A stretch of DNA of 64,000 nucleotides. Source: Candidatus Cloacimonadota bacterium. Lineage in GTDB: Bacteria > Cloacimonadota > Cloacimonadia > Cloacimonadales > TCS61. The notes under the pieces were generated by a model that was given only the letters and a program-made list of their open reading frames with translations, was not told the DNA's origin and ran no database searches. The stretch lies in the NCBI GenBank assembly GCA_021734835.1, contig JAIPIH010000007.1:1-64000 (forward strand). Direction: 5' to 3'. This document shows positions 1 through 64,000 of this stretch, in pieces. The stretch's first letter is position 1, and every line of letters starts with the position of its first letter. The translations under genes were made by a program, and so were the position numbers.

Positions 1-3000
1 CCAGCTGTCCTTTGAGGTTATATACTTCCAGACTTACATTACCTGTCTCTTTGATGGAATAAGCAATATTTGTTACAGGATTGAATGGATTTGGATAGTT
101 GTTATCAAGTTTGGTTGCTGCTATAATAACATTTCCTGCCTCATTTGGGCCTGTGTATGTGAAAGTAACTTCACTAATCTCAGCATTACCTTCATCATAT
201 ACAGCTTCAACGCCGGCAACATATTCAACACCATTTACTAGAGATTCAAGCTGATATTCGAGATTAGAAGTATTACCTTGAAGAATATCTTCAAGATATA
301 CATTATAACCTGTTAAATCACGTGAGGTTTGATTTAATGTAAAGAAATCTACATCTGGAACAGTGCTTTCAAGTCTAGCATTACCATCACCAAATTTTGC
401 TTGATATTTTGGTGCTTGAACTATTCCTTCAGTTGCTGCACCCATTATCCATAGATCCATCAAGAAGTCACCAATATCAGAAAGTGCCATACCTGAATAA
501 TCTGCTAAAGGTCCCCAATAAGACATTCCGTCAGGACCTACATTATCAGAATCCATACAAGGATAAGCATCTACAGCCGAATTACCCATTGGCTCCATAA
601 AGATGCCAACTAAGCCCGAGGCTGAAACTGAACCTAAATCAACTTCTAATTCCCAGTCATCGTTGACTGTAGTTACAAGTCCCGTTACCTCTTCTAATTC
701 TGTATAAGTATCCCAATCTACGATATGAATACTGTAATCCCAGGTACCAGTGATTCCCCAGGATGAATGACGGAAATCTACCATTTCAATTGTCACATCA
801 GAATATCCCGATACATCATAAACGACACCATATCCATTATCATAGGCTTGAAAATATGCGTTTTGCGGATTCCCGTCATGCTGTACAAGCTCAACAAGAG
901 CTCCACCACCTGGTGCTTCCCAAGTAAGAAGACCAGTAGCTTCATCAACCATTAAGTTTTGAACAGGATCTAATACAGTTGGAATGAAGGTCAGTGTAAG
1001 ATCAACTCCTGTAGTAGCATTACCTTCTGTTACAACTACATCTTCAGCAACAGCAGTCTCATATCCTGCGAGAGTTGCAGTCACATCATAAGTTCCTTCA
1101 TAAACAGTAATCATATAATCACCATTTGTGTCCGGATTTACAGTATTCCCACCAGCAGTAACTTCAACATCTTCTACATTACCTGTACCGCCATCAAGGG
1201 TAATTGTACCTTCGATTGAACCAGGATCTCCACCGGCAGTTCCGTAAACACCAACGTTATCTATTGTCCACCACCAGTCCCAACCGGGCTGAACTGAATG
1301 GAAACGAATATTCACATCTGCTTGACCAGCAGCCTCTGCTGTAATGTCAATGATCTCATGAGTTGCAGTTACATCTACACCTGCAAATTCCAGGACATTT
1401 GTCCAAGTTGCACCACCGTCAGATGTAACGTCTACATAGCAATAGTCATCAGCATCAATCGCATTAAAATCGTTATCAAACTGAATATTAACTGTAGAAT
1501 AAGCTGATAAATTTAAGGGTGATACTAATTCAATTGTACAATCAGTTGTTGTGCCTGAACCAGCCTCATCTGCATCAGCAGAACAAACATTACCTGATGA
1601 AGTAGGAGGCATATTATATGCATTTGGATAAGGTTGACTATATACTATCCATTCGCCTGCCCCGCTATTAATAATAGAGTTCCAGTTAACAAGTCCTGCT
1701 TCAAAATCATCAAAAAATATCTCGTCACCAGCACCGATCAGTACTGTATTGGAAGTAGCAATTCCACCATCACCTATTGCATTATAAGGTGTAACAGTAT
1801 AATAATAATAATCTGGACCTGGAATTGAATTGTCCGTCCACTCCACAACTTCACCAGTGATCTCAAATACAGTTCCATCATTTCTTTCTATATGGTAACC
1901 TAATATAGGTTCATTGAAAGCACCGCCGTTCAGTCCGGTTGTAGGATTTACCCAAGTAAGATAACCATTACCACCAACAGATTCTAAAACAAGATCTGTA
2001 ACCTCGGCTGGAACGTCTTCTCCAATCCAGGAAGATACAGAAACAGACAGTCCATCTCCAGCAGAATTAACTCCCATTACTGAATAAGAATAATCACCGG
2101 AAGAAGGAATAGCTACATCAGTATAAGTTCCAACCCCACCGATTGTTGGGCTAGTATCTGTGTAAATAAGATCTCCATCACGATATACCTGCATTTCATC
2201 AAGTTCTGTTAAAGGATCACCACTTACAGTTAGATCAGGGCATACCCAATCTATCACAGCTTCAAGAGCGCCGCCTGCATCTGGAGTTAATACTACATCG
2301 GTAGGAGCTCCCGGTGCTGCGGGATCAGCGGTTACGGCTAGTTCATATACACCAATAAGATTTGGATCTTGTTGAATATTTGTAAGCATTGCAAAAATAC
2401 CGTCATCAGTGATATAAGTAGCCAAACCTCCGGCGATACTACCAGCTATAAATCCAGGGATCTCTGATGCATCATGCATTACACCTGTCAATGTTTGTGA
2501 AGCGATATCAAACTGATGCAATTCACAGCCACTGCCAATTTGAAAGTGGAGCCATAAATAAGGACCACCGTCTGTCCATTCATCGTAAGCTGAACCATAG
2601 CAGGACTCAGCAATACCAGCAATATTTGCATAGATCTGAGATCCATCCATAGCGATAGCACCCAATTCTGCCCAGTTTCCTACCCAGAATCCGCCATTGC
2701 CACCATCCAACAATGGATCATAAGCAATATGACGTACTCCTGTCAAGCCAGCACAAGTCACAGGAATAGTTCCAATTAAAGTTTCATTAGCCAGATCCAT
2801 GATATAAATAGACATACTTGAAGGACTTCCATAAAAGTAAGTACCATCGTAAGCCATATCTCTTATGTTCGTCGCACCGGCAATCGTAAAATCTTCCAGA
2901 TAAGTTCCATCCATTTCATAACGTGAGAAAACACCCGCATTCCAGGTTGTCGTGTAAATATTCACATTATCTGTTTCAACTCCTGGCATAGCTGCAGCTG

Positions 3001-3163
3001 AAGCATTGAAAGAGTATAGAATATCCCACGTTTCTCTGTTTTGAGTTGTAGCACCTGTAATATTTGCTGTAGGTGATAATTCAAATGAAGGTGTTTGTAC
3101 TTTGTCGGCAAAGAGGCCAACAAAGACTGTTAAAGCTAAAATAACCACAAATAATTTTTTCAT
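1..3163 (-). CDS. Secreted multidomain protein with C-terminal sorting domain (partial)
   Basis: This is an open frame with no stop in the window, so it is absent from the ORF track. About 1054 residues are visible and the C-terminus lies beyond base 1. The start ATG at 3163 follows a GAGGAG ribosome site. In order it shows a signal peptide (MKKLFVVILALTVFVGLFA), a beta-propeller-like region (about 20-290), fibronectin type III-like segments (about 290-480) and a jelly-roll/choice-of-anchor-like module ending near 'WWWTIDNVGVYG' (about 480-635). A carboxypeptidase-regulatory-like beta sandwich (about 640-710) and further beta-rich sequence follow. The last visible residues begin the 'YPNPFNPVTNIAYS' sorting domain, used by FCB bacteria for type IX-like export or surface attachment. 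The ligand is unknown. Domain borders are estimated by eye. Confidence 0.85.
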   Translation of the reverse strand, partial: MKKLFVVILALTVFVGLFADKVQTPSFELSPTANITGATTQNRETWDILYSFNASAAAMPGVETDNVNIYTTTWNAGVFSRYEMDGTYLEDFTIAGATNIRDMAYDGTYFYGSPSSMSIYIMDLANETLIGTIPVTCAGLTGVRHIAYDPLLDGGNGGFWVGNWAELGAIAMDGSQIYANIAGIAESCYGSAYDEWTDGGPYLWLHFQIGSGCELHQFDIASQTLTGVMHDASEIPGFIAGSIAGGLATYITDDGIFAMLTNIQQDPNLIGVYELAVTADPAAPGAPTDVVLTPDAGGALEAVIDWVCPDLTVSGDPLTELDEMQVYRDGDLIYTDTSPTIGGVGTYTDVAIPSSGDYSYSVMGVNSAGDGLSVSVSSWIGEDVPAEVTDLVLESVGGNGYLTWVNPTTGLNGGAFNEPILGYHIERNDGTVFEITGEVVEWTDNSIPGPDYYYYTVTPYNAIGDGGIATSNTVLIGAGDEIFFDDFEAGLVNWNSIINSGAGEWIVYSQPYPNAYNMPPTSSGNVCSADADEAGSGTTTDCTIELVSPLNLSAYSTVNIQFDNDFNAIDADDYCYVDVTSDGGATWTNVLEFAGVDVTATHEIIDITAEAAGQADVNIRFHSVQPGWDWWWTIDNVGVYGTAGGDPGSIEGTITLDGGTGNVEDVEVTAGGNTVNPDTNGDYMITVYEGTYDVTATLAGYETAVAEDVVVTEGNATTGVDLTLTFIPTVLDPVQNLMVDEATGLLTWEAPGGGALVELVQHDGNPQNAYFQAYDNGYGVVYDVSGYSDVTIEMVDFRHSSWGITGTWDYSIHIVDWDTYTELEEVTGLVTTVNDDWELEVDLGSVSASGLVGIFMEPMGNSAVDAYPCMDSDNVGPDGMSYWGPLADYSGMALSDIGDFLMDLWIMGAATEGIVQAPKYQAKFGDGNARLESTVPDVDFFTLNQTSRDLTGYNVYLEDILQGNTSNLEYQLESLVNGVEYVAGVEAVYDEGNAEISEVTFTYTGPNEAGNVIIAATKLDNNYPNPFNPVTNIAYSIKETGNVSLEVYNLKGQL

Positions 3164-3326
3164 TTTTTCTCCTCAAGATTAAATTAGAATTTAATTTTAT
3201 TAACATACTAATATTAATAAATAGCCATAATTACGATATTAACACAGAATACATAAGCAATAAATTTTCGAAATTAACACTTCAATTATTAAACATTAAA
3301 GATCAATGCTGAGTTTCTTTGTCGCC

Positions 3327-3356
3327 ATTTACAAAAAAACTTTATTATTTTGTCAA
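3327..3356 (-). promoter_or_regulatory. Putative sigma-70 promoter for the secreted protein gene
   Basis: On the minus strand a perfect TTGACA (3356-3351) is followed 18-19 bases later by a TAAATG-like -10 element. This leaves an AT-rich leader of about 160 bases before the secreted protein start at 3163. No other gene is seen between 3164 and 3408. Confidence 0.4.
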
Positions 3357-3408
3357 ACACTTTTTATGTAAAATTCTATAATCAAAAGAGCAACAAAAAA
3401 ACATAATT

Positions 3409-3702
3409 TTACAGATCATCGCTTTCTTTGAAAATAAAGATCTCTTCTCCCTCTTTTTTCATACCGATCTCCCTTGCTTTCTTTTCCCAAGTAGCCTTAT
3501 CCTTTTCTAGTTTTTGATTTTCAACCTTTAGTCTTTCATTTTCTTGTAATAAAGTGTCTATATCCTTTTGCAGTGATGCAAGTTTATGTTTGATCTTATA
3601 AGTTTGATAAAAACTAGCACTATCAAAAAAGAGAATATAAAGAACTAAGATCAATATGATCACATATACAAATGACTTCTTTGAAAATTTTAGTTTATTC
3701 AT
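3409..3702 (-). CDS. FtsB/DivIC-like septum formation initiator
   Basis: This is a 97-residue bitopic protein. It has a short basic cytoplasmic N-terminus, one membrane helix (about residues 11-27, VYVIILILVLYILFF) and then a long coiled coil rich in Leu, Lys and Glu (about 35-75). The topology and length match the FtsB/DivIC family, which joins FtsL and FtsQ to regulate septal peptidoglycan synthesis. Its first bases overlap the end of the upstream hydrolase gene by 8 bp, so the two are probably co-transcribed. The assignment rests on architecture, because the family has little strict sequence conservation. Confidence 0.7.
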   Translation of the reverse strand: MNKLKFSKKSFVYVIILILVLYILFFDSASFYQTYKIKHKLASLQKDIDTLLQENERLKVENQKLEKDKATWEKKAREIGMKKEGEEIFIFKESDDL

Positions 3703-4330
3703 AATTTAAAGTAATTACCTTTTCCTTACTAAAATCATTATCCTCAAGTTCTACCGAATTGGAATTATTATGACAGTGATTATTTATTAATCTCAAAAAA
3801 TCCTCCACCGGTTTTATAGGATAATTAAGAACACTGGTTTTATAATGCATAGGAAAAATTATTTTCGGATTAAGTTTTTCCATTAATTTTTTCGCTGTTG
3901 CTGCATCAATAGTGAAATGACCGCCGACAGGAATAAATAGCAGATCAATTTTGCCAATTTGTTTTATCTGATCATCTGACAACATGTGTCCAAGATCACC
4001 ACAATGAAGCATATTTTTGCCGTTGATAGTAAATTTCATCAAGAGGTTATTACCACGCTCGCTACCTTCCGATTCATCATGAAAAGTTGGATACATATCG
4101 ATGTCGATTCCTTTAACGTTGAAATGTCCAGATGTTTTGATAATTTTTGGTGATCCGCTGATCAAATCGAAATTATTATGGTCGTAATGATCATGTGAGC
4201 TGAGAATTATGTCAGCTCTCTCATTTGTCGGCATATTGTAGCCAATATCAGCAAAAGGATCAGTAATTATTTTAATATCCTCACCTGTTATCTTCCACAT
4301 ACTATGTCCGAACCACCTTATTTGTACCAT
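3695..4330 (-). CDS. MBL-fold metal-dependent hydrolase (UlaG/UPF0173-like)
   Basis: The 211-residue protein starts with 'VQIRWFGHSMWKI', typical of the UlaG/UPF0173 branch of the metallo-beta-lactamase superfamily. It carries the metal motif SSHDHYDHNNF (HxHxDH variant), a later metal histidine in 'NMLHCGDLGH' and a final 'IFPMHYKT' histidine. Members hydrolyse phosphodiester or lactone-type bonds with two bound metal ions, but the substrate here is not predictable. It overlaps ftsB by 8 bp downstream. The start ATG follows AAGGAG. Confidence 0.8.
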   Translation of the reverse strand: MVQIRWFGHSMWKITGEDIKIITDPFADIGYNMPTNERADIILSSHDHYDHNNFDLISGSPKIIKTSGHFNVKGIDIDMYPTFHDESEGSERGNNLLMKFTINGKNMLHCGDLGHMLSDDQIKQIGKIDLLFIPVGGHFTIDAATAKKLMEKLNPKIIFPMHYKTSVLNYPIKPVEDFLRLINNHCHNNSNSVELEDNDFSKEKVITLNYE

Positions 4331-4391
4331 AATTTGCTCCTTCTGATACCTATAATATAGAGTTAAAACTGCAATGCAAGTAAAAAATTGA

Positions 4392-5504
4392 TTATTTAAT
4401 AAGAAATTTTGCCAGAAAGCTCTTATGAATGTAGATAGCTTGATAAGGGCACATTTCGTGACAACACATACATTTAATACATTTATCGTAATCTATCACA
4501 GGATGATCAGCTCCTACCTTTAGTTCCATCACATACATTGGACAACTTTCAACGCATATATTGCATTGCCTGCATTTATCATTAAAATCAGGATAGTAGT
4601 TAAAATACTTTTTGAAAATTCTCATTAAAAATTTTGGTGTGTATTTTACTATTGTAACATATAATCCAATTTTTTTAATTTTTACTTTTGGAAATTTAAA
4701 TCCCTGCCATTGTTGGTCAATATCTATTTCAGTAGGATCAATACCATCAATTTTTAACGCCGATATAACATAATCCAATTTATCTGGTTTAAATCCCAAC
4801 ATTTTTGAGGCAATATAATCGAGAGCTGAAGCAGATCCGGAAGCCATTACAATACCAAAATTTCTGGGATTACCTGCAGATGGACCATCTCCTTCCATTC
4901 CCACAATTCCATCGAGAATATTAAAATTGATCCTGTCTTTAACAATTGAATAAAGTTCTGTAATCACAGTTGTAAATTTCTTTTGATCAGGATAACTCTT
5001 GTGATAATCTGATTTTTTTAATCCCGGTATTACACCATACAAATTTTTAATAGCTCCTGTATAGGACATCAAACTATGAGTTTTATATTTACATAGATTT
5101 ACTACCGCATCAACATCCCAAAGATATTGTGAAATAGGAAATTCCATAGTTGCAGATTTCTTTTTGTTTATATTGCCTTTAGTAAAGTTAACAAGAGTTA
5201 CATTATGTTTTTCGGCAATTTGTTTCATGCCTGTTTTATCCCAGACATGATCAACAAGCGTCGAACCGCCCGGACTGTCGCCAAGTATTACATCTTTTCC
5301 GATTTCCTTTAGATAAGTAACAACTACATCAACTATTACGGGATTAGTAGTAACTGCTCTATCTGGAGTGAAAGCACCTAACAAGTTAGGTTTGAGCAGA
5401 ATTGTCTTTTTACCTGCCAGTGCATCTTTCAATGGTAGTTTTTTTACAAATCTGTATATTTCATCGAAATCGTAAGTTGCTATTTTTTTAATATGTACTT
5501 TCAT
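4392..5504 (-). CDS. DUF362 protein with 2[4Fe-4S] ferredoxin domain
   Basis: The protein has 370 residues. The DUF362 domain covers about 1-260 ('TILLKPNLLGAF', 'VDAVVNLCKYKTHSL'), and a C-terminal ferredoxin domain carries two CxxCxxCxxxCP motifs (CRQCNICVESCP and CIKCMCCHEMCP). DUF362 proteins are common in anaerobes and are thought to be Fe-S oxidoreductase partners. No reaction is firmly established. Its ATG overlaps the stop of the upstream FAD oxidase by one base (TAATG), indicating translational coupling. It is the last gene of a three-gene redox operon. Confidence 0.8.
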   Translation of the reverse strand: MKVHIKKIATYDFDEIYRFVKKLPLKDALAGKKTILLKPNLLGAFTPDRAVTTNPVIVDVVVTYLKEIGKDVILGDSPGGSTLVDHVWDKTGMKQIAEKHNVTLVNFTKGNINKKKSATMEFPISQYLWDVDAVVNLCKYKTHSLMSYTGAIKNLYGVIPGLKKSDYHKSYPDQKKFTTVITELYSIVKDRINFNILDGIVGMEGDGPSAGNPRNFGIVMASGSASALDYIASKMLGFKPDKLDYVISALKIDGIDPTEIDIDQQWQGFKFPKVKIKKIGLYVTIVKYTPKFLMRIFKKYFNYYPDFNDKCRQCNICVESCPMYVMELKVGADHPVIDYDKCIKCMCCHEMCPYQAIYIHKSFLAKFLIK

Positions 5505-6655
5505 TATTTAAACTGCTCCATACTTGAAAAATCACGATACGGATCAAAGCTTTTTAACATTCTTTCATCATCTTCAGTTAATTCATCAGTTACGATCCTG
5601 GAAATCAATTCTCCCAGCCCGGGACCCAACATATATCCCTGCCCGCACATTCCAACTGCGTTGATCAAATTTGGAATTTCTGATGTTTTGCCGACTATCG
5701 GGAAACCGTCTGGTGTCATAGGATATTGACCCCGCCACGTTCTACGAACCTTTAAAAAAGCAAGTCTGGGATAAAGTTCCACCATCCTTTTTGCAACCTG
5801 AGGTAGGAATACGGATGTTGAATCACAGTCAGTACCTAAATTAGAAGGAGATGGTGTGATGCAGAAAATCACCTGTCCTTCATGATTTTGATAAAAATAA
5901 TAATTTGCCGAGCCTTTAATAGGTCTCATATCAACGACCATCGGTTTGAAAAAATTTTTTACAGGTTCCGTTATAGCTCCTTCATGACTATCAGGAGTTA
6001 CCTGGAGATCAATTCCAACCATTTTTCCAAGTTCTCTTGCATTATTTCCTGAGGCGTTAATTATGGTGTTAGTAGAGTATTCTCCTTTATTTGTAATTAT
6101 TTTTGAGATCTTATTTTTTTCTAATTTAATATCAATTACACGCTCATTGAATTGAAATTGAACACCGTAGTGAAGACACTTGAAGTAGAAAGCATTTATA
6201 GCTAGAAGCGGAGAAGCAGAGCCATCGTCAGGTGAATATGTGGAGCCGCAAAGTCCTTCCGAATTTATCCCGGGTACTAATTTTTGATATTCTTGAGCAG
6301 ATATCCACTTAATATTCAAACCGAATGAATGCTGAATTTTCATAAGATCCTTTAGGTTCCTTTCATCTTCACTATTATAAGCAGGAAAGCTATAACCATT
6401 TTTCATCCAGCCAATATCATCTCCATGTTTGTCTTTCCAGGTAGAAAAAATCTCGATACTGCGTTGTGATACTCTTATTTTTCCAAAATCGGAATGAGTA
6501 GCTCTAATTCCTCCGATCGCTTTTTTATTATTCCCCTGCCCCGGTGAAGATTCAGCATCAATAACTAGTACTTTTAAATTCTTTTCAGCCAAGGCTAAGG
6601 CAGTTGGTATACCAATAGAACCGGCACCAATGATGATGATATCATAGATTTTCAT
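5504..6655 (-). CDS. FAD-dependent DAO-family oxidoreductase
   Basis: The 383-residue protein opens with a Rossmann FAD motif (IIIGAGSIGIPTALALAE). It ends with the flavin-contact segment typical of glycine/sarcosine/proline oxidases (DGFPIVGKTSEIPNLINAVG, then GQGYMLGPGLGELISR). It resembles the beta subunit of heteromeric amino- or imino-acid dehydrogenases such as sarcosine oxidase, opine oxidase and PRODH/HCN synthase types. Those subunits work with an alpha subunit like the 687-residue protein encoded just upstream. The 4-bp ATGA overlap with that gene supports a complex. The substrate is likely an N-alkyl amino acid or imino acid, by inference. Confidence 0.8.
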   Translation of the reverse strand: MKIYDIIIIGAGSIGIPTALALAEKNLKVLVIDAESSPGQGNNKKAIGGIRATHSDFGKIRVSQRSIEIFSTWKDKHGDDIGWMKNGYSFPAYNSEDERNLKDLMKIQHSFGLNIKWISAQEYQKLVPGINSEGLCGSTYSPDDGSASPLLAINAFYFKCLHYGVQFQFNERVIDIKLEKNKISKIITNKGEYSTNTIINASGNNARELGKMVGIDLQVTPDSHEGAITEPVKNFFKPMVVDMRPIKGSANYYFYQNHEGQVIFCITPSPSNLGTDCDSTSVFLPQVAKRMVELYPRLAFLKVRRTWRGQYPMTPDGFPIVGKTSEIPNLINAVGMCGQGYMLGPGLGELISRIVTDELTEDDERMLKSFDPYRDFSSMEQFK

Positions 6656-8715
6656 TTCTTTCCTCCTTTAGCAAAAATACCTAAAGGAACTTCCACGAAA
6701 ATCGGTCTCCTTGTGTTCTCAACAATTTCATCAGGCTCTATCCCTTCTTGTTTAAATATCTGTTTGATCAGGCTATCACAACTCTTTGCACCGCAGGGTC
6801 CCATCCCAGCTCTGGTAATAGCCTTTATCTGGTTTAGGTCAGTAATCCCCTTTGCGATCAATTTGCGAATTTCTTCTTCTGTAACTCTCTCGCATAAACA
6901 TACCATTTTAGACTCAGAAATTATTGCTTCTTCTTTCCTGACCGGTCGGGAAACTTCCGATTTCTGAACACGGAATGAAACAATTTTTTTTGCTAAGACT
7001 TTCGGTACAATTAATTTGATCAATTGAGTCTTATTAGATTTTATCTCCAAGACGTTATTTATTCTGAAGTAACCCAATTCATTTCCTTCAATATCAACAC
7101 ACAAAGCAGTATCACCGGCATCAACGTTGTAATTTGATAATTCATATGGAAGTGTTATTTTAGGAAATTCCTGGTTTTCCCTATAATCAACAAGTGTTAT
7201 GGCTAATCCAGGACATATCGTTACACATTTTCCACAGCCGATACATTTTCCTTTATAAACCGGCAGATCCATAAGAGGATCATTTTCCATATTGATAGAA
7301 TTGGTTGGACAAATAGTGCTGCAGGGATTACAAGGAATTTCTTGCAGGCAGTGAATAATTGGGAAAACACCTTCTTCCTGGTCAAGAATTTTGTAATTAT
7401 ATTTTCTACCAGCTTCCTTTTTTAAAATTTCAGCTTTCTGATACCAATTTTCTGGAATGTCATCAATATCAGGATTAATTTCTTTAGCAACTTTAACTCC
7501 GGCAATTTTACCATTGAACATAGCAGAAGATGCCTCAGCAATTTCTTTAGCGTCTCCTGCAGAAAAAACTTTTATCCCGGCATTTTTTGCCTCTTCAGCA
7601 AATTCACTTACACTTTCTAACCCAACTGCGATCAATAAAGTATCGCACTTAATAGTTTTCTCTGTCCCCTGCTTAGGTTTAAAATTTTTATCTACTTCTG
7701 CGATAGTAACTGATTCTACAGATTCATCACCATTTGCCTGCGCAACTGTATGCGAAGTAAAGATCGGAACGCCCAATCTTGCTAGTTTATCAGCGTGAAC
7801 TTTATAACCACCACAGCTAGGCATTACTTCGACCAGGCCAACAACATCAATACCGGCTTGCAGTGCATGATAACCAGCAATCAGACCTACATTCCCTCCA
7901 CCAACGATGAAAAGCCTTTTAGCAGGACTTACAAGATCCCGATTCACAAGAGTTTGAAATGCCCCAGCCCCATATATCCCAGCTAATGAATTGCCCTTGA
8001 AACTCAAAAATTTTTCTCTTGCTCCGGCTGTATTCAAAATAATTTGAGGTTTTATTAATTTATAGATATTATTTTTCAAAACACCTACTTTTTTATCTTT
8101 ATAAACATAAAGGGCGGTGCTGTTTGGCCAAACCTCAATATTATCTTTTTCTTCAACAAGTTTAGCCAGCTTCCTGCCAATATCATTTCCTCTTGTACCG
8201 GCAAATGAATCTTCAACAGAGCCAAAAAATTTATGCGTTTGAAGTACTAGTTTACCACCAAGTTGAATTTTATCATCAACGATAAGAGTATTAATGTTAT
8301 GATTACCAAGTTGAATCGCAGCAGATAGTCCGGCCGGTCCTCCACCAATGATCAAAACGTCAAATTCCAATTCTTCGACTTCATTTATGATGTGCTTAGT
8401 AGTCTCCGGAAGCACTGGTAATCCTTCAATACTACTGACCTGCATGCCTGCTTTTACAGTAGTCATACATGATTTCAAAGAAACTCCGTCTACCATCACA
8501 GAGCATTTTGCACATTGTCCATTAGCACAGAAAATTCCCTGTGCACTTTTATCTTTAGGATGGTGACCGAATATTTTTATGTCATGTGCAAAAAGAGCTG
8601 ATGATATTACCTCCCCCTTTTTTGCACTCAGCTGTTTACCATTCCAATAGAAAAATATTTTTTCACTATGCTTTATAGGTAGAATAGGATGTTTAACAAT
8701 ACGATTATTACTCAT
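6652..8715 (-). CDS. Fusion redox protein: [2Fe-2S] + FAD/NAD + 4Fe-4S + BFD-like domain
   Basis: The 687-residue polypeptide joins four modules. An N-terminal Fer2_4-type [2Fe-2S] domain (about 15-95) has CANGQCAKCSV and then SCMT. A pyridine-nucleotide disulfide-type FAD domain (about 115-430) has LIIGGGPAGLSAAIQL and a second nucleotide motif IVGGGNVGLIAGYHAL. A dicluster segment (about 455-505) has CNPCSTICP and CIGCGKCVTICPG. A BFD-like [2Fe-2S] domain (about 605-660) has CLCERVTEEEI and GMGPCGAKSC. HcnA/HcnB/SoxA-type enzymes carry these parts on several subunits, and here they are fused. The protein likely acts as the alpha/electron-transfer subunit for the adjacent DAO oxidase. It is the first gene of the minus-strand operon. 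Confidence 0.85.
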   Translation of the reverse strand: MSNNRIVKHPILPIKHSEKIFFYWNGKQLSAKKGEVISSALFAHDIKIFGHHPKDKSAQGIFCANGQCAKCSVMVDGVSLKSCMTTVKAGMQVSSIEGLPVLPETTKHIINEVEELEFDVLIIGGGPAGLSAAIQLGNHNINTLIVDDKIQLGGKLVLQTHKFFGSVEDSFAGTRGNDIGRKLAKLVEEKDNIEVWPNSTALYVYKDKKVGVLKNNIYKLIKPQIILNTAGAREKFLSFKGNSLAGIYGAGAFQTLVNRDLVSPAKRLFIVGGGNVGLIAGYHALQAGIDVVGLVEVMPSCGGYKVHADKLARLGVPIFTSHTVAQANGDESVESVTIAEVDKNFKPKQGTEKTIKCDTLLIAVGLESVSEFAEEAKNAGIKVFSAGDAKEIAEASSAMFNGKIAGVKVAKEINPDIDDIPENWYQKAEILKKEAGRKYNYKILDQEEGVFPIIHCLQEIPCNPCSTICPTNSINMENDPLMDLPVYKGKCIGCGKCVTICPGLAITLVDYRENQEFPKITLPYELSNYNVDAGDTALCVDIEGNELGYFRINNVLEIKSNKTQLIKLIVPKVLAKKIVSFRVQKSEVSRPVRKEEAIISESKMVCLCERVTEEEIRKLIAKGITDLNQIKAITRAGMGPCGAKSCDSLIKQIFKQEGIEPDEIVENTRRPIFVEVPLGIFAKGGKK

Positions 8716-8744
8716 CTATTACTCCAAAATGATATTTTTCATTT

Positions 8745-8773
8745 CCAAAAAAAAGTTTTAGATGGAATGTCAA
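8745..8773 (-). promoter_or_regulatory. Putative promoter for the redox operon
   Basis: A perfect TTGACA on the minus strand (8773-8768) lies about 55 bases upstream of the start of the 687-residue gene. The downstream -10 region is T-rich and not a good match, so only the -35 box is convincing. Confidence 0.3.
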
Positions 8774-8822
8774 GCAAAAGGTTTAAACTGAATTTCGGAT
8801 TTTTAACATTAAAATTTTCCTC

Positions 8823-8851
8823 TTGACATCGAATTGTATTATTAACTTATT
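8823..8851 (+). promoter_or_regulatory. Putative promoter for the ABC importer operon
   Basis: TTGACA at 8823-8828 is followed after 17 bases by CTTATT, a weak -10 element. It would give an unusually long leader of about 200 bases before the lipoprotein gene at 9057. Together with the TTGACA on the other strand it makes this 341-base gap a divergent control region. Confidence 0.35.
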
Positions 8852-8882
8852 TCGATTTAATGATAGAGAATTATTTTGTACT

Positions 8883-8947
8883 CAATAAAATATTATTTTT
8901 TAGTGACTCTAAGTTTCTACTGGAGCACTTTAGTAAGAAATTTATTC
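8883..8947 (+). promoter_or_regulatory. Possible structured leader of the importer operon
   Basis: Within the long leader, AATAAA (8884-8889) can pair with TTTATT (8941-8946). The pair encloses two small hairpins, TTAG-TGACT-CTAA and ACTGGA-GCAC-TTTAGT, separated by TTTCTAC. The stems are short and AU/GU-rich, so the structure may be fortuitous. TTTCTAC is also the J2/3 sequence of purine riboswitches, but the kissing loops of that class are missing. Confidence 0.2.
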
Positions 8948-9056
8948 ATTTTAACTTTCAAGGTAAGAAAATGTGACCAACACTATCGAAAAGAAATCTT
9001 TGTGTGCTAATTTCATATTATGGATAAAAGTGTTAACTTAACAAAAAGGAGAAGCA

Positions 9057-10142
9057 ATGAAAAAATTATTTTGGGTTTTATTAGCAATCTCAACAATTCT
9101 GCTAATCGCAGGTTGTGGTGGAGCAGAAAAAGGTAAGAAATTGAAGGCCGGCTTTGTCTATGTTGGTCCGGTGGGCGATGCAGGTTGGACTAAATCACAC
9201 GATGATGGACGTTTAGCTATGGAAGAACTTGATTTTATGGATAAATCAACTTATGTAGAAAATGTTCCTGAAGGTGCAGAAGCTACAAGAGTGATCACAG
9301 AATTAGCTGAGTCCGGATGCGACATGATATTTACAACATCATTTGGTTATATGGATCCGACAATGGAAGTTGCAGCGAATTATCCAGATGTTAAATTCTT
9401 TCATGCAACCGGCTATAAAACTGCACCAAATGCCACAAATTACATGGGTAAAATGTATCAGTCTAAATATCTTGCTGGTATAGTTGCTGGCAAAATGTCA
9501 AAATCAGGTAAACTTGGCTATGTAGCACCATTCCCAATTCCCGAAGTTGTAAGACTTATCAATGCCTTTACACTTGGTGCCCGCAGTGTAAATCCTAATG
9601 CAACAGTGCAGGTATTATGGACTAATTCATGGTTTGATCCAGTTCATGAAAAAGAAGCTGCCAATACAATGATCGCCGATGGTTGCGATATCATTACTCA
9701 GGGTACAGATTCAGCAGGTCCTCAAGAAGCAGCTGAAGCAGCAGGTGTTTACTCAATCGGTTATGATAGTGATATGAGCATGTTTGCACCAAAGGCACAT
9801 CTCACTGCTCCGGTCTGGCATTGGGGCGTTTATTACAGAGATGTAGCTCAAAAGGTACATGACGGTACCTGGACAAATGAACCAATCTGGTGGGATATGG
9901 GAACCGGGATTACCGGATTATCTCCCTATAATGACGTTGTTCCGCAAGAAGTTCGGGATCTGGTAGAAAAATCTAAAGAAGAAATTCTTAAAAACGATTT
10001 CATTTTTACAGGTCCACTTTATGACAATGGTGGTATGCTAAAAGTCAAAGAAGGCGTTGCCTTAACTGATGGAGAAAAGCTTAGTATTCAATGGTTTGTA
10101 AAGGGAGTTAACGGTAAGATCCCAAAAGCTAAACAAGAATAA
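9057..10142 (+). CDS. BMP-family nucleoside ABC transporter substrate-binding lipoprotein
   Basis: The 361-residue lipoprotein has the lipobox LIAGC (Cys about 20). A Med/BMP fold follows, with 'GFVYVGPVGDAGWTKSHDDG', 'DMIFTTSFGYMDP' and 'CDIITQGTDSAGPQEAA'. The BmpA/PnrA family binds purine and other nucleosides outside the membrane and hands them to an ABC permease. An ATPase and two permeases follow. Together with the purine-catabolic island downstream this points to purine nucleoside or base uptake. The start is supported by AAAAAGGAG 6-8 bases upstream. A hairpin after the stop probably keeps its transcript in excess over the membrane subunits. Confidence 0.88.
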   Translation: MKKLFWVLLAISTILLIAGCGGAEKGKKLKAGFVYVGPVGDAGWTKSHDDGRLAMEELDFMDKSTYVENVPEGAEATRVITELAESGCDMIFTTSFGYMDPTMEVAANYPDVKFFHATGYKTAPNATNYMGKMYQSKYLAGIVAGKMSKSGKLGYVAPFPIPEVVRLINAFTLGARSVNPNATVQVLWTNSWFDPVHEKEAANTMIADGCDIITQGTDSAGPQEAAEAAGVYSIGYDSDMSMFAPKAHLTAPVWHWGVYYRDVAQKVHDGTWTNEPIWWDMGTGITGLSPYNDVVPQEVRDLVEKSKEEILKNDFIFTGPLYDNGGMLKVKEGVALTDGEKLSIQWFVKGVNGKIPKAKQE

Positions 10143-10152
10143 ATGCATTTGT

Positions 10153-10182
10153 CAAGAGACTGACGGCATCGTCAGTCTCTTG
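10153..10182 (+). terminator. Intra-operon hairpin (partial terminator)
   Basis: A perfect 12-bp stem, CAAGAGACTGAC / GTCAGTCTCTTG, with a 6-base loop lies just after the binding-protein gene and is followed by CTGTTTT. The short U run suggests partial termination or 3'-end protection of the lipoprotein mRNA. Confidence 0.65.
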
Positions 10183-10210
10183 CTGTTTTAATTAAAGGAA
10201 GGAGATCAAA

Positions 10211-11761
10211 TTGCCTGACAACAAGAAAAATCTTTTAGTCCATATGGTAGGTATTAATAAATCATTTTATGGGAATAAAGTGAATACTGACGTTGAATTC
10301 ACACTGCAGGAAGGTGAGATCCATGCTTTGTTAGGTGAAAATGGAGCGGGGAAAACCACATTAATGAATATGTTGACCGGAGTTTATTTCCCTGACAAAG
10401 GAGATATTTTTTTCAAAGGAAATAAAATCATTTTTGATTTCCCCGGGAAAGCACTTCGACTGGGAATTGGCATGGTTCACCAACGATTTAGTTTAGTAGG
10501 GAATTTAACCGTTTTGGAAAATCTTATCTTAGGACATCCTGATAATAAATTTGTAATAAAAATCCCGGACAAAAAGAAGCTAATACAAAGTTATATGGAT
10601 CAATATAGTTTTCAAATTGATCTTGATGCTATTGTAGATGAACTGCCGATCGGTGTGAGGCAAAAAGTAGAAATTCTAAAAATGCTGGTTCGAGAAGTAG
10701 ATGTTCTCATTGTTGATGAGCCGACTACAGTTCTAACAAAGCAGGAAGCAGATAATTTAATGAAAATCTTAAAGAATATTGCAAATTCAGGAAAAGCAAT
10801 AATATTTATTACTCACAAAATGTCAGAAGTTTTTCAAGTAGCAGATCGCATTACTGTTCTAAGGAAAGGTCTGAAAATATCAACTGTAGATAAAACAGAT
10901 ACAAATCCCCGTGAGTTAGCAAAAATGATGGTCGGAAAAGAGAATGAGATCACTTTTGAACGACCGCAAATTGAGATAGAGCCGGGAATAGTTGAAGTGA
11001 AAGATCTGTTTGTAAACTCAGATAAAGGCGTTTTTGCTGTTAAGGATCTTTCCTTCAGTGTAGCCGGAGGTGAAATTTTAGGGATTGCCGGAGTAAGCGG
11101 GAACGGACAGATAGAACTGGCAGATGCTTTGACAGGCAACCGAGATGTCATAAAAGGAAAATTTTTATTCAAAGGCTTGAATGTAACACATAGCTCTCCG
11201 GAAAAAAGAATTGATATAGGAATAAGTTATGTACCCGGCGATAGAATTAATGTTGGAGTCGCAGGTAACAGATCAGTCTGGGAAAATATCATTATGAAAG
11301 TTTACCGTCTTCCTAAATTTAAAAAAGGTTTACTTTTAAACAATAAAAAGTTAAAAAATTATTCAGAAGAAATTATTAAAAAATACAATATCTTTTTGCC
11401 GGGGATTAATCTTCCGGCTTTACTGCTCTCAGGTGGTAATCTCCAAAAACTTATCATCGGCAGAGAGATGGAAAGAGATTGTGATCTCTATATCTGTGTT
11501 TATCCAACCAGAGGTTTGGACGTAGGAGCAGCAGAATTTGTGAGGAAAGCTATTTTACAGTTAAGAAAGAAAGGAAAAGCAATTATTCTGATCTCTGGTG
11601 ATTTTGAAGAGATCTTAGAATTATCCGACAGAATCGCTGTTATGTATGAAGGTAAATTTACTGGGATATTCAATAATGGCGAACATTCCTTAGAGGAGAT
11701 AGGCTTAATGATGAGCGGATGCTCTAGAGAAGAAGCCGCTAAGGAGATGGGGAATGTATAA
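10211..11761 (+). CDS. Nucleoside ABC transporter ATP-binding protein (two ABC domains)
   Basis: The 516-residue protein has tandem ABC domains. The first has a canonical Walker A (GENGAGKTT, about 42-50), a degenerate signature (LPIGVRQKVEIL) and Walker B (VDVLIVDEPT). The second has a modified P-loop (GVSGNGQIE), signature LLSGGNLQK and 'LYICVYPTRGLDVG'. This asymmetry is typical of the YufO/NupO nucleoside ABC ATPases. Translation starts at TTG, chosen because AAGGAAGGAGA lies 6-7 bases upstream and no ATG fits. The 3' end overlaps the first permease gene by 8 bp. Confidence 0.88.
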   Translation: MPDNKKNLLVHMVGINKSFYGNKVNTDVEFTLQEGEIHALLGENGAGKTTLMNMLTGVYFPDKGDIFFKGNKIIFDFPGKALRLGIGMVHQRFSLVGNLTVLENLILGHPDNKFVIKIPDKKKLIQSYMDQYSFQIDLDAIVDELPIGVRQKVEILKMLVREVDVLIVDEPTTVLTKQEADNLMKILKNIANSGKAIIFITHKMSEVFQVADRITVLRKGLKISTVDKTDTNPRELAKMMVGKENEITFERPQIEIEPGIVEVKDLFVNSDKGVFAVKDLSFSVAGGEILGIAGVSGNGQIELADALTGNRDVIKGKFLFKGLNVTHSSPEKRIDIGISYVPGDRINVGVAGNRSVWENIIMKVYRLPKFKKGLLLNNKKLKNYSEEIIKKYNIFLPGINLPALLLSGGNLQKLIIGREMERDCDLYICVYPTRGLDVGAAEFVRKAILQLRKKGKAIILISGDFEEILELSDRIAVMYEGKFTGIFNNGEHSLEEIGLMMSGCSREEAAKEMGNV

Positions 11762-12812
11762 AATAATACTGGAACAAAAAGAGAGAGTATCGAAAAAAGA
11801 AGATCTTATCATTACGCTGGCGGCTATCGGAATAGCTTTCGTTCTGGTTGGAATTTTCATAGCTTTTAACGGTGTTAATCCATTTGTGGCACTTTGGAAA
11901 GTAATGTATTCTTCCCTGGGGTCATCTTACGGAATTTCTGAAACCTTAGTTAAGTCAATTCCTCTTATTTTCACTGGACTTTCCGTTGCTATTGCCTTAA
12001 ATAGTAAATTGTGGAATATCGGAGCTGAAGGACAGCTTTTCTTCGGAGCAACATTAGCTACAGCTTTTGTTATCTATGGTCCGATCCTGCCAAAACCTCT
12101 GGAACTTACAGTTTTAGTCATTCTCGGGGCTATCGGGGGTGCTATCTGGGCGTCAATACCGGCTCTACTTAAAATAAAATTTAAAATGAATGAAGTGATT
12201 TCAACCTTACTGCTTAATTACGTTGCGATCAACATAGCAGATTACTTTTTGTTTGGACCATGGAAAGGAAAAGATAACTTTCCCTACACACCTGAATTCC
12301 CTCCGGAAGCCAGATTCAGCAGGTTAGGATTTGGAAGAGTTCATTCTGCTCTAATCATCGCATTAGTACTGGTAGTAATTTTGTACATATTAATTTATTA
12401 TACAAAAGCAGGCTATAAATTACGTCTGACTGGTTCAAGTTTAAAAGCAGCAAAATACGCCGGGATCAATATTAAAAAAATGATGTTCATGGTTTTCTTA
12501 CTGAGTGGAGCCTTGGCAGGATTAGCCGGAGTTAGTCAAGTTAGTGGAATTGAATACAAACTTCACCAGCATATTTCTACTGGATATGGTTATACCGGCA
12601 TAATTGTTGCCTGGTTGGCACGCACAAATCCTTTTATAATTGTGATATTTGCAATTTTCTTAAGCATACTGCTGAAGGGGGCCGACTCACTTCAAATAGC
12701 AATGCATTTACCTGCCGCGGTTGGTGTAGTGATGCAAGCATTGATCCTATTTGCAATATTGGGAAGTGAGCTATTTAAAAACTATAACGTGAAATTCATC
12801 AGGAGGAGATAA
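11754..12812 (+). CDS. Nucleoside ABC transporter permease 1 (YufP-like)
   Basis: The 352-residue polytopic membrane protein is of the branched-chain/nucleoside permease type (BPD_transp_2). It has the family motif 'LNSKLWNIGAEGQLFFGA' and a cytoplasmic loop 'AAKYAGINIKK' expected to contact the ATPase. It overlaps the ATPase gene upstream by 8 bp and the next permease start by one base, which implies equimolar synthesis of the membrane complex. Confidence 0.87.
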   Translation: MYKIILEQKERVSKKEDLIITLAAIGIAFVLVGIFIAFNGVNPFVALWKVMYSSLGSSYGISETLVKSIPLIFTGLSVAIALNSKLWNIGAEGQLFFGATLATAFVIYGPILPKPLELTVLVILGAIGGAIWASIPALLKIKFKMNEVISTLLLNYVAINIADYFLFGPWKGKDNFPYTPEFPPEARFSRLGFGRVHSALIIALVLVVILYILIYYTKAGYKLRLTGSSLKAAKYAGINIKKMMFMVFLLSGALAGLAGVSQVSGIEYKLHQHISTGYGYTGIIVAWLARTNPFIIVIFAIFLSILLKGADSLQIAMHLPAAVGVVMQALILFAILGSELFKNYNVKFIRRR

Positions 12813-13738
12813 TGACCGATATCATTACGATTCTTTATGCTGCAGTGGCCAGTGGCACTATTATTTTATATGCAACAATTGGCGAGATAATAACCGAAAG
12901 ATCCGGAATTCTCAACCTGGGTGTTGAAGGAATAATGTTGATGGGAGCCTTTTTCGGATTCTATGTTGCATATACAACCGAAAGTTTGATCTTGGCAATT
13001 TTGGGAGCAGCTTTGATAGGTGCAGTTATGGGTCTGATACATGCGTTTATGACAATAACACTTCAAGCTAACCAAGTTGTTTCAGGTCTTGCTCTAACTA
13101 TGTTCGGCTCAGGTGCAAGTGCTTTCTTTGGCATAAATATGGTGGGTAAAACATTAACAACCTCTTTTCAGAAAATTCAAATCCCAATACTCAGTAAAAT
13201 ACCAGTCGCCGGGCATATTCTATTTAACCATAATATACTGGTTTATCTTGCTTTTATACTGCCTGTGATCATCTGGTATATTTTTAATCGGACTCGATGG
13301 GGATTGGCTTTAAGGAGCAGTGGTGAAGAACCTTTATCAAGTGAAATAATGGGAATTAAAGTCATTAAGGTTAGATATATAGCTACAATAGTAGGTGGTA
13401 TTTTTATTGGGATCAGTGGAGCTTATCTTTCTGTTGGTTATTCCAAATTGTGGGTTGAAGGTATGACCGCCGGTAGAGGATGGATAACGATAGCTCTTGT
13501 TATCTTTGCAAACTGGAATCCGTTAATAGCTTACGGCGGTGCTTATTTATTCGGAGGGTTAACTCAGCTCGGACTCAATCTGCAGAAATTCGATATTATC
13601 TTCCCGATAATTCTGTTGAAAAGCATCCCTTATGTCTTCACAATTCTATTCCTGCTTTTTATTTCTCTTAAAGGTAAACGATCCAATTTACCAAAAGCCT
13701 TGGGACTTTCATATTATAGAGAAAGTAGAGGTGGATAA
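12812..13738 (+). CDS. Nucleoside ABC transporter permease 2 (YufQ-like)
   Basis: The 308-residue polytopic protein is the second permease. It has the paralogous motif 'ERSGILNLGVEGIMLMGA' near the N-terminus and 'GEEPLSSEIMGIKVIKVR' as the probable coupling loop. It pairs with the preceding permease to form the channel. The upstream AGGAGG within the end of permease 1 serves as its ribosome site. It is the last gene of the importer operon. No clear terminator follows. Confidence 0.87.
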   Translation: MTDIITILYAAVASGTIILYATIGEIITERSGILNLGVEGIMLMGAFFGFYVAYTTESLILAILGAALIGAVMGLIHAFMTITLQANQVVSGLALTMFGSGASAFFGINMVGKTLTTSFQKIQIPILSKIPVAGHILFNHNILVYLAFILPVIIWYIFNRTRWGLALRSSGEEPLSSEIMGIKVIKVRYIATIVGGIFIGISGAYLSVGYSKLWVEGMTAGRGWITIALVIFANWNPLIAYGGAYLFGGLTQLGLNLQKFDIIFPIILLKSIPYVFTILFLLFISLKGKRSNLPKALGLSYYRESRGG

Positions 13739-13768
13739 TTTTAGGGTATTTTTTAGCTAGAATTGCTG

Positions 13769-13803
13769 ATCGCTTTAAATTGTAGATTATCGTGATTTTT
13801 CTG
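13769..13803 (+). other. Degenerate copy of the RRLSCIFL micro-ORF
   Basis: The bases here align with the 3' halves of the two intact micro-ORFs at 18441 and 20892. AAT-TGT, AGA-TTA-TCG, TG (one base missing) and ATT-TTT-CTG match, with third-position changes only where they differ. The frame is broken by the missing base, one Arg codon is absent and no ATG precedes it. It therefore looks like a decayed copy, or an intact copy with a base-call error. The similarity is visible by eye but short. Confidence 0.3.
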
Positions 13804-13876
13804 TCGTATTCCAACTGGAAAAACAGAAGGAAATAAAGATCTTTTTTTTATAATTACAATTGTGTAGAAAATACAT

Positions 13877-13905
13877 TTGACATCATATTAATTTAGAAAA
13901 TTATC
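13877..13905 (+). promoter_or_regulatory. Putative promoter of the purine catabolic island
   Basis: TTGACA (13877-13882), a 17-base spacer and ATTATC (13900-13905) lie 95 bases before the ssnA-like start. They are the best promoter match in the 261-base gap after the importer operon. Confidence 0.45.
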
Positions 13906-13999
13906 GTATCATCTAAACGAATTAAGGCGAAACTAACTCTGACCTCTAAACGGCTAATATGGGTGTGACAAAATATATCTAATATAAGGAGAGCAGATT

Positions 14000-15307
14000 A
14001 TGAATTTAGAAATTCGCAATGCCTACATTGTAACACCACAAAAGGACGGAATCGATGTAGAAAAGAAAACGCTGTTTATAAAAAATGGAAAGATCCATTA
14101 CCAGAAACCATTTCAAACTCCGGATCGGATAATTGATGCTGCAAACAAGATTATTTTTCCCGGATTAACAAATGCTCATCATCATATTTATTCAACTCTT
14201 TCCAAAGGTGTTCCCTGCGATGTCCCATTCCAGAATTTTACGGGAAATCTGAAAAAACTTTGGTGGACTTTAGATCATTCACTGAACAAAGAGGATATGA
14301 TACTTTCCACAGCGATTGCTATGAAAGATTCTATCTCATTCGGTGTAACAACGGTTTTTGATCATCATATCTCAGGTTATACTGAAAATGCCGAATCTGA
14401 TATGGCGGATGTCTTCAAAGCTTACGGAGTTAGCGGGACTATAGCCTTTGAGATTTCTGACCGCAACGGTGAAGATTTTTTCCAACGATCATTAGCAGAG
14501 AATATTCGTTTTGCTAAAGCACAAAAAGGAAAATCTGTTCAAGGAATGATAGGACTACATGCTTCTTTTACACTAAGTGATAGTAGCCTGCGAAAGATCG
14601 CCGATGCTACTGAAGATTTTCCTATCCATGTTCACGTTGCTGAAGGTGAAATAGACGGAATTCAATGTCAGGAAAAATATGGTAAAGGTCTAATAGAACG
14701 ATTTGACGACTTTGGCTTAATTAGAGATGATTCATTATTGATCCATTGCAGCAACTTAACAAAAAAAGATCTTGAGATTTTAAAAGAACGCGATATCTTT
14801 ATCGTACAGGCTGTAGATTCCAATCTAAATAATGGATTAAATGTAGGAAATATTTCCAAATTCATTTCCGAAGATATCAAAACGACAGTAGGTACAGACG
14901 GAATGCATCCAAGCACTATGAAAGCTTTGAAAAATTCTATGATCTTCGCCAAATATCTAAATAAAAATTGCGATCTTGGCTATCCTGAAATGAATAGTTT
15001 ATTTATGAACAATTTCAAATTAAAAACAGCTTTTGGTCTCCCCTTAGGGATCAACGAAGGTGATCCTGCTGATATTGCTATATTTGATTATGAACCAGCG
15101 ACACCATTTAACGATGAACAATTTCTAGGACATTTGATCTTCGGTATCTCTGAATCACGCTGTCAATATGTGATCAAGGAAGATGAGATTTTATTAGATG
15201 ATTATCATATCACGAAAGATCTTTATAAAGAACTCTTTGATAATTCATGGAAAATTTCAAAAGATATGTTCAAGCGATTCGAAGAGAACAAAAAACTGTA
15301 CAAATAA
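14000..15307 (+). CDS. ssnA: SsnA-like amidohydrolase (purine/ureide catabolism)
   Basis: The 435-residue protein belongs to the amidohydrolase superfamily of metal-dependent TIM-barrel aminohydrolases. Visible metal ligands are NAHHHIYST (HxH class), HVHVAEG, LLIHCSNL and the late aspartate in TVGTDGMHP. SsnA proteins are encoded beside ygfK and ygeY in purine/urate degradation clusters and are proposed to open or deaminate a ring intermediate. The exact substrate is not shown by the sequence. The start follows AAGGAGAG. It begins a long same-strand array, and ygfK starts 26 bases after its stop. Confidence 0.82.
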   Translation: MNLEIRNAYIVTPQKDGIDVEKKTLFIKNGKIHYQKPFQTPDRIIDAANKIIFPGLTNAHHHIYSTLSKGVPCDVPFQNFTGNLKKLWWTLDHSLNKEDMILSTAIAMKDSISFGVTTVFDHHISGYTENAESDMADVFKAYGVSGTIAFEISDRNGEDFFQRSLAENIRFAKAQKGKSVQGMIGLHASFTLSDSSLRKIADATEDFPIHVHVAEGEIDGIQCQEKYGKGLIERFDDFGLIRDDSLLIHCSNLTKKDLEILKERDIFIVQAVDSNLNNGLNVGNISKFISEDIKTTVGTDGMHPSTMKALKNSMIFAKYLNKNCDLGYPEMNSLFMNNFKLKTAFGLPLGINEGDPADIAIFDYEPATPFNDEQFLGHLIFGISESRCQYVIKEDEILLDDYHITKDLYKELFDNSWKISKDMFKRFEENKKLYK

Positions 15308-15333
15308 TTTTACTGAATGATAAGGAGAAAATA

Positions 15334-18300
15334 ATGAGCGATATAATGGTACCAGTTAAATTTAACAAGTTATTGAATTGGATAATTAATGAATATAAAA
15401 ATGAAAAAACTATTTTTGGAATTCCGGAAACAAAATTTTATAAAAAAGTTGATCCTACTACTTTCGATCTGTTTGGAGAGAAATGTGAAACTGCGATTGG
15501 TCCAGCAGCCGGACCTCATACGCAATCCACCCAAAATATCGTTGCTGCCTATTTAACAGGCAGCAGGTTTTTTGAGTTAAAAACTGTTCAGATCCTTGAT
15601 GAACTCGACATTGAAAAGCCTTGTATTGCTGCCGATGATGAGGGATATAATACTGAGTGGTCTACTGAGCTAACAGTTGAGCAAGCTTATAATGAATATG
15701 TGAAAGCCTGGTTTTTGATTCATATTTTGAATGAAATGTTCGGACTTTCCGGCATTGATGAACGTGCTTTTATTTTCAATATGAGTGTAGGTTATGATCT
15801 CAAAGGTATAAAATCTCCAAAAATTGATAACTTCATTGAAGATCTTAAAGATGCGTCTGCAAACAGTATTTTCCAGCAGTGCAAAAAAGATTTGAAAGAA
15901 GCAGTTACATCAGGAAAATTACCAAAAATCTCTAATCCTGATTTCATCGAAAAGATCTCACCAAAGATATCGAATTCTATCACACTTTCCACAATGCACG
16001 GCTGTCCTCCTGAAGATCAAGAAGCAATCTGTAAATATTTCCTCTCCGAAAAAAAGCTGCATACCTTTGTTAAACTTAATCCGACTTTACACGGTTATGA
16101 GTATGTAAAAAATGTTTTCGAAAATGCTGGTTTTGACCATATTACTCTCAAAGAAGAATCTTTTACAAATGACATGCAATACCCGGCAGCAGTTGCTATG
16201 CTGCATACTTTGTTCGATTTTGCCGTAGACCGCAATTTAACCTTTGGAGTAAAACTCTCCAACACATTAGCAGTGAAAAATGATCAAGGTAAACTTCCCA
16301 CTGATGAAATGTATATGAGCGGCAGAACACTTTATCCTCTTACTATCAACCTCGCAAAGAGATTAACTGAAGAATTTAAAGGCAAATTAATTATTTCCTA
16401 TTCCGGTGGAGCAAACTATTTCAATATCAAGGATATTTTTGAAACAGGGATCAGGCCAATTACAATGGCGACTGAGCTTTTGAAACCAGGTGGTTATGCT
16501 CGTGTTACACAAATTGCAGAATTACTAAATGAACCTATGAAAAATGTACCACCTGAAACCATAAATTTAAGTAAATTATCTACTCTTGCTAATGATGCTT
16601 TGAATAATCCAAGATATAATAAAGCTTATAAATCTGATGCTCCCATGAAAATTGAGCAGAAGCTTCCAATAACCGACTGTTTTATTGCACCCTGCACTAT
16701 CGGCTGCCCTATCAATCAGGATGTTCCTGAGTATATCAGATTGATTGGAGAAAAGCGATATCATGAAGCTCTTGAGCTTATTATTTCAAAGAATCCTCTG
16801 CCTTTCATAACCGGATTTATTTGTGATCATAAATGTATGCTTAAATGTGTAAGAAATGATTATGAAGAACCGATTCTCATTCGTGAATTGAAAAGAATTG
16901 CAGCGGAGAAAGGGTTTGATGATTTTCTGAAAAATATGAAAACTCCCAAACAGGATAAAAATGTTAAAGTCGCAGTGATCGGTGCAGGTCCGGCCGGATT
17001 GTCTTCTGCTTTTTTTCTAGCTAGAGAAGGTTTTGATGTAACTATTTTTGACAAATCGAATTATCCCGGTGGAACTGTTGCTCACACCATCCCGGGATTT
17101 AGACTACCGGATTGGGCGATAGAAAACGATATCAAACTCATCAAGAAAATGGGCGTGAAATTTGAATTGAACAGCTCAGATAAGATAAAGATTGAAAATT
17201 TTAAAAGTGCCGGATTTAAATACGTTAATCTGGCAATTGGTGCTATGAATTCCATTAAGTTGAAAATAAAGGGAGATCAAGGCAAAGTATTTAGTGCAAT
17301 TAAATTTTTACAAGACTTTAATTCAAGTGTTGATTCCTTAAATATCGGAAAAAATGTTGCAGTGATTGGTGGTGGTAATAGCGCTATGGATTCTGCTCGG
17401 GCTGCTAAACGAGTTCCAGGTGTTAAAAATGTATATATCCTTTACCGCCGAACGATCAAAGAGATGCCTGCTGATCGGGAGGAATTGGAATTTGCCAAAG
17501 AAGACGGCGTTATATTCAAAGAACTAGTAAATCCTGTTTCAATTGATAAGGCTGCTTTAAAATGTCAGATCATGAAACTTGGCAACAAAGACAGTAGCGG
17601 TAGAAGAAAACCTATACCAGTCGATGGTGAGTTCAAAGAATTTAAGGTAGATTCAGTTCTATCTGCCATTGGTGAAACTGTAGATCATGATATTTTGACA
17701 AAGAATAAGATAAATGTGAAAGACTGGAAAATTCAGGTTGATGAATATAATGAAACCAGTATTGAAAATGTATACATCTCCGGTGATGCTTATCTAGGAC
17801 CATCAACAGTTGTTGAATCAATAGCTGATGCAAAAAAAGTCGATGCCGGTATATTAACTAAGGAACATAGCAGTCTGGATCTCGAAAAAGCAGATCTTTT
17901 TAAGTTCAATGAGGCTAATCGCAGAGAAGAAGTTGAACTTAAAAAAGCTGTAATTGTGCAGACTAAAGAAGAGACGCTTGAATATGAGCGCTGCCTGGAA
18001 TGTAATTTTATTTGTAATAAATGTGTGGAAGTTTGTCCCAATCGCGCAAATCTAGCAATAGCTGTAGCATCTGAAAAATTTGCAAACGTCAATCAGATCA
18101 TACATTTAGATGGTCTGTGCAACGAATGTGGCAACTGCGAAACTTTCTGTCCTTACGATGGGGCTCCTTATAAAGATAAGTTCACTTTGTTCTGGTCAAA
18201 ACAAGATTTCAACCAGAGCAAAAATGATGGTTTCATTCTGAAATCCGTTAAAGATACTGTAGCTTTTAATGTAAGAATGCAGGATAAGGAAATTTGCGCT

Positions 18301-18426
18301 GAATTTGACCAGAAGGGTAAAATAGTGGGATGTGAAGATGTCTGCCGATTTGAAAATAAGGAAGAATGCCATAGCGTGTTAGAACTGATCTGGGCAACTT
18401 GGTACAATCACAATTATTTGTTTTAA
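15334..18426 (+). CDS. ygfK: YgfK-like Fe-S flavoprotein of the urate/purine cluster
   Basis: The ATG at 15334 (1030 residues) is chosen over the longer ORF start at 15247. It has TAAGGAG at the right distance, and the longer form would overlap ssnA by 61 bp. E. coli YgfK has a similar length. Architecture: an N-terminal dihydropyrimidine-dehydrogenase-like TIM region (about 1-420), a Cys-rich linker, a glutamate-synthase-like FAD domain (IGAGPAGLSSAFFLAREG) and an NAD(P) motif (IGGGNSAMDSARAAKR). C-terminal 4Fe-4S motifs are CNFICNKCVEVCP and CNECGNCETFCP. YgfK was once called a selenate reductase subunit. Recent work on gut bacteria ties it to anaerobic urate breakdown, probably as a reductase. 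Confidence 0.87.
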   Translation: MSDIMVPVKFNKLLNWIINEYKNEKTIFGIPETKFYKKVDPTTFDLFGEKCETAIGPAAGPHTQSTQNIVAAYLTGSRFFELKTVQILDELDIEKPCIAADDEGYNTEWSTELTVEQAYNEYVKAWFLIHILNEMFGLSGIDERAFIFNMSVGYDLKGIKSPKIDNFIEDLKDASANSIFQQCKKDLKEAVTSGKLPKISNPDFIEKISPKISNSITLSTMHGCPPEDQEAICKYFLSEKKLHTFVKLNPTLHGYEYVKNVFENAGFDHITLKEESFTNDMQYPAAVAMLHTLFDFAVDRNLTFGVKLSNTLAVKNDQGKLPTDEMYMSGRTLYPLTINLAKRLTEEFKGKLIISYSGGANYFNIKDIFETGIRPITMATELLKPGGYARVTQIAELLNEPMKNVPPETINLSKLSTLANDALNNPRYNKAYKSDAPMKIEQKLPITDCFIAPCTIGCPINQDVPEYIRLIGEKRYHEALELIISKNPLPFITGFICDHKCMLKCVRNDYEEPILIRELKRIAAEKGFDDFLKNMKTPKQDKNVKVAVIGAGPAGLSSAFFLAREGFDVTIFDKSNYPGGTVAHTIPGFRLPDWAIENDIKLIKKMGVKFELNSSDKIKIENFKSAGFKYVNLAIGAMNSIKLKIKGDQGKVFSAIKFLQDFNSSVDSLNIGKNVAVIGGGNSAMDSARAAKRVPGVKNVYILYRRTIKEMPADREELEFAKEDGVIFKELVNPVSIDKAALKCQIMKLGNKDSSGRRKPIPVDGEFKEFKVDSVLSAIGETVDHDILTKNKINVKDWKIQVDEYNETSIENVYISGDAYLGPSTVVESIADAKKVDAGILTKEHSSLDLEKADLFKFNEANRREEVELKKAVIVQTKEETLEYERCLECNFICNKCVEVCPNRANLAIAVASEKFANVNQIIHLDGLCNECGNCETFCPYDGAPYKDKFTLFWSKQDFNQSKNDGFILKSVKDTVAFNVRMQDKEICAEFDQKGKIVGCEDVCRFENKEECHSVLELIWATWYNHNYLF

Positions 18427-18440
18427 TTAAAAGAGAAGAA

Positions 18441-18515
18441 ATGGAAAAAACATGGAGCAAGGCTACAGATCAGATCTACAATTGTCGTAGATTATCATGT
18501 ATCTTTTTAAAATAA
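18441..18515 (+). CDS. Micro-ORF 1, conserved RRLSCIFL peptide
   Basis: A 24-codon ORF, too short for the ORF track, starts 14 bases after ygfK and ends 33 bases before ygeY. A purine-rich AGAGAAGAA sits in front of the ATG. Its residues 12-23 read IYNCRRLSCIFL and are followed by Lys and TAA. The second micro-ORF at 20892 has IYEMRRLSCIFL and then its stop. In the ten shared codons the four nucleotide differences all fall in synonymous positions, which is strong evidence that both are translated and under selection. The function is unknown. A leader/arrest peptide controlling ygeY or a small accessory protein are both possible. Confidence 0.65.
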   Translation: MEKTWSKATDQIYNCRRLSCIFLK

Positions 18516-18548
18516 ATGATCTGACAAAAATAAATTTAAGGAGATATC

Positions 18549-19757
18549 ATGAAAAATATATATCAAAAAATTAGAGATTTATCGATTAAATATGAAAGCG
18601 ATACTGCCGGATTTCTGGCTGAAATGATCCAAACACCATCTTTTTCCGGTAAAGAAAAAAATATTATCAAGATCATTCATAAGCAAATGAAAAAAGTTGG
18701 CTTTGATAATATCCGGGTTGATGAGCTAGGTAGTATAATTGGGACAATAGGTAATGGTCCCAGAATGATTGCATTCGATGCTCACATTGACACTGTTTAT
18801 CCAGGAAATCTTGATAACTGGGATTTTCCGCCTCATGAAGGCCGTATTGAAAACGGAAAAGTTTGGGGACGTGGAGCATCAGATCAGCTGGGCGGCATGG
18901 CGTCTATGATTTACGCTGGTAAGATCATAAAAGAACTAGGGCTTAATGATCAATTTACAATTTTATTTACCGGTACAGTAATGGAAGAAGATTGCGATGG
19001 AATAGCCTGGGAACACTTGATCCAAGAAGATGGGATAAAACCGGAACTGGTTGTCAGCACAGAACCTACAAGCTTGAATATTTACCGTGGGCATCGTGGA
19101 AGAATGGAAATCACTATCGAAGTTAAAGGGATTTCCTGCCACGGTTCTGCACCGGAAAGAGGTGTAAATGCCATCTATAAAATGGCAAAAATAGTTAATG
19201 AAGTTGAAAAATTGAATGATAGATTAAAAGATGATGATTTTTTAGGAAAAGGTTCTGTTACCATCAGCATCTTTCAGTCAGGATCACCCAGCCAATGCGC
19301 AGTTGCTGATTACGCTAAAATTCAATTAGATCGCCGCCTGACCTGGGGCGAAACGAAAGATTCAGCAATTTTAGAGCTGAAAGACTGCTGCAGCAGAGCC
19401 GGAATTGATGATGCAATTATTAAAGTGCTGAAATATGAGGAACCGGCGTACACAGGGAAAGTTTATCCGGTGGAGAAATATTTTCCTACATGGAAACTTG
19501 ACGAAGGATCACACTGGTTGAAAAGCGCTTCAGCTTCCTATACAAAAACATTAGGTAGAGAAGCTAAAATTGATAAATGGACTTTTAGTACAAATTGCGT
19601 TTTTATCATGGGAAAATATCCTGAGATCAAATGTTTCGGGCTAGGTCCAGGAGACGAAGATCAGGCACACGCTCCCAATGAAATGACAAGAGTATCTGAT
19701 CTGAGTGCAGCGGCTGCTTTCTATGCGGGAATTATCGCACAATTAAATAATAAATAA
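18549..19757 (+). CDS. ygeY: YgeY-family M20 metallo-hydrolase
   Basis: The 402-residue peptidase M20/ArgE-DapE-like hydrolase shows the expected di-zinc residues. These are His/Asp in AFDAHIDTVYPG, Asp in GRGASDQLGG, the catalytic Glu pair in TGTVMEEDCDG and a C-terminal His in DQAHAPNEMTR. YgeY is a constant member of the ssnA-ygfK-ygeW cluster and is proposed to hydrolyse a ureido amino-acid intermediate. The start follows TTAAGGAG. A micro-ORF lies directly upstream and the first carbamoyltransferase begins 16 bases downstream. Confidence 0.86.
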   Translation: MKNIYQKIRDLSIKYESDTAGFLAEMIQTPSFSGKEKNIIKIIHKQMKKVGFDNIRVDELGSIIGTIGNGPRMIAFDAHIDTVYPGNLDNWDFPPHEGRIENGKVWGRGASDQLGGMASMIYAGKIIKELGLNDQFTILFTGTVMEEDCDGIAWEHLIQEDGIKPELVVSTEPTSLNIYRGHRGRMEITIEVKGISCHGSAPERGVNAIYKMAKIVNEVEKLNDRLKDDDFLGKGSVTISIFQSGSPSQCAVADYAKIQLDRRLTWGETKDSAILELKDCCSRAGIDDAIIKVLKYEEPAYTGKVYPVEKYFPTWKLDEGSHWLKSASASYTKTLGREAKIDKWTFSTNCVFIMGKYPEIKCFGLGPGDEDQAHAPNEMTRVSDLSAAAAFYAGIIAQLNNK

Positions 19758-19772
19758 AAAGGAGAATAATAT

Positions 19773-20756
19773 ATGAAAACTGAATTAAGAGGAAAACATT
19801 TTATCACTCTCGAAGATTGGTCGAGAGAAGATGTAGATACACTATTAAGTGTAGCGACAGAATTAAAAAGGCAATTTGCCATGGGATTAAGTACACCTTA
19901 TTTAACAAACAAGACAATGTTCCTGATGTTTTTTGAACAATCAACTCGCACAAGAAATTCAATGGAAGCAGGTATTGCCCAACTTGGCGGTCATGCCAAC
20001 TATTTAGATACAAGTACAATGCAAATTGCACATGGCGAAGTAGTAAAGGATACAGCAATAATTCTTTCCCGTTATGGACATTCAATAGCGTGCCGAAATT
20101 GTTTTTGGGGCATCGGCAATCAATATATGAATGATATGGCAAAATGGGCTACAGTTCCTGTAATAAATATGCAAGACGATATTTATCATCCCCTGCAGGC
20201 TATCGCCGATCTTATGACAATGAAAGAAAAATCCGGGATTATTCGCCGAAAAAAAGTATCGATCATTTGGGCTTATGCAGATACTCATAAAAAACCAATT
20301 TCTGTGCCAGTATCACAAGTCCTTCTTTTCCCCCGCTATGGCATGGATGTCACACTTGCTCATCCTAAGGGTTATGAATTGCCAAAGTGGGTAATCGAAA
20401 AAGCAAAATATAATGCTGAGATAAACGGCGGGACACTCACAATAACTAATGATGAAAAAAAAGCCTATCAAGATGCTGATTATGTAATACCAAAAAACTG
20501 GGGTAATTGGGTTTCAAATTCCGGAAAGGATGTAATTGATGATCTGCTGACTGCTAATAAAAGTTGGAAATGTACTGAGGAAAAAATTGCTCTTGGTAAG
20601 AAAAATGTGAAATATATGCACGCCTTACCTGCTGATCGTAAAAATGAAGTAGAGGATAGTGTAATTGATGGAATTCACTCAATCATCTATGATGAAGCTG
20701 AAAATCGTATTCATACCTCCAAAGCAATAATGCAGCTTACAATGGGCGGAAAATAA
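19773..20756 (+). CDS. ygeW: YgeW-like carbamoyltransferase 1
   Basis: The 327-residue member of the aspartate/ornithine carbamoyltransferase superfamily carries the carbamoyl-phosphate loop STRTR (57-61). Further motifs are 'HGEVVKDTAIILSRYG', 'DDIYHPLQAIADLMTM' and an active-site HALPADR in place of the HCLP of ornithine transcarbamylase. YgeW has the knotted fold, and in purine clusters it is thought to run in the phosphorolytic direction, releasing carbamoyl phosphate from a ureido substrate. It is the shortest of three tandem paralogues. A promoter and a micro-ORF separate it from the next one. Confidence 0.84.
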   Translation: MKTELRGKHFITLEDWSREDVDTLLSVATELKRQFAMGLSTPYLTNKTMFLMFFEQSTRTRNSMEAGIAQLGGHANYLDTSTMQIAHGEVVKDTAIILSRYGHSIACRNCFWGIGNQYMNDMAKWATVPVINMQDDIYHPLQAIADLMTMKEKSGIIRRKKVSIIWAYADTHKKPISVPVSQVLLFPRYGMDVTLAHPKGYELPKWVIEKAKYNAEINGGTLTITNDEKKAYQDADYVIPKNWGNWVSNSGKDVIDDLLTANKSWKCTEEKIALGKKNVKYMHALPADRKNEVEDSVIDGIHSIIYDEAENRIHTSKAIMQLTMGGK

Positions 20757-20830
20757 TTACGCAGTCTGGATCCTGAGAAATTTTTATCTATGACCATTGC
20801 TAAATTAGGATAAAGTTATTAATAATTTTA

Positions 20831-20859
20831 TTGACACAATGAATTGAATTAACGCTAAT
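20831..20859 (+). promoter_or_regulatory. Promoter upstream of micro-ORF 2 and carbamoyltransferase 2
   Basis: TTGACA (20831-20836), an exact 17-base spacer and GCTAAT (20854-20859) sit in the 303-base gap between the first two carbamoyltransferase genes. Transcription would begin near 20866, about 25 bases before micro-ORF 2, making that ORF the first thing translated from this transcript. Confidence 0.5.
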
Positions 20860-20891
20860 TGTGATAGTTAATAAAATTGAGAGGTAAGGAT

Positions 20892-20969
20892 ATGAAAAGT
20901 GAAATTGCAATAGATTTCATGCTGAAACGCATCTACGAGATGCGCAGATTATCCTGTATTTTTCTTTAA
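20892..20969 (+). CDS. Micro-ORF 2, conserved RRLSCIFL peptide
   Basis: A 25-codon ORF with ATG at 20892 is preceded by GAGGTAAGGA, a good ribosome site. It ends 90 bases before carbamoyltransferase 2. Its C-terminal twelve residues, IYEMRRLSCIFL, match micro-ORF 1 except at two central positions, with only synonymous differences elsewhere in the block. The N-terminal halves are unrelated. Its position (own promoter, short leader, then an AU-rich gap before the enzyme gene) is that of a regulatory leader peptide. SpeFL, which senses ornithine, is a precedent for a nascent peptide controlling a metabolic gene. No family is recognised. Confidence 0.7.
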   Translation: MKSEIAIDFMLKRIYEMRRLSCIFL

Positions 20970-21059
20970 TTAACTTCACTATTCAAGCACTTTTAGTTTA
21001 ATTCATCTATAAAATTATTTTATTTTTTGTAATGTTAATACTTATTTAAGGAGATAAAA

Positions 21060-22136
21060 ATGAGAAGTAATAAATTTTTGGGAAGAGATTGGTTAAGTCC
21101 AGAGATCGATTATACAAAAGAAGAATGGGAATCATTAATAAAATTAGCTGAAGAATTGAAGACCAGATATGCCTTAAATGAGGACACCACGCACATCCTC
21201 AAAGGCAAAACTTTATATACTATGTTCTTCAATAGTTCGCTCAGAACCAGAACTACTTTCGCAGCCGGGATCCAACAATTGGGTGGATATCATGTAGATC
21301 TAGAGCCGGGAAAAACATATATGCCGGCAAGAAAAGGGTATGAAATTCCCTACAAAACAGAACGTATTTCAGATGTAGCAAGAGTTCTCAGCAGAACCGG
21401 TGATGCTCTGGCTATCCGCATGTATGGTAAACCTTCACAATGGATCTATGGCTTTGCTCATGAAACTTTAAAAGAATTTGCACAATGGGCTGATATACCG
21501 ATCATTAATATGGAAGATGATATTTATCATCCCTGCCAGGCTTTGGCAGATATGCTGACAATAAAAGAAAAATTAGGTAGCTTTAAAAAGAAAAAATTTG
21601 TGATCAGCTGGGCTTATTCAGGCTCTACCGCTAAACCATTTGCTGTTCCGCAAAGTCTGGCCTTAGCTCCCAGCTTACTAGGCATGGATGTTGTTCTTGC
21701 CCGCCCGAAAGGATTTGAATTGGATCCAGAAGTTACCGAGCAATGTAAAAAATATGCTATCCAAAACGGTAGTTCTTTTGAAGAAACTGATGATATGGAT
21801 GCAGCTTTTGAAGGTGCTCATGTAGTTTATCCTAAATCTTGGGGAGCAATGGATTATTTTGCTCAGATCGATAAGAATGGAAAAAAAATAAAAGAAGAAA
21901 ATCTGGATGGAATGAAAAGTCTTTTTGAGAAGAATAAACACTGGATATGCGATGAGAATAAAATGAAACTAATTGATAAAAACGGGATTTATATGCATTG
22001 TTTACCTGCTGATAGAGATATGGAAGTAACTGATCCTGTTATTGACGGGCCGCAGAGTGTTGTCTTTGATGAAGCAGAAAATCGTCTTCATGCCCAAAAA
22101 GCTATAATGGCATTACTCATGAATGGTAGATTATAA
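21060..22136 (+). CDS. YgeW-like carbamoyltransferase 2
   Basis: The 358-residue protein has carbamoyl-phosphate loop SLRTR (60-64), 'YKTERISDVARVLSRTGDAL', 'DDIYHPCQALADMLTI' and MHCLPADRDMEVTD. It has a longer central loop than paralogue 1 (around 'YMPARKGYEIPYKTE'), as in knotted carbamoyltransferases. The substrate is probably a ureido acid related to that of YgeW. The start follows TTAAGGAG. It has its own upstream promoter and leader micro-ORF, unlike the other two copies. Confidence 0.83.
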   Translation: MRSNKFLGRDWLSPEIDYTKEEWESLIKLAEELKTRYALNEDTTHILKGKTLYTMFFNSSLRTRTTFAAGIQQLGGYHVDLEPGKTYMPARKGYEIPYKTERISDVARVLSRTGDALAIRMYGKPSQWIYGFAHETLKEFAQWADIPIINMEDDIYHPCQALADMLTIKEKLGSFKKKKFVISWAYSGSTAKPFAVPQSLALAPSLLGMDVVLARPKGFELDPEVTEQCKKYAIQNGSSFEETDDMDAAFEGAHVVYPKSWGAMDYFAQIDKNGKKIKEENLDGMKSLFEKNKHWICDENKMKLIDKNGIYMHCLPADRDMEVTDPVIDGPQSVVFDEAENRLHAQKAIMALLMNGRL

Positions 22137-22153
22137 ACTAACAGGAGGAAATT

Positions 22154-23191
22154 ATGCAAATAGATATGATTAAAAAAGATGTTCTTTGCACTCAGGAATT
22201 GAGTGTCGATGAGATAAATGCACTATTGAAACTTGCTAAAGCAATGAAAGCTGAAAGATACAGCCCAAAATACAATCAATTACTCAAAGATAAAACTTTT
22301 TTAATGTTTTTCTTTAATCCTTCCTTGCGAACAAGAATCTCCTTTGAAGCTGCAGCAACGGAACTTGGCGGTCATGCCCAATTTCTCGAACCAAAAACTA
22401 TGCGCTTGAAAAAAACCAGTAAAGGTGTGGAAGTACAAGCCGGAGAAACAATTGAAGATGCTGCTAAAGTACTGGATAGATATGCTTGTGGAATGGGGAT
22501 AAGAATATTAGAGACCTCGGTCGAAAGCTATGGTGATGGAAATGCACTGCTTCGGGAATATGCTAAATGGATGAAAGTTCCTATAGTTAATATGGCAGAT
22601 GACAAATACCATCCATGCCAAGGTCTTTCCGATATGATGGGAATGCAGGAACACAGAGGTGATCTGAAAGGAAAAACCGTGTTAATGACATGGGCTCATG
22701 GCGCATTAGCAAGATCATATTGCTCAGTTCATGAAAACCTCCTGATCTCATCTCGACTGGGAATGAATGTGAAACTGGCTTATCCAAAAGGTTATGATCT
22801 CCCCGAAGAAGAGATCGCTAAAGTGAAAGCAAACTGTAAAGCTAACGGTACAAAATTTGAGATTGTTAACGATCCCGAAAGTGGATATACTGAAGATGTC
22901 GAATTCGTCTATTCACGCAACTGGTTTGGGCCGGATTTTTACGAAATTGGTAAAGAAGCCGAAATAGCCAGAGCGAGTAAAATGACCGAATGGATATGTA
23001 ATCAGGAAAGAATGGATAGAACTAATAATGCACTTTTCGTACATCCCATGCCGGTTGACCGAGGCAAAGAAGTTACAGACGAAGTAGCTAGTGGTCCAAA
23101 TTCGATCATAACTGATATTGCAGAAAACAGGCTGCATACTCAAAAAGCTATCATGGCTATGACAATGGCTGGCTTAAAAGTAGATATTTAA
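22154..23191 (+). CDS. Carbamoyltransferase 3 (ATC/OTC superfamily)
   Basis: This third tandem paralogue has 345 residues. It has SLRTR (57-61), 'VEVQAGETIEDAAKVLDRYA', 'DDKYHPCQGLSDMMGM' and a diverged active-site segment HPMPVDRGKEVTD, where paralogues 1 and 2 keep H(A/C)LPADR. The changed motif and a 'KKTSKGVEVQ' loop suggest a different second substrate. It begins 18 bases after carbamoyltransferase 2 and 20 bases before the carbamate kinase, so it is clearly part of the same transcript. AGGAGG precedes the ATG. Confidence 0.82.
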   Translation: MQIDMIKKDVLCTQELSVDEINALLKLAKAMKAERYSPKYNQLLKDKTFLMFFFNPSLRTRISFEAAATELGGHAQFLEPKTMRLKKTSKGVEVQAGETIEDAAKVLDRYACGMGIRILETSVESYGDGNALLREYAKWMKVPIVNMADDKYHPCQGLSDMMGMQEHRGDLKGKTVLMTWAHGALARSYCSVHENLLISSRLGMNVKLAYPKGYDLPEEEIAKVKANCKANGTKFEIVNDPESGYTEDVEFVYSRNWFGPDFYEIGKEAEIARASKMTEWICNQERMDRTNNALFVHPMPVDRGKEVTDEVASGPNSIITDIAENRLHTQKAIMAMTMAGLKVDI

Positions 23192-23210
23192 TTAAACACG
23201 GAGAAAAATA

Positions 23211-24173
23211 ATGAATACAGAAAAGAAAAAATTAGTTGTCATTGCTTTGGGTGGTAATGCGATAAAACAAGCTCATGAGAAAGGTACGGCCGAGGAGCAA
23301 TTCAAAAATGTAGAAATTACCTGTGAGCAATTAGTGAAAATGAATGCAATGGGATATAAACTGATCATTACACATGGTAATGGCCCTCAAGCAGGAAATT
23401 TACTTATTCAGCAGGAAGAAGGAAAGAATATTGTTCCTCCTCAACCTCTTGATGTAGTGGGAGCTATGACGCAAGGTCAAATTGGGTATATGTTCCAAAA
23501 TACCTTACAAAACTACTTTATGCAGAAAGGGAAAGATATTCCGATAACTGCAGTCATTACACAAGTTTTAGTTAAGGAAGATGACCCGGATTTTAAAGAT
23601 CCCAGTAAACCGGTAGGACCTTTCTATACTGAGGTTGAAGCAAAGGAGTTAGAAAAAGCGAAAGGCTATATTGTAAAAAAAGTAAAACCAAACAGCGATA
23701 AGCCTTGGAGAAGAGTGGTTCCGTCACCTGAGCCGTATGGGATCGTGGAATCTAATTGTATCAAAGCTTTAGTAGATGCCAGAGCTATTGTGATAGCTTC
23801 AGGCGGAGGCGGTATCCCGGTTATGAAAAACAACGATGGAACTCTTTCCGGACTGGAAGCTGTAATTGATAAAGATAAAGCTGGTAACAAACTGGCTCAG
23901 GAAGTTAAAGCAGATATCTTTCTTGTACTCACCGATGTAGAAAATGCAAAGATCAACTTTGGTGAACAAAATGAACAGGCACTTGGCAATATCACTGTTG
24001 AAGAAGCTGAAAAATACTTACAAGAAGGCCATTTCCTAGCCGGGAGTATGGGGCCTAAAGTAACAGCCGCTATACGTTTTGTAAAGGCAGGTGGCGAAAA
24101 ATCAATTATTACATCCCTTGCTAATGCTGCTGACGCCTTAAATGGCAAAACAGGGACAATAATTGTGAAATAG
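23211..24173 (+). CDS. arcC: Carbamate kinase
   Basis: The 320-residue amino-acid-kinase-family protein has the carbamate kinase signatures 'VIALGGNAIKQ', 'THGNGPQAGNLL', 'IASGGGGIPVM' and 'GSMGPKVTAAIRFV'. The enzyme makes ATP from carbamoyl phosphate and ADP. Directly behind three carbamoyltransferases it is the expected energy-conserving step (YqeA in the E. coli cluster). There is no arginine deiminase gene nearby, which argues against an arginine pathway. Confidence 0.92.
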   Translation: MNTEKKKLVVIALGGNAIKQAHEKGTAEEQFKNVEITCEQLVKMNAMGYKLIITHGNGPQAGNLLIQQEEGKNIVPPQPLDVVGAMTQGQIGYMFQNTLQNYFMQKGKDIPITAVITQVLVKEDDPDFKDPSKPVGPFYTEVEAKELEKAKGYIVKKVKPNSDKPWRRVVPSPEPYGIVESNCIKALVDARAIVIASGGGGIPVMKNNDGTLSGLEAVIDKDKAGNKLAQEVKADIFLVLTDVENAKINFGEQNEQALGNITVEEAEKYLQEGHFLAGSMGPKVTAAIRFVKAGGEKSIITSLANAADALNGKTGTIIVK

Positions 24174-24196
24174 AATTTTAAGATGAAGGAGATAAA

Positions 24197-25666
24197 ATGA
24201 AAAAAAATAAAGAGCAGGTGTTGGCAAATACAATACAAAGATGCAGGGAAAAAAATATCATCATTCCCACTTACAAACAAATGAGAAATCCGGAATTAAT
24301 GCCGGAAAGTATTAAAAAAGAATTGAAAGAAATTGGATTATGGGATCTTAATTCTCTCAATTTGTTCCGTTTAACTTGGAAAAATGAACCTATTGAGAAG
24401 GGCGGAGGTTTTGGCAGAGTTAATTTTATGGAATTACCAAAAGAAATTACCGGCGTTGATGCCAGGATCATGGTTCTAATCGGTAAATTCTTCCCAACAG
24501 GAGCTCATAAAGTTGGTGCAACTTTTGGTCCATTAGTAGAAAAATTAGTCCAAGGAGAATTTGATCCAACAACTCAGAAAGCACTTTGGCCTTCTACAGG
24601 TAATTACTGCAGAGGTGGAGCTTATGATTCTTACTTACTTGGTTGTAAATCTATCGCTGTACTTCCTGAAGAAATGAGCCAGGAAAGATTTGACTGGCTG
24701 CATGAAGTTGGAGCTGAAGTTTTTGCAACTCCCGGAAGTGAAAGCAACGTCAAAGAAATTTATGACAAAGTGAAAGAATTAAAAGCAGAACGCGGTGATG
24801 AGATAGTTAACCTTAACCAATTCAGTGAAATTGGTAATGCTGTCTGGCATTATGCTGTTACCGGTCCTGCTATGGAAGAAGTATTTGAACAGGAAAAAAG
24901 AGAGAATGACAAGTTCAGCGGGTTGTTTTTAACCCAGGGTTCAGCTGGTACATTAGGTTCTGCTGAATACTTACGGGAAAAATATCCCAGCTACAAAGTT
25001 GCAGCCGGAGAAGCCTTGCAATGTCCTACTTTACTTCAGAATGGTTTTGGTGCACACAGAATAGAAGGCATTGGGGATAAACATGTTCCTTGGATCCACA
25101 ACATTAAGAACATGGATATGGTTATCGACATAGATGATAATCCTAATATTAGTATTATGCGTTTATTCAACTCGGATACTGGTAAAAATTTGTTAAACGA
25201 AAAAGGTGTAAACCAAGATATCATCAAGAAATTAGACCTTTTGGGTATCTCTTCCATAGCAAATATTATGGGTGCGATCAAAATGGCGAAATACTATGAA
25301 ATGAAAGATAATGATGTAATTTTCACAGTAGCAACAGACTCTATGGATATGTATAAATCACGGGTAAAAGAGGAAATTAAGAAACATGGTGAATTCTCGC
25401 ATGAAGATGCAGCAGTAGTTTACAATCGCGACCTGATGGGACTTACAATTGATAACATGATTGAGATGAATTATTATGACAAAAAACGAATGCATAATCT
25501 CAAATATTTCACTTGGATTGAACAACAGGGAAAAACTGTGCAAGAATTGAACGCCCAATGGTATGATGAAAACTATTGGAAAGATCAATTCGGCAAAGTG
25601 AACGAATGGGATAAAAAGATAACCGAATTCAATAGTAAAACCGGTTTATTGAAAAAATATAAATAA
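24197..25666 (+). CDS. PLP-dependent fold type II enzyme (TrpB-like, purine cluster type)
   Basis: The 489-residue protein has a tryptophan-synthase-beta-like Schiff-base motif, PTGAHKVGATFG (Lys 105). It also has a Gly/Ser substrate loop (WPSTGNYCRGGA) and a phosphate-binding loop (LTQGSAGTLGSAEYL). It is not orthologous in sequence to YgeX (2,3-diaminopropionate ammonia-lyase), yet it occupies the place of ygeX behind the carbamoyltransferases and carbamate kinase. Replacing YgeX in deaminating the last amino acid is a reasonable inference, not shown. The start follows GAAGGAG. A strong hairpin lies just past the stop. Confidence 0.72.
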   Translation: MKKNKEQVLANTIQRCREKNIIIPTYKQMRNPELMPESIKKELKEIGLWDLNSLNLFRLTWKNEPIEKGGGFGRVNFMELPKEITGVDARIMVLIGKFFPTGAHKVGATFGPLVEKLVQGEFDPTTQKALWPSTGNYCRGGAYDSYLLGCKSIAVLPEEMSQERFDWLHEVGAEVFATPGSESNVKEIYDKVKELKAERGDEIVNLNQFSEIGNAVWHYAVTGPAMEEVFEQEKRENDKFSGLFLTQGSAGTLGSAEYLREKYPSYKVAAGEALQCPTLLQNGFGAHRIEGIGDKHVPWIHNIKNMDMVIDIDDNPNISIMRLFNSDTGKNLLNEKGVNQDIIKKLDLLGISSIANIMGAIKMAKYYEMKDNDVIFTVATDSMDMYKSRVKEEIKKHGEFSHEDAAVVYNRDLMGLTIDNMIEMNYYDKKRMHNLKYFTWIEQQGKTVQELNAQWYDENYWKDQFGKVNEWDKKITEFNSKTGLLKKYK

Positions 25667-25672
25667 TCATAT

Positions 25673-25706
25673 TCTCCACCGGTTCAAACATAAGAGTCGG
25701 TGGAGA
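25673..25706 (+). terminator. Hairpin between the PLP enzyme and Mo hydroxylase genes
   Basis: A perfect 9-bp stem TCTCCACCG / CGGTGGAGA encloses a 16-base loop 7 bases after the stop codon. It lacks a following U tract, so it is more likely an mRNA processing or stability element, or a weak terminator. Confidence 0.45.
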
Positions 25707-25729
25707 TAATTCTGTTATGGGGAGGTTGA

Positions 25730-26509
25730 ATGCGATTTGACAAGTTTATCAGACCCGATAATCTTCAAACAGCATTAAAATACTTACAAAAAGATAAAGA
25801 TGCAGTAATATTAGGCGGAAATACTTTCTTACGATTATCTGAGCGAAAATATACTCTCGGAATTGACATTTCCAACTTAAAACTTGATTATATCAAAGAA
25901 AGTAAAGAAGATATCGAAATTGGTGCTTTTACTTCTTTAAGAACTATAGAAACTGACCCGATAATCAATAAATATTTTAGTGAACTTCTACCTGAATCTG
26001 TAAAACACCTTATCGGTGTTCAATTCAGAAACAACGCAACTATAGGCGGTGCTATTTATAGCCGCTTAGGATTTTCTGAGATCAATACAGCTTTACTGGT
26101 TTTGGATTGTGAATTAGAGTTTGAGGATCATGGCAGAATTTCATTTAACGATTTTATTTCTAGCCCAAAGATCAAACGTGATATTTTAACAAAAATTATT
26201 GTTAAAAAACAGAAAGGCAAAAGCACTTATACTATGATGCGGAATGCAAATTCGGACTTTTCAATTTTGTCTGTAGCGGTTTCTAATTTTGGATATATCA
26301 ATATTGCGGTTGGAAATCGACCCGCGCTAGCAAAATTACCGGAAAAAGCGATGAAACTGATAAATTCTGATAATTCTAAGCTTGATGAAACGGCTGATCT
26401 TGTTGCAGAGGAATTGTCTTTCGGTGATGACCTGAGAGCAAAAAGCAGCTATCGTAAATTGATCACTTCTGTGCTGGTAAATAGAGCACTCAGGAAGGTA
26501 TTATTATGA
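25730..26509 (+). CDS. Molybdenum hydroxylase 1, FAD-binding subunit
   Basis: The 259-residue protein is of the molybdopterin dehydrogenase FAD-binding family (XdhB/CoxM). It has 'AVILGGNTFLRL' (first FAD contact) and 'HLIGVQFRNNATIGGAIYSRLGFS' (second FAD contact). It passes electrons from the Fe-S subunit to its acceptor. Its stop overlaps the Fe-S subunit start by 4 bp (ATGA). It is the first gene of hydroxylase set 1. Confidence 0.83.
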   Translation: MRFDKFIRPDNLQTALKYLQKDKDAVILGGNTFLRLSERKYTLGIDISNLKLDYIKESKEDIEIGAFTSLRTIETDPIINKYFSELLPESVKHLIGVQFRNNATIGGAIYSRLGFSEINTALLVLDCELEFEDHGRISFNDFISSPKIKRDILTKIIVKKQKGKSTYTMMRNANSDFSILSVAVSNFGYINIAVGNRPALAKLPEKAMKLINSDNSKLDETADLVAEELSFGDDLRAKSSYRKLITSVLVNRALRKVLL

Positions 26510-26955
26510 AATTAAAACTAAGTATTAATCAGCAATTTTATAATACTCATATTGACGGTGATGAATCACTTCTTGATGTACTTCGTAATCTGGGCTTCAA
26601 AAGTGTTAAAAAAGGTTGTGATACGGGTGCTTGTGGTGTCTGCAGTATTTTGATAAATGGAGAACCTACTTTATCATGTCAATTTCTGGCAGCCAGAGCA
26701 GAAGGGAAAAAAATTACTACTGTGGAAGGATTGGGTGCAAAAGCTGATAAAATCGTGAAGGCTATCATCAATGAGGGAGCCGATCAATGCGGTTATTGCG
26801 GTCCATCATTAGTTTTAACAATTTATGCCATGAAGAAAGAATTGAAAGATCCTACTGTTGATAAAATAAAACATTTTCTTGCAGGAAATTTATGCCGCTG
26901 TTCCGGTTATGAGGGTCAACTTAGAGGAATAAAAAAATATATGGGGGTAAAATGA
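26506..26955 (+). CDS. Molybdenum hydroxylase 1, [2Fe-2S] subunit
   Basis: The 149-residue small subunit has a plant-ferredoxin-type cluster (CDTGACGVCSILINGEPTLSC) and the second, helical cluster motif (CGYCGPS, then CRCSGYEGQ). These are diagnostic of the xanthine dehydrogenase/CO dehydrogenase family. It carries electrons from the Mo site to the FAD subunit. It overlaps both neighbours by 4 bp. Confidence 0.9.
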   Translation: MKLKLSINQQFYNTHIDGDESLLDVLRNLGFKSVKKGCDTGACGVCSILINGEPTLSCQFLAARAEGKKITTVEGLGAKADKIVKAIINEGADQCGYCGPSLVLTIYAMKKELKDPTVDKIKHFLAGNLCRCSGYEGQLRGIKKYMGVK

Positions 26956-29288
26956 TGAACTTTAAAGAAGTGAAACATTCTATCCCAAAAGTTGATGGAA
27001 AGGGACTTTTAACCGGAGCTCATGCTTATACAAATGATCTTGCTTCAGACAATGCCTTGATCATTAAACTTTTAAGAAGTCCGCATGCATTTGCCAAGAT
27101 CAAGTCAATAGGAACAAAACAAGCCTCCAACGTAGAAGGAGTTGAATGCATTCTTACTTATAAAGATGTTCCTCGTATTCCAATTACTAGAGCTGGTCAG
27201 GGGTATCCTGAACCTTCTCCGAAAGACAAATTTATTTTGGATTACTATGTACGATATATAGGTGATGAAGTTGCAATAGTTGCAGCAACTAATGAAAAAG
27301 CTGCTTCCGACGCTATCAAATTGATCGAAGTTGAATACGAAGTGCTTAAACCGGTTCTTGATTTTGAAAAAGCAGAAGGAAATGAAACTGTTATACATCC
27401 TGAAAGTGAAATTTATTCTATGTTCCCCATTGGTTTAGATGCCAAAAATAATATTGCCTGTTCTTATATAGACACCATGATAGTAGGAGATATTGAAAAA
27501 ACTTTAAAAGAGTCTGATTTCGTAGTTAGTGAGAGATATTATACGCATGCTCAACAGCAAACAGCTATGGAACCTCATACATCCTCTGCTTTTATTGATG
27601 TTCAAGGTAGATTGAATATTTTTTCATCAACCCAAAATCCATATCATACCCGTCGTATTATTGGAGAAGCCCTTAATAAACCTCTACGCGATATAAGAGT
27701 TTATAAACCTAGGATAGGTGGTGGATTTGGAGCTAAGCAACAAATTCATAACGATCTTTTTTCAGCAATTGTTACATTGAAAACCGGGAAACCTTCCAAA
27801 TGTTTTTATACCAGAAAAGAGGTAAATGAAAGTACTTTTACGCGGCATCAAATGAGAATTGATGTACAATTGGGTGCGGATAAGAATGGAAATTTGAAAG
27901 CTTTTGATATGCAAGTTCTTTCAAATACAGGTGCTTATGGTGAACATTCACTAACTACTTTCATGGTTGCTGGGTCAAAACTTCTTCCGATGTACAATAA
28001 AGCTGTAGCTCTCCGCTTTGAGGGTAAAGTAGTTTACACAAATAAATGTTCTGCTGGCGCATTTAGAGGTTATGGCGCGATTCAGGCAAACTTTGCTGTG
28101 GAATCAGCAATTGATGAACTAGCTGCTAAAATGAATATAGATCCTGTAGAATTACGACTTAAAAATTGCATCAAGGAAGGTGAGACATCTCCCGTATTCA
28201 GAGTTATGGGCGAAGGCGGAGAAGGTATTGCCCAAATAATGGATAGTTGTAAACTTGATCATTGTATAAAGCGAGGAAAGAAACTGATTAAATGGAAAGA
28301 AAAATTTCCTTCAACTCAAGTTTCTTCCAATAAGATAAGAAGCGTAGGAGCAGCAATAGCGATGCAAGGCTCAGGAATACCTCTGCTGGATATGGGTTCG
28401 GCAGTCTTGAAATTAAATGACGATGGTTTCTTTAATCTGCTGGTTGGAGCTACGGATATTGGTACCGGAAGTGATACGGTATTAAGTCAGATCGCAGCCG
28501 AGGCTATCGGAGTTCCGGTTGATAGGATTGTAATTACCTCTTCTGATACTGACACCACTCCTTATGATGTGGGAGCTTACGCATCAAGTACGACTTTTGT
28601 TTCAGGTAATGCTGCCAGAAAAGCCGGTTTAAATATGAGAGTAAAATTGATCGATGAAGCAGCCAGAGTTCTCCAGGCTGTGCATAAAGATGATATTGTT
28701 TTTGAAGACTGTACATTTAAACTAAAAAATACAGATCAATCCATAACTTTAAAAGATTTATCAGAGGGTCTTTATTACAAATACGGTGCTGATATGAAAC
28801 AACTTATTGCATCCGGATCTAATACTAGTCCTAAATCTCCTCCGCCTTTTATGGCAGGTTTTGTAGAAATCGAAGTTGACACAGAAACCGGAAAGATTGA
28901 TATCCTTGATTATGTAGGCGTTGTGGATTGTGGAACTCCAATCAATCCTAATTTAGCTAAGATTCAAGTAGAGGGAGGTATTTTGCAGGGAATTGGTATG
29001 GCAATGTTCGAAGACGTGAGATATTCTGAGAGCGGTCAAATGTTAACAAATAACTTGATGAAATACAAAATACCAAACAGAAAGGATGTAAAAAAGTTGA
29101 CTGTGGAATTTGCAGAAAGCTATGATCCCGCAGGCCCATACGGAGCAAAATCTGTTGGGGAAATTGGAATTGATACACCTCTGGCCGCAGTAGCAAATGC
29201 AATTTACAACGCTACGGGAGTGAGAATCCGCAAACTTCCAATCACACCGGAAAGCGTGTTAATCGGAATTAATAAACTGAAAAGTTAA
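26952..29288 (+). CDS. Molybdenum hydroxylase 1, molybdopterin-binding catalytic subunit
   Basis: The 778-residue catalytic subunit is of the xanthine dehydrogenase type. Visible motifs are the cofactor loop RIGGGFGAKQQ (Q/Gly-rich), the substrate/Mo-contact 'AGAFRGYGAIQ' and the invariant catalytic glutamate in SVGEIGIDTPLAA. Expected reactions are hydroxylation of purine carbons, for example hypoxanthine to xanthine or urate. XdhD-like proteins occupy this place in the enteric cluster. Whether this copy is oxidative or works on a reduced intermediate cannot be read from sequence. Two ATGs stand in tandem at the start, and the first overlaps the upstream stop. Confidence 0.88.
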   Translation: MMNFKEVKHSIPKVDGKGLLTGAHAYTNDLASDNALIIKLLRSPHAFAKIKSIGTKQASNVEGVECILTYKDVPRIPITRAGQGYPEPSPKDKFILDYYVRYIGDEVAIVAATNEKAASDAIKLIEVEYEVLKPVLDFEKAEGNETVIHPESEIYSMFPIGLDAKNNIACSYIDTMIVGDIEKTLKESDFVVSERYYTHAQQQTAMEPHTSSAFIDVQGRLNIFSSTQNPYHTRRIIGEALNKPLRDIRVYKPRIGGGFGAKQQIHNDLFSAIVTLKTGKPSKCFYTRKEVNESTFTRHQMRIDVQLGADKNGNLKAFDMQVLSNTGAYGEHSLTTFMVAGSKLLPMYNKAVALRFEGKVVYTNKCSAGAFRGYGAIQANFAVESAIDELAAKMNIDPVELRLKNCIKEGETSPVFRVMGEGGEGIAQIMDSCKLDHCIKRGKKLIKWKEKFPSTQVSSNKIRSVGAAIAMQGSGIPLLDMGSAVLKLNDDGFFNLLVGATDIGTGSDTVLSQIAAEAIGVPVDRIVITSSDTDTTPYDVGAYASSTTFVSGNAARKAGLNMRVKLIDEAARVLQAVHKDDIVFEDCTFKLKNTDQSITLKDLSEGLYYKYGADMKQLIASGSNTSPKSPPPFMAGFVEIEVDTETGKIDILDYVGVVDCGTPINPNLAKIQVEGGILQGIGMAMFEDVRYSESGQMLTNNLMKYKIPNRKDVKKLTVEFAESYDPAGPYGAKSVGEIGIDTPLAAVANAIYNATGVRIRKLPITPESVLIGINKLKS

Positions 29289-29359
29289 AAAAATATTTCC
29301 TGTTTTGTTAGATACAGATAGATTGTCATTAAGAAAAGTAGAGGAGAAAAAGCTCAAAC

Positions 29360-30598
29360 ATGGAAAATAAATTTTATTACGAATGCACTACTTGCGGGGC
29401 ACAATACCAGAATGATCAGGTAACTTACCTCTGCCCAGAATGTGAGAAAAACAATTCTGTGAATATTCCTCCTAAAGGAATTTTAAAAACATTATATCAC
29501 TATAATAAAATAAAAAATTCTACAAAACAATCTAAGCTATTTGATAAGTTAAAAGCAAAAGAATATAAGGATATTTTACCCATCCTTTCTGAGCGCAGTC
29601 TCTCTTATTTGAAAGTAGGGAAAACTCCCCTTTATCACCTTAACTCCAAAACTTTTGGGATTACAAATACAAACTTCACAATGTTGATAAAAGATGACTC
29701 GCAAAATCCTACTTTTTCCTTCAAAGATAGAGCTTCTGATCTGGTCTGCGCTTATGCCAAAGAGCAGGGAATTGATAAGATCGTTGCTGCTTCAACGGGG
29801 AATGCCGGCTCATCACTTGCCGGGATCTGTGCTTCTCAAAAACAATCTGCCATTATTTTTGCTCCGGCTTCCGCTCCTAAAGCAAAATTGACTCAGATCC
29901 TAATGTATGGCGCTCGGCTCATCCCGGTTGAAGGTACTTATGACGATGCTTTTGAGCTCAGCCTAAAAGCAACTGAAAAGTTTGGCTTGTATAATAGAAA
30001 TACAGCTTTTAATCCTTTTACCATAGAAGGGAAAAAAGTTGTTTCATTGGAAATTTTTCAGCAGCTTAAACAGAATCTTCCTGATAGAGTTTTTGTTCCC
30101 GTGGGAGACGGCTGCATAATTTCAGGTGTTTATAAAGGTTTTGAGGACCTACTAAGGCTTAATCTGATCACAAAAATTCCCACAATTATTGCTGTCCAAT
30201 CGGAAAAAAGTGATAGTATTATTAGAAACTTGAAAAGTGATAATTTTGTAATCAAACGCAGTACAACTTTAGCCGATTCTATCGCTGTAGATGTACCAAG
30301 AAATTTCTGGATGACAAAAAAATACTTAGAAGAGTATAATGGAGAATATATTTCTGTAAGTGACCAAGAAATATTATCCGCTTCGAATATTTTAAGCAAT
30401 AACACTGGGATTTTTGCTGAACCTGCTGCAGCAACAGCTTTTGCAGGGATCTTAAAATATTCCGAGCAAGGACTTATTACAGAAAATTCATCGAATGTTA
30501 TATTGTTGACCGGAAGTGGGTTAAAAGATCTCAATTCAGTTCAAAGTATAATAAAAATCCCGTCGGCAGTGAATAGTTTAGATGATCTTTCATTGTAA
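29360..30598 (+). CDS. Threonine-synthase-like PLP enzyme with N-terminal zinc ribbon
   Basis: The 412-residue fold type II PLP enzyme begins with four cysteines spaced like a zinc ribbon (Cys 9, 12, 25, 28). The Schiff-base lysine lies in PTFSFKDRASD (Lys 122). It also has STGNAGSSLAG and a phosphate loop, VGDGCIISGV. This is the layout of ThrC. Its location between two Mo hydroxylase sets, away from thrA/thrB-type genes, suggests a lyase for a beta-substituted or diamino acid made in purine breakdown rather than threonine synthesis. That role is inference. It starts 72 bases after hydroxylase 1 with a GAGGAG site somewhat distant from the ATG. Confidence 0.72.
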   Translation: MENKFYYECTTCGAQYQNDQVTYLCPECEKNNSVNIPPKGILKTLYHYNKIKNSTKQSKLFDKLKAKEYKDILPILSERSLSYLKVGKTPLYHLNSKTFGITNTNFTMLIKDDSQNPTFSFKDRASDLVCAYAKEQGIDKIVAASTGNAGSSLAGICASQKQSAIIFAPASAPKAKLTQILMYGARLIPVEGTYDDAFELSLKATEKFGLYNRNTAFNPFTIEGKKVVSLEIFQQLKQNLPDRVFVPVGDGCIISGVYKGFEDLLRLNLITKIPTIIAVQSEKSDSIIRNLKSDNFVIKRSTTLADSIAVDVPRNFWMTKKYLEEYNGEYISVSDQEILSASNILSNNTGIFAEPAAATAFAGILKYSEQGLITENSSNVILLTGSGLKDLNSVQSIIKIPSAVNSLDDLSL

Positions 30599-30614
30599 AT
30601 ATTAAAGAGGAATT

Positions 30615-32762
30615 ATGGGATCAGTAAGAAAATTCGATTCAAAACCTAAAATAAATGGTTCGTGGAAATTTCTGGATGATTATCAAAGCGAAGATATGAT
30701 CTACGGAAATATAATTTATTCAAAATGCCATCATGGTATTATAAAGGACATTCACTTTCCTAATGATTTTAATATTTCAGAATTTACTTTTGTTTATGCT
30801 AAAGATATACCCGGGGAAAATATAGTTCCAGAACCGGTTTCTGATCAATTATTTTTAGCTGTAAACGAAGTGTTTCACTACGGTCAACCTATCATCGGAG
30901 TGGCTCATCCAAATAAAGTAACTCTAACAAATTTTATTAAAAAAATAAAAATAGATTATGAAGAATTACCTGCAATTATTGATATAAAAGAATGCCTGGA
31001 TAATGAAAAAAATCATTTTGGCAGAGAGATCACTATTGATCATAGAACCAGAGACGAAATACAAAACAGTTGGATCAGACATCACAATGTCTATTATATG
31101 CCGCATCAGGAACAAGCTTATCTGGAACCGCAAGGTGTAATCGCAGAATATGATAAACAAGATGGTATCATATTTGTAAGGATAACGGCGCAATGTCCTT
31201 ATTATGTGAAAAGCGGTGTAGAATCTATGATGGGAAGTGCAGTTAATGATGTAGTTATAGAAACTTCAGAAGGGATCGGTGGAGCTTTTGGCGGTAAAGA
31301 AGATTTCCCGAGTTTATTAGCAGGTATCTGCAGTTTATTGTCTTACAAAAGCGGAAAGCCTGTAAAGATAGTTTTAGATAGAGAAGATGATATTAAAATT
31401 ACAACAAAACGTCATCCCGCACGTATAGAAATAGAAAGTTATACTGATCCGGCCACAAAAAAGATAGAAAAAATAGATATTGATTACAGACTGGATGCAG
31501 GTGCCTATCAAACCTTATCTCCAGTAGTTTTAGCACGAGGTGTTTTGCACACAGCCGGTGGTTACGGATTTCCCGATTCATTTATCAGAGGAAGGCTCTT
31601 TAGAAGTAATACACCTCCAAACGGTGCTTTTAGGGGATTTGGAGCTCCACAAGGATTTGCCGCCATGGAAGCTCATATTGATGGAATTGCAGCAGAGATG
31701 GACATTACAACAATCGAGTTAAGAAAGGCGAATATTTTTAATAATGGCGATGAATTCCCCACTACTCAGAAAGTTACTGAAGAAAATTTAATAGATTGTT
31801 TTAATAAAGTATTAGAAATTTCCGATTATCAGAAAAAGCTAAAAAGTTATGCACAGTGGAATAAAAATCATAAAGATAAAAAAGGAATTGGCGTATCTTT
31901 AGGCTTTCATGGTGGAGGATTTACTGGTAATGGTGAAAAAACACTTAATTCTGAGATTAAAGTTGTACTCGAAAAGAATGCTGAAGTTAAAATTTTCGTT
32001 GCCAATACAGATATGGGCCAAGGAGCTCATACTACCTTGGCTCAGATGTTCTGTGAAGCAATTGATCATCCTTTTGAAAAAACCAAAGTACAATTACCAA
32101 ATACTAGTAAAACTCCGAACAGTGGACCAACTGTTGCTTCCCGCACAATTTATATCATCGGAAATCTTCTAAAACAATTAGCTTTAGAGTTAAAGAAGAA
32201 ATATAAGTTTGATAAATTAGAAAGCTATATCATTGAACATAATAGTGAGTTCCCACTGGAATTAAGAAAAAATTACATACAACCTACTTCTGTCTTTTTC
32301 GACGAAGAGAGCTATAGAGGTATTGCTTATAAAGACTATTCATGGGCTGCCTGCGTAAATGAAATTTATTTTCATGCAGATACTTATCAGATAGAGCTGA
32401 TCGAAAGCTGGAACGTACTTGATATTGGGAGAGTGGTTAATGAACAGATCGCTCTGGGTCAAGCGGAGGGCGGAATCTTACAAGGCTTGGCTTATGGATT
32501 AAGTGAATTCTTCTACAAACCGGGGTTTGGTCGAATGAGCGGATTCACAGATTATACGCTTCCCACAACACTGGACATCCCCAAAATTGTAATAGAGTTT
32601 ATCCACACAGACAGTGTCACAGCAAAAGGACTTGGAGAAATTCCAATGGATTTTCCTGCTCCTGCACTCAGAAATGCATTTCTCAATGCAACCGGAATTA
32701 TTATTGATGAGTATCCATTGACCCCGGAAGTAATTTATAAAACAATAAAGGAACAAAAATGA
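30615..32762 (+). CDS. Molybdenum hydroxylase 2, molybdopterin-binding catalytic subunit
   Basis: The 715-residue xanthine-dehydrogenase-type catalytic subunit is distinct from copy 1. It has the cofactor loop GIGGAFGGKEDFP, the active-site arginine region NGAFRGFGAPQGFA and a catalytic glutamate in KGLGEIPMDFPAP. It also keeps 'YLEPQGVIAEYD'. The GGAFGGKED form is closer to classical XDH and selenium-linked hydroxylases than the GGGFGAKQQ of copy 1. AAGAGGAATT precedes the ATG. Its stop overlaps the next gene by 4 bp. Confidence 0.87.
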   Translation: MGSVRKFDSKPKINGSWKFLDDYQSEDMIYGNIIYSKCHHGIIKDIHFPNDFNISEFTFVYAKDIPGENIVPEPVSDQLFLAVNEVFHYGQPIIGVAHPNKVTLTNFIKKIKIDYEELPAIIDIKECLDNEKNHFGREITIDHRTRDEIQNSWIRHHNVYYMPHQEQAYLEPQGVIAEYDKQDGIIFVRITAQCPYYVKSGVESMMGSAVNDVVIETSEGIGGAFGGKEDFPSLLAGICSLLSYKSGKPVKIVLDREDDIKITTKRHPARIEIESYTDPATKKIEKIDIDYRLDAGAYQTLSPVVLARGVLHTAGGYGFPDSFIRGRLFRSNTPPNGAFRGFGAPQGFAAMEAHIDGIAAEMDITTIELRKANIFNNGDEFPTTQKVTEENLIDCFNKVLEISDYQKKLKSYAQWNKNHKDKKGIGVSLGFHGGGFTGNGEKTLNSEIKVVLEKNAEVKIFVANTDMGQGAHTTLAQMFCEAIDHPFEKTKVQLPNTSKTPNSGPTVASRTIYIIGNLLKQLALELKKKYKFDKLESYIIEHNSEFPLELRKNYIQPTSVFFDEESYRGIAYKDYSWAACVNEIYFHADTYQIELIESWNVLDIGRVVNEQIALGQAEGGILQGLAYGLSEFFYKPGFGRMSGFTDYTLPTTLDIPKIVIEFIHTDSVTAKGLGEIPMDFPAPALRNAFLNATGIIIDEYPLTPEVIYKTIKEQK

Positions 32763-33229
32763 AAATTAGATTCACACTTAATGGTAAAAATGTAGTACTT
32801 GAATCAGCTCCGCTTAAAAGGTTATTAGATATTTTAAGAGAAGACTACCATCTCTTTGGAACCAAAGAAAGTTGCGGAGAAGGAGAATGTGGAGCATGTA
32901 CCGTACTTTTGGATGGGAAACCTGTTACAAGCTGTTTAGTTAATGCTATTCATGTTAATGGGAAAAAAGTAGATACGGTGGAAGGTCTCTCTAAAACCAA
33001 ACTTGGTAAAATGCTTATCGACTGTTTTGATGAGACGAATGCAGTCCAATGCGGTTTTTGTTTTCCCGGATTTTTTGTTTCTACTTACTATTATCTGCTT
33101 AATGATGGTGATAACGATCTTGAGAAAATAAAAAAAGCACTATCAGGAAATATCTGCCGCTGCACAGGATATCAAAGAATTTTTGATTCTGTTAAAATAG
33201 CTTGTGCAAGAAAAAAGGTTGGAGAATAA
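32759..33229 (+). CDS. Molybdenum hydroxylase 2, [2Fe-2S] subunit
   Basis: The 156-residue subunit has the ferredoxin-type cluster CGEGECGACTVLLDGKPVTSC and the helical cluster CGFCFPGF plus CRCTGYQRI. It serves as the electron wire of hydroxylase 2. It overlaps the catalytic subunit gene by ATGA, and its stop overlaps the start of the FAD subunit (TAATG). Confidence 0.9.
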   Translation: MKIRFTLNGKNVVLESAPLKRLLDILREDYHLFGTKESCGEGECGACTVLLDGKPVTSCLVNAIHVNGKKVDTVEGLSKTKLGKMLIDCFDETNAVQCGFCFPGFFVSTYYYLLNDGDNDLEKIKKALSGNICRCTGYQRIFDSVKIACARKKVGE

Positions 33230-34071
33230 TGCAATTTAATAAACCGAAAGATCTCAACGAGTTGTTAGAAAATTTGAGTATATCTCAGAAAAAAAACTAT
33301 TTTCTGGCTGGTGGAACAGATATTAATGTACAGATCAAAAAAGAGTTCATCAAAGATGGAAATTTCTATTATATAAATGAAATTGATGAACTTAATGGCA
33401 TAAAACGTAAAAATGAGAAAGTGCATGTGGGAGCGCTTACTACTTACAGGGAACTACTCGAGTCAGATACTATAAGTGAACATTTCCCCTTTTTACAAAG
33501 ATCATTAACTAATTTTGCCTCTCCGCTGCTTACAACAATGGCAACAATTGGGGGGAATATTGCTAACGGCTCACCTACGAATGATGTAACACCCCCACTA
33601 CTGGTATTGGATGCCGAGTTAGAATTGATATCAGTGGCAGGTATACGAAATGTATCTCTCACAAGTTTTTTCACAGGTTATAAAAAATCTCTTTTGAAAA
33701 AAGATGAGATCATCAAGGGAGTAGTGTTATCAATCCAGGCAGAAAATGGATATGAAACTTTATATAAGAAAGTAGGAGCACGAAAAACATTAACTATTGC
33801 TAAAGTTGCATTAGCCGGTCTCAAAAAAATTAAAGAAGGGAAGATCGATGAGATCAAATTAGCCGTAGGAAGTCTTAACGAATATCCACGCAGATTAGAT
33901 AAATTGGAAGAATATCTCAATAACATAATGATAAGAGACATTAATAAGAATACAATCGATGAAATTTTAAGTAAAGAGATCACACCAATTTCTGATCTAC
34001 GTTCAGATAAAGAATACCGTTATCGGGTTTGTCTGAATTTAATACTGTCTTTTTTAGGAATTAACCACTAA
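33229..34071 (+). CDS. Molybdenum hydroxylase 2, FAD-binding subunit
   Basis: This FAD subunit has 280 residues from the ATG at 33229. The longer ORF start at 33202 would overlap the Fe-S gene by 28 bp, while the chosen start gives TAATG coupling. FAD contacts are 'YFLAGGTDINVQIK' and 'TMATIGGNIANGSPTNDVTPPLL'. It completes the second XDH-type set, whose order (Mo, Fe-S, FAD) is the reverse of the first (FAD, Fe-S, Mo). It is the last gene of the island. The following convergent gap shows only a weak CACTA/TAGTG stem. Confidence 0.85.
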   Translation: MQFNKPKDLNELLENLSISQKKNYFLAGGTDINVQIKKEFIKDGNFYYINEIDELNGIKRKNEKVHVGALTTYRELLESDTISEHFPFLQRSLTNFASPLLTTMATIGGNIANGSPTNDVTPPLLVLDAELELISVAGIRNVSLTSFFTGYKKSLLKKDEIIKGVVLSIQAENGYETLYKKVGARKTLTIAKVALAGLKKIKEGKIDEIKLAVGSLNEYPRRLDKLEEYLNNIMIRDINKNTIDEILSKEITPISDLRSDKEYRYRVCLNLILSFLGINH

Positions 34072-34120
34072 TTTAGCTTTTTGTAGTGATTGAAAGTTGC
34101 TTCTACATAAATATATTCAA

Positions 34121-34909
34121 TTAATCTTTCTTAGGCTTATATTGTCTTTTCAGCCATTGGCTCAAACCGTCTAATCCTGGAAACAGTACTCTTTCAGTAA
34201 TATTAGCCTGATCCAATTTATCACGAATCTCCCATTTCATTTCTTTGGGAATAATTATTCTCATCCATATTTCAGGATGCTTTTTTAACCATTCATCCAT
34301 AGCAAGTTGTGGATTTGAAGAGATTGAAAAGAAGGCAAATTGATTGATAAACCTGTCATCAATTGAAGGAGGTTCAATAAACAAAACAAAATCTTCGTCA
34401 GAAACTTTTGAAAAATCACTTAGAGAATTCAAATGTTTTATCAGCATTTTGCTAGTAAAAACATTAGCACCTTCTTTCTCCAATTCAATCTTCAACCTTT
34501 CTGGAACAAATCTATTAACTTCGATATAATCTACTGCCCAAATTACACCATCCAAATCATACTTTTCGATATTCTCTGTTGCAAAATGCATTGCAATATA
34601 AGGAGAATATGTCCAATCCATAAGCCGGGTTGGTAGCCCATGATGTTGTGCAACTGAGAGCCAATGCCATATTGAATCTCGTTCTACAACATTTTGATGA
34701 GCATACTTGCTGAAATTCCGGAGCAGATGATTTTCTAATTTCTGATAATCCCCTACTAATCGGATTAGAGTTGTTTCCAGTTTAAAATCTGCATCTGATA
34801 AACCGCGAAAAGCATATCTTGATCTATATCTACCTATCCTAGGATTCCAGGAATTTGCAAATAATTTTTCCTGTAAATCGTTCCAATCTTTTGCATAATA
34901 CTCATTCAT
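34121..34909 (-). CDS. FRG-domain protein
   Basis: Starting at 34909 gives 262 residues. This ATG is one base after the stop of the upstream lipoprotein gene (TGATATG). The ORF-track start at 34966 would overlap it by 56 bp, so the internal ATG is preferred. The FRG domain shows the namesake 'RYAFRGLSDADFKLETTLIR', 'WHWLSVAQHHGLPTRLMDWT' and 'PYIAMHFATEN'. FRG domains are found in standalone proteins and in some defence and toxin-like proteins. The molecular activity is unsettled. Coupling to a lipoprotein and an M23 peptidase gives no clear role. Confidence 0.75.
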   Translation of the reverse strand: MNEYYAKDWNDLQEKLFANSWNPRIGRYRSRYAFRGLSDADFKLETTLIRLVGDYQKLENHLLRNFSKYAHQNVVERDSIWHWLSVAQHHGLPTRLMDWTYSPYIAMHFATENIEKYDLDGVIWAVDYIEVNRFVPERLKIELEKEGANVFTSKMLIKHLNSLSDFSKVSDEDFVLFIEPPSIDDRFINQFAFFSISSNPQLAMDEWLKKHPEIWMRIIIPKEMKWEIRDKLDQANITERVLFPGLDGLSQWLKRQYKPKKD

Positions 34910-34910
34910 A

Positions 34911-35618
34911 TCAAAAATCCAGTCCTGCTCCGATTGCAAAAATAGGTGCTGCACCAAAAGTTCCATACTTTGGTGTTGCCATTTCCACTCCTAATTCAGG
35001 TCTGAGATAAAAAGGTCCCAGATCAAACGACAAACCACCCACAATTCCCAGCCTGTTAAGCATATACGTCTCTTTAAAATCATTTTCTTTCACTGTTAGA
35101 AAATCAGCACTGTATCTGATCATCCCTGATACAGCGAATGCCGTTCCAATTCTGTAAGTTGCCAGGAAAGGAACTTCCAGACCATACGAGTTGATGTCAG
35201 CAATATTATCAGTTTCTTCATCCGATTCTGTAGTAACAAAAGTAATTCCAGGAGCAACAGCAAAAGCAACATTCCCCTCCACATTAGGAATTTTATGTTT
35301 TAGATATATCTTAGAGCCAACCCCGCCTATTGAGACCCAAAGTTTCCCCGTGATATCCATTTTTTCAGTTAAACCTATTCCTGCCTTCATGCCATATACC
35401 GGTAGCGATAATAATCCGGAAGCATTGAAAACAGTTTCAGGATTTATATCAGAAAGTATTAATGTAGTTGTTAGATCTAATCCATAACCATATTCTACTC
35501 CAATTTTGGGATGACCGGGTTTGGATATTTCAGCGGTTTCCATCATGGAAGTATTCATCACTGCACAACCTGAAAATAATACTGCTGCTGCAAAGATCAC
35601 AAATCCTATTTTCTTCAT
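34911..35618 (-). CDS. Predicted outer-membrane lipoprotein
   Basis: The 235-residue protein has a lipoprotein signal (MKKIGFVIFAAAVLFSGC, lipobox FSGC). The rest is a series of amphipathic beta strands with alternating Gly and aromatic residues, for example 'GVEYGYGLDLTTTL' and 'FAVSGMIRYSADF', ending in a hydrophobic residue (GLDF). This is consistent with a small outer-membrane beta barrel or surface protein. No specific family is recognised. It is tightly linked to the FRG gene (1-base gap). Confidence 0.65.
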   Translation of the reverse strand: MKKIGFVIFAAAVLFSGCAVMNTSMMETAEISKPGHPKIGVEYGYGLDLTTTLILSDINPETVFNASGLLSLPVYGMKAGIGLTEKMDITGKLWVSIGGVGSKIYLKHKIPNVEGNVAFAVAPGITFVTTESDEETDNIADINSYGLEVPFLATYRIGTAFAVSGMIRYSADFLTVKENDFKETYMLNRLGIVGGLSFDLGPFYLRPELGVEMATPKYGTFGAAPIFAIGAGLDF

Positions 35619-35638
35619 ACACCCTCCACTTAAATAGT

Positions 35639-36403
35639 CTATTTAGTGTCGATACTAATATGCTGTAAAAAGTATTCTGCTGAAATCTGATTAAATCTTA
35701 ATCTGTTTCTAGGGTCAAAAGACCTGTTTTTACTATCTCGTAGCTCCAGATGAAGATGAGATGGTTTTCCACTGTTTCTGATATTACCTGTAAGCCCTGT
35801 AAGACCCACGACAGTATTTTTATCAACTTTTTGGTTGATTTCAACAAATACTTCATTCAGATGTGTGTAAATACTAGCGATGCCTTCCGGATAAAGGATC
35901 CGAACTGTCTTACCGTATTCAATTTTCACTGAATCGATGATACCTCCGGGTTTTTCACACTCAACAAGAACCATATAATGGGGATTATCGCTCACTTCTG
36001 TAACAATACCAAAATTTGAGAGGGGAAAAACAGGTGTATTTTCCGGGACATAAAGATCTATTCCTTCGTGAATTCTTTTTTTCTCACGAGTTCCCCGTAC
36101 ACATCCATAATGATCAGCCCAACGATTTCGTATATATTTTTTTATTAATTCATCGAATTCAATCTTCTCTTTAAAAGGAGATTCATAACGATAAAAAGTA
36201 TCTATAAAATCGGCTGTAAAAGCATATACCGGTTTTTTGAAATCAGATGAGCTTAGCACAATCAGAGAATCTGATTCACAGCTAAAAATATTTGTATTAT
36301 TAATTTTCTTTTCTAAATATTTAATATAAAAGAAATCGCTGATTACTACCACTAACAACGCAATAAGTATTACTATGCGGATGTGTGATGTTTTGATTCT
36401 CAT
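35639..36403 (-). CDS. M23-family peptidase (LytM-like), membrane-anchored
   Basis: The 254-residue protein has an N-terminal membrane anchor (about 9-28) and a peptidase M23 domain. The zinc ligands are visible as HEGIDLYVP (HxxxD) and SHLHLELRD (HxH). A conserved His occurs in 'IYTHLNEVFVEINQKV'. Such enzymes cut peptide cross-links of the cell wall or activate amidases in the periplasm. It is the first gene of a three-gene minus-strand set with the lipoprotein and FRG genes. Confidence 0.82.
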   Translation of the reverse strand: MRIKTSHIRIVILIALLVVVISDFFYIKYLEKKINNTNIFSCESDSLIVLSSSDFKKPVYAFTADFIDTFYRYESPFKEKIEFDELIKKYIRNRWADHYGCVRGTREKKRIHEGIDLYVPENTPVFPLSNFGIVTEVSDNPHYMVLVECEKPGGIIDSVKIEYGKTVRILYPEGIASIYTHLNEVFVEINQKVDKNTVVGLTGLTGNIRNSGKPSHLHLELRDSKNRSFDPRNRLRFNQISAEYFLQHISIDTK

Positions 36404-36523
36404 ATTACCCCGTTTTTAAAATTAATTCAATTATACAAAGCACCTTAATTTGGCAATATTTTTCTCTGTTTTGAGCTCAGGCAATGAAATAAAAGTAAGT
36501 TATAGTTACTAATTTCATAATAC

Positions 36524-36552
36524 TTGACATTAAAACCGCTTATAAAATATTT
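36524..36552 (+). promoter_or_regulatory. Putative promoter of the rplM-rpsI operon
   Basis: TTGACA (36524-36529) is followed by the AT-rich run TATAAAATATTT. A 16-17 base spacer gives AATATT or ATATTT as the -10 element. It lies about 45 bases before the rplM start. Confidence 0.45.
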
Positions 36553-36596
36553 TGTTCATCCGATCATCAAATAGTATATTAAGTTAAGGAGAAATA

Positions 36597-37031
36597 ATGA
36601 AAACTGAGACTCCAAAAGCAGATATGATCAAGCAGGAGTGGTATCTGGTGGACGCAAAAGATATGGTATTAGGTAGATTAGCTTCGCAGATCGCAATAAT
36701 TCTTCGAGGTAAAAATAAACCATATTACAGTCCACATTTAGATACAGGTGACTATGTTATAGTTATCAATGCTGATAAGATCAAGCTTACAGGAAATAAA
36801 GAATTGCAAAAAACATATAAACGTTATAGTGGCTATCCGGATGGACAAACTGTTATTTCTTTTAAAAGAATGCTACAGGAATATCCTGAAAGAATAATCG
36901 AAAAGGCTGTGAAAGGAATGCTACCCAAGAATATTCTGGGAAGACAATTATTCACAAAGCTTAAAGTATATGCTGGGGCAGAGCATCCGCATAAAGCTCA
37001 AACACCCAAAATACTCAATTTATCTAGTTAG
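36597..37031 (+). CDS. rplM: 50S ribosomal protein L13
   Basis: The 144-residue protein has the L13 landmarks '[19 protein letters not shown]', '[11 protein letters not shown]', '[21 protein letters not shown]' and 'HPHKAQTP'. It binds 23S rRNA early in assembly of the large subunit. The start follows TTAAGGAG. It pairs with rpsI 11 bases downstream, the order found in most bacteria. Confidence 0.97.
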
Positions 37032-37042
37032 GGAGATAATTA

Positions 37043-37429
37043 ATGCAATATTTTGATGCAGTAGGAAGAAGAAAAAAATCAATTGCGAGAGTACGTTTAA
37101 CACCTGGTACAGGCAAACGAATTGCAAATAAGATTACAATGAAAAAACACCTCCAACGTGAAATCCTGGAAATGATAATAGAACAACCGCTTAAGCTTGC
37201 TGGATTATCAGACAAAGTTGATATCAATGTAAACGTGAGTGGTGGAGGTCTTTCAGGTCAAGCGGGTGCAATCCGTCATGGAATAGCAAGGGCTCTTGTT
37301 ATTTATGATGAAGAATTAAAGCCGGAGTTGAAAAAAAATGGATTCCTTACTCGTGACCCAAGAATGGTTGAAAGAAAAAAGCCGGGTCAGCCAAAAGCGA
37401 GAAAGAAATTCCAATTCTCAAAACGTTAA
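37043..37429 (+). CDS. rpsI: 30S ribosomal protein S9
   Basis: The 128-residue protein has '[20 protein letters not shown]', '[19 protein letters not shown]' and the basic C-terminus ending KKFQFSKR, whose terminal Arg contacts P-site tRNA. It is in an operon with rplM upstream. A structured gap leads to rpsB. Confidence 0.97.
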
Positions 37430-37450
37430 TTTGTTTTATAGATTATCACA

Positions 37451-37518
37451 CTATTCGGATAAAAGCAGAGCGGTGTTCGGAATATTTTCCGAATTGAATT
37501 GCAGAAGTTCCCGAATAG
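37451..37518 (+). promoter_or_regulatory. Structured RNA element before rpsB (candidate S2 leader)
   Basis: In the 119-base gap between rpsI and rpsB, CTATTCGG (37451-37458) pairs perfectly with CCGAATAG (37511-37518). The stem encloses a second hairpin TTCGGAA-TATT-TTCCGAA (37476-37493). The two arms of the internal loop both contain GCAGA. This nested layout is unlikely by chance in AT-rich DNA and fits an autoregulatory ribosomal-protein leader for S2 (or S2/EF-Ts). There is no U tract after it, so control would be translational. Confidence 0.5.
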
Positions 37519-37548
37519 GAGAAAATAACCGTAAATAAAGGAGATAAA

Positions 37549-38676
37549 ATGTCTGTAGTAACAATGAAATCACTCTTAGAGAGTGGCGTACACTTTGGTC
37601 ATCAAACTTATAAATGGAACCCGAAAATGGATAAATATATATTCATTAAAAGAAATGGTATCCATATATTAGACCTTAAGCAAACTTTAGATGCAATCAA
37701 CGAATCTTATATGTTCATCAAAGATATAGTGGCAAAAGGTGAAACTGTACTTTTTGTTGGAACAAAAAAACAAGCAATGGAATCTATTGAGAATGCCGCT
37801 AAAAAATGTGGTGCTTTTTACGCTTCTAATCGTTGGTATGGTGGTATGCTCACTAACATGAGAACTATTCGTCGTAGTATTGAGAAGCTGGATCATTATG
37901 AACAGATCGTTGAAGATGGCACAATTAATAGTTTCACAAAACTTGAAGCGACAAAAATGAGACGTACTTACGATAAGATCAATTTTGGTTTGGGCGGTAT
38001 CCGGGGAATGGATAAGTTACCTGGAGCAGTCTTTATAGTTGATATCATCAAAGAAAATATTGCACTTTTGGAAGCTAAAAAGCTGGGAATTCCGGTTGTT
38101 GCAATGGTAGATACAAACGCAGATCCTGATCTTGTAGATTATGTAATCCCATCTAATGACGATGCTATCAGAGCTATTCAACTAATCTCTGATGTAATTG
38201 CAAACGCAGTTATTGAAGGTAAACAAGCTTTATTAGAAGGTGCAGATATTAAAGAAGCTGAAACTAAAAAGCAGACTGAGGAAGAAGACAGCAAAGAAAC
38301 AAAACCTGCTAAAAACAAATCTAAACAAAAAAAAGAAGGAACTGCTGAACCGAAGAAAGAAGCTACTAAGGAAAATGCTCCTAAACCTAAACAGGAAGCT
38401 GAGAAAGAAAGCACATCCAAACAAAAGCAGAAAACAGTGACCAAGAAGGAAAAATCTGTGAAAAAAGAAACTAAAGATAAAAGCTCCAAACCTTCTACTA
38501 AGACCTCAACGAAAAAGGAAGAAGTTACAGAAAAAGAGCCTGAAAAAACTGCTGCAAAAAATAAAACTGAAGATGTGAAAAAGCCAGCCAAGAAAACTAC
38601 GAAGAAATCTACCAAGAAAGCTGAGCCTAAATCTGAAAAAGCAGCAGAAAAAGTTATAAAAAAAGAAGATAAATAA
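37549..38676 (+). CDS. rpsB: 30S ribosomal protein S2 with long Lys/Glu-rich C-terminal tail
   Basis: The protein has 375 residues. Residues 1-235 are a normal S2 ('LLESGVHFGHQTYKWNPKMDKYIF', 'NRWYGGMLTNMRTI', 'KLPGAVFIVDI'). The remaining about 135 residues are a low-complexity Lys/Glu/Thr/Ala tail with repeated KPK, KK and TKK units, about half again the usual length. The tail is in frame and ends 18 bases before tsf, so it is part of the gene. Its charge suggests RNA or ribosome surface contact. Strong TAAAGGAG site. Confidence 0.95.
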   Translation: MSVVTMKSLLESGVHFGHQTYKWNPKMDKYIFIKRNGIHILDLKQTLDAINESYMFIKDIVAKGETVLFVGTKKQAMESIENAAKKCGAFYASNRWYGGMLTNMRTIRRSIEKLDHYEQIVEDGTINSFTKLEATKMRRTYDKINFGLGGIRGMDKLPGAVFIVDIIKENIALLEAKKLGIPVVAMVDTNADPDLVDYVIPSNDDAIRAIQLISDVIANAVIEGKQALLEGADIKEAETKKQTEEEDSKETKPAKNKSKQKKEGTAEPKKEATKENAPKPKQEAEKESTSKQKQKTVTKKEKSVKKETKDKSSKPSTKTSTKKEEVTEKEPEKTAAKNKTEDVKKPAKKTTKKSTKKAEPKSEKAAEKVIKKEDK

Positions 38677-38694
38677 ACCAGGAGTATATAGATT

Positions 38695-39576
38695 ATGAGT
38701 ATCTCTGCAAAACTAGTGATGGAGTTAAGACGAAAAACAGACGCTGGTATGATGGATTGTAAAAAAGCCCTGATCGAAACTAAAGGTGACCTGAAGGCTG
38801 CAGCTAAATATCTCAGAGAAAAAGGTATGAGTAAGGCTGCTAAAAAAGCCGGAAGAATCGCCGCTGAAGGACTGATATTCAACGCAATTTCAGCTGATGA
38901 AAAAACTACTGCAATTGTTGAATTAAACTCAGAAACTGATTTCGTCGCTAAGAATAATGAATTTAAAAAATTCGGTAAACTGTTAACTGAACTTGTAATT
39001 CAAAACAAAATTGATACAGTAGAAGAATTAAAAAACTCCAAAGTTGATGGAACAACAATAGAAACCAAACTCAATGAACTAATTGCTAAAATAGGTGAGA
39101 ACATGAATATTAGACGTCTTGCCAGAGTGACTTCAGATGATTTTGTAACAACTTATCTTCACTTAGGCGGAAAGATCGGTGTTGCGCTTGAACTAAATGG
39201 CGAATCTAATGAAGAGAATAAAGCTAAAGCCCGGGATATTGCAATGCATCTCGCAGCAATGGCTCCTGATTTTCTTGATAAATCAGATGTTACACAAGAT
39301 ATTCTGGATAAAGAAAGGAGCATACTGAAAGCACAGCTTGTAGAACAAGGCAAACCGGAAAATATTCTTGATAAAATTCTTATCGGTAAAATGAATAAAT
39401 TTTTTGAAGAAAATTGTCTGCTTCAACAGAAATTCGTTAAAGATGACAAAATTACTGTTGAAAACTTTGCCGGTCAGATGAAAATAATTAAAATGATTAG
39501 ATTTAAGCTTGGAGAAGGTTTAGAAAAAAGAAACGAGGATTTTGCAGCAGAGGTTAAATCACAAATAAAAAGTTAA
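38695..39576 (+). CDS. tsf: Elongation factor Ts
   Basis: The 293-residue nucleotide exchange factor for EF-Tu has the N-terminal UBA-like 'LRRKTDAGMMDCKKALIET', the exchange motif ELNSETDFVAKN and a dimerisation region with 'GGKIGVALELNG'. It is adjacent to rpsB in the standard order. The large minus-strand ORF 38178-38882 that crosses it is a shadow of the rpsB tail. Confidence 0.97.
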   Translation: MSISAKLVMELRRKTDAGMMDCKKALIETKGDLKAAAKYLREKGMSKAAKKAGRIAAEGLIFNAISADEKTTAIVELNSETDFVAKNNEFKKFGKLLTELVIQNKIDTVEELKNSKVDGTTIETKLNELIAKIGENMNIRRLARVTSDDFVTTYLHLGGKIGVALELNGESNEENKAKARDIAMHLAAMAPDFLDKSDVTQDILDKERSILKAQLVEQGKPENILDKILIGKMNKFFEENCLLQQKFVKDDKITVENFAGQMKIIKMIRFKLGEGLEKRNEDFAAEVKSQIKS

Positions 39577-39594
39577 TTTTACTGGGAGTGATTG

Positions 39595-40320
39595 ATGCGA
39601 AAGTACAAACCTGAAAAGATCCATAAAGTTATTTTTAAAATCAGTGGTGAAGTTTTAGCCGGTAGTAAGGGATTTGGAATTGATCTCAAAAGCGTGGAAG
39701 CGTTAATTGACGATCTCATCTCAATCAGAAAATCGGGATATAGCATTGGAGTTGTATTAGGTGGAGGAAATTTTTTTCGTGGTGTTTCTGAAATCGGAAA
39801 TTACTTGAATCGCTTTACGGCTGATAATGTTGGAATGCTCGCTACTATCCAAAATGCCTTGATCATGAGTGGATTACTGCAGAAAAAAAATTACAGAACC
39901 GAGATTTATTCAGCAATTCAGGTTGATAAAGTAGCAAAATTTTATACTCCCAGCAGAGCAACTACATCTCTTAACGAAGGTAAGATATGTTTCTTTTGCG
40001 GTGGTATTGGAAATCCATTTTTTACTACTGATACAGCTGCCATCCTTCGCGCTATCGAATTAAATGCTGACATCGTTCTTAAAGGAACAAAAGTTGAGGG
40101 AGTTTTTAGTGCTGATCCCGTAAAAGATAAAAATGCTAAATTCATTCCGGACATCACATATTCTGAAGCACTGGACAGAGAGTTACATGTCATGGATATG
40201 ACAGCATTTTCTTTAGCCAGAGAAAACAATATGCCAATTAAAGTATTCAATATAATGAAAAAAGGAAATCTGAAAGCATCAATCCTGAATAAGGATGTTG
40301 GAACATTTGTTCATAAGTAA
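39595..40320 (+). CDS. pyrH: UMP kinase
   Basis: This is a bacterial hexameric UMP kinase of 241 residues from the ATG at 39595. The track starts at the TTG just before it, but GGGAG spacing favours the ATG. Motifs: 'VIFKISGEVLAGSKGFGID', 'GVVLGGGNFFRG', 'GGIGNPFFTTDTAA' and 'VLKGTKVEGVFSADP'. It phosphorylates UMP to UDP. It sits between tsf and frr as in most bacteria. Confidence 0.96.
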   Translation: MRKYKPEKIHKVIFKISGEVLAGSKGFGIDLKSVEALIDDLISIRKSGYSIGVVLGGGNFFRGVSEIGNYLNRFTADNVGMLATIQNALIMSGLLQKKNYRTEIYSAIQVDKVAKFYTPSRATTSLNEGKICFFCGGIGNPFFTTDTAAILRAIELNADIVLKGTKVEGVFSADPVKDKNAKFIPDITYSEALDRELHVMDMTAFSLARENNMPIKVFNIMKKGNLKASILNKDVGTFVHK

Positions 40321-40329
40321 GGAGTTTGT

Positions 40330-40884
40330 ATGGAGCAACTATTAAAAAGTTTAACTAAAAGAATGGAAGATGCCTTTAATGCATTATTAAAAAATTATGG
40401 CAGAATCAGAACAGGAAGGGCAAATGCCTCAGCTTTAGAAGATATTAAAATCGATTATTATGGTGCTCTCACGCTTGTTAAACAACTTTGCAATATCTCT
40501 ATTCCTGAACCCAGATTGATTGTTATTCAGCCTTGGGATAAATCAATTTTAGACGATATTGAGAAAGTTATTTTATCATCTAACATCGGTGTTACTCCCG
40601 ATAATGACGGCAATGTAATCCGCCTTCCTTTTCAACCTCTAACAGAAGAGAAGAGATTAGAAATCGTTAAAGATATCAAAAAAATGGCTGAAGACTGTAA
40701 GATCGAGATCAGAAATATTCGTCGTGATGGTAACGAATCGACAAAAGACATGGAAAAGAAAAGTGAGATCAGTGAAGATAATATGAAAGATCTTCAGATA
40801 GACATCCAGGAAATTACTGATAAATGGGTGACAAAGATTTCAGATGCTGCAAAAGTAAAAGAAACAGAAATTATGGAAGTATAG
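40330..40884 (+). CDS. frr: Ribosome recycling factor
   Basis: The 184-residue protein has 'GRIRTGRANASALEDIKIDYYG', 'PEPRLIVIQPWDKSIL' and 'IRNIRRDGNE', all RRF hallmarks. With EF-G it splits post-termination ribosomes. It is the last translation gene of the operon, 10 bases after pyrH. Confidence 0.97.
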   Translation: MEQLLKSLTKRMEDAFNALLKNYGRIRTGRANASALEDIKIDYYGALTLVKQLCNISIPEPRLIVIQPWDKSILDDIEKVILSSNIGVTPDNDGNVIRLPFQPLTEEKRLEIVKDIKKMAEDCKIEIRNIRRDGNESTKDMEKKSEISEDNMKDLQIDIQEITDKWVTKISDAAKVKETEIMEV

Positions 40885-40913
40885 ATCGCAAAAAATCGAG
40901 TGAAGGAGAAATT

Positions 40914-41096
40914 ATGGCTCTCATAATTACTTCAGAATGTGTAAAATGTTGTGTATGCCAAGATATTTGCCCTACTTCAGCAATCGTGGAAAGTGAAGAA
41001 CAGTTCATTATAACCGATGCCTGTGTAGAATGCGGCAAATGTCTTGAAGCTTGCCCAATAGAAGCAATTACAAATGTTAAAATAAACGGACAGTAA
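40914..41096 (+). CDS. Small 2[4Fe-4S] ferredoxin
   Basis: The ferredoxin has 60 residues from the ATG at 40914. The track start at 40824 lies inside frr, whereas TGAAGGAGAA precedes 40914. There are two cluster motifs, CVKCCVCQDICP and CVECGKCLEACP. The first has an extra Cys where most ferredoxins have Gly (CxxCC). A cytosolic low-potential electron carrier is expected. It closes the translation operon and is followed directly by a terminator. Confidence 0.9.
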   Translation: MALIITSECVKCCVCQDICPTSAIVESEEQFIITDACVECGKCLEACPIEAITNVKINGQ

Positions 41097-41116
41097 TACT
41101 TATAAATCTAGATATC

Positions 41117-41146
41117 AAAGCTCGGAGCTATCCGGGCTTTTTTTTT
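41117..41146 (+). terminator. Rho-independent terminator of the ribosomal/ferredoxin operon
   Basis: Stem AAAGCTCGG / CCGGGCTTT (one G-U pair) with a 6-base loop is followed by a run of T. It sits 20 bases after the ferredoxin stop and abuts the end of the convergent glycosyltransferase gene. Confidence 0.85.
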
Positions 41147-42248
41147 ATGCAAGTACCAGATCTGCCAGTGTATTCCAGCTATATTTTTTTCTTTCTTTAA
41201 CAATATTATTTCTTAATGTCTGAGGATCCAAGTTAAAATATTCAATAATTGCATTTTTAAGAGCAGGAACAGATACTTCCCTTGCAATGATCCCTGTTTT
41301 AGAAGTGATAACTATATCAGGTAAACTACCTACAGGTGTAGCCACAGTTCCAAGGTTCATGTCATAAGCTATTTGCACAACTCCACTTTGAGTTGCCTGA
41401 AGATATGGTAAAACCAGGAGATCTGCAGCTTTGAAAAATAGTTCTACCTCATCATCTTTCACGTAACGATTGATGAAAGTTACGTTTTCTTTCAAACTGT
41501 AGTTTTCTATTAGTTGTAGATATTTATTTGAATTCTTATAAACTTCGCCTACAATTAGTAAATGAGAATTTGTTATTTCTGAAAGCACAAAAGGCATCGA
41601 TCTGATAAGCAGCTCCAGTCCTTTGTATGGTTTGATAAATCCGAAAAACAGGATTACTTTCTTACCTTTCAATTGCAATTTTGCCTTCGCTGAATCGGAA
41701 AAATAATTATCGTTATTATAACAATTGTATACTGGATGAAAACCTTTGATGGTTTTCTTATTTGGAAAAAGCTTTTTTAGATCGGTGTTAACTGAATTTG
41801 ATAATGTGATCAATTTATCTGCTCGTCTCATGGCGTATTTTGTCAAACTTTTTGCAAATAGCCATTTTTCATGAAAATCTATATTATGAATAATATAATA
41901 AATTTTTATTTTTTTATTTAATCGTTTTGAGATATAACCAAATGCCGGTGCGAAAAATGGAATCCAGTAATTGATGATCAAAACATCAGGATTCCATTTA
42001 TTGATATTTTTTTTAGTTGAATTCCACGTAAGTGGATTATATGGAGTAAGATCATATGTGACATCAAAGCCTGGATCAGTGCTTTCACTAATTTGGTTTT
42101 TACCGGGGAAAAATAGTTTTGGATATTGGTGTTTGAAAGAATAAAACTTTATGCTATGTTGGGCTTGGAATTCCCCTGCTAAGAGTGTGCTGAATTTAGC
42201 AATCCCACCCCGATAAGGAAAGATCGGTCCCAGGAAACCTATTTTCAT
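41145..42248 (-). CDS. Family 4 glycosyltransferase
   Basis: The 367-residue GT-B fold enzyme has an N-terminal acceptor motif 'PIFPYRGGIAKFSTLLAGEF' and a GT4 nucleotide-sugar domain with 'KVILFFGFIKPYKGLELLIRS', 'FFKAADLLVLPYLQATQSGV' (EX7E-like region) and 'GTVATPVGSLPDIV'. It probably adds a sugar in envelope polysaccharide or glycolipid synthesis. The acceptor is unknown. Its start overlaps the stop of the upstream membrane protein by 4 bp. Confidence 0.82.
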   Translation of the reverse strand: MKIGFLGPIFPYRGGIAKFSTLLAGEFQAQHSIKFYSFKHQYPKLFFPGKNQISESTDPGFDVTYDLTPYNPLTWNSTKKNINKWNPDVLIINYWIPFFAPAFGYISKRLNKKIKIYYIIHNIDFHEKWLFAKSLTKYAMRRADKLITLSNSVNTDLKKLFPNKKTIKGFHPVYNCYNNDNYFSDSAKAKLQLKGKKVILFFGFIKPYKGLELLIRSMPFVLSEITNSHLLIVGEVYKNSNKYLQLIENYSLKENVTFINRYVKDDEVELFFKAADLLVLPYLQATQSGVVQIAYDMNLGTVATPVGSLPDIVITSKTGIIAREVSVPALKNAIIEYFNLDPQTLRNNIVKERKKYSWNTLADLVLA

Positions 42249-42790
42249 TTTTTGTTTTGCTTTTTAAAAGTTGACTTCTCTTTTTCGGTGATCACTACAG
42301 AGCCAAGAAAATCATCAAATTCTATCTGAGGTGCCATTTCAGCTACGCTGTTAGCAATCTCCAGCTGATTGGGAAAATTTAAGGTGTATTCTAACTCTTC
42401 CTTTTTATCATTTTTCAAATACTTTACCCTGATCATTTTTCTTTTTCCTTCATTCAGCTCCATCCTGATAAGTGATCGCCATTTAATTTTCACATTTTTC
42501 TTCCCTAAATATTGGTAAATGATCATCTCTTTGGTAAATTTGATACTATTTAAAGTTAAAAAATTTTTTAACAGAGAATTCAAAGCAAGAAACATAATGG
42601 CAAAAGGGATAAATTGAACAAATTTGGATGATGAGGAATCAACTTTGTTAAAAATGAGCCATACAGAATAAGCTATAGCTAATATTGCTAAAATGATTGT
42701 AAACCAGCGTATGAATTGATTAAATCTATAAAATCGCGGTAGACCTTTAGTCTCATTGATATTTAAAAATTCCTCTAATTTATCCTGCAT
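42245..42790 (-). CDS. Membrane protein with PH-like domain
   Basis: The 181-residue protein has two adjacent membrane helices (about 29-50 and 60-80) and then a soluble beta-rich part ('MIIYQYLGKKNVKIKWRSLIRMEL') of the kind seen in bacterial PH-like proteins. It has a lysine-rich C-terminus. It overlaps the PHP gene by 11 bp and the glycosyltransferase by 4 bp. No specific function is recognised. Confidence 0.55.
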   Translation of the reverse strand: MQDKLEEFLNINETKGLPRFYRFNQFIRWFTIILAILAIAYSVWLIFNKVDSSSSKFVQFIPFAIMFLALNSLLKNFLTLNSIKFTKEMIIYQYLGKKNVKIKWRSLIRMELNEGKRKMIRVKYLKNDKKEELEYTLNFPNQLEIANSVAEMAPQIEFDDFLGSVVITEKEKSTFKKQNKK

Positions 42791-43613
42791 TGCTTCCCCT
42801 TTTCTTTTTTAATTCATCCAAAACGAATTCAGGAGCAGAATAACATTTAAATATCTCTTCGTCCAGTCCTTCACCATGAAAATCACTCCCTCCTGTCCGA
42901 ATTAGCATATTGTTCTGTGCTATTTCATTATAATGTAATACTGTTTCATCATTACATTTTGCATAAAAAACTTCTAAGCCATCTATACCGTATTTAATTA
43001 TATCGAAAATATAAGAATCATTATTTAGGGTATAAGGATGAGCCAGAACACTAACACCGTTGCCATTTCTAATAGCTTTGATAATTTTCTTCACGCTGGG
43101 AGAAGCCTTAGGTACATAAGCATAACAATGTTCACCCAAATATTTTTCAAATGCTTCGTACTTATTTTTACAATAACCATTTTTGATGAGCGCCCATGCC
43201 AAGTGCGGCCTGCCTAAGTAATTATTTTCACCGGCCTTTTCGTAAATTTGTTCAGTATCGAGGTTAACACCGCGTTCCCGCAATTTTTCTATCATCATAT
43301 TTGCCCGGTCAAACCGACTTTGGTAAATCACTGATAATAATTTATTGATCTCTTTATTGTCAGGGTCGATATAATAAGCCAGAATATGAACATCCTTACC
43401 TTTGTGTAAACAGCTTATCTCTACTCCCGGTACTAATTCAATATTCATATCGCTGGCAATATCCACTGCATTCCTGTATCCATCAAGGTTGTCATGATCA
43501 GTAATTGAGATAACATCAAACCCATTAGTTTTTGCTATTTCTAATACTTCTCGTGGTGAATACATTCCATCAGAAAAATTTGTATGCACATGAAGATCTA
43601 TCTTTTTCATCAA
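42780..43613 (-). CDS. PHP-domain phosphoesterase
   Basis: The 277-residue PHP protein has all four metal motifs: DLHVHTNFSDG, ITDHDNLDGY, the VPGVEISCLHKGKDVHILAYY segment and a final 'GGSDFHGEG'. Family members such as RnaAM/YciV cleave 5' nucleotides of short RNAs or hydrolyse pAp. Others are histidinol-phosphatase-like. The second Met of the MMKK start may also be used. Confidence 0.82.
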   Translation of the reverse strand: MMKKIDLHVHTNFSDGMYSPREVLEIAKTNGFDVISITDHDNLDGYRNAVDIASDMNIELVPGVEISCLHKGKDVHILAYYIDPDNKEINKLLSVIYQSRFDRANMMIEKLRERGVNLDTEQIYEKAGENNYLGRPHLAWALIKNGYCKNKYEAFEKYLGEHCYAYVPKASPSVKKIIKAIRNGNGVSVLAHPYTLNNDSYIFDIIKYGIDGLEVFYAKCNDETVLHYNEIAQNNMLIRTGGSDFHGEGLDEEIFKCYSAPEFVLDELKKKRGSNAG

Positions 43614-43680
43614 ACTCCCAATATTCTTTTTTTATTATAGAATTTGAGTTTGTTTTATTTGTCAATCTAAAATACCAGAA

Positions 43681-43880
43681 TTAGGTTGATATGTGATTCT
43701 TGATGCATTGTTTTGCCATTTCCCTTAACGCACAATAAATTTTTCTTGGTTCGTTCTTTTGTCGGCACAATAGAATGGACAGATCGCTGAATATCTCCAT
43801 TAGTCTACCTCAGTATAACGTTCACGGAGTCTTTTGACTACTGCTTTGCAGGTAGAATGGCTACAGAAATGATCTCCCAA
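43681..43880 (-). other. Unassigned region with two tiny overlapping ORFs
   Basis: This lies in the 276-base gap after the beta-helix gene. On the minus strand a short frame (43880-43800) reads ...GDHFCSHSTCKAVVKRLRERY.. and ends in TAATG. The ATG opens a 39-codon frame (43800-43681) containing RKIYCALREMAKQCIKN. Neither has a good ribosome site. The protein-like composition (Cys/His pairs, basic helices) suggests remnants of a gene or of an interspersed element. No family is recognised. Confidence 0.25.
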
Positions 43881-43889
43881 AAAATAAGT

Positions 43890-45347
43890 TTATTTGAGAA
43901 GTAACATTTTATTTATAGCTGAATCTTTGCCTGAAGAAATTTTGTAGTAATAAATTCCTGATGCTACTGATTTATTGGTACTGTCTTTTCCATTCCATTC
44001 AACTGAATGCTGACCAATTGAAAGCAGTTCATTCATTAATTGTATTACCTTTTGACCTCTTACATTGTAAACTGCAAGAGATACATTTGAAACTGCTGCT
44101 AAATTGAAAGAAATTGTTGTTGACGGGTTAAAAGGATTCGGATAGTTTATTAGGGTAAAGATCGATTTAAAAATATCAGAATCCTCAACGCCGACTTCAC
44201 TCCATTCAAGGGCACCCATGTCAATAGAATCATTGATAACGCGCGTGTTCCCAGCCAGATCAAATTCAGATAGAACCGTACCGAATGGAAATTCAAAACT
44301 TCCCGCATCAACGCAGGGAGAATTTGCTTCCAAGCTGTAAAAATACTCACCTGAACCTGAAAATATCGGATCGGAGTTAATATTCCCTTTCCCCTCATGT
44401 CCAAATTCAATATCATTATAAGTTGTATAATATGATTTACAGTTCATCAACTGCTGAGGATCATAAAAATTTGTTACATTATTCCAGATAATATTGTTGG
44501 CTAACTGAGGTTTGGAAATAAATGTATGTATCGCTGCTGTCTCATGAAATACTTCTTCATTTATAACTTGATTTGAAACTATTGTGTTGTTGGAAATTCT
44601 GGGATAAGAATAAGAGCAATAGATCGGAGATCCGCTAATAAAGGCAGAGTTATTTTCAAATAGATTACCAACGATCTGTGGTGCAGAGTTGTACTCGCAA
44701 CTGATCGCGCTGCCAAAATCAGCTATATTGTTGCGGAAAATACAATTTACAACTGCCAATTTAGAAGTATTAATAATATTAAGAACTCCTCCTTTTTCTT
44801 CGAATGATTTTGAATATTCAAAAATACAATATTCTAGTACTGATCTCTCGTTTTGATTTGATACTGCATTAAATTTTAAGCCATTCCACGCTCCGATCTC
44901 ATTGTAATCGAGCATGAAAAATTCCGGATGAGAACTGATGAAATTAATTCTGTTATCCGCATCTCCGTAAGCAAGAATAGTGCCTTTTACATCGATTTTG
45001 TAATAATCTTGAAATTCAATTTTCGTACCTGCTGCGATATTCACAGTTACACCATTATCAATGATTACATCTGCAATTACTTTTACTGTATCGGCATTCC
45101 AGAATTCATCAGATGTAATACTGCCGCCAACTTCCATTGAGCTTCTTATATTATCCCTGCTTGAAATTTCGGGTTTTTCTTTAGGAACTAAAACTATATT
45201 TGTCACAGAATTAAATATTTGACATCCGTAAACTTCAGCCGGTGTGCCGGGAACGACCGAGTAATCTCCATTTTCCGGATCAACTAGAAGCGGATCAAGT
45301 GCAATTACGTTAGTTTCTGCAGTCCAACTGACTGTCTGAGGCGGATT
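43890..45347 (-). pseudogene. C-terminal part of an interrupted secreted beta-helix protein with sorting domain
   Basis: The frame continues directly from the TGA at 45350-45348. It reads through 'NPPQTVSWTAETNVIALDP' into the ORF-track protein that starts at 45206. It holds parallel beta-helix repeats ('VVNCIFRNNIADFGSAISC', 'NLFENNSAFISGSPIYC', 'NNTIVSNQ') and ends with a full sorting domain (YPNPFNPSTTISFNL ... GIYYYKISSG). On its own it has no signal peptide and no ribosome site, so it is probably not exported unless the TGA is read through. Confidence 0.75.
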
Positions 45348-46019
45348 TCAGCCATACTCGCATAATTCCACAAAATGTCTGATCGGTATCTCATTGATCT
45401 CTTCAGCAGAATGATACGACCAATTATCGATGATAGTTGGGATACCGTAGGTTTCGTAAAAGATACTTATAGCAACACTGGATCCTGTTGGTAACCATTC
45501 CATTGGACTGCCGTTCAAATAAGTAAAATCGTCGCCTGTTTCTATAGCGTCGACAAAAATGTTTCTTTCTAAAGTTATGTTCTCACCTGCGCCCTGAAGC
45601 CGTATTGCATGATCTTGTGGTTGATAAAATGTACAGTAACTAACTACACCGAAGGGTATTTCTTCTCCAAGAGAATTATTTATACCGCGATATCTAATGT
45701 TACCATTTACAATAATGCAATTAGTTATATCTAGCTTATTAGAACAATATGAAATACATATCTGCTCAGATTCAAGATCCAGAATAGCTCCATTCCCATT
45801 AATGTAGACATCTAATCCTTCCGGCCCGGAAAGCATTTCTGTCTCCGGATCGTAAATTTTTCCGATCAAAAGACCACCAGTGTAAATTACACCTGTCTCT
45901 AATGTAATATATTTATCATATTCACCCAGAGCAGGAGCAGTTTCATACATTTCCCTCAAAGATGCGGAATAGAGGATCCCCAATTTTAAAATCATTATGA
46001 GCAGGATAATTTTTTTCAT
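45348..46019 (-). pseudogene. N-terminal part of the interrupted secreted beta-helix protein
   Basis: The start is the ATG at 46019, which overlaps the upstream reductase stop (ATGA). The track start at 46085 is inside that gene. A signal peptide (MKKIILLIMILKLGILYSAS) is followed by right-handed beta-helix sequence ('GNGAILDLESEQICISYC', 'ITLERNIFVDAIETGDDF'). It stops at TGA after ...LCEYG. The next codon continues the same protein in the same frame with no shift. One nonsense change (or base error) thus splits a protein of about 709 residues. Confidence 0.75.
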
Positions 46020-47155
46020 AATTTTTTTGCTAGTAGTTTGTGAGTATTTTCCAATGATCGCATTATAGGTATTTTTTGAGGGCATTTAGGCTCACACTCA
46101 CCACATTGAATGCATTTGTCAGCACGATATTCTTCTTTCAGAAAATGATAGAACATACTCGCCCGTTTCTTATCATCATATATCTCACTCATCATATAAA
46201 AATTAAGGCAGGAAGAGATTGCTACTCCCTGAGGACATGGTTCACAGTATTTACAAGAAGTGCAATTGATAGGGGCACGTTTCAAAAATATTTTTCTAAT
46301 CTGTAAATAAAGATCTGATTCTTCCGCTTTCAAACTGCCTACTTTTGATCTATTTGCACTTTCGATGTTTTCTTTTACATGTCGCAACTCACTCATGCCG
46401 CTCAGTACTATCGAAACATCCTTGCGATTCCATATCCATTGTAATGCTCCGTCTGCATAAGAACGTTTTATGGGAAATTGGTTCCAGATCTTTTTTATTT
46501 CTAAGGGTGGTTCTTTAGCTAACTGGCCGCCTCTAATCGGTTCCATCACAATGATATCAAGTCCTTTTTTATGAGCGTATTCCAGCCCTTTCTGCCCTGC
46601 TTGAAAATCGATATCCATGTAATTAAACTGGATCTGACAAAATCCCCATTTATCATAAGAATCGATGATTTTTTTAAAAATAGGATACTGATCGTGAAAG
46701 GAAAAACCTAAGTGTTTTATTTTACCTTCAGCTTGCTTTTTTTCACACCAGTCCAGAACTCCAAGACCCTTAATTTTCTGCCATGTATTTTCATTTAATG
46801 AGTGTAAAAGGTAAAAATCGATGTGATCTGTTTTCAATTTATCTAATTGCTCATTGAAATATTTATCAAAATCCTTTTTTTCTTTAATAAGCCACGAAGG
46901 AAGTTTTGATGCCAGAAAAATATCATCTCTGATATGCCTTCTGGTTAAATAATTTCCCACTACATTTTCACTCTCACCGCCATGATAAGGATAGGCAGTA
47001 TCAATGTAATTAATCCCATTTGCCAGAGCATGATCAAACATAATTTCGGTTTGTTTGATATTTATCTCGCTTGTTTTGTCTCCCTTTGTAGGAAGTCGCA
47101 TTGCACCGAAACCTAAGATCGAAACTTTCTCATCACATAGTTTGCGATATTTCAT
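46016..47155 (-). CDS. Aldo/keto reductase with C-terminal 4Fe-4S domain
   Basis: The 379-residue protein has an AKR TIM barrel with catalytic Asp/Tyr region 'GINYIDTAYPYHGGESE' and 'DFYLLHSLNE'. A C-terminal ferredoxin-like domain has CTSCKYCEPCPQG and CIQCGECEPKCPQK. This fused family is common in anaerobes and may couple Fe-S electrons to carbonyl reduction. The substrate is unknown. The stop overlaps the following secreted protein start by 4 bp. Confidence 0.87.
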   Translation of the reverse strand: MKYRKLCDEKVSILGFGAMRLPTKGDKTSEINIKQTEIMFDHALANGINYIDTAYPYHGGESENVVGNYLTRRHIRDDIFLASKLPSWLIKEKKDFDKYFNEQLDKLKTDHIDFYLLHSLNENTWQKIKGLGVLDWCEKKQAEGKIKHLGFSFHDQYPIFKKIIDSYDKWGFCQIQFNYMDIDFQAGQKGLEYAHKKGLDIIVMEPIRGGQLAKEPPLEIKKIWNQFPIKRSYADGALQWIWNRKDVSIVLSGMSELRHVKENIESANRSKVGSLKAEESDLYLQIRKIFLKRAPINCTSCKYCEPCPQGVAISSCLNFYMMSEIYDDKKRASMFYHFLKEEYRADKCIQCGECEPKCPQKIPIMRSLENTHKLLAKKL

Positions 47156-47177
47156 TATTTACTCCAAGTTGCTGATT

Positions 47178-47780
47178 TTATTTATTGTCTTTCCTCTCTT
47201 CTATAATTTTACTGATCTTTTTTAACTCTGCTAAGATATTTTCACAGGCTTCAGTTTTCTCTGCAACTGGTTTAGTAATATTGACAGTATTATTCTCTGA
47301 TCCACTCAAGGCAGTTCTCAGTTTTTCATGCAATTCATCCCAATTTAGAAGTCCACTCATTTTACCTTCATAACCATTAGAGTTCTGAGATTGCCCGGCA
47401 GTTTGGATCTTGATAGTACCAATCCCCAGCCAGCGGTCGTATAATGAACGGTGAAGCATAAAATCTGTTATCATCCGGAAGGGAATGTTTTGTTTAACTT
47501 TTGTTAAGATGCCTTTCTGGATGACTATTTTATCCTGTTCAATATTAAACGTTAAGTTCTTTATCCATAAGATCATGATGGGTGCAGAAATAATGAACAT
47601 CACAAGTATCATGCAAAAGGCAACTCTCCAAATGTAATAGACAAATAGATCAAAGTCTATCTCGCTGTCTAAAGTAGGGATAATATGTAATATCCCAACG
47701 AAAACAATTATCAAAAGCGTTACTGTGATCAAGATTAACCAGGATTTAGTGATCAACTTTTTATCCGGTCTGATTTCCAT
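47178..47780 (-). CDS. PH-domain (DUF304/YdbS-like) membrane protein
   Basis: The 200-residue protein has two membrane helices (about 14-35 and 49-72). A bacterial PH2 segment follows: 'IEQDKIVIQKGILTKVKQNIPFRMITDFMLHRSLYDRWLGIGTIKIQTAG'. The phrase 'R(S)LYDRWLGIGTI' is typical of DUF304. A charged helical tail follows. The function of the family is not well defined. AGGGAGG precedes the ATG. Confidence 0.75.
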   Translation of the reverse strand: MEIRPDKKLITKSWLILITVTLLIIVFVGILHIIPTLDSEIDFDLFVYYIWRVAFCMILVMFIISAPIMILWIKNLTFNIEQDKIVIQKGILTKVKQNIPFRMITDFMLHRSLYDRWLGIGTIKIQTAGQSQNSNGYEGKMSGLLNWDELHEKLRTALSGSENNTVNITKPVAEKTEACENILAELKKISKIIEERKDNK

Positions 47781-47828
47781 TTTTACCTCCCTTTTCTAAA
47801 CAGAAACATTTCAGATTCAATTATAACT

Positions 47829-49268
47829 TTATGCTTTTACATTACAAACGATATTTTTAAATCTAGCAGGAGCAACTCCATGTGACAAATGCATTGCTTG
47901 TCCGGGCTCACCTTTACCGCAATGGAATGTCCCGTGAAATTCCCATTCCTCCTCCCCGCAAATACCGTCACAGGATGCCCAAAATTCCGGTGTTATCCCG
48001 AAGTAAGTTGGTTCCTTCACAATATGTTTGAGCTCTCCGTCTTTTATTTTCCAACCGATTTCTGTTGTAAATTGAAAATTATGTCGATTATCATCAATGC
48101 TCCAGGTTTTAGTATAATCAATATAATAGCCATTTTCGGTAGATTTAATAAGATCATCTAAACTTCCCGTACCTGGTGAAAGGCAGAAATTTGTCATTCT
48201 AATAAGTGGAATATCATCAGCATAAGAAGCCAACATATTTGAACTTGGTTTAACTCCCAGCAGTGCTGCAGTTTCCTGTGATGTTTGCTGATCCACCAGA
48301 ATTCCGTTCTTTACAATGTCCACTATAGTGCCAGGCGTTCCTTCATCATCAACAATGTGATAACCCATACCGGCTTTATTTGTACTGTCACTAAATATAT
48401 TTACAAGATCAGATCCATATCGGAAATTACCCAGCATTTCCGGTTTTATAAATGTTTTACCTGCATATGATATTTCTTTACCAAAAATTCTATCTGCCTC
48501 TGTCGCATGACCGACTGATTCGTGCAATTGCAAAGCAAGATGACCGTTGCCAATGATAATATCAGCTCTTTCTTCTTCGATCCGAGGTGCAGAAAGCAGT
48601 TCAATTGCTTCTTCTATGATCTCCTCAGTTTGAACTTCCATATTCTGCTGCCGCACTATTTCAAAACCGCCTCTTCTACCATTCATATGACCGGGAAAGG
48701 TTCTGCACATTGATTCTTTTCCATTTGAGGCAAGAACATACATCATCGGCATACTATCATAGATCATAGAATCTACGAAAGTTCCTATTGTATTTGCAAA
48801 TATTTTATATTGACGGTAAAGTTCTGTATAAACATAAGAATAGACTATTTGCTCATTCCCGTTAAGTTTTCTAGCTATCTTCTCGAGGTAATCGATTTTT
48901 TCTTTATCATCCATTTGAAAAGGATCTTCCTCAGGTTGGTAAAGAAAGCTATCCTGAACGGCATTTAGTTTTTTGAAAGCAACCGGGTCCGAACGGAATT
49001 TACTACCGATCTTGGCATTAGAAATAGCCCGCTTAATTGTTTTATCAATTGAGTTTGAATTTAGAATTGTTGTACCTGCAAATCCCCAGCAGCCATCAGT
49101 GAGCACTCGAATTCCTAAAGCTTGCGAATCCAGATCGAAACCGAAATGTTTAAGATTCCCTTTTTCGAAATAGATACTTTGAGTATCTGTATCGGTAAAC
49201 CGTACATCAGCATAAGTAATACCGGGCAGGTCTAATTTATTAACAATATCATAAACTAATTTTTTCAT
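47829..49268 (-). CDS. tldD: TldD-family metalloprotease subunit
   Basis: The 479-residue protein has the zinc motif HESVGHATEAD (HExxxH) at about 254, together with 'GTPGTIVDIVKNGILVD' and a C-terminal 'CDGICGEEEWEFHGTFHCGKGEP'. TldD with TldE forms a protease that acts on small unfolded peptides such as microcin precursors and CcdA. The TldE partner is encoded directly upstream (42-base gap). Confidence 0.9.
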   Translation of the reverse strand: MKKLVYDIVNKLDLPGITYADVRFTDTDTQSIYFEKGNLKHFGFDLDSQALGIRVLTDGCWGFAGTTILNSNSIDKTIKRAISNAKIGSKFRSDPVAFKKLNAVQDSFLYQPEEDPFQMDDKEKIDYLEKIARKLNGNEQIVYSYVYTELYRQYKIFANTIGTFVDSMIYDSMPMMYVLASNGKESMCRTFPGHMNGRRGGFEIVRQQNMEVQTEEIIEEAIELLSAPRIEEERADIIIGNGHLALQLHESVGHATEADRIFGKEISYAGKTFIKPEMLGNFRYGSDLVNIFSDSTNKAGMGYHIVDDEGTPGTIVDIVKNGILVDQQTSQETAALLGVKPSSNMLASYADDIPLIRMTNFCLSPGTGSLDDLIKSTENGYYIDYTKTWSIDDNRHNFQFTTEIGWKIKDGELKHIVKEPTYFGITPEFWASCDGICGEEEWEFHGTFHCGKGEPGQAMHLSHGVAPARFKNIVCNVKA

Positions 49269-49310
49269 TTCTTCCCCTCTCTACATCATTCACGTATTTG
49301 ATTCTAAACA

Positions 49311-50636
49311 TTATACAGTTCTGGTTGAGGAACTAATCTTGAATCCTGTTACTTTTACATGGGGCATACGGACGCTATGCATTCCAAATTCACCATAATT
49401 TTCCGAATAAGGAATTGTATATGCTTTATTCTCAATTTCAGAAATACCTTTAATAATATCAGAAATGTTTTCTGTAAAACGCAAGTTATTAACTACTTTA
49501 GTTATATTCCCATTTTCGATCAAGAAAGTTCCGTCTCTGGTAAGACCGGTTATAGATGTCTCCTTTCTATTAATAAAATTCATATAATGTAAACTGGAAA
49601 TATAAAGTCCTTTTTTTACCGATTTGATGATTTCTTGAAGATTCTTAGTGCCTGTTTCCATTACAAGAGCACTACCTTCAGCACCATTTTTCAGCATGTT
49701 CAATTTACGACCGTAGTAATTATCGACAAAAAAATTCTTGAAAATCCCCTGATGGATAATTGATAATTTCTTGTAAATGTGACCATCACTGTTATAATCA
49801 AAATTTATCAGTTTTTCATTCTTAGGATCATCGTAAAGCGTTATACTTTTTAAGAAAACCTTCTCATTTACTTTACCTTCAAAAAAACTTTGCTTTGAAT
49901 CTAAACTCTGAGCATGGATACTACTGCCTAAATACATAAAATATTCACCAATGCAACGTGGAGCAAGAATAACTTCATACTCTCCTGGATTCACATCAAT
50001 CACTTCATTACAGGCAATTTTGACTTTTTCAGTCAGATTTGAGATGAATTCTGTTTCCTTAAATGATTCAAAACGTTCTCCACCGTATGTTTCCAGAACG
50101 GTTACTTCATTTTTTTGATTTACAGCTTTACATTCCAAATAGATTGGAGAGCTGATCTCTCTTTTATTGATTCCGTTACTGTTAACAAAGATCAAAGTCC
50201 GATAATTGCAGATGAAAGTTCCATATATTTTAAATTTGTAGGATTCTAATGTTTTGGCAACATTCTTCAAAATCTGTATCTTTCTATCAAGATCAACTTT
50301 TTTTATATTATTGGTTTTAATCTTCTCTTCAGATTTAGTCAAATCGTCTTCAAGATCGATAAAATCAGGATCTTCCGGTAATTTATCAATTAGCGCTAAA
50401 ACACTTTCTATCTTCTCCACTAACATTTCTTTTGTTGGTCCTTTTAAAGAGAAGCTGCATGACTTTTTGCCTTTATAGATCGTTGTATATAGCGAAATTG
50501 ATGTTTTAGAAATGTTGTAATTGATCTGGCCGTGATAAAATCTTAAAAAATCAGTCTCCCATATTTTGTAACGAAAATTAAGCTTAAGCTGAGGATACAT
50601 TTCACAAATTTTCACTAAGTCTTTTTGGAATTCCAT
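49311..50636 (-). CDS. TldE/PmbA-like protease partner
   Basis: The 441-residue protein of the TldD/PmbA superfamily lacks the HExxxH motif of TldD ('APRCIGEYFMYLGSSIHAQ' occupies that region). That makes it the non-catalytic TldE/PmbA-type partner. It shares the tail pattern 'SSLHYMNFINRKETSITGLTRDGTFLIENG'. It is first in a two-gene unit with tldD. GGAGGAG precedes the start. Confidence 0.82.
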   Translation of the reverse strand: MEFQKDLVKICEMYPQLKLNFRYKIWETDFLRFYHGQINYNISKTSISLYTTIYKGKKSCSFSLKGPTKEMLVEKIESVLALIDKLPEDPDFIDLEDDLTKSEEKIKTNNIKKVDLDRKIQILKNVAKTLESYKFKIYGTFICNYRTLIFVNSNGINKREISSPIYLECKAVNQKNEVTVLETYGGERFESFKETEFISNLTEKVKIACNEVIDVNPGEYEVILAPRCIGEYFMYLGSSIHAQSLDSKQSFFEGKVNEKVFLKSITLYDDPKNEKLINFDYNSDGHIYKKLSIIHQGIFKNFFVDNYYGRKLNMLKNGAEGSALVMETGTKNLQEIIKSVKKGLYISSLHYMNFINRKETSITGLTRDGTFLIENGNITKVVNNLRFTENISDIIKGISEIENKAYTIPYSENYGEFGMHSVRMPHVKVTGFKISSSTRTV

Positions 50637-50719
50637 TTCTCCTCCTTGTTACAATGTAAAACAAAATAAAAATCACATTTTTTTGTAAATAAAAAGATAT
50701 ACTTCTTAAAGAAATTTTT

Positions 50720-50763
50720 AGCTAAATTGGTTCTTTCCTGGAATGTCAGGAAGAATTTTAGCT
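50720..50763. repeat. Long inverted repeat in the divergent tldE / LiaF-like gap
   Basis: AGCTAAA (50720-50726) pairs with TTTAGCT (50757-50763), and inside it TTCCTG pairs with CAGGAA around a GAATGT loop. The right arm runs into TTGACT (50763-50768), a possible -35 box for the rightward gene. It could be an operator or a hairpin in the leftward leader. Confidence 0.4.
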
Positions 50764-50848
50764 TGACTTTATTTCCAACCACAAGATGATTTATTGGAAA
50801 TTGATAATAATTTAAAATTAAATCTAATGAGATCGGAGGAAACTCTTA

Positions 50849-51214
50849 ATGGAAAGCAAAAACAAATTTATTGAAGATAAAATAAAAGCAAAAGGAGAGA
50901 TAGAAAGGCTGGATAAAATAGGCTGGGGTCTATTTTTAATTATGCTGGGAGCTCTTTGGTTAGTTCCTGAATCTATGCTGCCGAATGGGATATTTGTCTT
51001 CGGAGTAGGCATCATCCTTCTCGGCATGAATTATATAAAATATTCAAAAGGTTACAAAGTTAACAAATTTACCGTTTTTGTAGGAATCGTTGCACTTATA
51101 GCTGGTGCTTCAGCTTTGGTGGGACAACCGATTGATATTCTGCCGCTGATTTTGATCCTTTGGGGAATAAGCATTTTATTCGGGTTCGGTAAAAAACGAC
51201 AAGATGAATTATAG
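50849..51214 (+). CDS. LiaF-like transmembrane protein
   Basis: The 121-residue protein has a charged N-terminal helix and then four short hydrophobic segments arranged as two hairpins ('GWGLFLIMLGALWLVPE', 'GIFVFGVGIILLGMNYI', 'VFVGIVALIAGASALVG', 'ILPLILILWGISILFGF'). This matches the N-terminal membrane module of LiaF/DUF5668 proteins that occur in envelope stress systems. No partner kinase is nearby. GGAGG precedes the ATG. The DJ-1 gene follows after 6 bases. Confidence 0.6.
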   Translation: MESKNKFIEDKIKAKGEIERLDKIGWGLFLIMLGALWLVPESMLPNGIFVFGVGIILLGMNYIKYSKGYKVNKFTVFVGIVALIAGASALVGQPIDILPLILILWGISILFGFGKKRQDEL

Positions 51215-51220
51215 TAAATT

Positions 51221-51772
51221 ATGAGCAAAAAAATATTAGTACCAATTGCTGACGGCAGTGAAGAATTTGAAGCTGTTGGAATTATAGATACATTAAGCAG
51301 AGTCGGTGCAGATGTTACTGTTGCATCAGTTGATAAGTTGCTGGTAACCTGTTCTTGCGGTGTAAAGATCATTGCTGACAAACTCATTCGTGAATGTGTT
51401 AATGAAGAGTACGACCTCATTGTTCTTCCCGGCGGACTACCAGGAGCTGAACATCTGCGCGATTCGGAAATTCTAACGGATCTTTTAAAAAAACAAGCCT
51501 TAGAAGGAAAGCTATATGCTGCTATCTGTGCTTCACCTGTAGTTGTTCTTCAATATCATGGTTTATTGAAGGGTAAAAAAGCTACAGTTAACCCTGCCTT
51601 ATCAGACAAATTAAAGAATAAAAATAAAGTTAATGAACGAGTTGTTGTTGATAAAAACTGTATTACCAGCAGAGCACGGGGTACGGTTATAGAATTTAGT
51701 ATCAAGCTCATCGAGCTGTTATACGATAAACAGAAAGCCGACAAGATCAAAACTGACATGCTTTTCAACTAA
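51221..51772 (+). CDS. DJ-1/PfpI family protein
   Basis: The 183-residue protein is of the DJ-1 branch. It has 'VPIADGSEEFEAVGIIDTLSRVGADV' (conserved Glu), 'YDLIVLPGGLPGAEHL' and the nucleophile elbow AAICASPVVVL (Cys about 105). Members act as chaperone-like or glyoxalase/deglycase-like proteins. The precise activity is disputed. It appears co-transcribed with the LiaF-like gene. Confidence 0.85.
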   Translation: MSKKILVPIADGSEEFEAVGIIDTLSRVGADVTVASVDKLLVTCSCGVKIIADKLIRECVNEEYDLIVLPGGLPGAEHLRDSEILTDLLKKQALEGKLYAAICASPVVVLQYHGLLKGKKATVNPALSDKLKNKNKVNERVVVDKNCITSRARGTVIEFSIKLIELLYDKQKADKIKTDMLFN

Positions 51773-51791
51773 AACTGAAAACACAAAACTA

Positions 51792-51820
51792 TTGACAGCA
51801 GAACCTTAGAAAAAAACATT
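51792..51820 (+). promoter_or_regulatory. Putative promoter of rpmE
   Basis: TTGACA (51792-51797) with a 17-base spacer and a weak AACATT element lies 54 bases before the rpmE start. The -35 box is perfect and the -10 is poor. Confidence 0.35.
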
Positions 51821-51873
51821 GCGTTAGTTCAAAAAACTTAAGTTAATTTAAAATTTTAAGTAGGAGATAGATT

Positions 51874-52086
51874 ATGAAAAAAGGAATTCATCCCAAATAT
51901 GAGAAAGTTACTGTAACATGTTCTTGTGGGAATACATTCGAAACCAGATCAACAGACCCATCTATAAGTAAAGTTGATATCTGTTCAAATTGCCATCCTT
52001 TCTATACTGGAAAGCAAAGAACCAGAGCAAAGGAAGGTCGTATTGAAAAATTTAATCAAAGATATAGTCAGAAAGATAAGAAATAA
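51874..52086 (+). CDS. rpmE: 50S ribosomal protein L31
   Basis: The 70-residue L31 is of the zinc-binding (C+) type, with [11 protein letters not shown] and '[15 protein letters not shown]', so all four Cys positions are present. It bridges the ribosomal subunits. A strong terminator follows, although DUF1385 and prfA come next as in many bacteria. Confidence 0.96.
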
Positions 52087-52102
52087 AAATTAGATATTAT
52101 CG

Positions 52103-52142
52103 CACCACAACTAAATTTGAGATTGTTGTGGTGTTTTTTTTT
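52103..52142 (+). terminator. Rho-independent terminator after rpmE
   Basis: A perfect 9-bp stem CACCACAAC / GTTGTGGTG is followed by nine T. It lies 16 bases after rpmE. The DUF1385 gene starts only 12 bases later with no evident promoter, so some read-through is likely. Confidence 0.88.
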
Positions 52143-52154
52143 AAGGACAACTAA

Positions 52155-53132
52155 ATGGGAAAAAAGCAAATTGAAGTTGGTGGTCAGGCTGTTATAGAAG
52201 GTGTGATGATGCGCGGTCCTGATAATTTAGCAACAGCAATCCGCCGAAAAGATAAAACAATAGAAATAAAGAAAACGAAATTTATAAGTAAAACAAAACA
52301 AAATAAATTTTTAGGATTTCCCATTATCCGAGGATTTGCATCTCTTATTGAAATGTTGATAATTGGATTACAAACCTTAAATTTTTCTGCTTCAAGAGCA
52401 GAATTGGACTGGGAAGAAGAAAATCCTAAGAAAAACAAGAAAAAAAAATCTCAAACACGAGAAAAATTTGAAGAAATTGTAAGTTACATTTTTGCTTTTA
52501 GCTTAGCATTTCTTTTGTTTGCTTTTTTACCTTATAAAATCGCTGAATGGATGAATCTTGGAAAAGAAAACGTTTATTTTAATCTTTTTGCTGGTACTAT
52601 TCGTATTACCTTTTTTGTGCTTTATGTTTGGATAATCGGTAAGATGAAAGATGTAAAACGTCTGTTTGAATATCATGGCGCTGAGCATAAATCAGTCTTT
52701 GCATATGAAGCTGACAGTAAACTCGATTCAGACAGTGTACAACGCTTCAAAACATTTCATCCGCGTTGCGGAACAAGTTTTATTTTCTTCGTTCTGTTAA
52801 TATCGATTCTGATTTTTTCCTTAATTGATACGATGGTTACAAGGTTTATACTTAGCGGAAATGCTCCCAGTATCTTTCTCAGGCTGGGTTATCATTTTCT
52901 ATTGATCCCTTTCATTTCCGGTATATCTTATGAAGTACTTAAACTTTCCGGCCGAAATAGCGAACATCCTTTAGTGAAATTAATGACAGCACCGGGACTT
53001 GCACTCCAACGAATCACAACACAACCACCTGATGATGAGCAAATAGAAGTTGCAGTTATTGCCATGAAATGCGCCTTAAATTTGGATGTTTCTGATTATA
53101 AAAACCTTAAATTTATTAAAGCTAAAAAGTAA
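52155..53132 (+). CDS. DUF1385 (YqhQ-like) membrane protein
   Basis: The 325-residue protein opens with the family hallmark 'GGQAVIEGVMMRGPDNLATAIRR'. It continues with several membrane helices and the conserved 'YHGAEHKSVFAYE' and 'HPRCGTSFIFFV' motifs. DUF1385 proteins are commonly encoded between rpmE and prfA and may bind metal through these His/Glu/Cys residues. The function is unknown. prfA starts 14 bases downstream. Confidence 0.88.
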   Translation: MGKKQIEVGGQAVIEGVMMRGPDNLATAIRRKDKTIEIKKTKFISKTKQNKFLGFPIIRGFASLIEMLIIGLQTLNFSASRAELDWEEENPKKNKKKKSQTREKFEEIVSYIFAFSLAFLLFAFLPYKIAEWMNLGKENVYFNLFAGTIRITFFVLYVWIIGKMKDVKRLFEYHGAEHKSVFAYEADSKLDSDSVQRFKTFHPRCGTSFIFFVLLISILIFSLIDTMVTRFILSGNAPSIFLRLGYHFLLIPFISGISYEVLKLSGRNSEHPLVKLMTAPGLALQRITTQPPDDEQIEVAVIAMKCALNLDVSDYKNLKFIKAKK

Positions 53133-53146
53133 GGATAAATTATTCC

Positions 53147-54217
53147 ATGCAGATACCCGAAGAAAAAATAGTTTCACTCAGTGAAGAATACCAGGAATTA
53201 AAGAAGGATATTTATGATCCTGCTAAAATGTCTGATCAAAGGTATTATAGCAAGATCTCACGAAGGTTTAAAGAACTTCAGGAAGTATTGGATCTCTATA
53301 AATCAATCAAGGATTTGGAATCTACAATAAAAGAAAATAATGAAATTATTGATTCCACTCAGGATAAAGAATTGATTGTATTAGCTGAAGAAGAATCTAT
53401 CGATATTCAAAATAGCTTCGATAAAAAAATTACTGAATTGAGAGAACTTCTTATCCCAAAAGACCCGAATGATGAAAAGGATGCTATTGTTGAGATCAGA
53501 GCGGGTACAGGCGGAGATGAGGCAGCCTTATTCGTTGCCGATCTTTTCAGGATGTATAATTATTTTGCTGATAAAAAGAATTGGGAGATGTCCATTCTAT
53601 CTTCAAATCCTACTGGAGTTGGTGGATTCAAAGAGATCATTTTTTCCTTAGCCGGAGATCAGGTTTACGGAACAATGAGATTCGAAAGTGGTGTACATCG
53701 AGTACAAAGAGTTCCGGAAACTGAATCACAGGGTCGAGTACATACCTCAGCGATTTCCGTTGCAGTTCTTCCGGAAGTTGACGAGATAGATATTGAAATT
53801 AATCCCGCTGATCTGAAAATAGACGTTTACAGATCTTCCGGACACGGCGGTCAGAGTGTGAATACCACCGACTCTGCTGTACGAATTACACATGAACCAA
53901 CCGGACTTGTTGTTACTTGTCAAGATGAGAAATCTCAACTAAAAAATAAAAATAAAGCATTTAAAGTTCTCAGATCCCGATTATACGATATGGAGTTAGC
54001 AAAGCATGAAGCTGAAATATCTGCTGAACGAAAATCACAAGTAGGATCAGGGGATCGGAGCGCCAAGATCAGAACTTATAATTTTCCGCAATCAAGAGTT
54101 ACAGACCATAGAATAAATTTGACATCATTTAAATTAAATGATATATTACTCGGTGAATTGGATGAATTTATTAATGCACTTAAATTGGCTTATAGGAATG
54201 AAAAAGTAGAAAATTAA
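53147..54217 (+). CDS. prfA: Peptide chain release factor 1
   Basis: The 356-residue class I release factor has the codon-recognition tripeptide PET (in VQRVPETESQGR) characteristic of RF1. The catalytic GGQ is in SSGHGGQSVNTTDSAVR. It terminates at UAA and UAG. Here it sits in the rpmE-DUF1385-prfA order, and a CNNM gene follows after 2 bases. Confidence 0.96.
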   Translation: MQIPEEKIVSLSEEYQELKKDIYDPAKMSDQRYYSKISRRFKELQEVLDLYKSIKDLESTIKENNEIIDSTQDKELIVLAEEESIDIQNSFDKKITELRELLIPKDPNDEKDAIVEIRAGTGGDEAALFVADLFRMYNYFADKKNWEMSILSSNPTGVGGFKEIIFSLAGDQVYGTMRFESGVHRVQRVPETESQGRVHTSAISVAVLPEVDEIDIEINPADLKIDVYRSSGHGGQSVNTTDSAVRITHEPTGLVVTCQDEKSQLKNKNKAFKVLRSRLYDMELAKHEAEISAERKSQVGSGDRSAKIRTYNFPQSRVTDHRINLTSFKLNDILLGELDEFINALKLAYRNEKVEN

Positions 54218-54219
54218 GA

Positions 54220-55500
54220 ATGTGGATTATATCGGTTTTAATTATTGCAATATTTTTTATTTTAGCCGGATTCTTCTCCGGGATAGAAACCGGATTAATA
54301 TCTATTGACCGATTCCGATTAGAGCAGGAAGCAAAAACAGATAAAAGAAAAAATCAAATTTTGAAGTTTCTGGAAAAACCTGATCTTATTTTTGGTACAA
54401 CTCTATTCGGAACAAATATTTCTATTGTTATAGTTTCGTCACTTTCAATATTTCTGTTTAATACACTTAAGAAAACTTCCGAAGTCCGCTTTTCGGAACA
54501 TACTGTAACGCTTATCATTGCAGGATTTTTACTAATTTTTGCAGAGATAATACCAAAAGCTCTTTATCGCGATTTTCCGAATAAATTTGTTTCCAGAAGC
54601 TTTCCATTACTCAAATTCTTCAGTCTTCTATTCACACCTTTTATTAAATTTTCCGCCTTGATCAATAATCTGGGAGTTAAAATATTTAATCTTCCTGATC
54701 AGGCGAACTATAATTTCATCACACGTGAAGAACTTTCTTTTATGCTGTCAGCTGCAAAAGATGATGGAATGCTGCATGAAGATCAGATGGATATGTTGGA
54801 AGAAGCTCTTGAGTTCTCTGAACTCGATGCTGAAAATGTTATGGTACATCGAACAGATATCGTAGCTTTCTCTTTGGATACTTCTATTCCGGAAGTTATT
54901 GCTGTGGCCAAGGAAAAAGGTTTTACAAGATTTCCCGTGTTTGAGAACGATCTGGATAATATTAAAGGGATCCTCATAATATATGATCTTTTACAGCAAA
55001 AGGACATTTCTGAACTTTCCGTTGCCGATTTCTTACGGGATGCCTTCTTCGCTCCAGAAACTATGGATGTTAACAAATTACTTCCTGAAATGCAAAAAGA
55101 GAAAGTCAGCATGGCAATAATAGTAGATTCTTATGGTGGAACTTCCGGAGTGATTACTATTGAAGATATATTGGAAGAAATTGTTGGTGAGATTGAAGAT
55201 GAATATGATACCACAACAAAAGAAATTAACAAAATTTCGGAAGGATTGTTCCGAGTACAAAGTTATGCTGAAATTGATTTCTTAAATGACGAATATGAAA
55301 TGAATTTACCTGTTGGAGATTATGAAACAATAGCAGGAATGATCATTAATAATTTGGAAAAAATACCAAAAGTTAATACTGAACTGAAAATTGGAAGTTG
55401 GGATATTAAGATCATTCAAGCTACCGATAACAGGATAATCTCAGTAGAAATGAAAAGGCGTGTTAAAACTGATAGCAGAGAAAAGACTGAAATCAAATAG
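54220..55500 (+). CDS. CNNM/CBS-domain membrane protein (hemolysin C/CorC-like)
   Basis: The 426-residue protein has an N-terminal CNNM membrane domain ('FILAGFFSGIETGLISIDRFRLE', 'TTLFGTNISIVIVSS', 'EIIPKALYRDFPNK'). Paired CBS domains (about 205-325, with 'VMVHRTDIVAF' and 'VDSYGGTSGVITIEDILEEIVGEI') and a C-terminal CorC_HlyC domain follow. Members are linked to Mg/Co transport or efflux. It is probably translated with prfA. Confidence 0.9.
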   Translation: MWIISVLIIAIFFILAGFFSGIETGLISIDRFRLEQEAKTDKRKNQILKFLEKPDLIFGTTLFGTNISIVIVSSLSIFLFNTLKKTSEVRFSEHTVTLIIAGFLLIFAEIIPKALYRDFPNKFVSRSFPLLKFFSLLFTPFIKFSALINNLGVKIFNLPDQANYNFITREELSFMLSAAKDDGMLHEDQMDMLEEALEFSELDAENVMVHRTDIVAFSLDTSIPEVIAVAKEKGFTRFPVFENDLDNIKGILIIYDLLQQKDISELSVADFLRDAFFAPETMDVNKLLPEMQKEKVSMAIIVDSYGGTSGVITIEDILEEIVGEIEDEYDTTTKEINKISEGLFRVQSYAEIDFLNDEYEMNLPVGDYETIAGMIINNLEKIPKVNTELKIGSWDIKIIQATDNRIISVEMKRRVKTDSREKTEIK

Positions 55501-55654
55501 TTGAAAATACGATTATTATTACATATCATCTTTCCTTTCCATAATGTAGCAAACCCAAACTTTTTTTTAAAAATATTTGACTTTAATGTGACTTGTTTAT
55601 AGCAGTCACAAGTAATTTGGTTCTGATTATTAATTTTAGAATTGGAGAAATGGT

Positions 55655-56053
55655 ATGGAAAAAATTCTTATAATATCGGATTTGATCAATCAAGATTTTA
55701 TCATTGATATCAAAAGCAATAATAAAGAAGACGCTCTCAATGAGCTTCTCGATGTGATGTGTACAAACCAGAAAATAACTGATCCAAAAATATTCCGGAA
55801 AGAAATATGTAAGCGGGAAAACTCATGAGCACAGGTATTGGTTACGAGAAGCCATTCCTCACACTAGGCACATGACAGTAAAGGATTTTGTGATTGCTCT
55901 CGGCAGGAAAAAAGTGGGGCTTGAATATGCATCTATTGATGACAAAAAAGTGAAATTGATTTTATGTTGGAAGAACTCAAGAATAGTAGTATTGTCTTCA
56001 TAGGAAATGAAATCGGCCGGATAGTGCTAATACCGGTAGAAAATCAGTATTGA
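55655..56053 (+). pseudogene. Decayed PtsN-like PTS EIIA domain
   Basis: A frame starting at 55655 with GGAGAAA upstream reads a PtsN-like N-terminus ('MEKILIISDLINQDFII', 'KEDALNELLDVM') and stops at TGA (55826-55828). The similarity continues in other frames: STGIGYE, then AIPHTRHMTVKDFVIALGR (the phosphohistidine region), then 'GLEYASIDDKKVKLIL'. It then stops early. At least two frameshifts and a truncated end show loss of function, unless the errors are in the assembly. This explains most of the 664-base gap between the CNNM and ftcD genes. Confidence 0.75.
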
Positions 56054-56167
56054 CGATAAATGTTATAATTCTCATATTGGGAAAACATTATGAGATATTA
56101 TTAAAATAAGTCGGGGATTCGAAAACAAAATAATGAATTTATTAAAAAAATAAATCGGAGGACTTTG

Positions 56168-57832
56168 ATGAGAATCATTGAATGTGTACCAAATTTCAGT
56201 CAAGGCCGTGATCAAAAAGTTCTGGATGAAATTTCCCAAACGATCAGGGCTGTAAAAGGAGTAACTTTATTGGATATAGATCCCGGTGCTGACACTAACA
56301 GAACTGTTGTTACAATAGTTGGAGAGCCTGAACCTGTGATGGAAGCCGCTTTTCAAGCTATTAAAAAAGCATCTGAATTGATCGATATGAGTAAACATCA
56401 CGGAGCTCACCCTCGCATGGGTGCAACTGATGTTTGCCCCTTTGTTCCGGTGAGTAATGTGACAATGTCAGAATGTGTTGAATTTGCAAAAAAGGTCGGA
56501 AAACGAGTCGGTGATGAACTCGGTATTCCTGTTTATTTGTATGAATATGCTGCCAGTAAACCGGAATGGAAAAACCTTGCCAACGTACGTAAAGGAGAAT
56601 ATGAAGCACTCCCGAAAAAGATGAAAGACCCTGATTGGAAGCCGGATTACGGTCCTCATGAGTTTAATGCAAAATCAGGTGCAACCGCAATTTCTGCCAG
56701 GGAATTTTTGATTGCTTATAACATCAATTTAAACACGAGAGATAAAAAGAAAGCTCATGACCTTGCCCTTACAATTCGTGAAAAAGGTCGCTGGCTAAGA
56801 AATGATGACAATAAAATTGTGAAAGATGAGAATGGGAAAAAAATTCGTCAGAATGGATTATTCAAAAATTGTAAGGCTATCGGTTGGTATATTGATGAAT
56901 ACAAACGTGCACAAATAAGTATGAATTTAACAAATTACAATGTATCACCACCACACCAAGTTCTGGATAAAGTCAGAGAACTTGCCTGGGAAAAAGGAAT
57001 TCAGGTTACAGGAAGTGAATTAGTCGGTCTGCTGCCTAAGGATGCTATTCTTAATGCAGGTAAATATTATTTGGAAAAATTGGGTGAGAGTGCCGGAATA
57101 CCAGAAAAAATTATTATTGAAACTGCTGTTCAATCAATGGGATTGGATGAATTATCTCCCTTTGTACTCAAAGAAAAGATCATTGAATATGCCATAGAAT
57201 CAGAAGACAAATTAGTTAATCTGACATTGGGAGAATTTTGTGATGAGCTTTCTACTGATTCCCCAGCACCAGGCGGAGGAAGTGTAGCGGCACTTTGCTC
57301 TGCAATATCCGGCTCACTTACTGCTATGGTCTCAAATTTAACATTTGGTAAAAAAGGGTATAAAAAGGTATGGGCAGAAACAGCAGAACTAGCAAAATTG
57401 GGACAGAATATTAAGGAACGTTCTCTGGCAGCAATAGACAATGATACATTAGCTTTTTATGAAATGATGGATGCAGCCAGACTACCTAAAAAAACAGAAG
57501 AAGATAAAAAAATTAGAGAACAAGCTATTCAGGAAGCTACAAAAAAAGCTATTTTAGTGCCGTTTGAAACTATAGAAATTGCTTCTGAAGCAGTTGAACT
57601 TGCTGAGAAAATTTCTAAGATCGGAAATAAAAGTGCTTTATCGGATGCTGGAGTTGCGGCAATAACCGCAAACGCAGCCGCCAAGGGCGCTTATCTAAAT
57701 GTTAAAATAAATATGAGCGCTATTAAAGATGAGAAATTCAAATCTGAAATTAGCAATGGTTCTGACGCACTGATCAACAAGATAGATGAGCTAGCCCTAA
57801 AAATAGAAAAGCAAATCAAAGAAAATATTTAA
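56168..57832 (+). CDS. ftcD: Bifunctional glutamate formimidoyltransferase / formimido-THF cyclodeaminase
   Basis: The protein has 554 residues from the ATG at 56168 (the track uses the TTG before it). The N-terminal transferase domains (about 1-300) carry 'IECVPNFSQGRDQKV' and the catalytic-His segment SKHHGAHPRMGATDVCPF. The C-terminal cyclodeaminase domain (about 345-550) has 'DELSTDSPAPGGGSVAALC'. It transfers formimino groups to tetrahydrofolate and releases ammonia. This serves histidine breakdown and, in purine fermenters, formiminoglycine breakdown, so a link to the purine island is possible though the genes are 22 kb apart. CGGAGGA precedes the start. Confidence 0.93.
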   Translation: MRIIECVPNFSQGRDQKVLDEISQTIRAVKGVTLLDIDPGADTNRTVVTIVGEPEPVMEAAFQAIKKASELIDMSKHHGAHPRMGATDVCPFVPVSNVTMSECVEFAKKVGKRVGDELGIPVYLYEYAASKPEWKNLANVRKGEYEALPKKMKDPDWKPDYGPHEFNAKSGATAISAREFLIAYNINLNTRDKKKAHDLALTIREKGRWLRNDDNKIVKDENGKKIRQNGLFKNCKAIGWYIDEYKRAQISMNLTNYNVSPPHQVLDKVRELAWEKGIQVTGSELVGLLPKDAILNAGKYYLEKLGESAGIPEKIIIETAVQSMGLDELSPFVLKEKIIEYAIESEDKLVNLTLGEFCDELSTDSPAPGGGSVAALCSAISGSLTAMVSNLTFGKKGYKKVWAETAELAKLGQNIKERSLAAIDNDTLAFYEMMDAARLPKKTEEDKKIREQAIQEATKKAILVPFETIEIASEAVELAEKISKIGNKSALSDAGVAAITANAAAKGAYLNVKINMSAIKDEKFKSEISNGSDALINKIDELALKIEKQIKENI

Positions 57833-57892
57833 GGATATTTAATATTATTTTAAGTTTAGAATATTGATTGTCTGGAAATGGAGGAGTTCCCT

Positions 57893-58426
57893 TTGCTTGA
57901 TAAAATTAACTCCCTTATTGGATCTGAATATAAAATGCATCCTAAGTCACAGTTAGTAGATTATTATAAATTATTTTTTCAGGGAACCTTTGGCCCCGGC
58001 CATATTATTAAAAACCTTTCTTCTGCTAAAGAATTTTTATTGAATGAATTGAAAAATGCGTCAACATTCGAAGCAGAAGAATCTCAGAATATCAGTTTCA
58101 TTAATAAATTTTATCGGGTCAATATCAATGTGATAAATAAGGGATTGTTAACTTTTGAAGATTTTTTTACTGCTTTTATTAACAGTGCTGAATTGGCAAA
58201 TGAGCCTACTTACGAGAAATGGATAGAATATTGGAATCTCATTGAAAAACAAATTAGCAAAACGGATTTGCCCATGACGAATTTAGATGTGCAATCCGCT
58301 GCTTTGTGGAAGCTGATTAAAATGAAACAAAATTTAAGTCATAGTGATATTTACAGAAAAGAATATGATCCTCATTATCGGTTAATACAAGTTGAGATCT
58401 ATGACAAAATTAAATTGCAGCCATGA
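57893..58426 (+). CDS. Conserved-looking hypothetical protein (FGPGH motif)
   Basis: The start is assigned to TTG at 57893 (177 residues). GGAGGAG lies six bases before it, while the ATG at 57878 overlaps that ribosome site. The sequence is soluble and helical, with a notable 'YYKLFFQGTFGPGHIIKN' segment, 'FYRVNINVINKGLLTFEDFF' and a C-terminal 'SHSDIYRKEYDPHYRLI'. The His/Gly/Pro clusters could mark an active site. I do not recognise the family. It sits between ftcD and an RNA methyltransferase gene. Confidence 0.6.
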   Translation: MLDKINSLIGSEYKMHPKSQLVDYYKLFFQGTFGPGHIIKNLSSAKEFLLNELKNASTFEAEESQNISFINKFYRVNINVINKGLLTFEDFFTAFINSAELANEPTYEKWIEYWNLIEKQISKTDLPMTNLDVQSAALWKLIKMKQNLSHSDIYRKEYDPHYRLIQVEIYDKIKLQP

Positions 58427-58478
58427 ATGATCAAAGATGTGATTAAAAAAATAGCTAACGTCTAATCTAGAGGAGAAT

Positions 58479-59618
58479 ATGTTTGAATATCAACAGCATG
58501 GTAAATTTTTTGCACAAATTGCCGGGTCAATGGAGGATATAGGTGCGTTAGAATTAAAAGAGTTTGGTGCTAAACAGGTGAATCCTGTTTATCGAGGCAT
58601 CCATTTTAAAACTGATCTCGCTCACCTTTATCGTATTAATTATCAAAGTAAATTCAGCAGTAGAATTTTAGCCCCTTTGATCACTTTTGATTGTCATAGC
58701 ACCAAATATCTTTATAATACTGCCATTAAGATGGCTTGGGATGAAATTTTGACAATTGATAAAACTTTTGCTATTTATTCAAATGTTTCCAACAGTAAAA
58801 TAACCCATTCCCAATATGCAACTCTTGTCTTAAAAGACTCAATTATTGACTTCTTCAGAGAAAAATACTCACAGCGACCCAGCATAGACACAGACTCTCC
58901 GGATGTAGTTTTCAATCTTTTTATCGATAAAAATCGTGCTACTATCAGCCTTGATACTTCCGGTAAACCATTACACAAACGCGGTTATAGAAATAGTAAG
59001 GGCTCTGCTCCAATGCAGGAGACTTTAGCTGCAGCTATTGTGGAACTTTCCGGTTGGAAAGGTGATAAAAAGCTCTATGATCCAATGTGTGGAAGTGGAA
59101 CTCTGCTTTGTGAAGCTGCTCTAAAATATTGCAGAGTACCTTCCGGTTTTAAAAGGGGATTTTGGGGATTTGAAAATTTACCGGATTTTAATAGAGAAGA
59201 CTGGTATAAAATAAAAGAGAACAGTAAAAAAAATATCAGGGAACTGCCATCCGATTTGATCTTCGGTAGTGACATAAGTTATCATGCTATTGAGGATTCA
59301 AAATTAAATTGTGCATCACTCCCATTTGCCAAAAATATTGATCTGAAACAAGTTGATTTACGTTATTTACCTGAAATAAAAAACTCCATTGTAATTTCTA
59401 ATCCGCCTTACGGTATGAGATTAGGTTCAAAGGCGACAACTTCAGCGCTTTATAAAAATCTTGGAGATTTCCTGAAGCAAAAATGTAAAGGAAGTACCGC
59501 CTATATTTACGTCGGCGATCGGGACCTGATACCGGATATCGGTCTTAAACCGGCATTTAAAAGACCTTTAAAAAATGGAAATATTGATGGTAGATTACTG
59601 AAAATTGAGATCTACTGA
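58479..59618 (+). CDS. THUMP-domain class I SAM RNA methyltransferase (RlmL/YpsC-like)
   Basis: The 379-residue protein has an N-terminal THUMP RNA-binding region (about 1-165, ending LDTSGKPLHKRGYRN). The methyltransferase domain has 'LYDPMCGSGTLLCEAAL' (SAM site) and the base-flipping catalytic motif SNPPYG. It resembles the 23S rRNA m2G methyltransferase family. The start follows GAGGAG. Confidence 0.87.
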   Translation: MFEYQQHGKFFAQIAGSMEDIGALELKEFGAKQVNPVYRGIHFKTDLAHLYRINYQSKFSSRILAPLITFDCHSTKYLYNTAIKMAWDEILTIDKTFAIYSNVSNSKITHSQYATLVLKDSIIDFFREKYSQRPSIDTDSPDVVFNLFIDKNRATISLDTSGKPLHKRGYRNSKGSAPMQETLAAAIVELSGWKGDKKLYDPMCGSGTLLCEAALKYCRVPSGFKRGFWGFENLPDFNREDWYKIKENSKKNIRELPSDLIFGSDISYHAIEDSKLNCASLPFAKNIDLKQVDLRYLPEIKNSIVISNPPYGMRLGSKATTSALYKNLGDFLKQKCKGSTAYIYVGDRDLIPDIGLKPAFKRPLKNGNIDGRLLKIEIY

Positions 59619-59694
59619 AGTATCAATAAATGCAAATTCCTTGACGTAAATTATTTTCAACAAATTTTCATTAAAGATTTTTTTTGGAGGTATT

Positions 59695-60813
59695 ATGCAA
59701 AATAAAAGACTTTTTTTTCTTATTATATTCTTGCTGCTGATCGTATTTTGTAATACACAGGAAATCCAATTTAACAAAGTAGATCAGAATACAAAATTAA
59801 ATGAAGGTCCTTATGTTTTCTGGGGTGATGGGGATGCAACGATCAAGTATATTTTAAATGATAATGTTGTAACTCAGGATATTGCTGTCAGTGGAGAAGG
59901 AATATTTTCTTTTAAATTAGAAGGATTGGAGGGTAATTTTGAAATCGCTTCATTTCAACCAGAAATCTATCCCAGCTCGTTTTCAGATATTTCTAAATTC
60001 TTTGTTATCAGTGATATTCACGGTCAATTTGACAGAATGGTAGAACTGTTAAAAAATAACAGAATAATTGATGCAAACTTAGATTGGGCTTGGGGTAACG
60101 GTCATTTGATTATTTTAGGAGACGTTTTTGATCGAGGTGATAAGGTTACTGAATGCCTTTGGTTAATTCATAAATTAGAAATGCAGGCTAATGACTGGAG
60201 TGGAAAGGTTCATTATCTACTTGGGAATCATGAAATTATGGTTTTGCAAAATGAACTGCAATACGTGAATGAAAAATATAAGAAAACTGCTGAATTGATG
60301 AATATGAGCCTTGGTGAGATCTATTCTCCCAATTCTGAATTCGGACGCTGGCTGAGAACAAAACACACAATAATTAAATTGAACGATGTTCTTTTTGTTC
60401 ATGCTGGAATTCATCCTAAATTATCTTATTACAACTATAATTATCAAGCTGTAAATAATAGCATTCGCAATAATATAGATTCAACAAAAGACAAAATAAA
60501 GTATAATGAATTACTTAATTTCCTGTTCGGAAATGACGGACCTCTATGGTATAGAGGTTATTTTATGGATACTAAGACATCGCATCAGATCAAACAAGAT
60601 GAATTGCTGCATTTACTCGGTGAAATGGGAGTGAATAAAATTGTAGTCGGTCACACAATTCAAGATTTTATTAATCCGTTTTTCAAAGATAACGTAATCC
60701 CGGTTGACACTAACATTCAAACAGGTAATAAAGGAGAAGCACTACTCTATGAAAATGGAATCTATTATAGAGTTAAAGCGAATACCGATAGAGAGCAGTT
60801 AATTTTCAAATAA
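59695..60813 (+). CDS. Secreted metallophosphoesterase (Shelph-like)
   Basis: The 372-residue protein has a hydrophobic signal sequence (about 5-20). The calcineurin-like phosphatase motifs in order are ISDIHGQF (DxH), LGDVFDRGD (GDxxDRG), LLGNHEIMV (GNHE), 'FVHAGIHPK' and 'VVGHTIQDF'. The PPP-type GDxxDRG and GNHE resemble Shewanella-like phosphatases. It likely dephosphorylates small molecules or proteins outside the cytoplasm. GGAGG precedes the ATG. A putative lipoprotein gene follows after 16 bases. Confidence 0.86.
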   Translation: MQNKRLFFLIIFLLLIVFCNTQEIQFNKVDQNTKLNEGPYVFWGDGDATIKYILNDNVVTQDIAVSGEGIFSFKLEGLEGNFEIASFQPEIYPSSFSDISKFFVISDIHGQFDRMVELLKNNRIIDANLDWAWGNGHLIILGDVFDRGDKVTECLWLIHKLEMQANDWSGKVHYLLGNHEIMVLQNELQYVNEKYKKTAELMNMSLGEIYSPNSEFGRWLRTKHTIIKLNDVLFVHAGIHPKLSYYNYNYQAVNNSIRNNIDSTKDKIKYNELLNFLFGNDGPLWYRGYFMDTKTSHQIKQDELLHLLGEMGVNKIVVGHTIQDFINPFFKDNVIPVDTNIQTGNKGEALLYENGIYYRVKANTDREQLIFK

Positions 60814-60829
60814 ATAAGGAGGGGGACCG

Positions 60830-61456
60830 ATGAAGATGAAGACAACCATATTTTCAGTACTTTTTACTGTTTTAATTTTTTCTGGTTGTGACAACATTAA
60901 GAAAGCTAAGAATGCCGTTAATGCAGTTAAACAGGCGGCAGAGATCGCAGAAGATAATGTGAATACTTTCAAAGAACTGGGAGAAGATGAACTTAAGAAT
61001 GTAAAATTAAATGAAAAAGAAGTAAGCACTTTTTTCAAAAATGTAAAAAACTTACAGGAAAAATATCCCGACATTCATTTCCATATTGCCCAAGTTGCTG
61101 CTGTAGAGGCACTAGCAGCCGGAGAAAACCTGAAAGACATCGTTACAAAGGAGATGGATATTTCTTATAAGGATTATACTAAGCTATCATCCGTGATATC
61201 ATATGTAGAAGCTGCTGGAGCAGGGCTTAAGATAACAAAATCGATGCATGAAGAAATGCTGAAAGGGAAAAAAAAACTGGAAACTCAATTAAATGAAGCA
61301 TTGCCTGAAGAAAAGAAAATAGAGATTGAAAATGCACTTAATAAAACCATAGAAGATATTGAAGATTTCGAAAAAGAAATGAAAGCAGACACTATTGCGA
61401 ATATCAGAAACAATTATGAGTTGATTTCAAAGGTGAAGAAAGATCTGGATATTTAA
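60830..61456 (+). CDS. Helical lipoprotein of unknown function
   Basis: The 208-residue protein has a lipobox (LIFSGC, Cys about 21). The rest is almost entirely charged helix, with heptad-like segments ('KAKNAVNAVKQAAEIAEDNV', 'EIENALNKTIEDIEDFEKEM'). GGAGGGGG lies before the start. It is co-transcribed with the phosphatase and followed by a terminator. No family is recognised. Confidence 0.7.
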   Translation: MKMKTTIFSVLFTVLIFSGCDNIKKAKNAVNAVKQAAEIAEDNVNTFKELGEDELKNVKLNEKEVSTFFKNVKNLQEKYPDIHFHIAQVAAVEALAAGENLKDIVTKEMDISYKDYTKLSSVISYVEAAGAGLKITKSMHEEMLKGKKKLETQLNEALPEEKKIEIENALNKTIEDIEDFEKEMKADTIANIRNNYELISKVKKDLDI

Positions 61457-61475
61457 AGAATATAAAATCTTGAAC

Positions 61476-61503
61476 AGGGTGGGTTTTATATCCACCCTTT
61501 TTT
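61476..61503 (+). terminator. Rho-independent terminator after the lipoprotein gene
   Basis: Stem AGGGTGG / CCACCCT with a U/A-rich loop is followed by six T, 20 bases after the stop codon. Confidence 0.82.
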
Positions 61504-61619
61504 ACTGTTTTTGTAAAATTTACAAAAATTATTTAATAACGAGTTGCGTATCAGTCAACAGAATTAAATGTTGCTGAGAATATAATAAATTATAAATTGT
61601 AGAAAAGCAAGGAAGTAAA

Positions 61620-62549
61620 ATGAAACACTTATTTGGTCCTGTACCCTCCAGGCGTTTGGGGATGTCACTAGGTGTGGATTTAGTTCCGCACAAAGTTTGT
61701 AGTTTTAATTGTATCTATTGTGAAGTTGGAAGAACTACAAAGAGAACTATCGAAAGAAAAGAATATATACCAATTAATGAAGTGATCACAGAGCTGGCGT
61801 CTTATCTTGATCAAAAGCCTAAACTTGATTATATTACATTTTCCGGTGCCGGAGAGCCCACTTTAAACAGCAGTATCGGTAAAGTTGTCTCTTTTATAAA
61901 AGAAAATTACACCCAGTATAAATTAGCTTTGATAACAAATTCCTCACTTTTATGGCGGAAAGAAGTCCGAAAAGAAATCCGGCAGTTAGATCTGATCCTG
62001 CCCTCTTTGGATGCTGTAAGTGAAGATGTATTCCAAAAGGTCAATAACCCGGCTCAGGGACTTTCGGCTGAACTCATTGTGGAAGGATTAGTAAAATTTA
62101 ACCATGAATTTGACGGTGAAATGTGGTTAGAAATCTTTATAGTACCTAATATCAATGATACAAAACTTGAATTAGAGTTAATAAAAAAAACAATTATAGA
62201 GATCAATCCGGCTAAAATTCAATTAAACACTTTGGATAGACCTGGAAGTGAGAATTGGGTAAAGCCTGAATCCAAAAAAAGTATGAAAGATATTGTAAAA
62301 TTGTTACAACCCTTAAAAGTAGAGATTATTGCTAAATTCACAACACAAGGGTATTCTTCGAATTTTAAGACAAACATTACTGATCAAATCCTATCTACAA
62401 TTCGCAGAAGACCTTGCACCTCGGCAGATCTCGCAGAAGTGCTTAGTTTATCTGAAGCAGAAATAAAGCTATATTTAAAAACACTAATAATAGAAAAGAA
62501 AATCTCCAGTGAAAATCACAAACGAGGAACATTTTACTGGACCAGGTAA
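61620..62549 (+). CDS. Radical SAM protein with C-terminal winged helix
   Basis: The 309-residue protein has the radical SAM cluster motif CSFNCIYC (Cx3Cx2C) after the family opening 'FGPVPSRRLGMSLGVDLVP'. A SAM-binding 'YITFSGAGEPTLN' follows, and the C-terminal region (about 250-309) looks like a winged helix ('RPCTSADLAEVLSLSEAEI'). This subgroup is widespread in anaerobes and archaea. The substrate is unknown. Confidence 0.83.
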   Translation: MKHLFGPVPSRRLGMSLGVDLVPHKVCSFNCIYCEVGRTTKRTIERKEYIPINEVITELASYLDQKPKLDYITFSGAGEPTLNSSIGKVVSFIKENYTQYKLALITNSSLLWRKEVRKEIRQLDLILPSLDAVSEDVFQKVNNPAQGLSAELIVEGLVKFNHEFDGEMWLEIFIVPNINDTKLELELIKKTIIEINPAKIQLNTLDRPGSENWVKPESKKSMKDIVKLLQPLKVEIIAKFTTQGYSSNFKTNITDQILSTIRRRPCTSADLAEVLSLSEAEIKLYLKTLIIEKKISSENHKRGTFYWTR

Positions 62550-62648
62550 AATTTATACGGGAACTTTCAGCCCAGAATTAATATGGACCAAATGAAAAAA
62601 ACTTGCTGTTCTTAACTGAATTCTCAATAATCTTATATGGAGGTTGAG

Positions 62649-63113
62649 ATGGAAAGAGTATTAGTAGCAATTGATCTAAGTGATGAATCCGAGATCGTAC
62701 TGAAGTATGCGAGTCGTTTCGCTTCGCAATTTAAAGCCCAACTTTGCGTCGTTCACTGCGAATCCATCGAACAATACATGGCTGTAGCAGAAGATGACAC
62801 AATGGGCGAATTCAACGGTGTTATGCTTCCCGAAGTAATTAGAAATAGGAAGAAAGCCTTAAAAAACCGACTTAACCAGATCAAACTAAATCTTCAGAAA
62901 AAAAACTTGAAAGTAAAATCGGTACTGCTGGAAGGACCAACAGTTGATAACATCTTAGAAGAAGCAAAGGCATTCAAAGCAGATTTGATTATTGTTGGCT
63001 CTCATAAACATGGCAAATTTTACCATCTATTATTCGGTAGTACTCACGATGCGATCATTAAGCATTCCAACTTTCCGGTACTTGTGGTGCCGCCTGATTT
63101 AAATGTTAATTAA
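62649..63113 (+). CDS. Universal stress protein (UspA family)
   Basis: The protein has 154 residues from the ATG at 62649, because GGAGGT lies directly upstream and contains the earlier ATG of the track (62637). Motifs: 'VLVAIDLSDESEIVLKYA' and the ATP-binding GSHKHGKFYHLLFGSTHDAIIKHSNFPVLVV (G-2x-G-9x-G(S/T)-like). It is expected to be a cytosolic nucleotide-binding stress protein. Confidence 0.88.
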   Translation: MERVLVAIDLSDESEIVLKYASRFASQFKAQLCVVHCESIEQYMAVAEDDTMGEFNGVMLPEVIRNRKKALKNRLNQIKLNLQKKNLKVKSVLLEGPTVDNILEEAKAFKADLIIVGSHKHGKFYHLLFGSTHDAIIKHSNFPVLVVPPDLNVN

Positions 63114-63119
63114 ATTCAG

Positions 63120-63518
63120 ATGAAAGAAGAAAAAACTTCAGAATATATGGCTGATCAATATCTGCCAGAGATCAATGAAGGTGAAAAGATGTACAAGTTT
63201 TACATTTTTCGTCCTCACGCACGCAAATCAGAAAATTTTGAATACCGGATCGTGACCAAAGAAATGCTTGATGGCAAGTTGGAATTGATCAGCTATAACT
63301 TCGAAGTAATCAATGATGTTCCTCATAAGTATTCTATCACCCGTGCAAAAGAAATCACTAAGAATAAGATGAATGAAATTGTGGAAAAGGTGATGAAGAT
63401 GACAGAATCTGCTATAAATGAACTCGAAGAGATCGATCTTTCAGTTTTCGACACTATCGAAGAACAGAGAAAATTTTTGGAAAAACGAGATAAGGAAAAT
63501 AAGGAATATTTCATCTAA
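63120..63518 (+). CDS. Hypothetical protein
   Basis: The 132-residue acidic, helical protein has no signal or membrane segment. 'KFYIFRPHARKSENFEYRIV' and 'PHKYSITRAKEITKNKMNEI' are its most distinctive parts. It starts 6 bases after the universal stress protein gene with no clear ribosome site. A later ATG at 63189 is possible. The family is unrecognised. Its placement suggests co-expression with the stress protein. Confidence 0.6.
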   Translation: MKEEKTSEYMADQYLPEINEGEKMYKFYIFRPHARKSENFEYRIVTKEMLDGKLELISYNFEVINDVPHKYSITRAKEITKNKMNEIVEKVMKMTESAINELEEIDLSVFDTIEEQRKFLEKRDKENKEYFI

Positions 63519-63608
63519 TATTGCAGCATTTGTTGAATGTGTTTCAATATTAATGCTTAAATTTATATATTTTTTGAACGTGGGTAGTTGTGAATGTTAA
63601 AAAGAAAG

Positions 63609-63630
63609 TTGATTAAGCTCATTTAATCAA
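63609..63630. repeat. Perfect inverted repeat before the metal exporter gene
   Basis: TTGATTAA-GCTCAT-TTAATCAA is an 8-bp perfect dyad 17 bases before the start codon. It could be an operator for a dimeric regulator or an RNA hairpin near the ribosome site. Confidence 0.35.
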
Positions 63631-63647
63631 GATATTAGGTAATTTTG

Positions 63648-64000
63648 ATGGATATATTATTAGAAATTTTTGGACACGCTGTAATGATCACAGGTTTTGT
63701 GTTTGTGATGATGCTGGTGATCGAATATGTGAATGTTCAAACACAGGGAAGCTGGCAAATTTTCCTGCAGAAAAAGAGATGGATGCAATACGTTTTCGCC
63801 GCTTTTCTGGGTATAATTCCCGGCTGTCTGGGAGCATTCACTGTCGTGGCACTATATTCCCACAATATTCTTAGCTTCGGTGCTCTTGTAGCTGCCATGA
63901 TTGCTACTAGCGGAGATGAAGCTTTTGTAATGTTGGCTATGTTTCCCGATAAAGCTTTACTGTTGTTTGTTATAACGTTTTTAGTTGGAATTAGTGCCGG
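63648..64000 (+). CDS. Putative 10-TM heavy-metal/manganese exporter (partial)
   Basis: The open frame from the ATG at 63648 runs off the window, with 117 residues visible. Hydrophobic segments ('HAVMITGFVFVMMLVIEYV', 'YVFAAFLGIIPGCLGAF', 'FGALVAAMIATSGDEAFVML') and the GDEAF motif match the ArsP_2/putative manganese transporter family of 10-TM exporters. No strong ribosome site is seen (a T-rich sequence precedes the ATG). Confidence 0.72.
   Translation, partial: MDILLEIFGHAVMITGFVFVMMLVIEYVNVQTQGSWQIFLQKKRWMQYVFAAFLGIIPGCLGAFTVVALYSHNILSFGALVAAMIATSGDEAFVMLAMFPDKALLLFVITFLVGISA

Follow-up and report, generated by a model that had tools for sequence, protein, structure and literature searches.

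A candidate leader-peptide family present twice in a Cloacimonadota operon probably serving uric-acid breakdown

Introduction

SpeFL is an ornithine-sensing arrest leader located before speF in E. coli, and TnaC is a tryptophan-sensing, Rho-dependent arrest leader located before tnaA. Leaders of biosynthetic operons use another mode, codon-supply attenuation. Few metabolite-sensing arrest peptides have, to our knowledge, been shown experimentally, and those few are from well-studied bacteria. In the published mechanism of the tryptophan-sensing leader, Rho acts after tnaC (PMC8429421). The E. coli enzymology of uric-acid breakdown assigns the removal of the 2-ureido group to YgeW and that of the 3-ureido group to YgeY, with albizziin as the intermediate between the 2 steps, which together yield 2,3-diaminopropionate (PMC12507026).

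We analyzed a window, the whole stretch of 64,000 nt under study, in which a sequence-only reading had pointed out a promoter, a short ORF (micro-ORF 2), and a gap before a carbamoyltransferase gene, and had taken this layout for attenuation or arrest-peptide control of the SpeFL kind. That observation holds and is larger than stated, with a second copy, micro-ORF 1, in the same window. Micro-ORF 2 is a member of an unannotated leader-peptide family, not one isolated ORF.

Results

The window genome belongs to Cloacimonadota, with named neighbors including Candidatus Tenebribacter davisii, and both micro-ORFs, their leader elements, ygeY, and carbamoyltransferase 2 lie on the forward (+) strand. 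The first part of the cluster comprises an ssnA-like gene, ygfK, micro-ORF 1, ygeY, carbamoyltransferase 1, and micro-ORF 2, followed by carbamoyltransferases 2 and 3, a carbamate-kinase-like gene, a PALP-fold gene in the place of ygeX, and xanthine-dehydrogenase-like genes; the carbamate-kinase and xanthine-dehydrogenase genes are what we take them to be from reading the translations rather than from a profile search. The ygeY gene (18549-19757) matched the model of the YgeY family selenium metabolism-linked hydrolase (NF009555) with 541 bits at a cut-off of 321. Carbamoyltransferase 2 (21060-22136) is AOTC-like, its closest NCBIfam model being N-acetylornithine carbamoyltransferase (292 bits, cut-off 288), and it scored far under the YgeW cut-offs. 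Three different carbamoyltransferase genes are located at 19773-23191 in this uric-acid-type cluster, and E. coli has 1 (YgeW). The cluster is probably an operon for anaerobic uric-acid breakdown, in which ygeY and the AOTC-like carbamoyltransferase probably represent 2 pathway steps, removing both ureido groups.

Micro-ORF 2 (20892-20969) has 25 codons, with its ATG at 20892 and its TAA at 20967-20969, and encodes the leader peptide MKSEIAIDFMLKRIYEMRRLSCIFL, which matched the family profile with an E-value of 2e-13. The strong ribosome site claimed for it was confirmed as GAGAGG at 20879-20884, 7 nt 5' of the ATG, with AGGAGG in this place in most close relatives, and the 35 copies of the family put the ORF itself far beyond chance. 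Its conserved core codons (20931-20963) encode IYEMRRLSCIF. The gap of 90 bases reported before the carbamoyltransferase gene is also correct, as 20970-21059 comprises exactly 90 nt, is A/T-rich with more C than G, holds no terminator, and ends at the gene ATG at 21060. Micro-ORF 1 (18441-18515; peptide MEKTWSKATDQIYNCRRLSCIFLK; profile match E-value of 3e-13) was found directly after ygfK by searching the genome itself with the 25-residue micro-ORF 2 peptide. Its core codons (18474-18506) encode IYNCRRLSCIF, and the final 8 residues, RRLSCIFL, are identical in the 2 micro-ORFs, with codons that differ synonymously. Leaders before ygeY, such as micro-ORF 1, are referred to as type A, and leaders before carbamoyltransferase 2, such as micro-ORF 2, as type B or carbamoyltransferase-type.

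Among 125 Cloacimonadota genomes, a profile search identified 35 strong copies, distributed over 31 of them, all with an E-value of 9e-9 or below and with the next best match at 0.003; many of these 35 loci come from related genomes, and the counts are therefore not independent events. The copies come from 3 families (f1, f5, and f13) of one phylum. Every copy was located directly 5' of the AOTC-like carbamoyltransferase 2 or of ygeY, except 1 at a contig end (G018), and the upstream neighbor was usually ygfK or carbamoyltransferase 1. Four genomes (G000, G002, G008, and G033) harbored 1 copy of each type in the same operon, with differing N-termini, and the full gene order was repeated in G033. 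Two copies on separate contigs, each before carbamoyltransferase 2, were identified in G031. The absence of a leader at carbamoyltransferase 2 was judged with G018 and G020 set aside as contig ends; in G117 and G119, close carbamoyltransferase-2 genes had no leader and were located in a different upstream context. Matches to a degenerate DNA pattern were obtained in 9 of 60 relatives and almost none with a reversed control, and the match in G014 was inspected and found not to be a leader. Weak profile matches in family f10 were inspected in 4 genomes and rejected, and the sampled ygeY genes of this family had no leader, with ygeY directly after ssnA (e.g., L092, L093, and L105).

Further, a search across 84,980 species with IYxxRRLSCIFL, a stricter pattern, recovered 10 loci. 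Six of them were Cloacimonadota leaders, including 2 in MAGs that carry the label Armatimonadetes/Armatimonadota and have contigs matching genomes placed in the window's family. The other 4 loci had none of the leader features and fit chance, 2 of them being a hairpin in a single Clostridia MAG. At these Clostridia contig ends (L042 and L048), a common strong promoter precedes a hairpin with a T run, and the pattern match is due to chance. Since the pattern demands a final Leu, variants with other endings are still possible in other phyla. No Pfam or NCBIfam family matched either micro-ORF peptide, Rfam gave 0 matches within 8700-30000 of the window, and no relevant paper was found among the matches listed in a literature search for the motif. 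We know of no arrest motif that the IYxxRRLSCIF core resembles.

Selection on the peptide was concentrated in the core. Across the 35 loci, the 9 fixed codons (I, Y, R, R, L, S, C, I, and F) had a pN/pS of 0.047, with 0.50 for the 2 x codons of IYxxRRLSCIF and 0.85 for the 10 codons before the core, and within groups the core ratio was 0.016-0.089 vs. 0.34-0.55 for the N-terminus. The sole core replacement was 1 Arg to His. The N-terminus was variable, as was the tail between Phe and the stop, and with the core ending 0-8 residues before the stop, the conserved C-terminal block lies near the ORF end, as in an arrest peptide. Judged at the sequence level, this combination of a conserved C-terminal block, a loose N-terminus, and a short tail is the pattern expected of a leader whose nascent peptide acts in cis. 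The loci also have further features of leader peptides, namely a short ORF with a ribosome site directly 5' of a gene, purifying selection on the peptide, and constant downstream genes across species. Leader-peptide control is well supported by the conserved core, the exclusive linkage to 2 pathway genes, and the presence of 2 copies in one operon.

The promoter proposed upstream of micro-ORF 2 was recovered at its coordinates, with the -35 box TTGACA at 20831-20836, a 17-nt spacer, and the -10-like box GCTAAT at 20854-20859, which agrees with TATAAT in 4 of 6 positions and lies where AATT is conserved in relatives. As a match alone, it was not above chance; a consensus promoter scan gave 8 promoter-like sites compared with 14.9 in shuffles, and the TTGACA/GCTAAT pair was not among them. 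TTGACA was identified in 25 of 26 type B leaders (the exception being L017, which has none at the expected place), 81-113 nt and mostly 98-105 nt 5' of the core, with flanking A/T bases also conserved. The search for the site relied on TTGACA, so that the invariance of its 6 bases is by construction; the near-constant distance and conserved flanks are independent of that. This conservation across type B loci supports a promoter here. No promoter of their own was seen for ygeY-type leaders, which in several genomes lie closely 3' of ygfK. An inverted repeat, AATTTTATTGAC / GTTAATAAAATT, flanks the promoter at 20824-20835 and 20867-20878, and a similar pair, ACGTGGTT / AACCACGT, was observed in L026 and L028; it is a possible operator.

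We analyzed the predicted folding of the leader RNAs, the gaps, and the ribosome sites downstream. The leader RNA of micro-ORF 2 (20866-20975) is predicted to pair its ribosome site and start codon with the core codons (MFE -29.2 kcal/mol; z -3.99; 0 of 200 shuffles as stable). Across the 26 type B loci, the expected pair count for these two arms was 11.5, vs. 5.1 in synonymous recodings (mean z -2.27), with the start codon taken one codon off at some loci, which shifted the folded segment by 3 bases and kept both arms inside. At 16 type B loci in register, 89 percent of cells pair vs. 41-68 percent in shifted registers. Almost no covariation is present in this pairing because both arms are nearly invariant, and partner shuffling was not significant (0.0855), so that covariation is not established. 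Type A leaders lack the pairing of their own ribosome site with the core codons. Codon choice favors a small hairpin (CGCATCT-ACG-AGATGCG, 20928-20944) in the core-encoding stretch, with a mean z of -2.34 in type A and -1.35 in type B, and hardly so in f13.

An AU stem with a T run had been put forward as an element of the gap. The stem (21009-21023, 7 A/T pairs) folds at chance stability against shuffles (z 0.14 and 0.32) and is not conserved in relatives, and we do not retain it. No intrinsic terminator was found in a scan of the window region, and no conserved structure was found in type B gaps (mean z -0.8), the stems of which differ between lineages; in some copies, the gaps of 22-37 nt before ygeY leave no room for a terminator. 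Folding with and without a ribosome on the micro-ORF 2 core, in line with a check proposed with the sequence-only reading, left the accessibility of the carbamoyltransferase ribosome site unchanged (0.27 vs. 0.28), and the freeing of this site by such a ribosome was rejected. Of the proposed geometry, leader-peptide control is retained and terminator-type attenuation is not supported, with no terminator and a gap fold at chance. C exceeds G in the gap of 21 of 26 type B loci (246 vs. 143 bases), which is only suggestive of Rho action. Long inverted repeats have been inserted between the leader and carbamoyltransferase 2 in L015, L017, L028, and L085, with tandem copies of ~50 nt in L028; these inserts look like small palindromic mobile elements.

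At micro-ORF 1, a hairpin is predicted (18495-18551) between the SCIFLK codons and the ribosome site and start codon of ygeY. The unpaired probability of the ygeY ribosome site was 0.08-0.09 in the free RNA and 0.48 with a ribosome on the micro-ORF 1 core. In synonymous recodings of micro-ORF 1, it was 0.35 on average, and only 4 of 100 recodings covered the site to that extent. Among the other 8 type A loci, the corresponding shift upon placing a ribosome on the core was clearest in L083 and L082, and the covering of the ygeY site was significant by recoding in none of the 8. Some gaps between leader and ygeY have strong predicted RNA structure (z -7.41 in L027 and -3.66 in L018), unlike the window copy.

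Discussion

We consider it probable that the 2 micro-ORFs are copies of one cis-acting leader-peptide element serving 2 steps of uric-acid breakdown through slowing or arrest of the ribosome. The IYxxRRLSCIF core would act in the ribosome exit tunnel and slow or arrest the ribosome at or near the ORF end, probably in dependence on a pathway metabolite, and the ribosome paused on the leader would change the expression of the next gene. At micro-ORF 1, it would melt the predicted hairpin covering the ygeY ribosome site, a route that is likely translational. At micro-ORF 2, it would open the predicted hairpin that masks the ribosome site of the leader itself, and it may prevent Rho from acting on the untranslated gap, in which C exceeds G. 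The net effect that we infer for the pause is most likely that both enzymes are switched on. Ribosome arrest on the leader is plausible, and so is the suggestion of the sequence-only reading that the peptide may sense an amino acid or a ureido intermediate. By the published E. coli enzymology, YgeW and YgeY remove the 2 ureido groups, which makes a ureido amino acid, or else 2,3-diaminopropionate, plausible as the ligand. Only tentatively, and with our judgment leaning against it, we put forward a more specific form, in which a new arrest peptide present twice in one operon would control 2 successive ureido-removing enzymes and sense what they consume or release (2,3-diureidopropionate, albizziin, or 2,3-diaminopropionate), and its core codons would serve as an RNA-switch arm on ribosome sites.

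Translation of the micro-ORF could also act without sensing, simply keeping the downstream RNA open, with the core codons mattering as pairing partners. Such coupling is consistent with the predicted pairing partners of the core codons, which are the leader's own site in type B and the ygeY site at micro-ORF 1, and with a minimum distance of 42-49 nt from core to ATG. However, the core amino acids persist where codons differ synonymously, also at the first position in the case of Arg and Leu, the core is shared by type A leaders, which lack the type B pairing, and the long pairing does not extend to IY and RR; we regard translational coupling by itself as unlikely. Stalling by a scarce charged tRNA for Arg or Cys appears more doubtful still. 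An adjacent Arg codon pair is present in all copies but 1 and a Cys codon in every copy, as codon-supply attenuation would have it, whereas the 9 fixed residues are of 7 kinds without single-residue runs, no terminator or antiterminator was found, and the genes are catabolic, not biosynthetic.

The good ribosome sites and the strongly conserved 11-residue block would equally suit a small protein acting in trans (an enzyme partner) or a secreted or modified peptide (a signal or RiPP precursor). The ORF is, however, invariably directly 5' of either of 2 genes and occurs twice in one operon, its N-terminus and tail are not conserved, and it belongs to no Pfam or NCBIfam family, which leaves a product acting in trans as improbable as stalling by codon supply. 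A chance ORF or pseudogene remnant, to which a length of only 25 codons might point, is refuted by conservation (35 copies, pN/pS 0.047, and a sharp E-value gap), and we give it practically no weight.

The cis-acting leader that we favor represents a candidate family of metabolite-sensing arrest leaders from a phylum that is largely uncultured, in connection with the anaerobic breakdown of uric acid. Its 11-residue motif is directly testable in a cell-free ribosome assay against a few simple ligands, and the 2 copies in one operon offer a natural experiment in which one core is combined with different N-termini and downstream geometry. YgeV is a regulator in E. coli, and the leaders suggest a control mode for a uric-acid cluster in which no YgeV-like neighboring regulator was noticed.

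Compared with known systems, the window cluster is like the yge clusters of E. coli and Clostridioides difficile in having ssnA, ygfK, ygeY, a carbamoyltransferase, a carbamate kinase, and a PALP-fold protein in the YgeX position (PMC12507026). Unlike the E. coli cluster, where no peptide of this kind was seen upstream of ygeW, it has 3 carbamoyltransferases in addition to the leaders. Micro-ORF 1 resembles Erm-type translational attenuators in that a predicted hairpin covers the ribosome site of the next gene and would be opened by a ribosome on the leader; in contrast to them, the covering arm consists of the leader core codons themselves, no drug ligand is implied, and arrest is putative. 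The SpeFL precedent invoked by the sequence-only reading stands as an analogous layout, with a short ORF leading into the gene of an amino-acid catabolic enzyme across about 0.1-0.3 kb (257 nt for speFL vs. 90 nt here), and not as homology, with no match of SpeFL to the family profile (-3.6 bits, E-value of 2.1), another phylum, and another pathway. TnaC shares the leader length of 24-25 residues and the catabolic operon, with a tnaC-tnaA gap of 220 nt; Rho acts after tnaC, and a role of Rho is putative here, where no intrinsic terminator was found. TnaC has no sequence match to the family (-1.0 bits, E-value of 0.32) and is single, whereas the Cloacimonadota leader occurs twice in one operon. 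By layout and published mechanism, TnaC and SpeFL are nearest, and the Cloacimonadota leader, while not homologous to either, may by analogy work alike.
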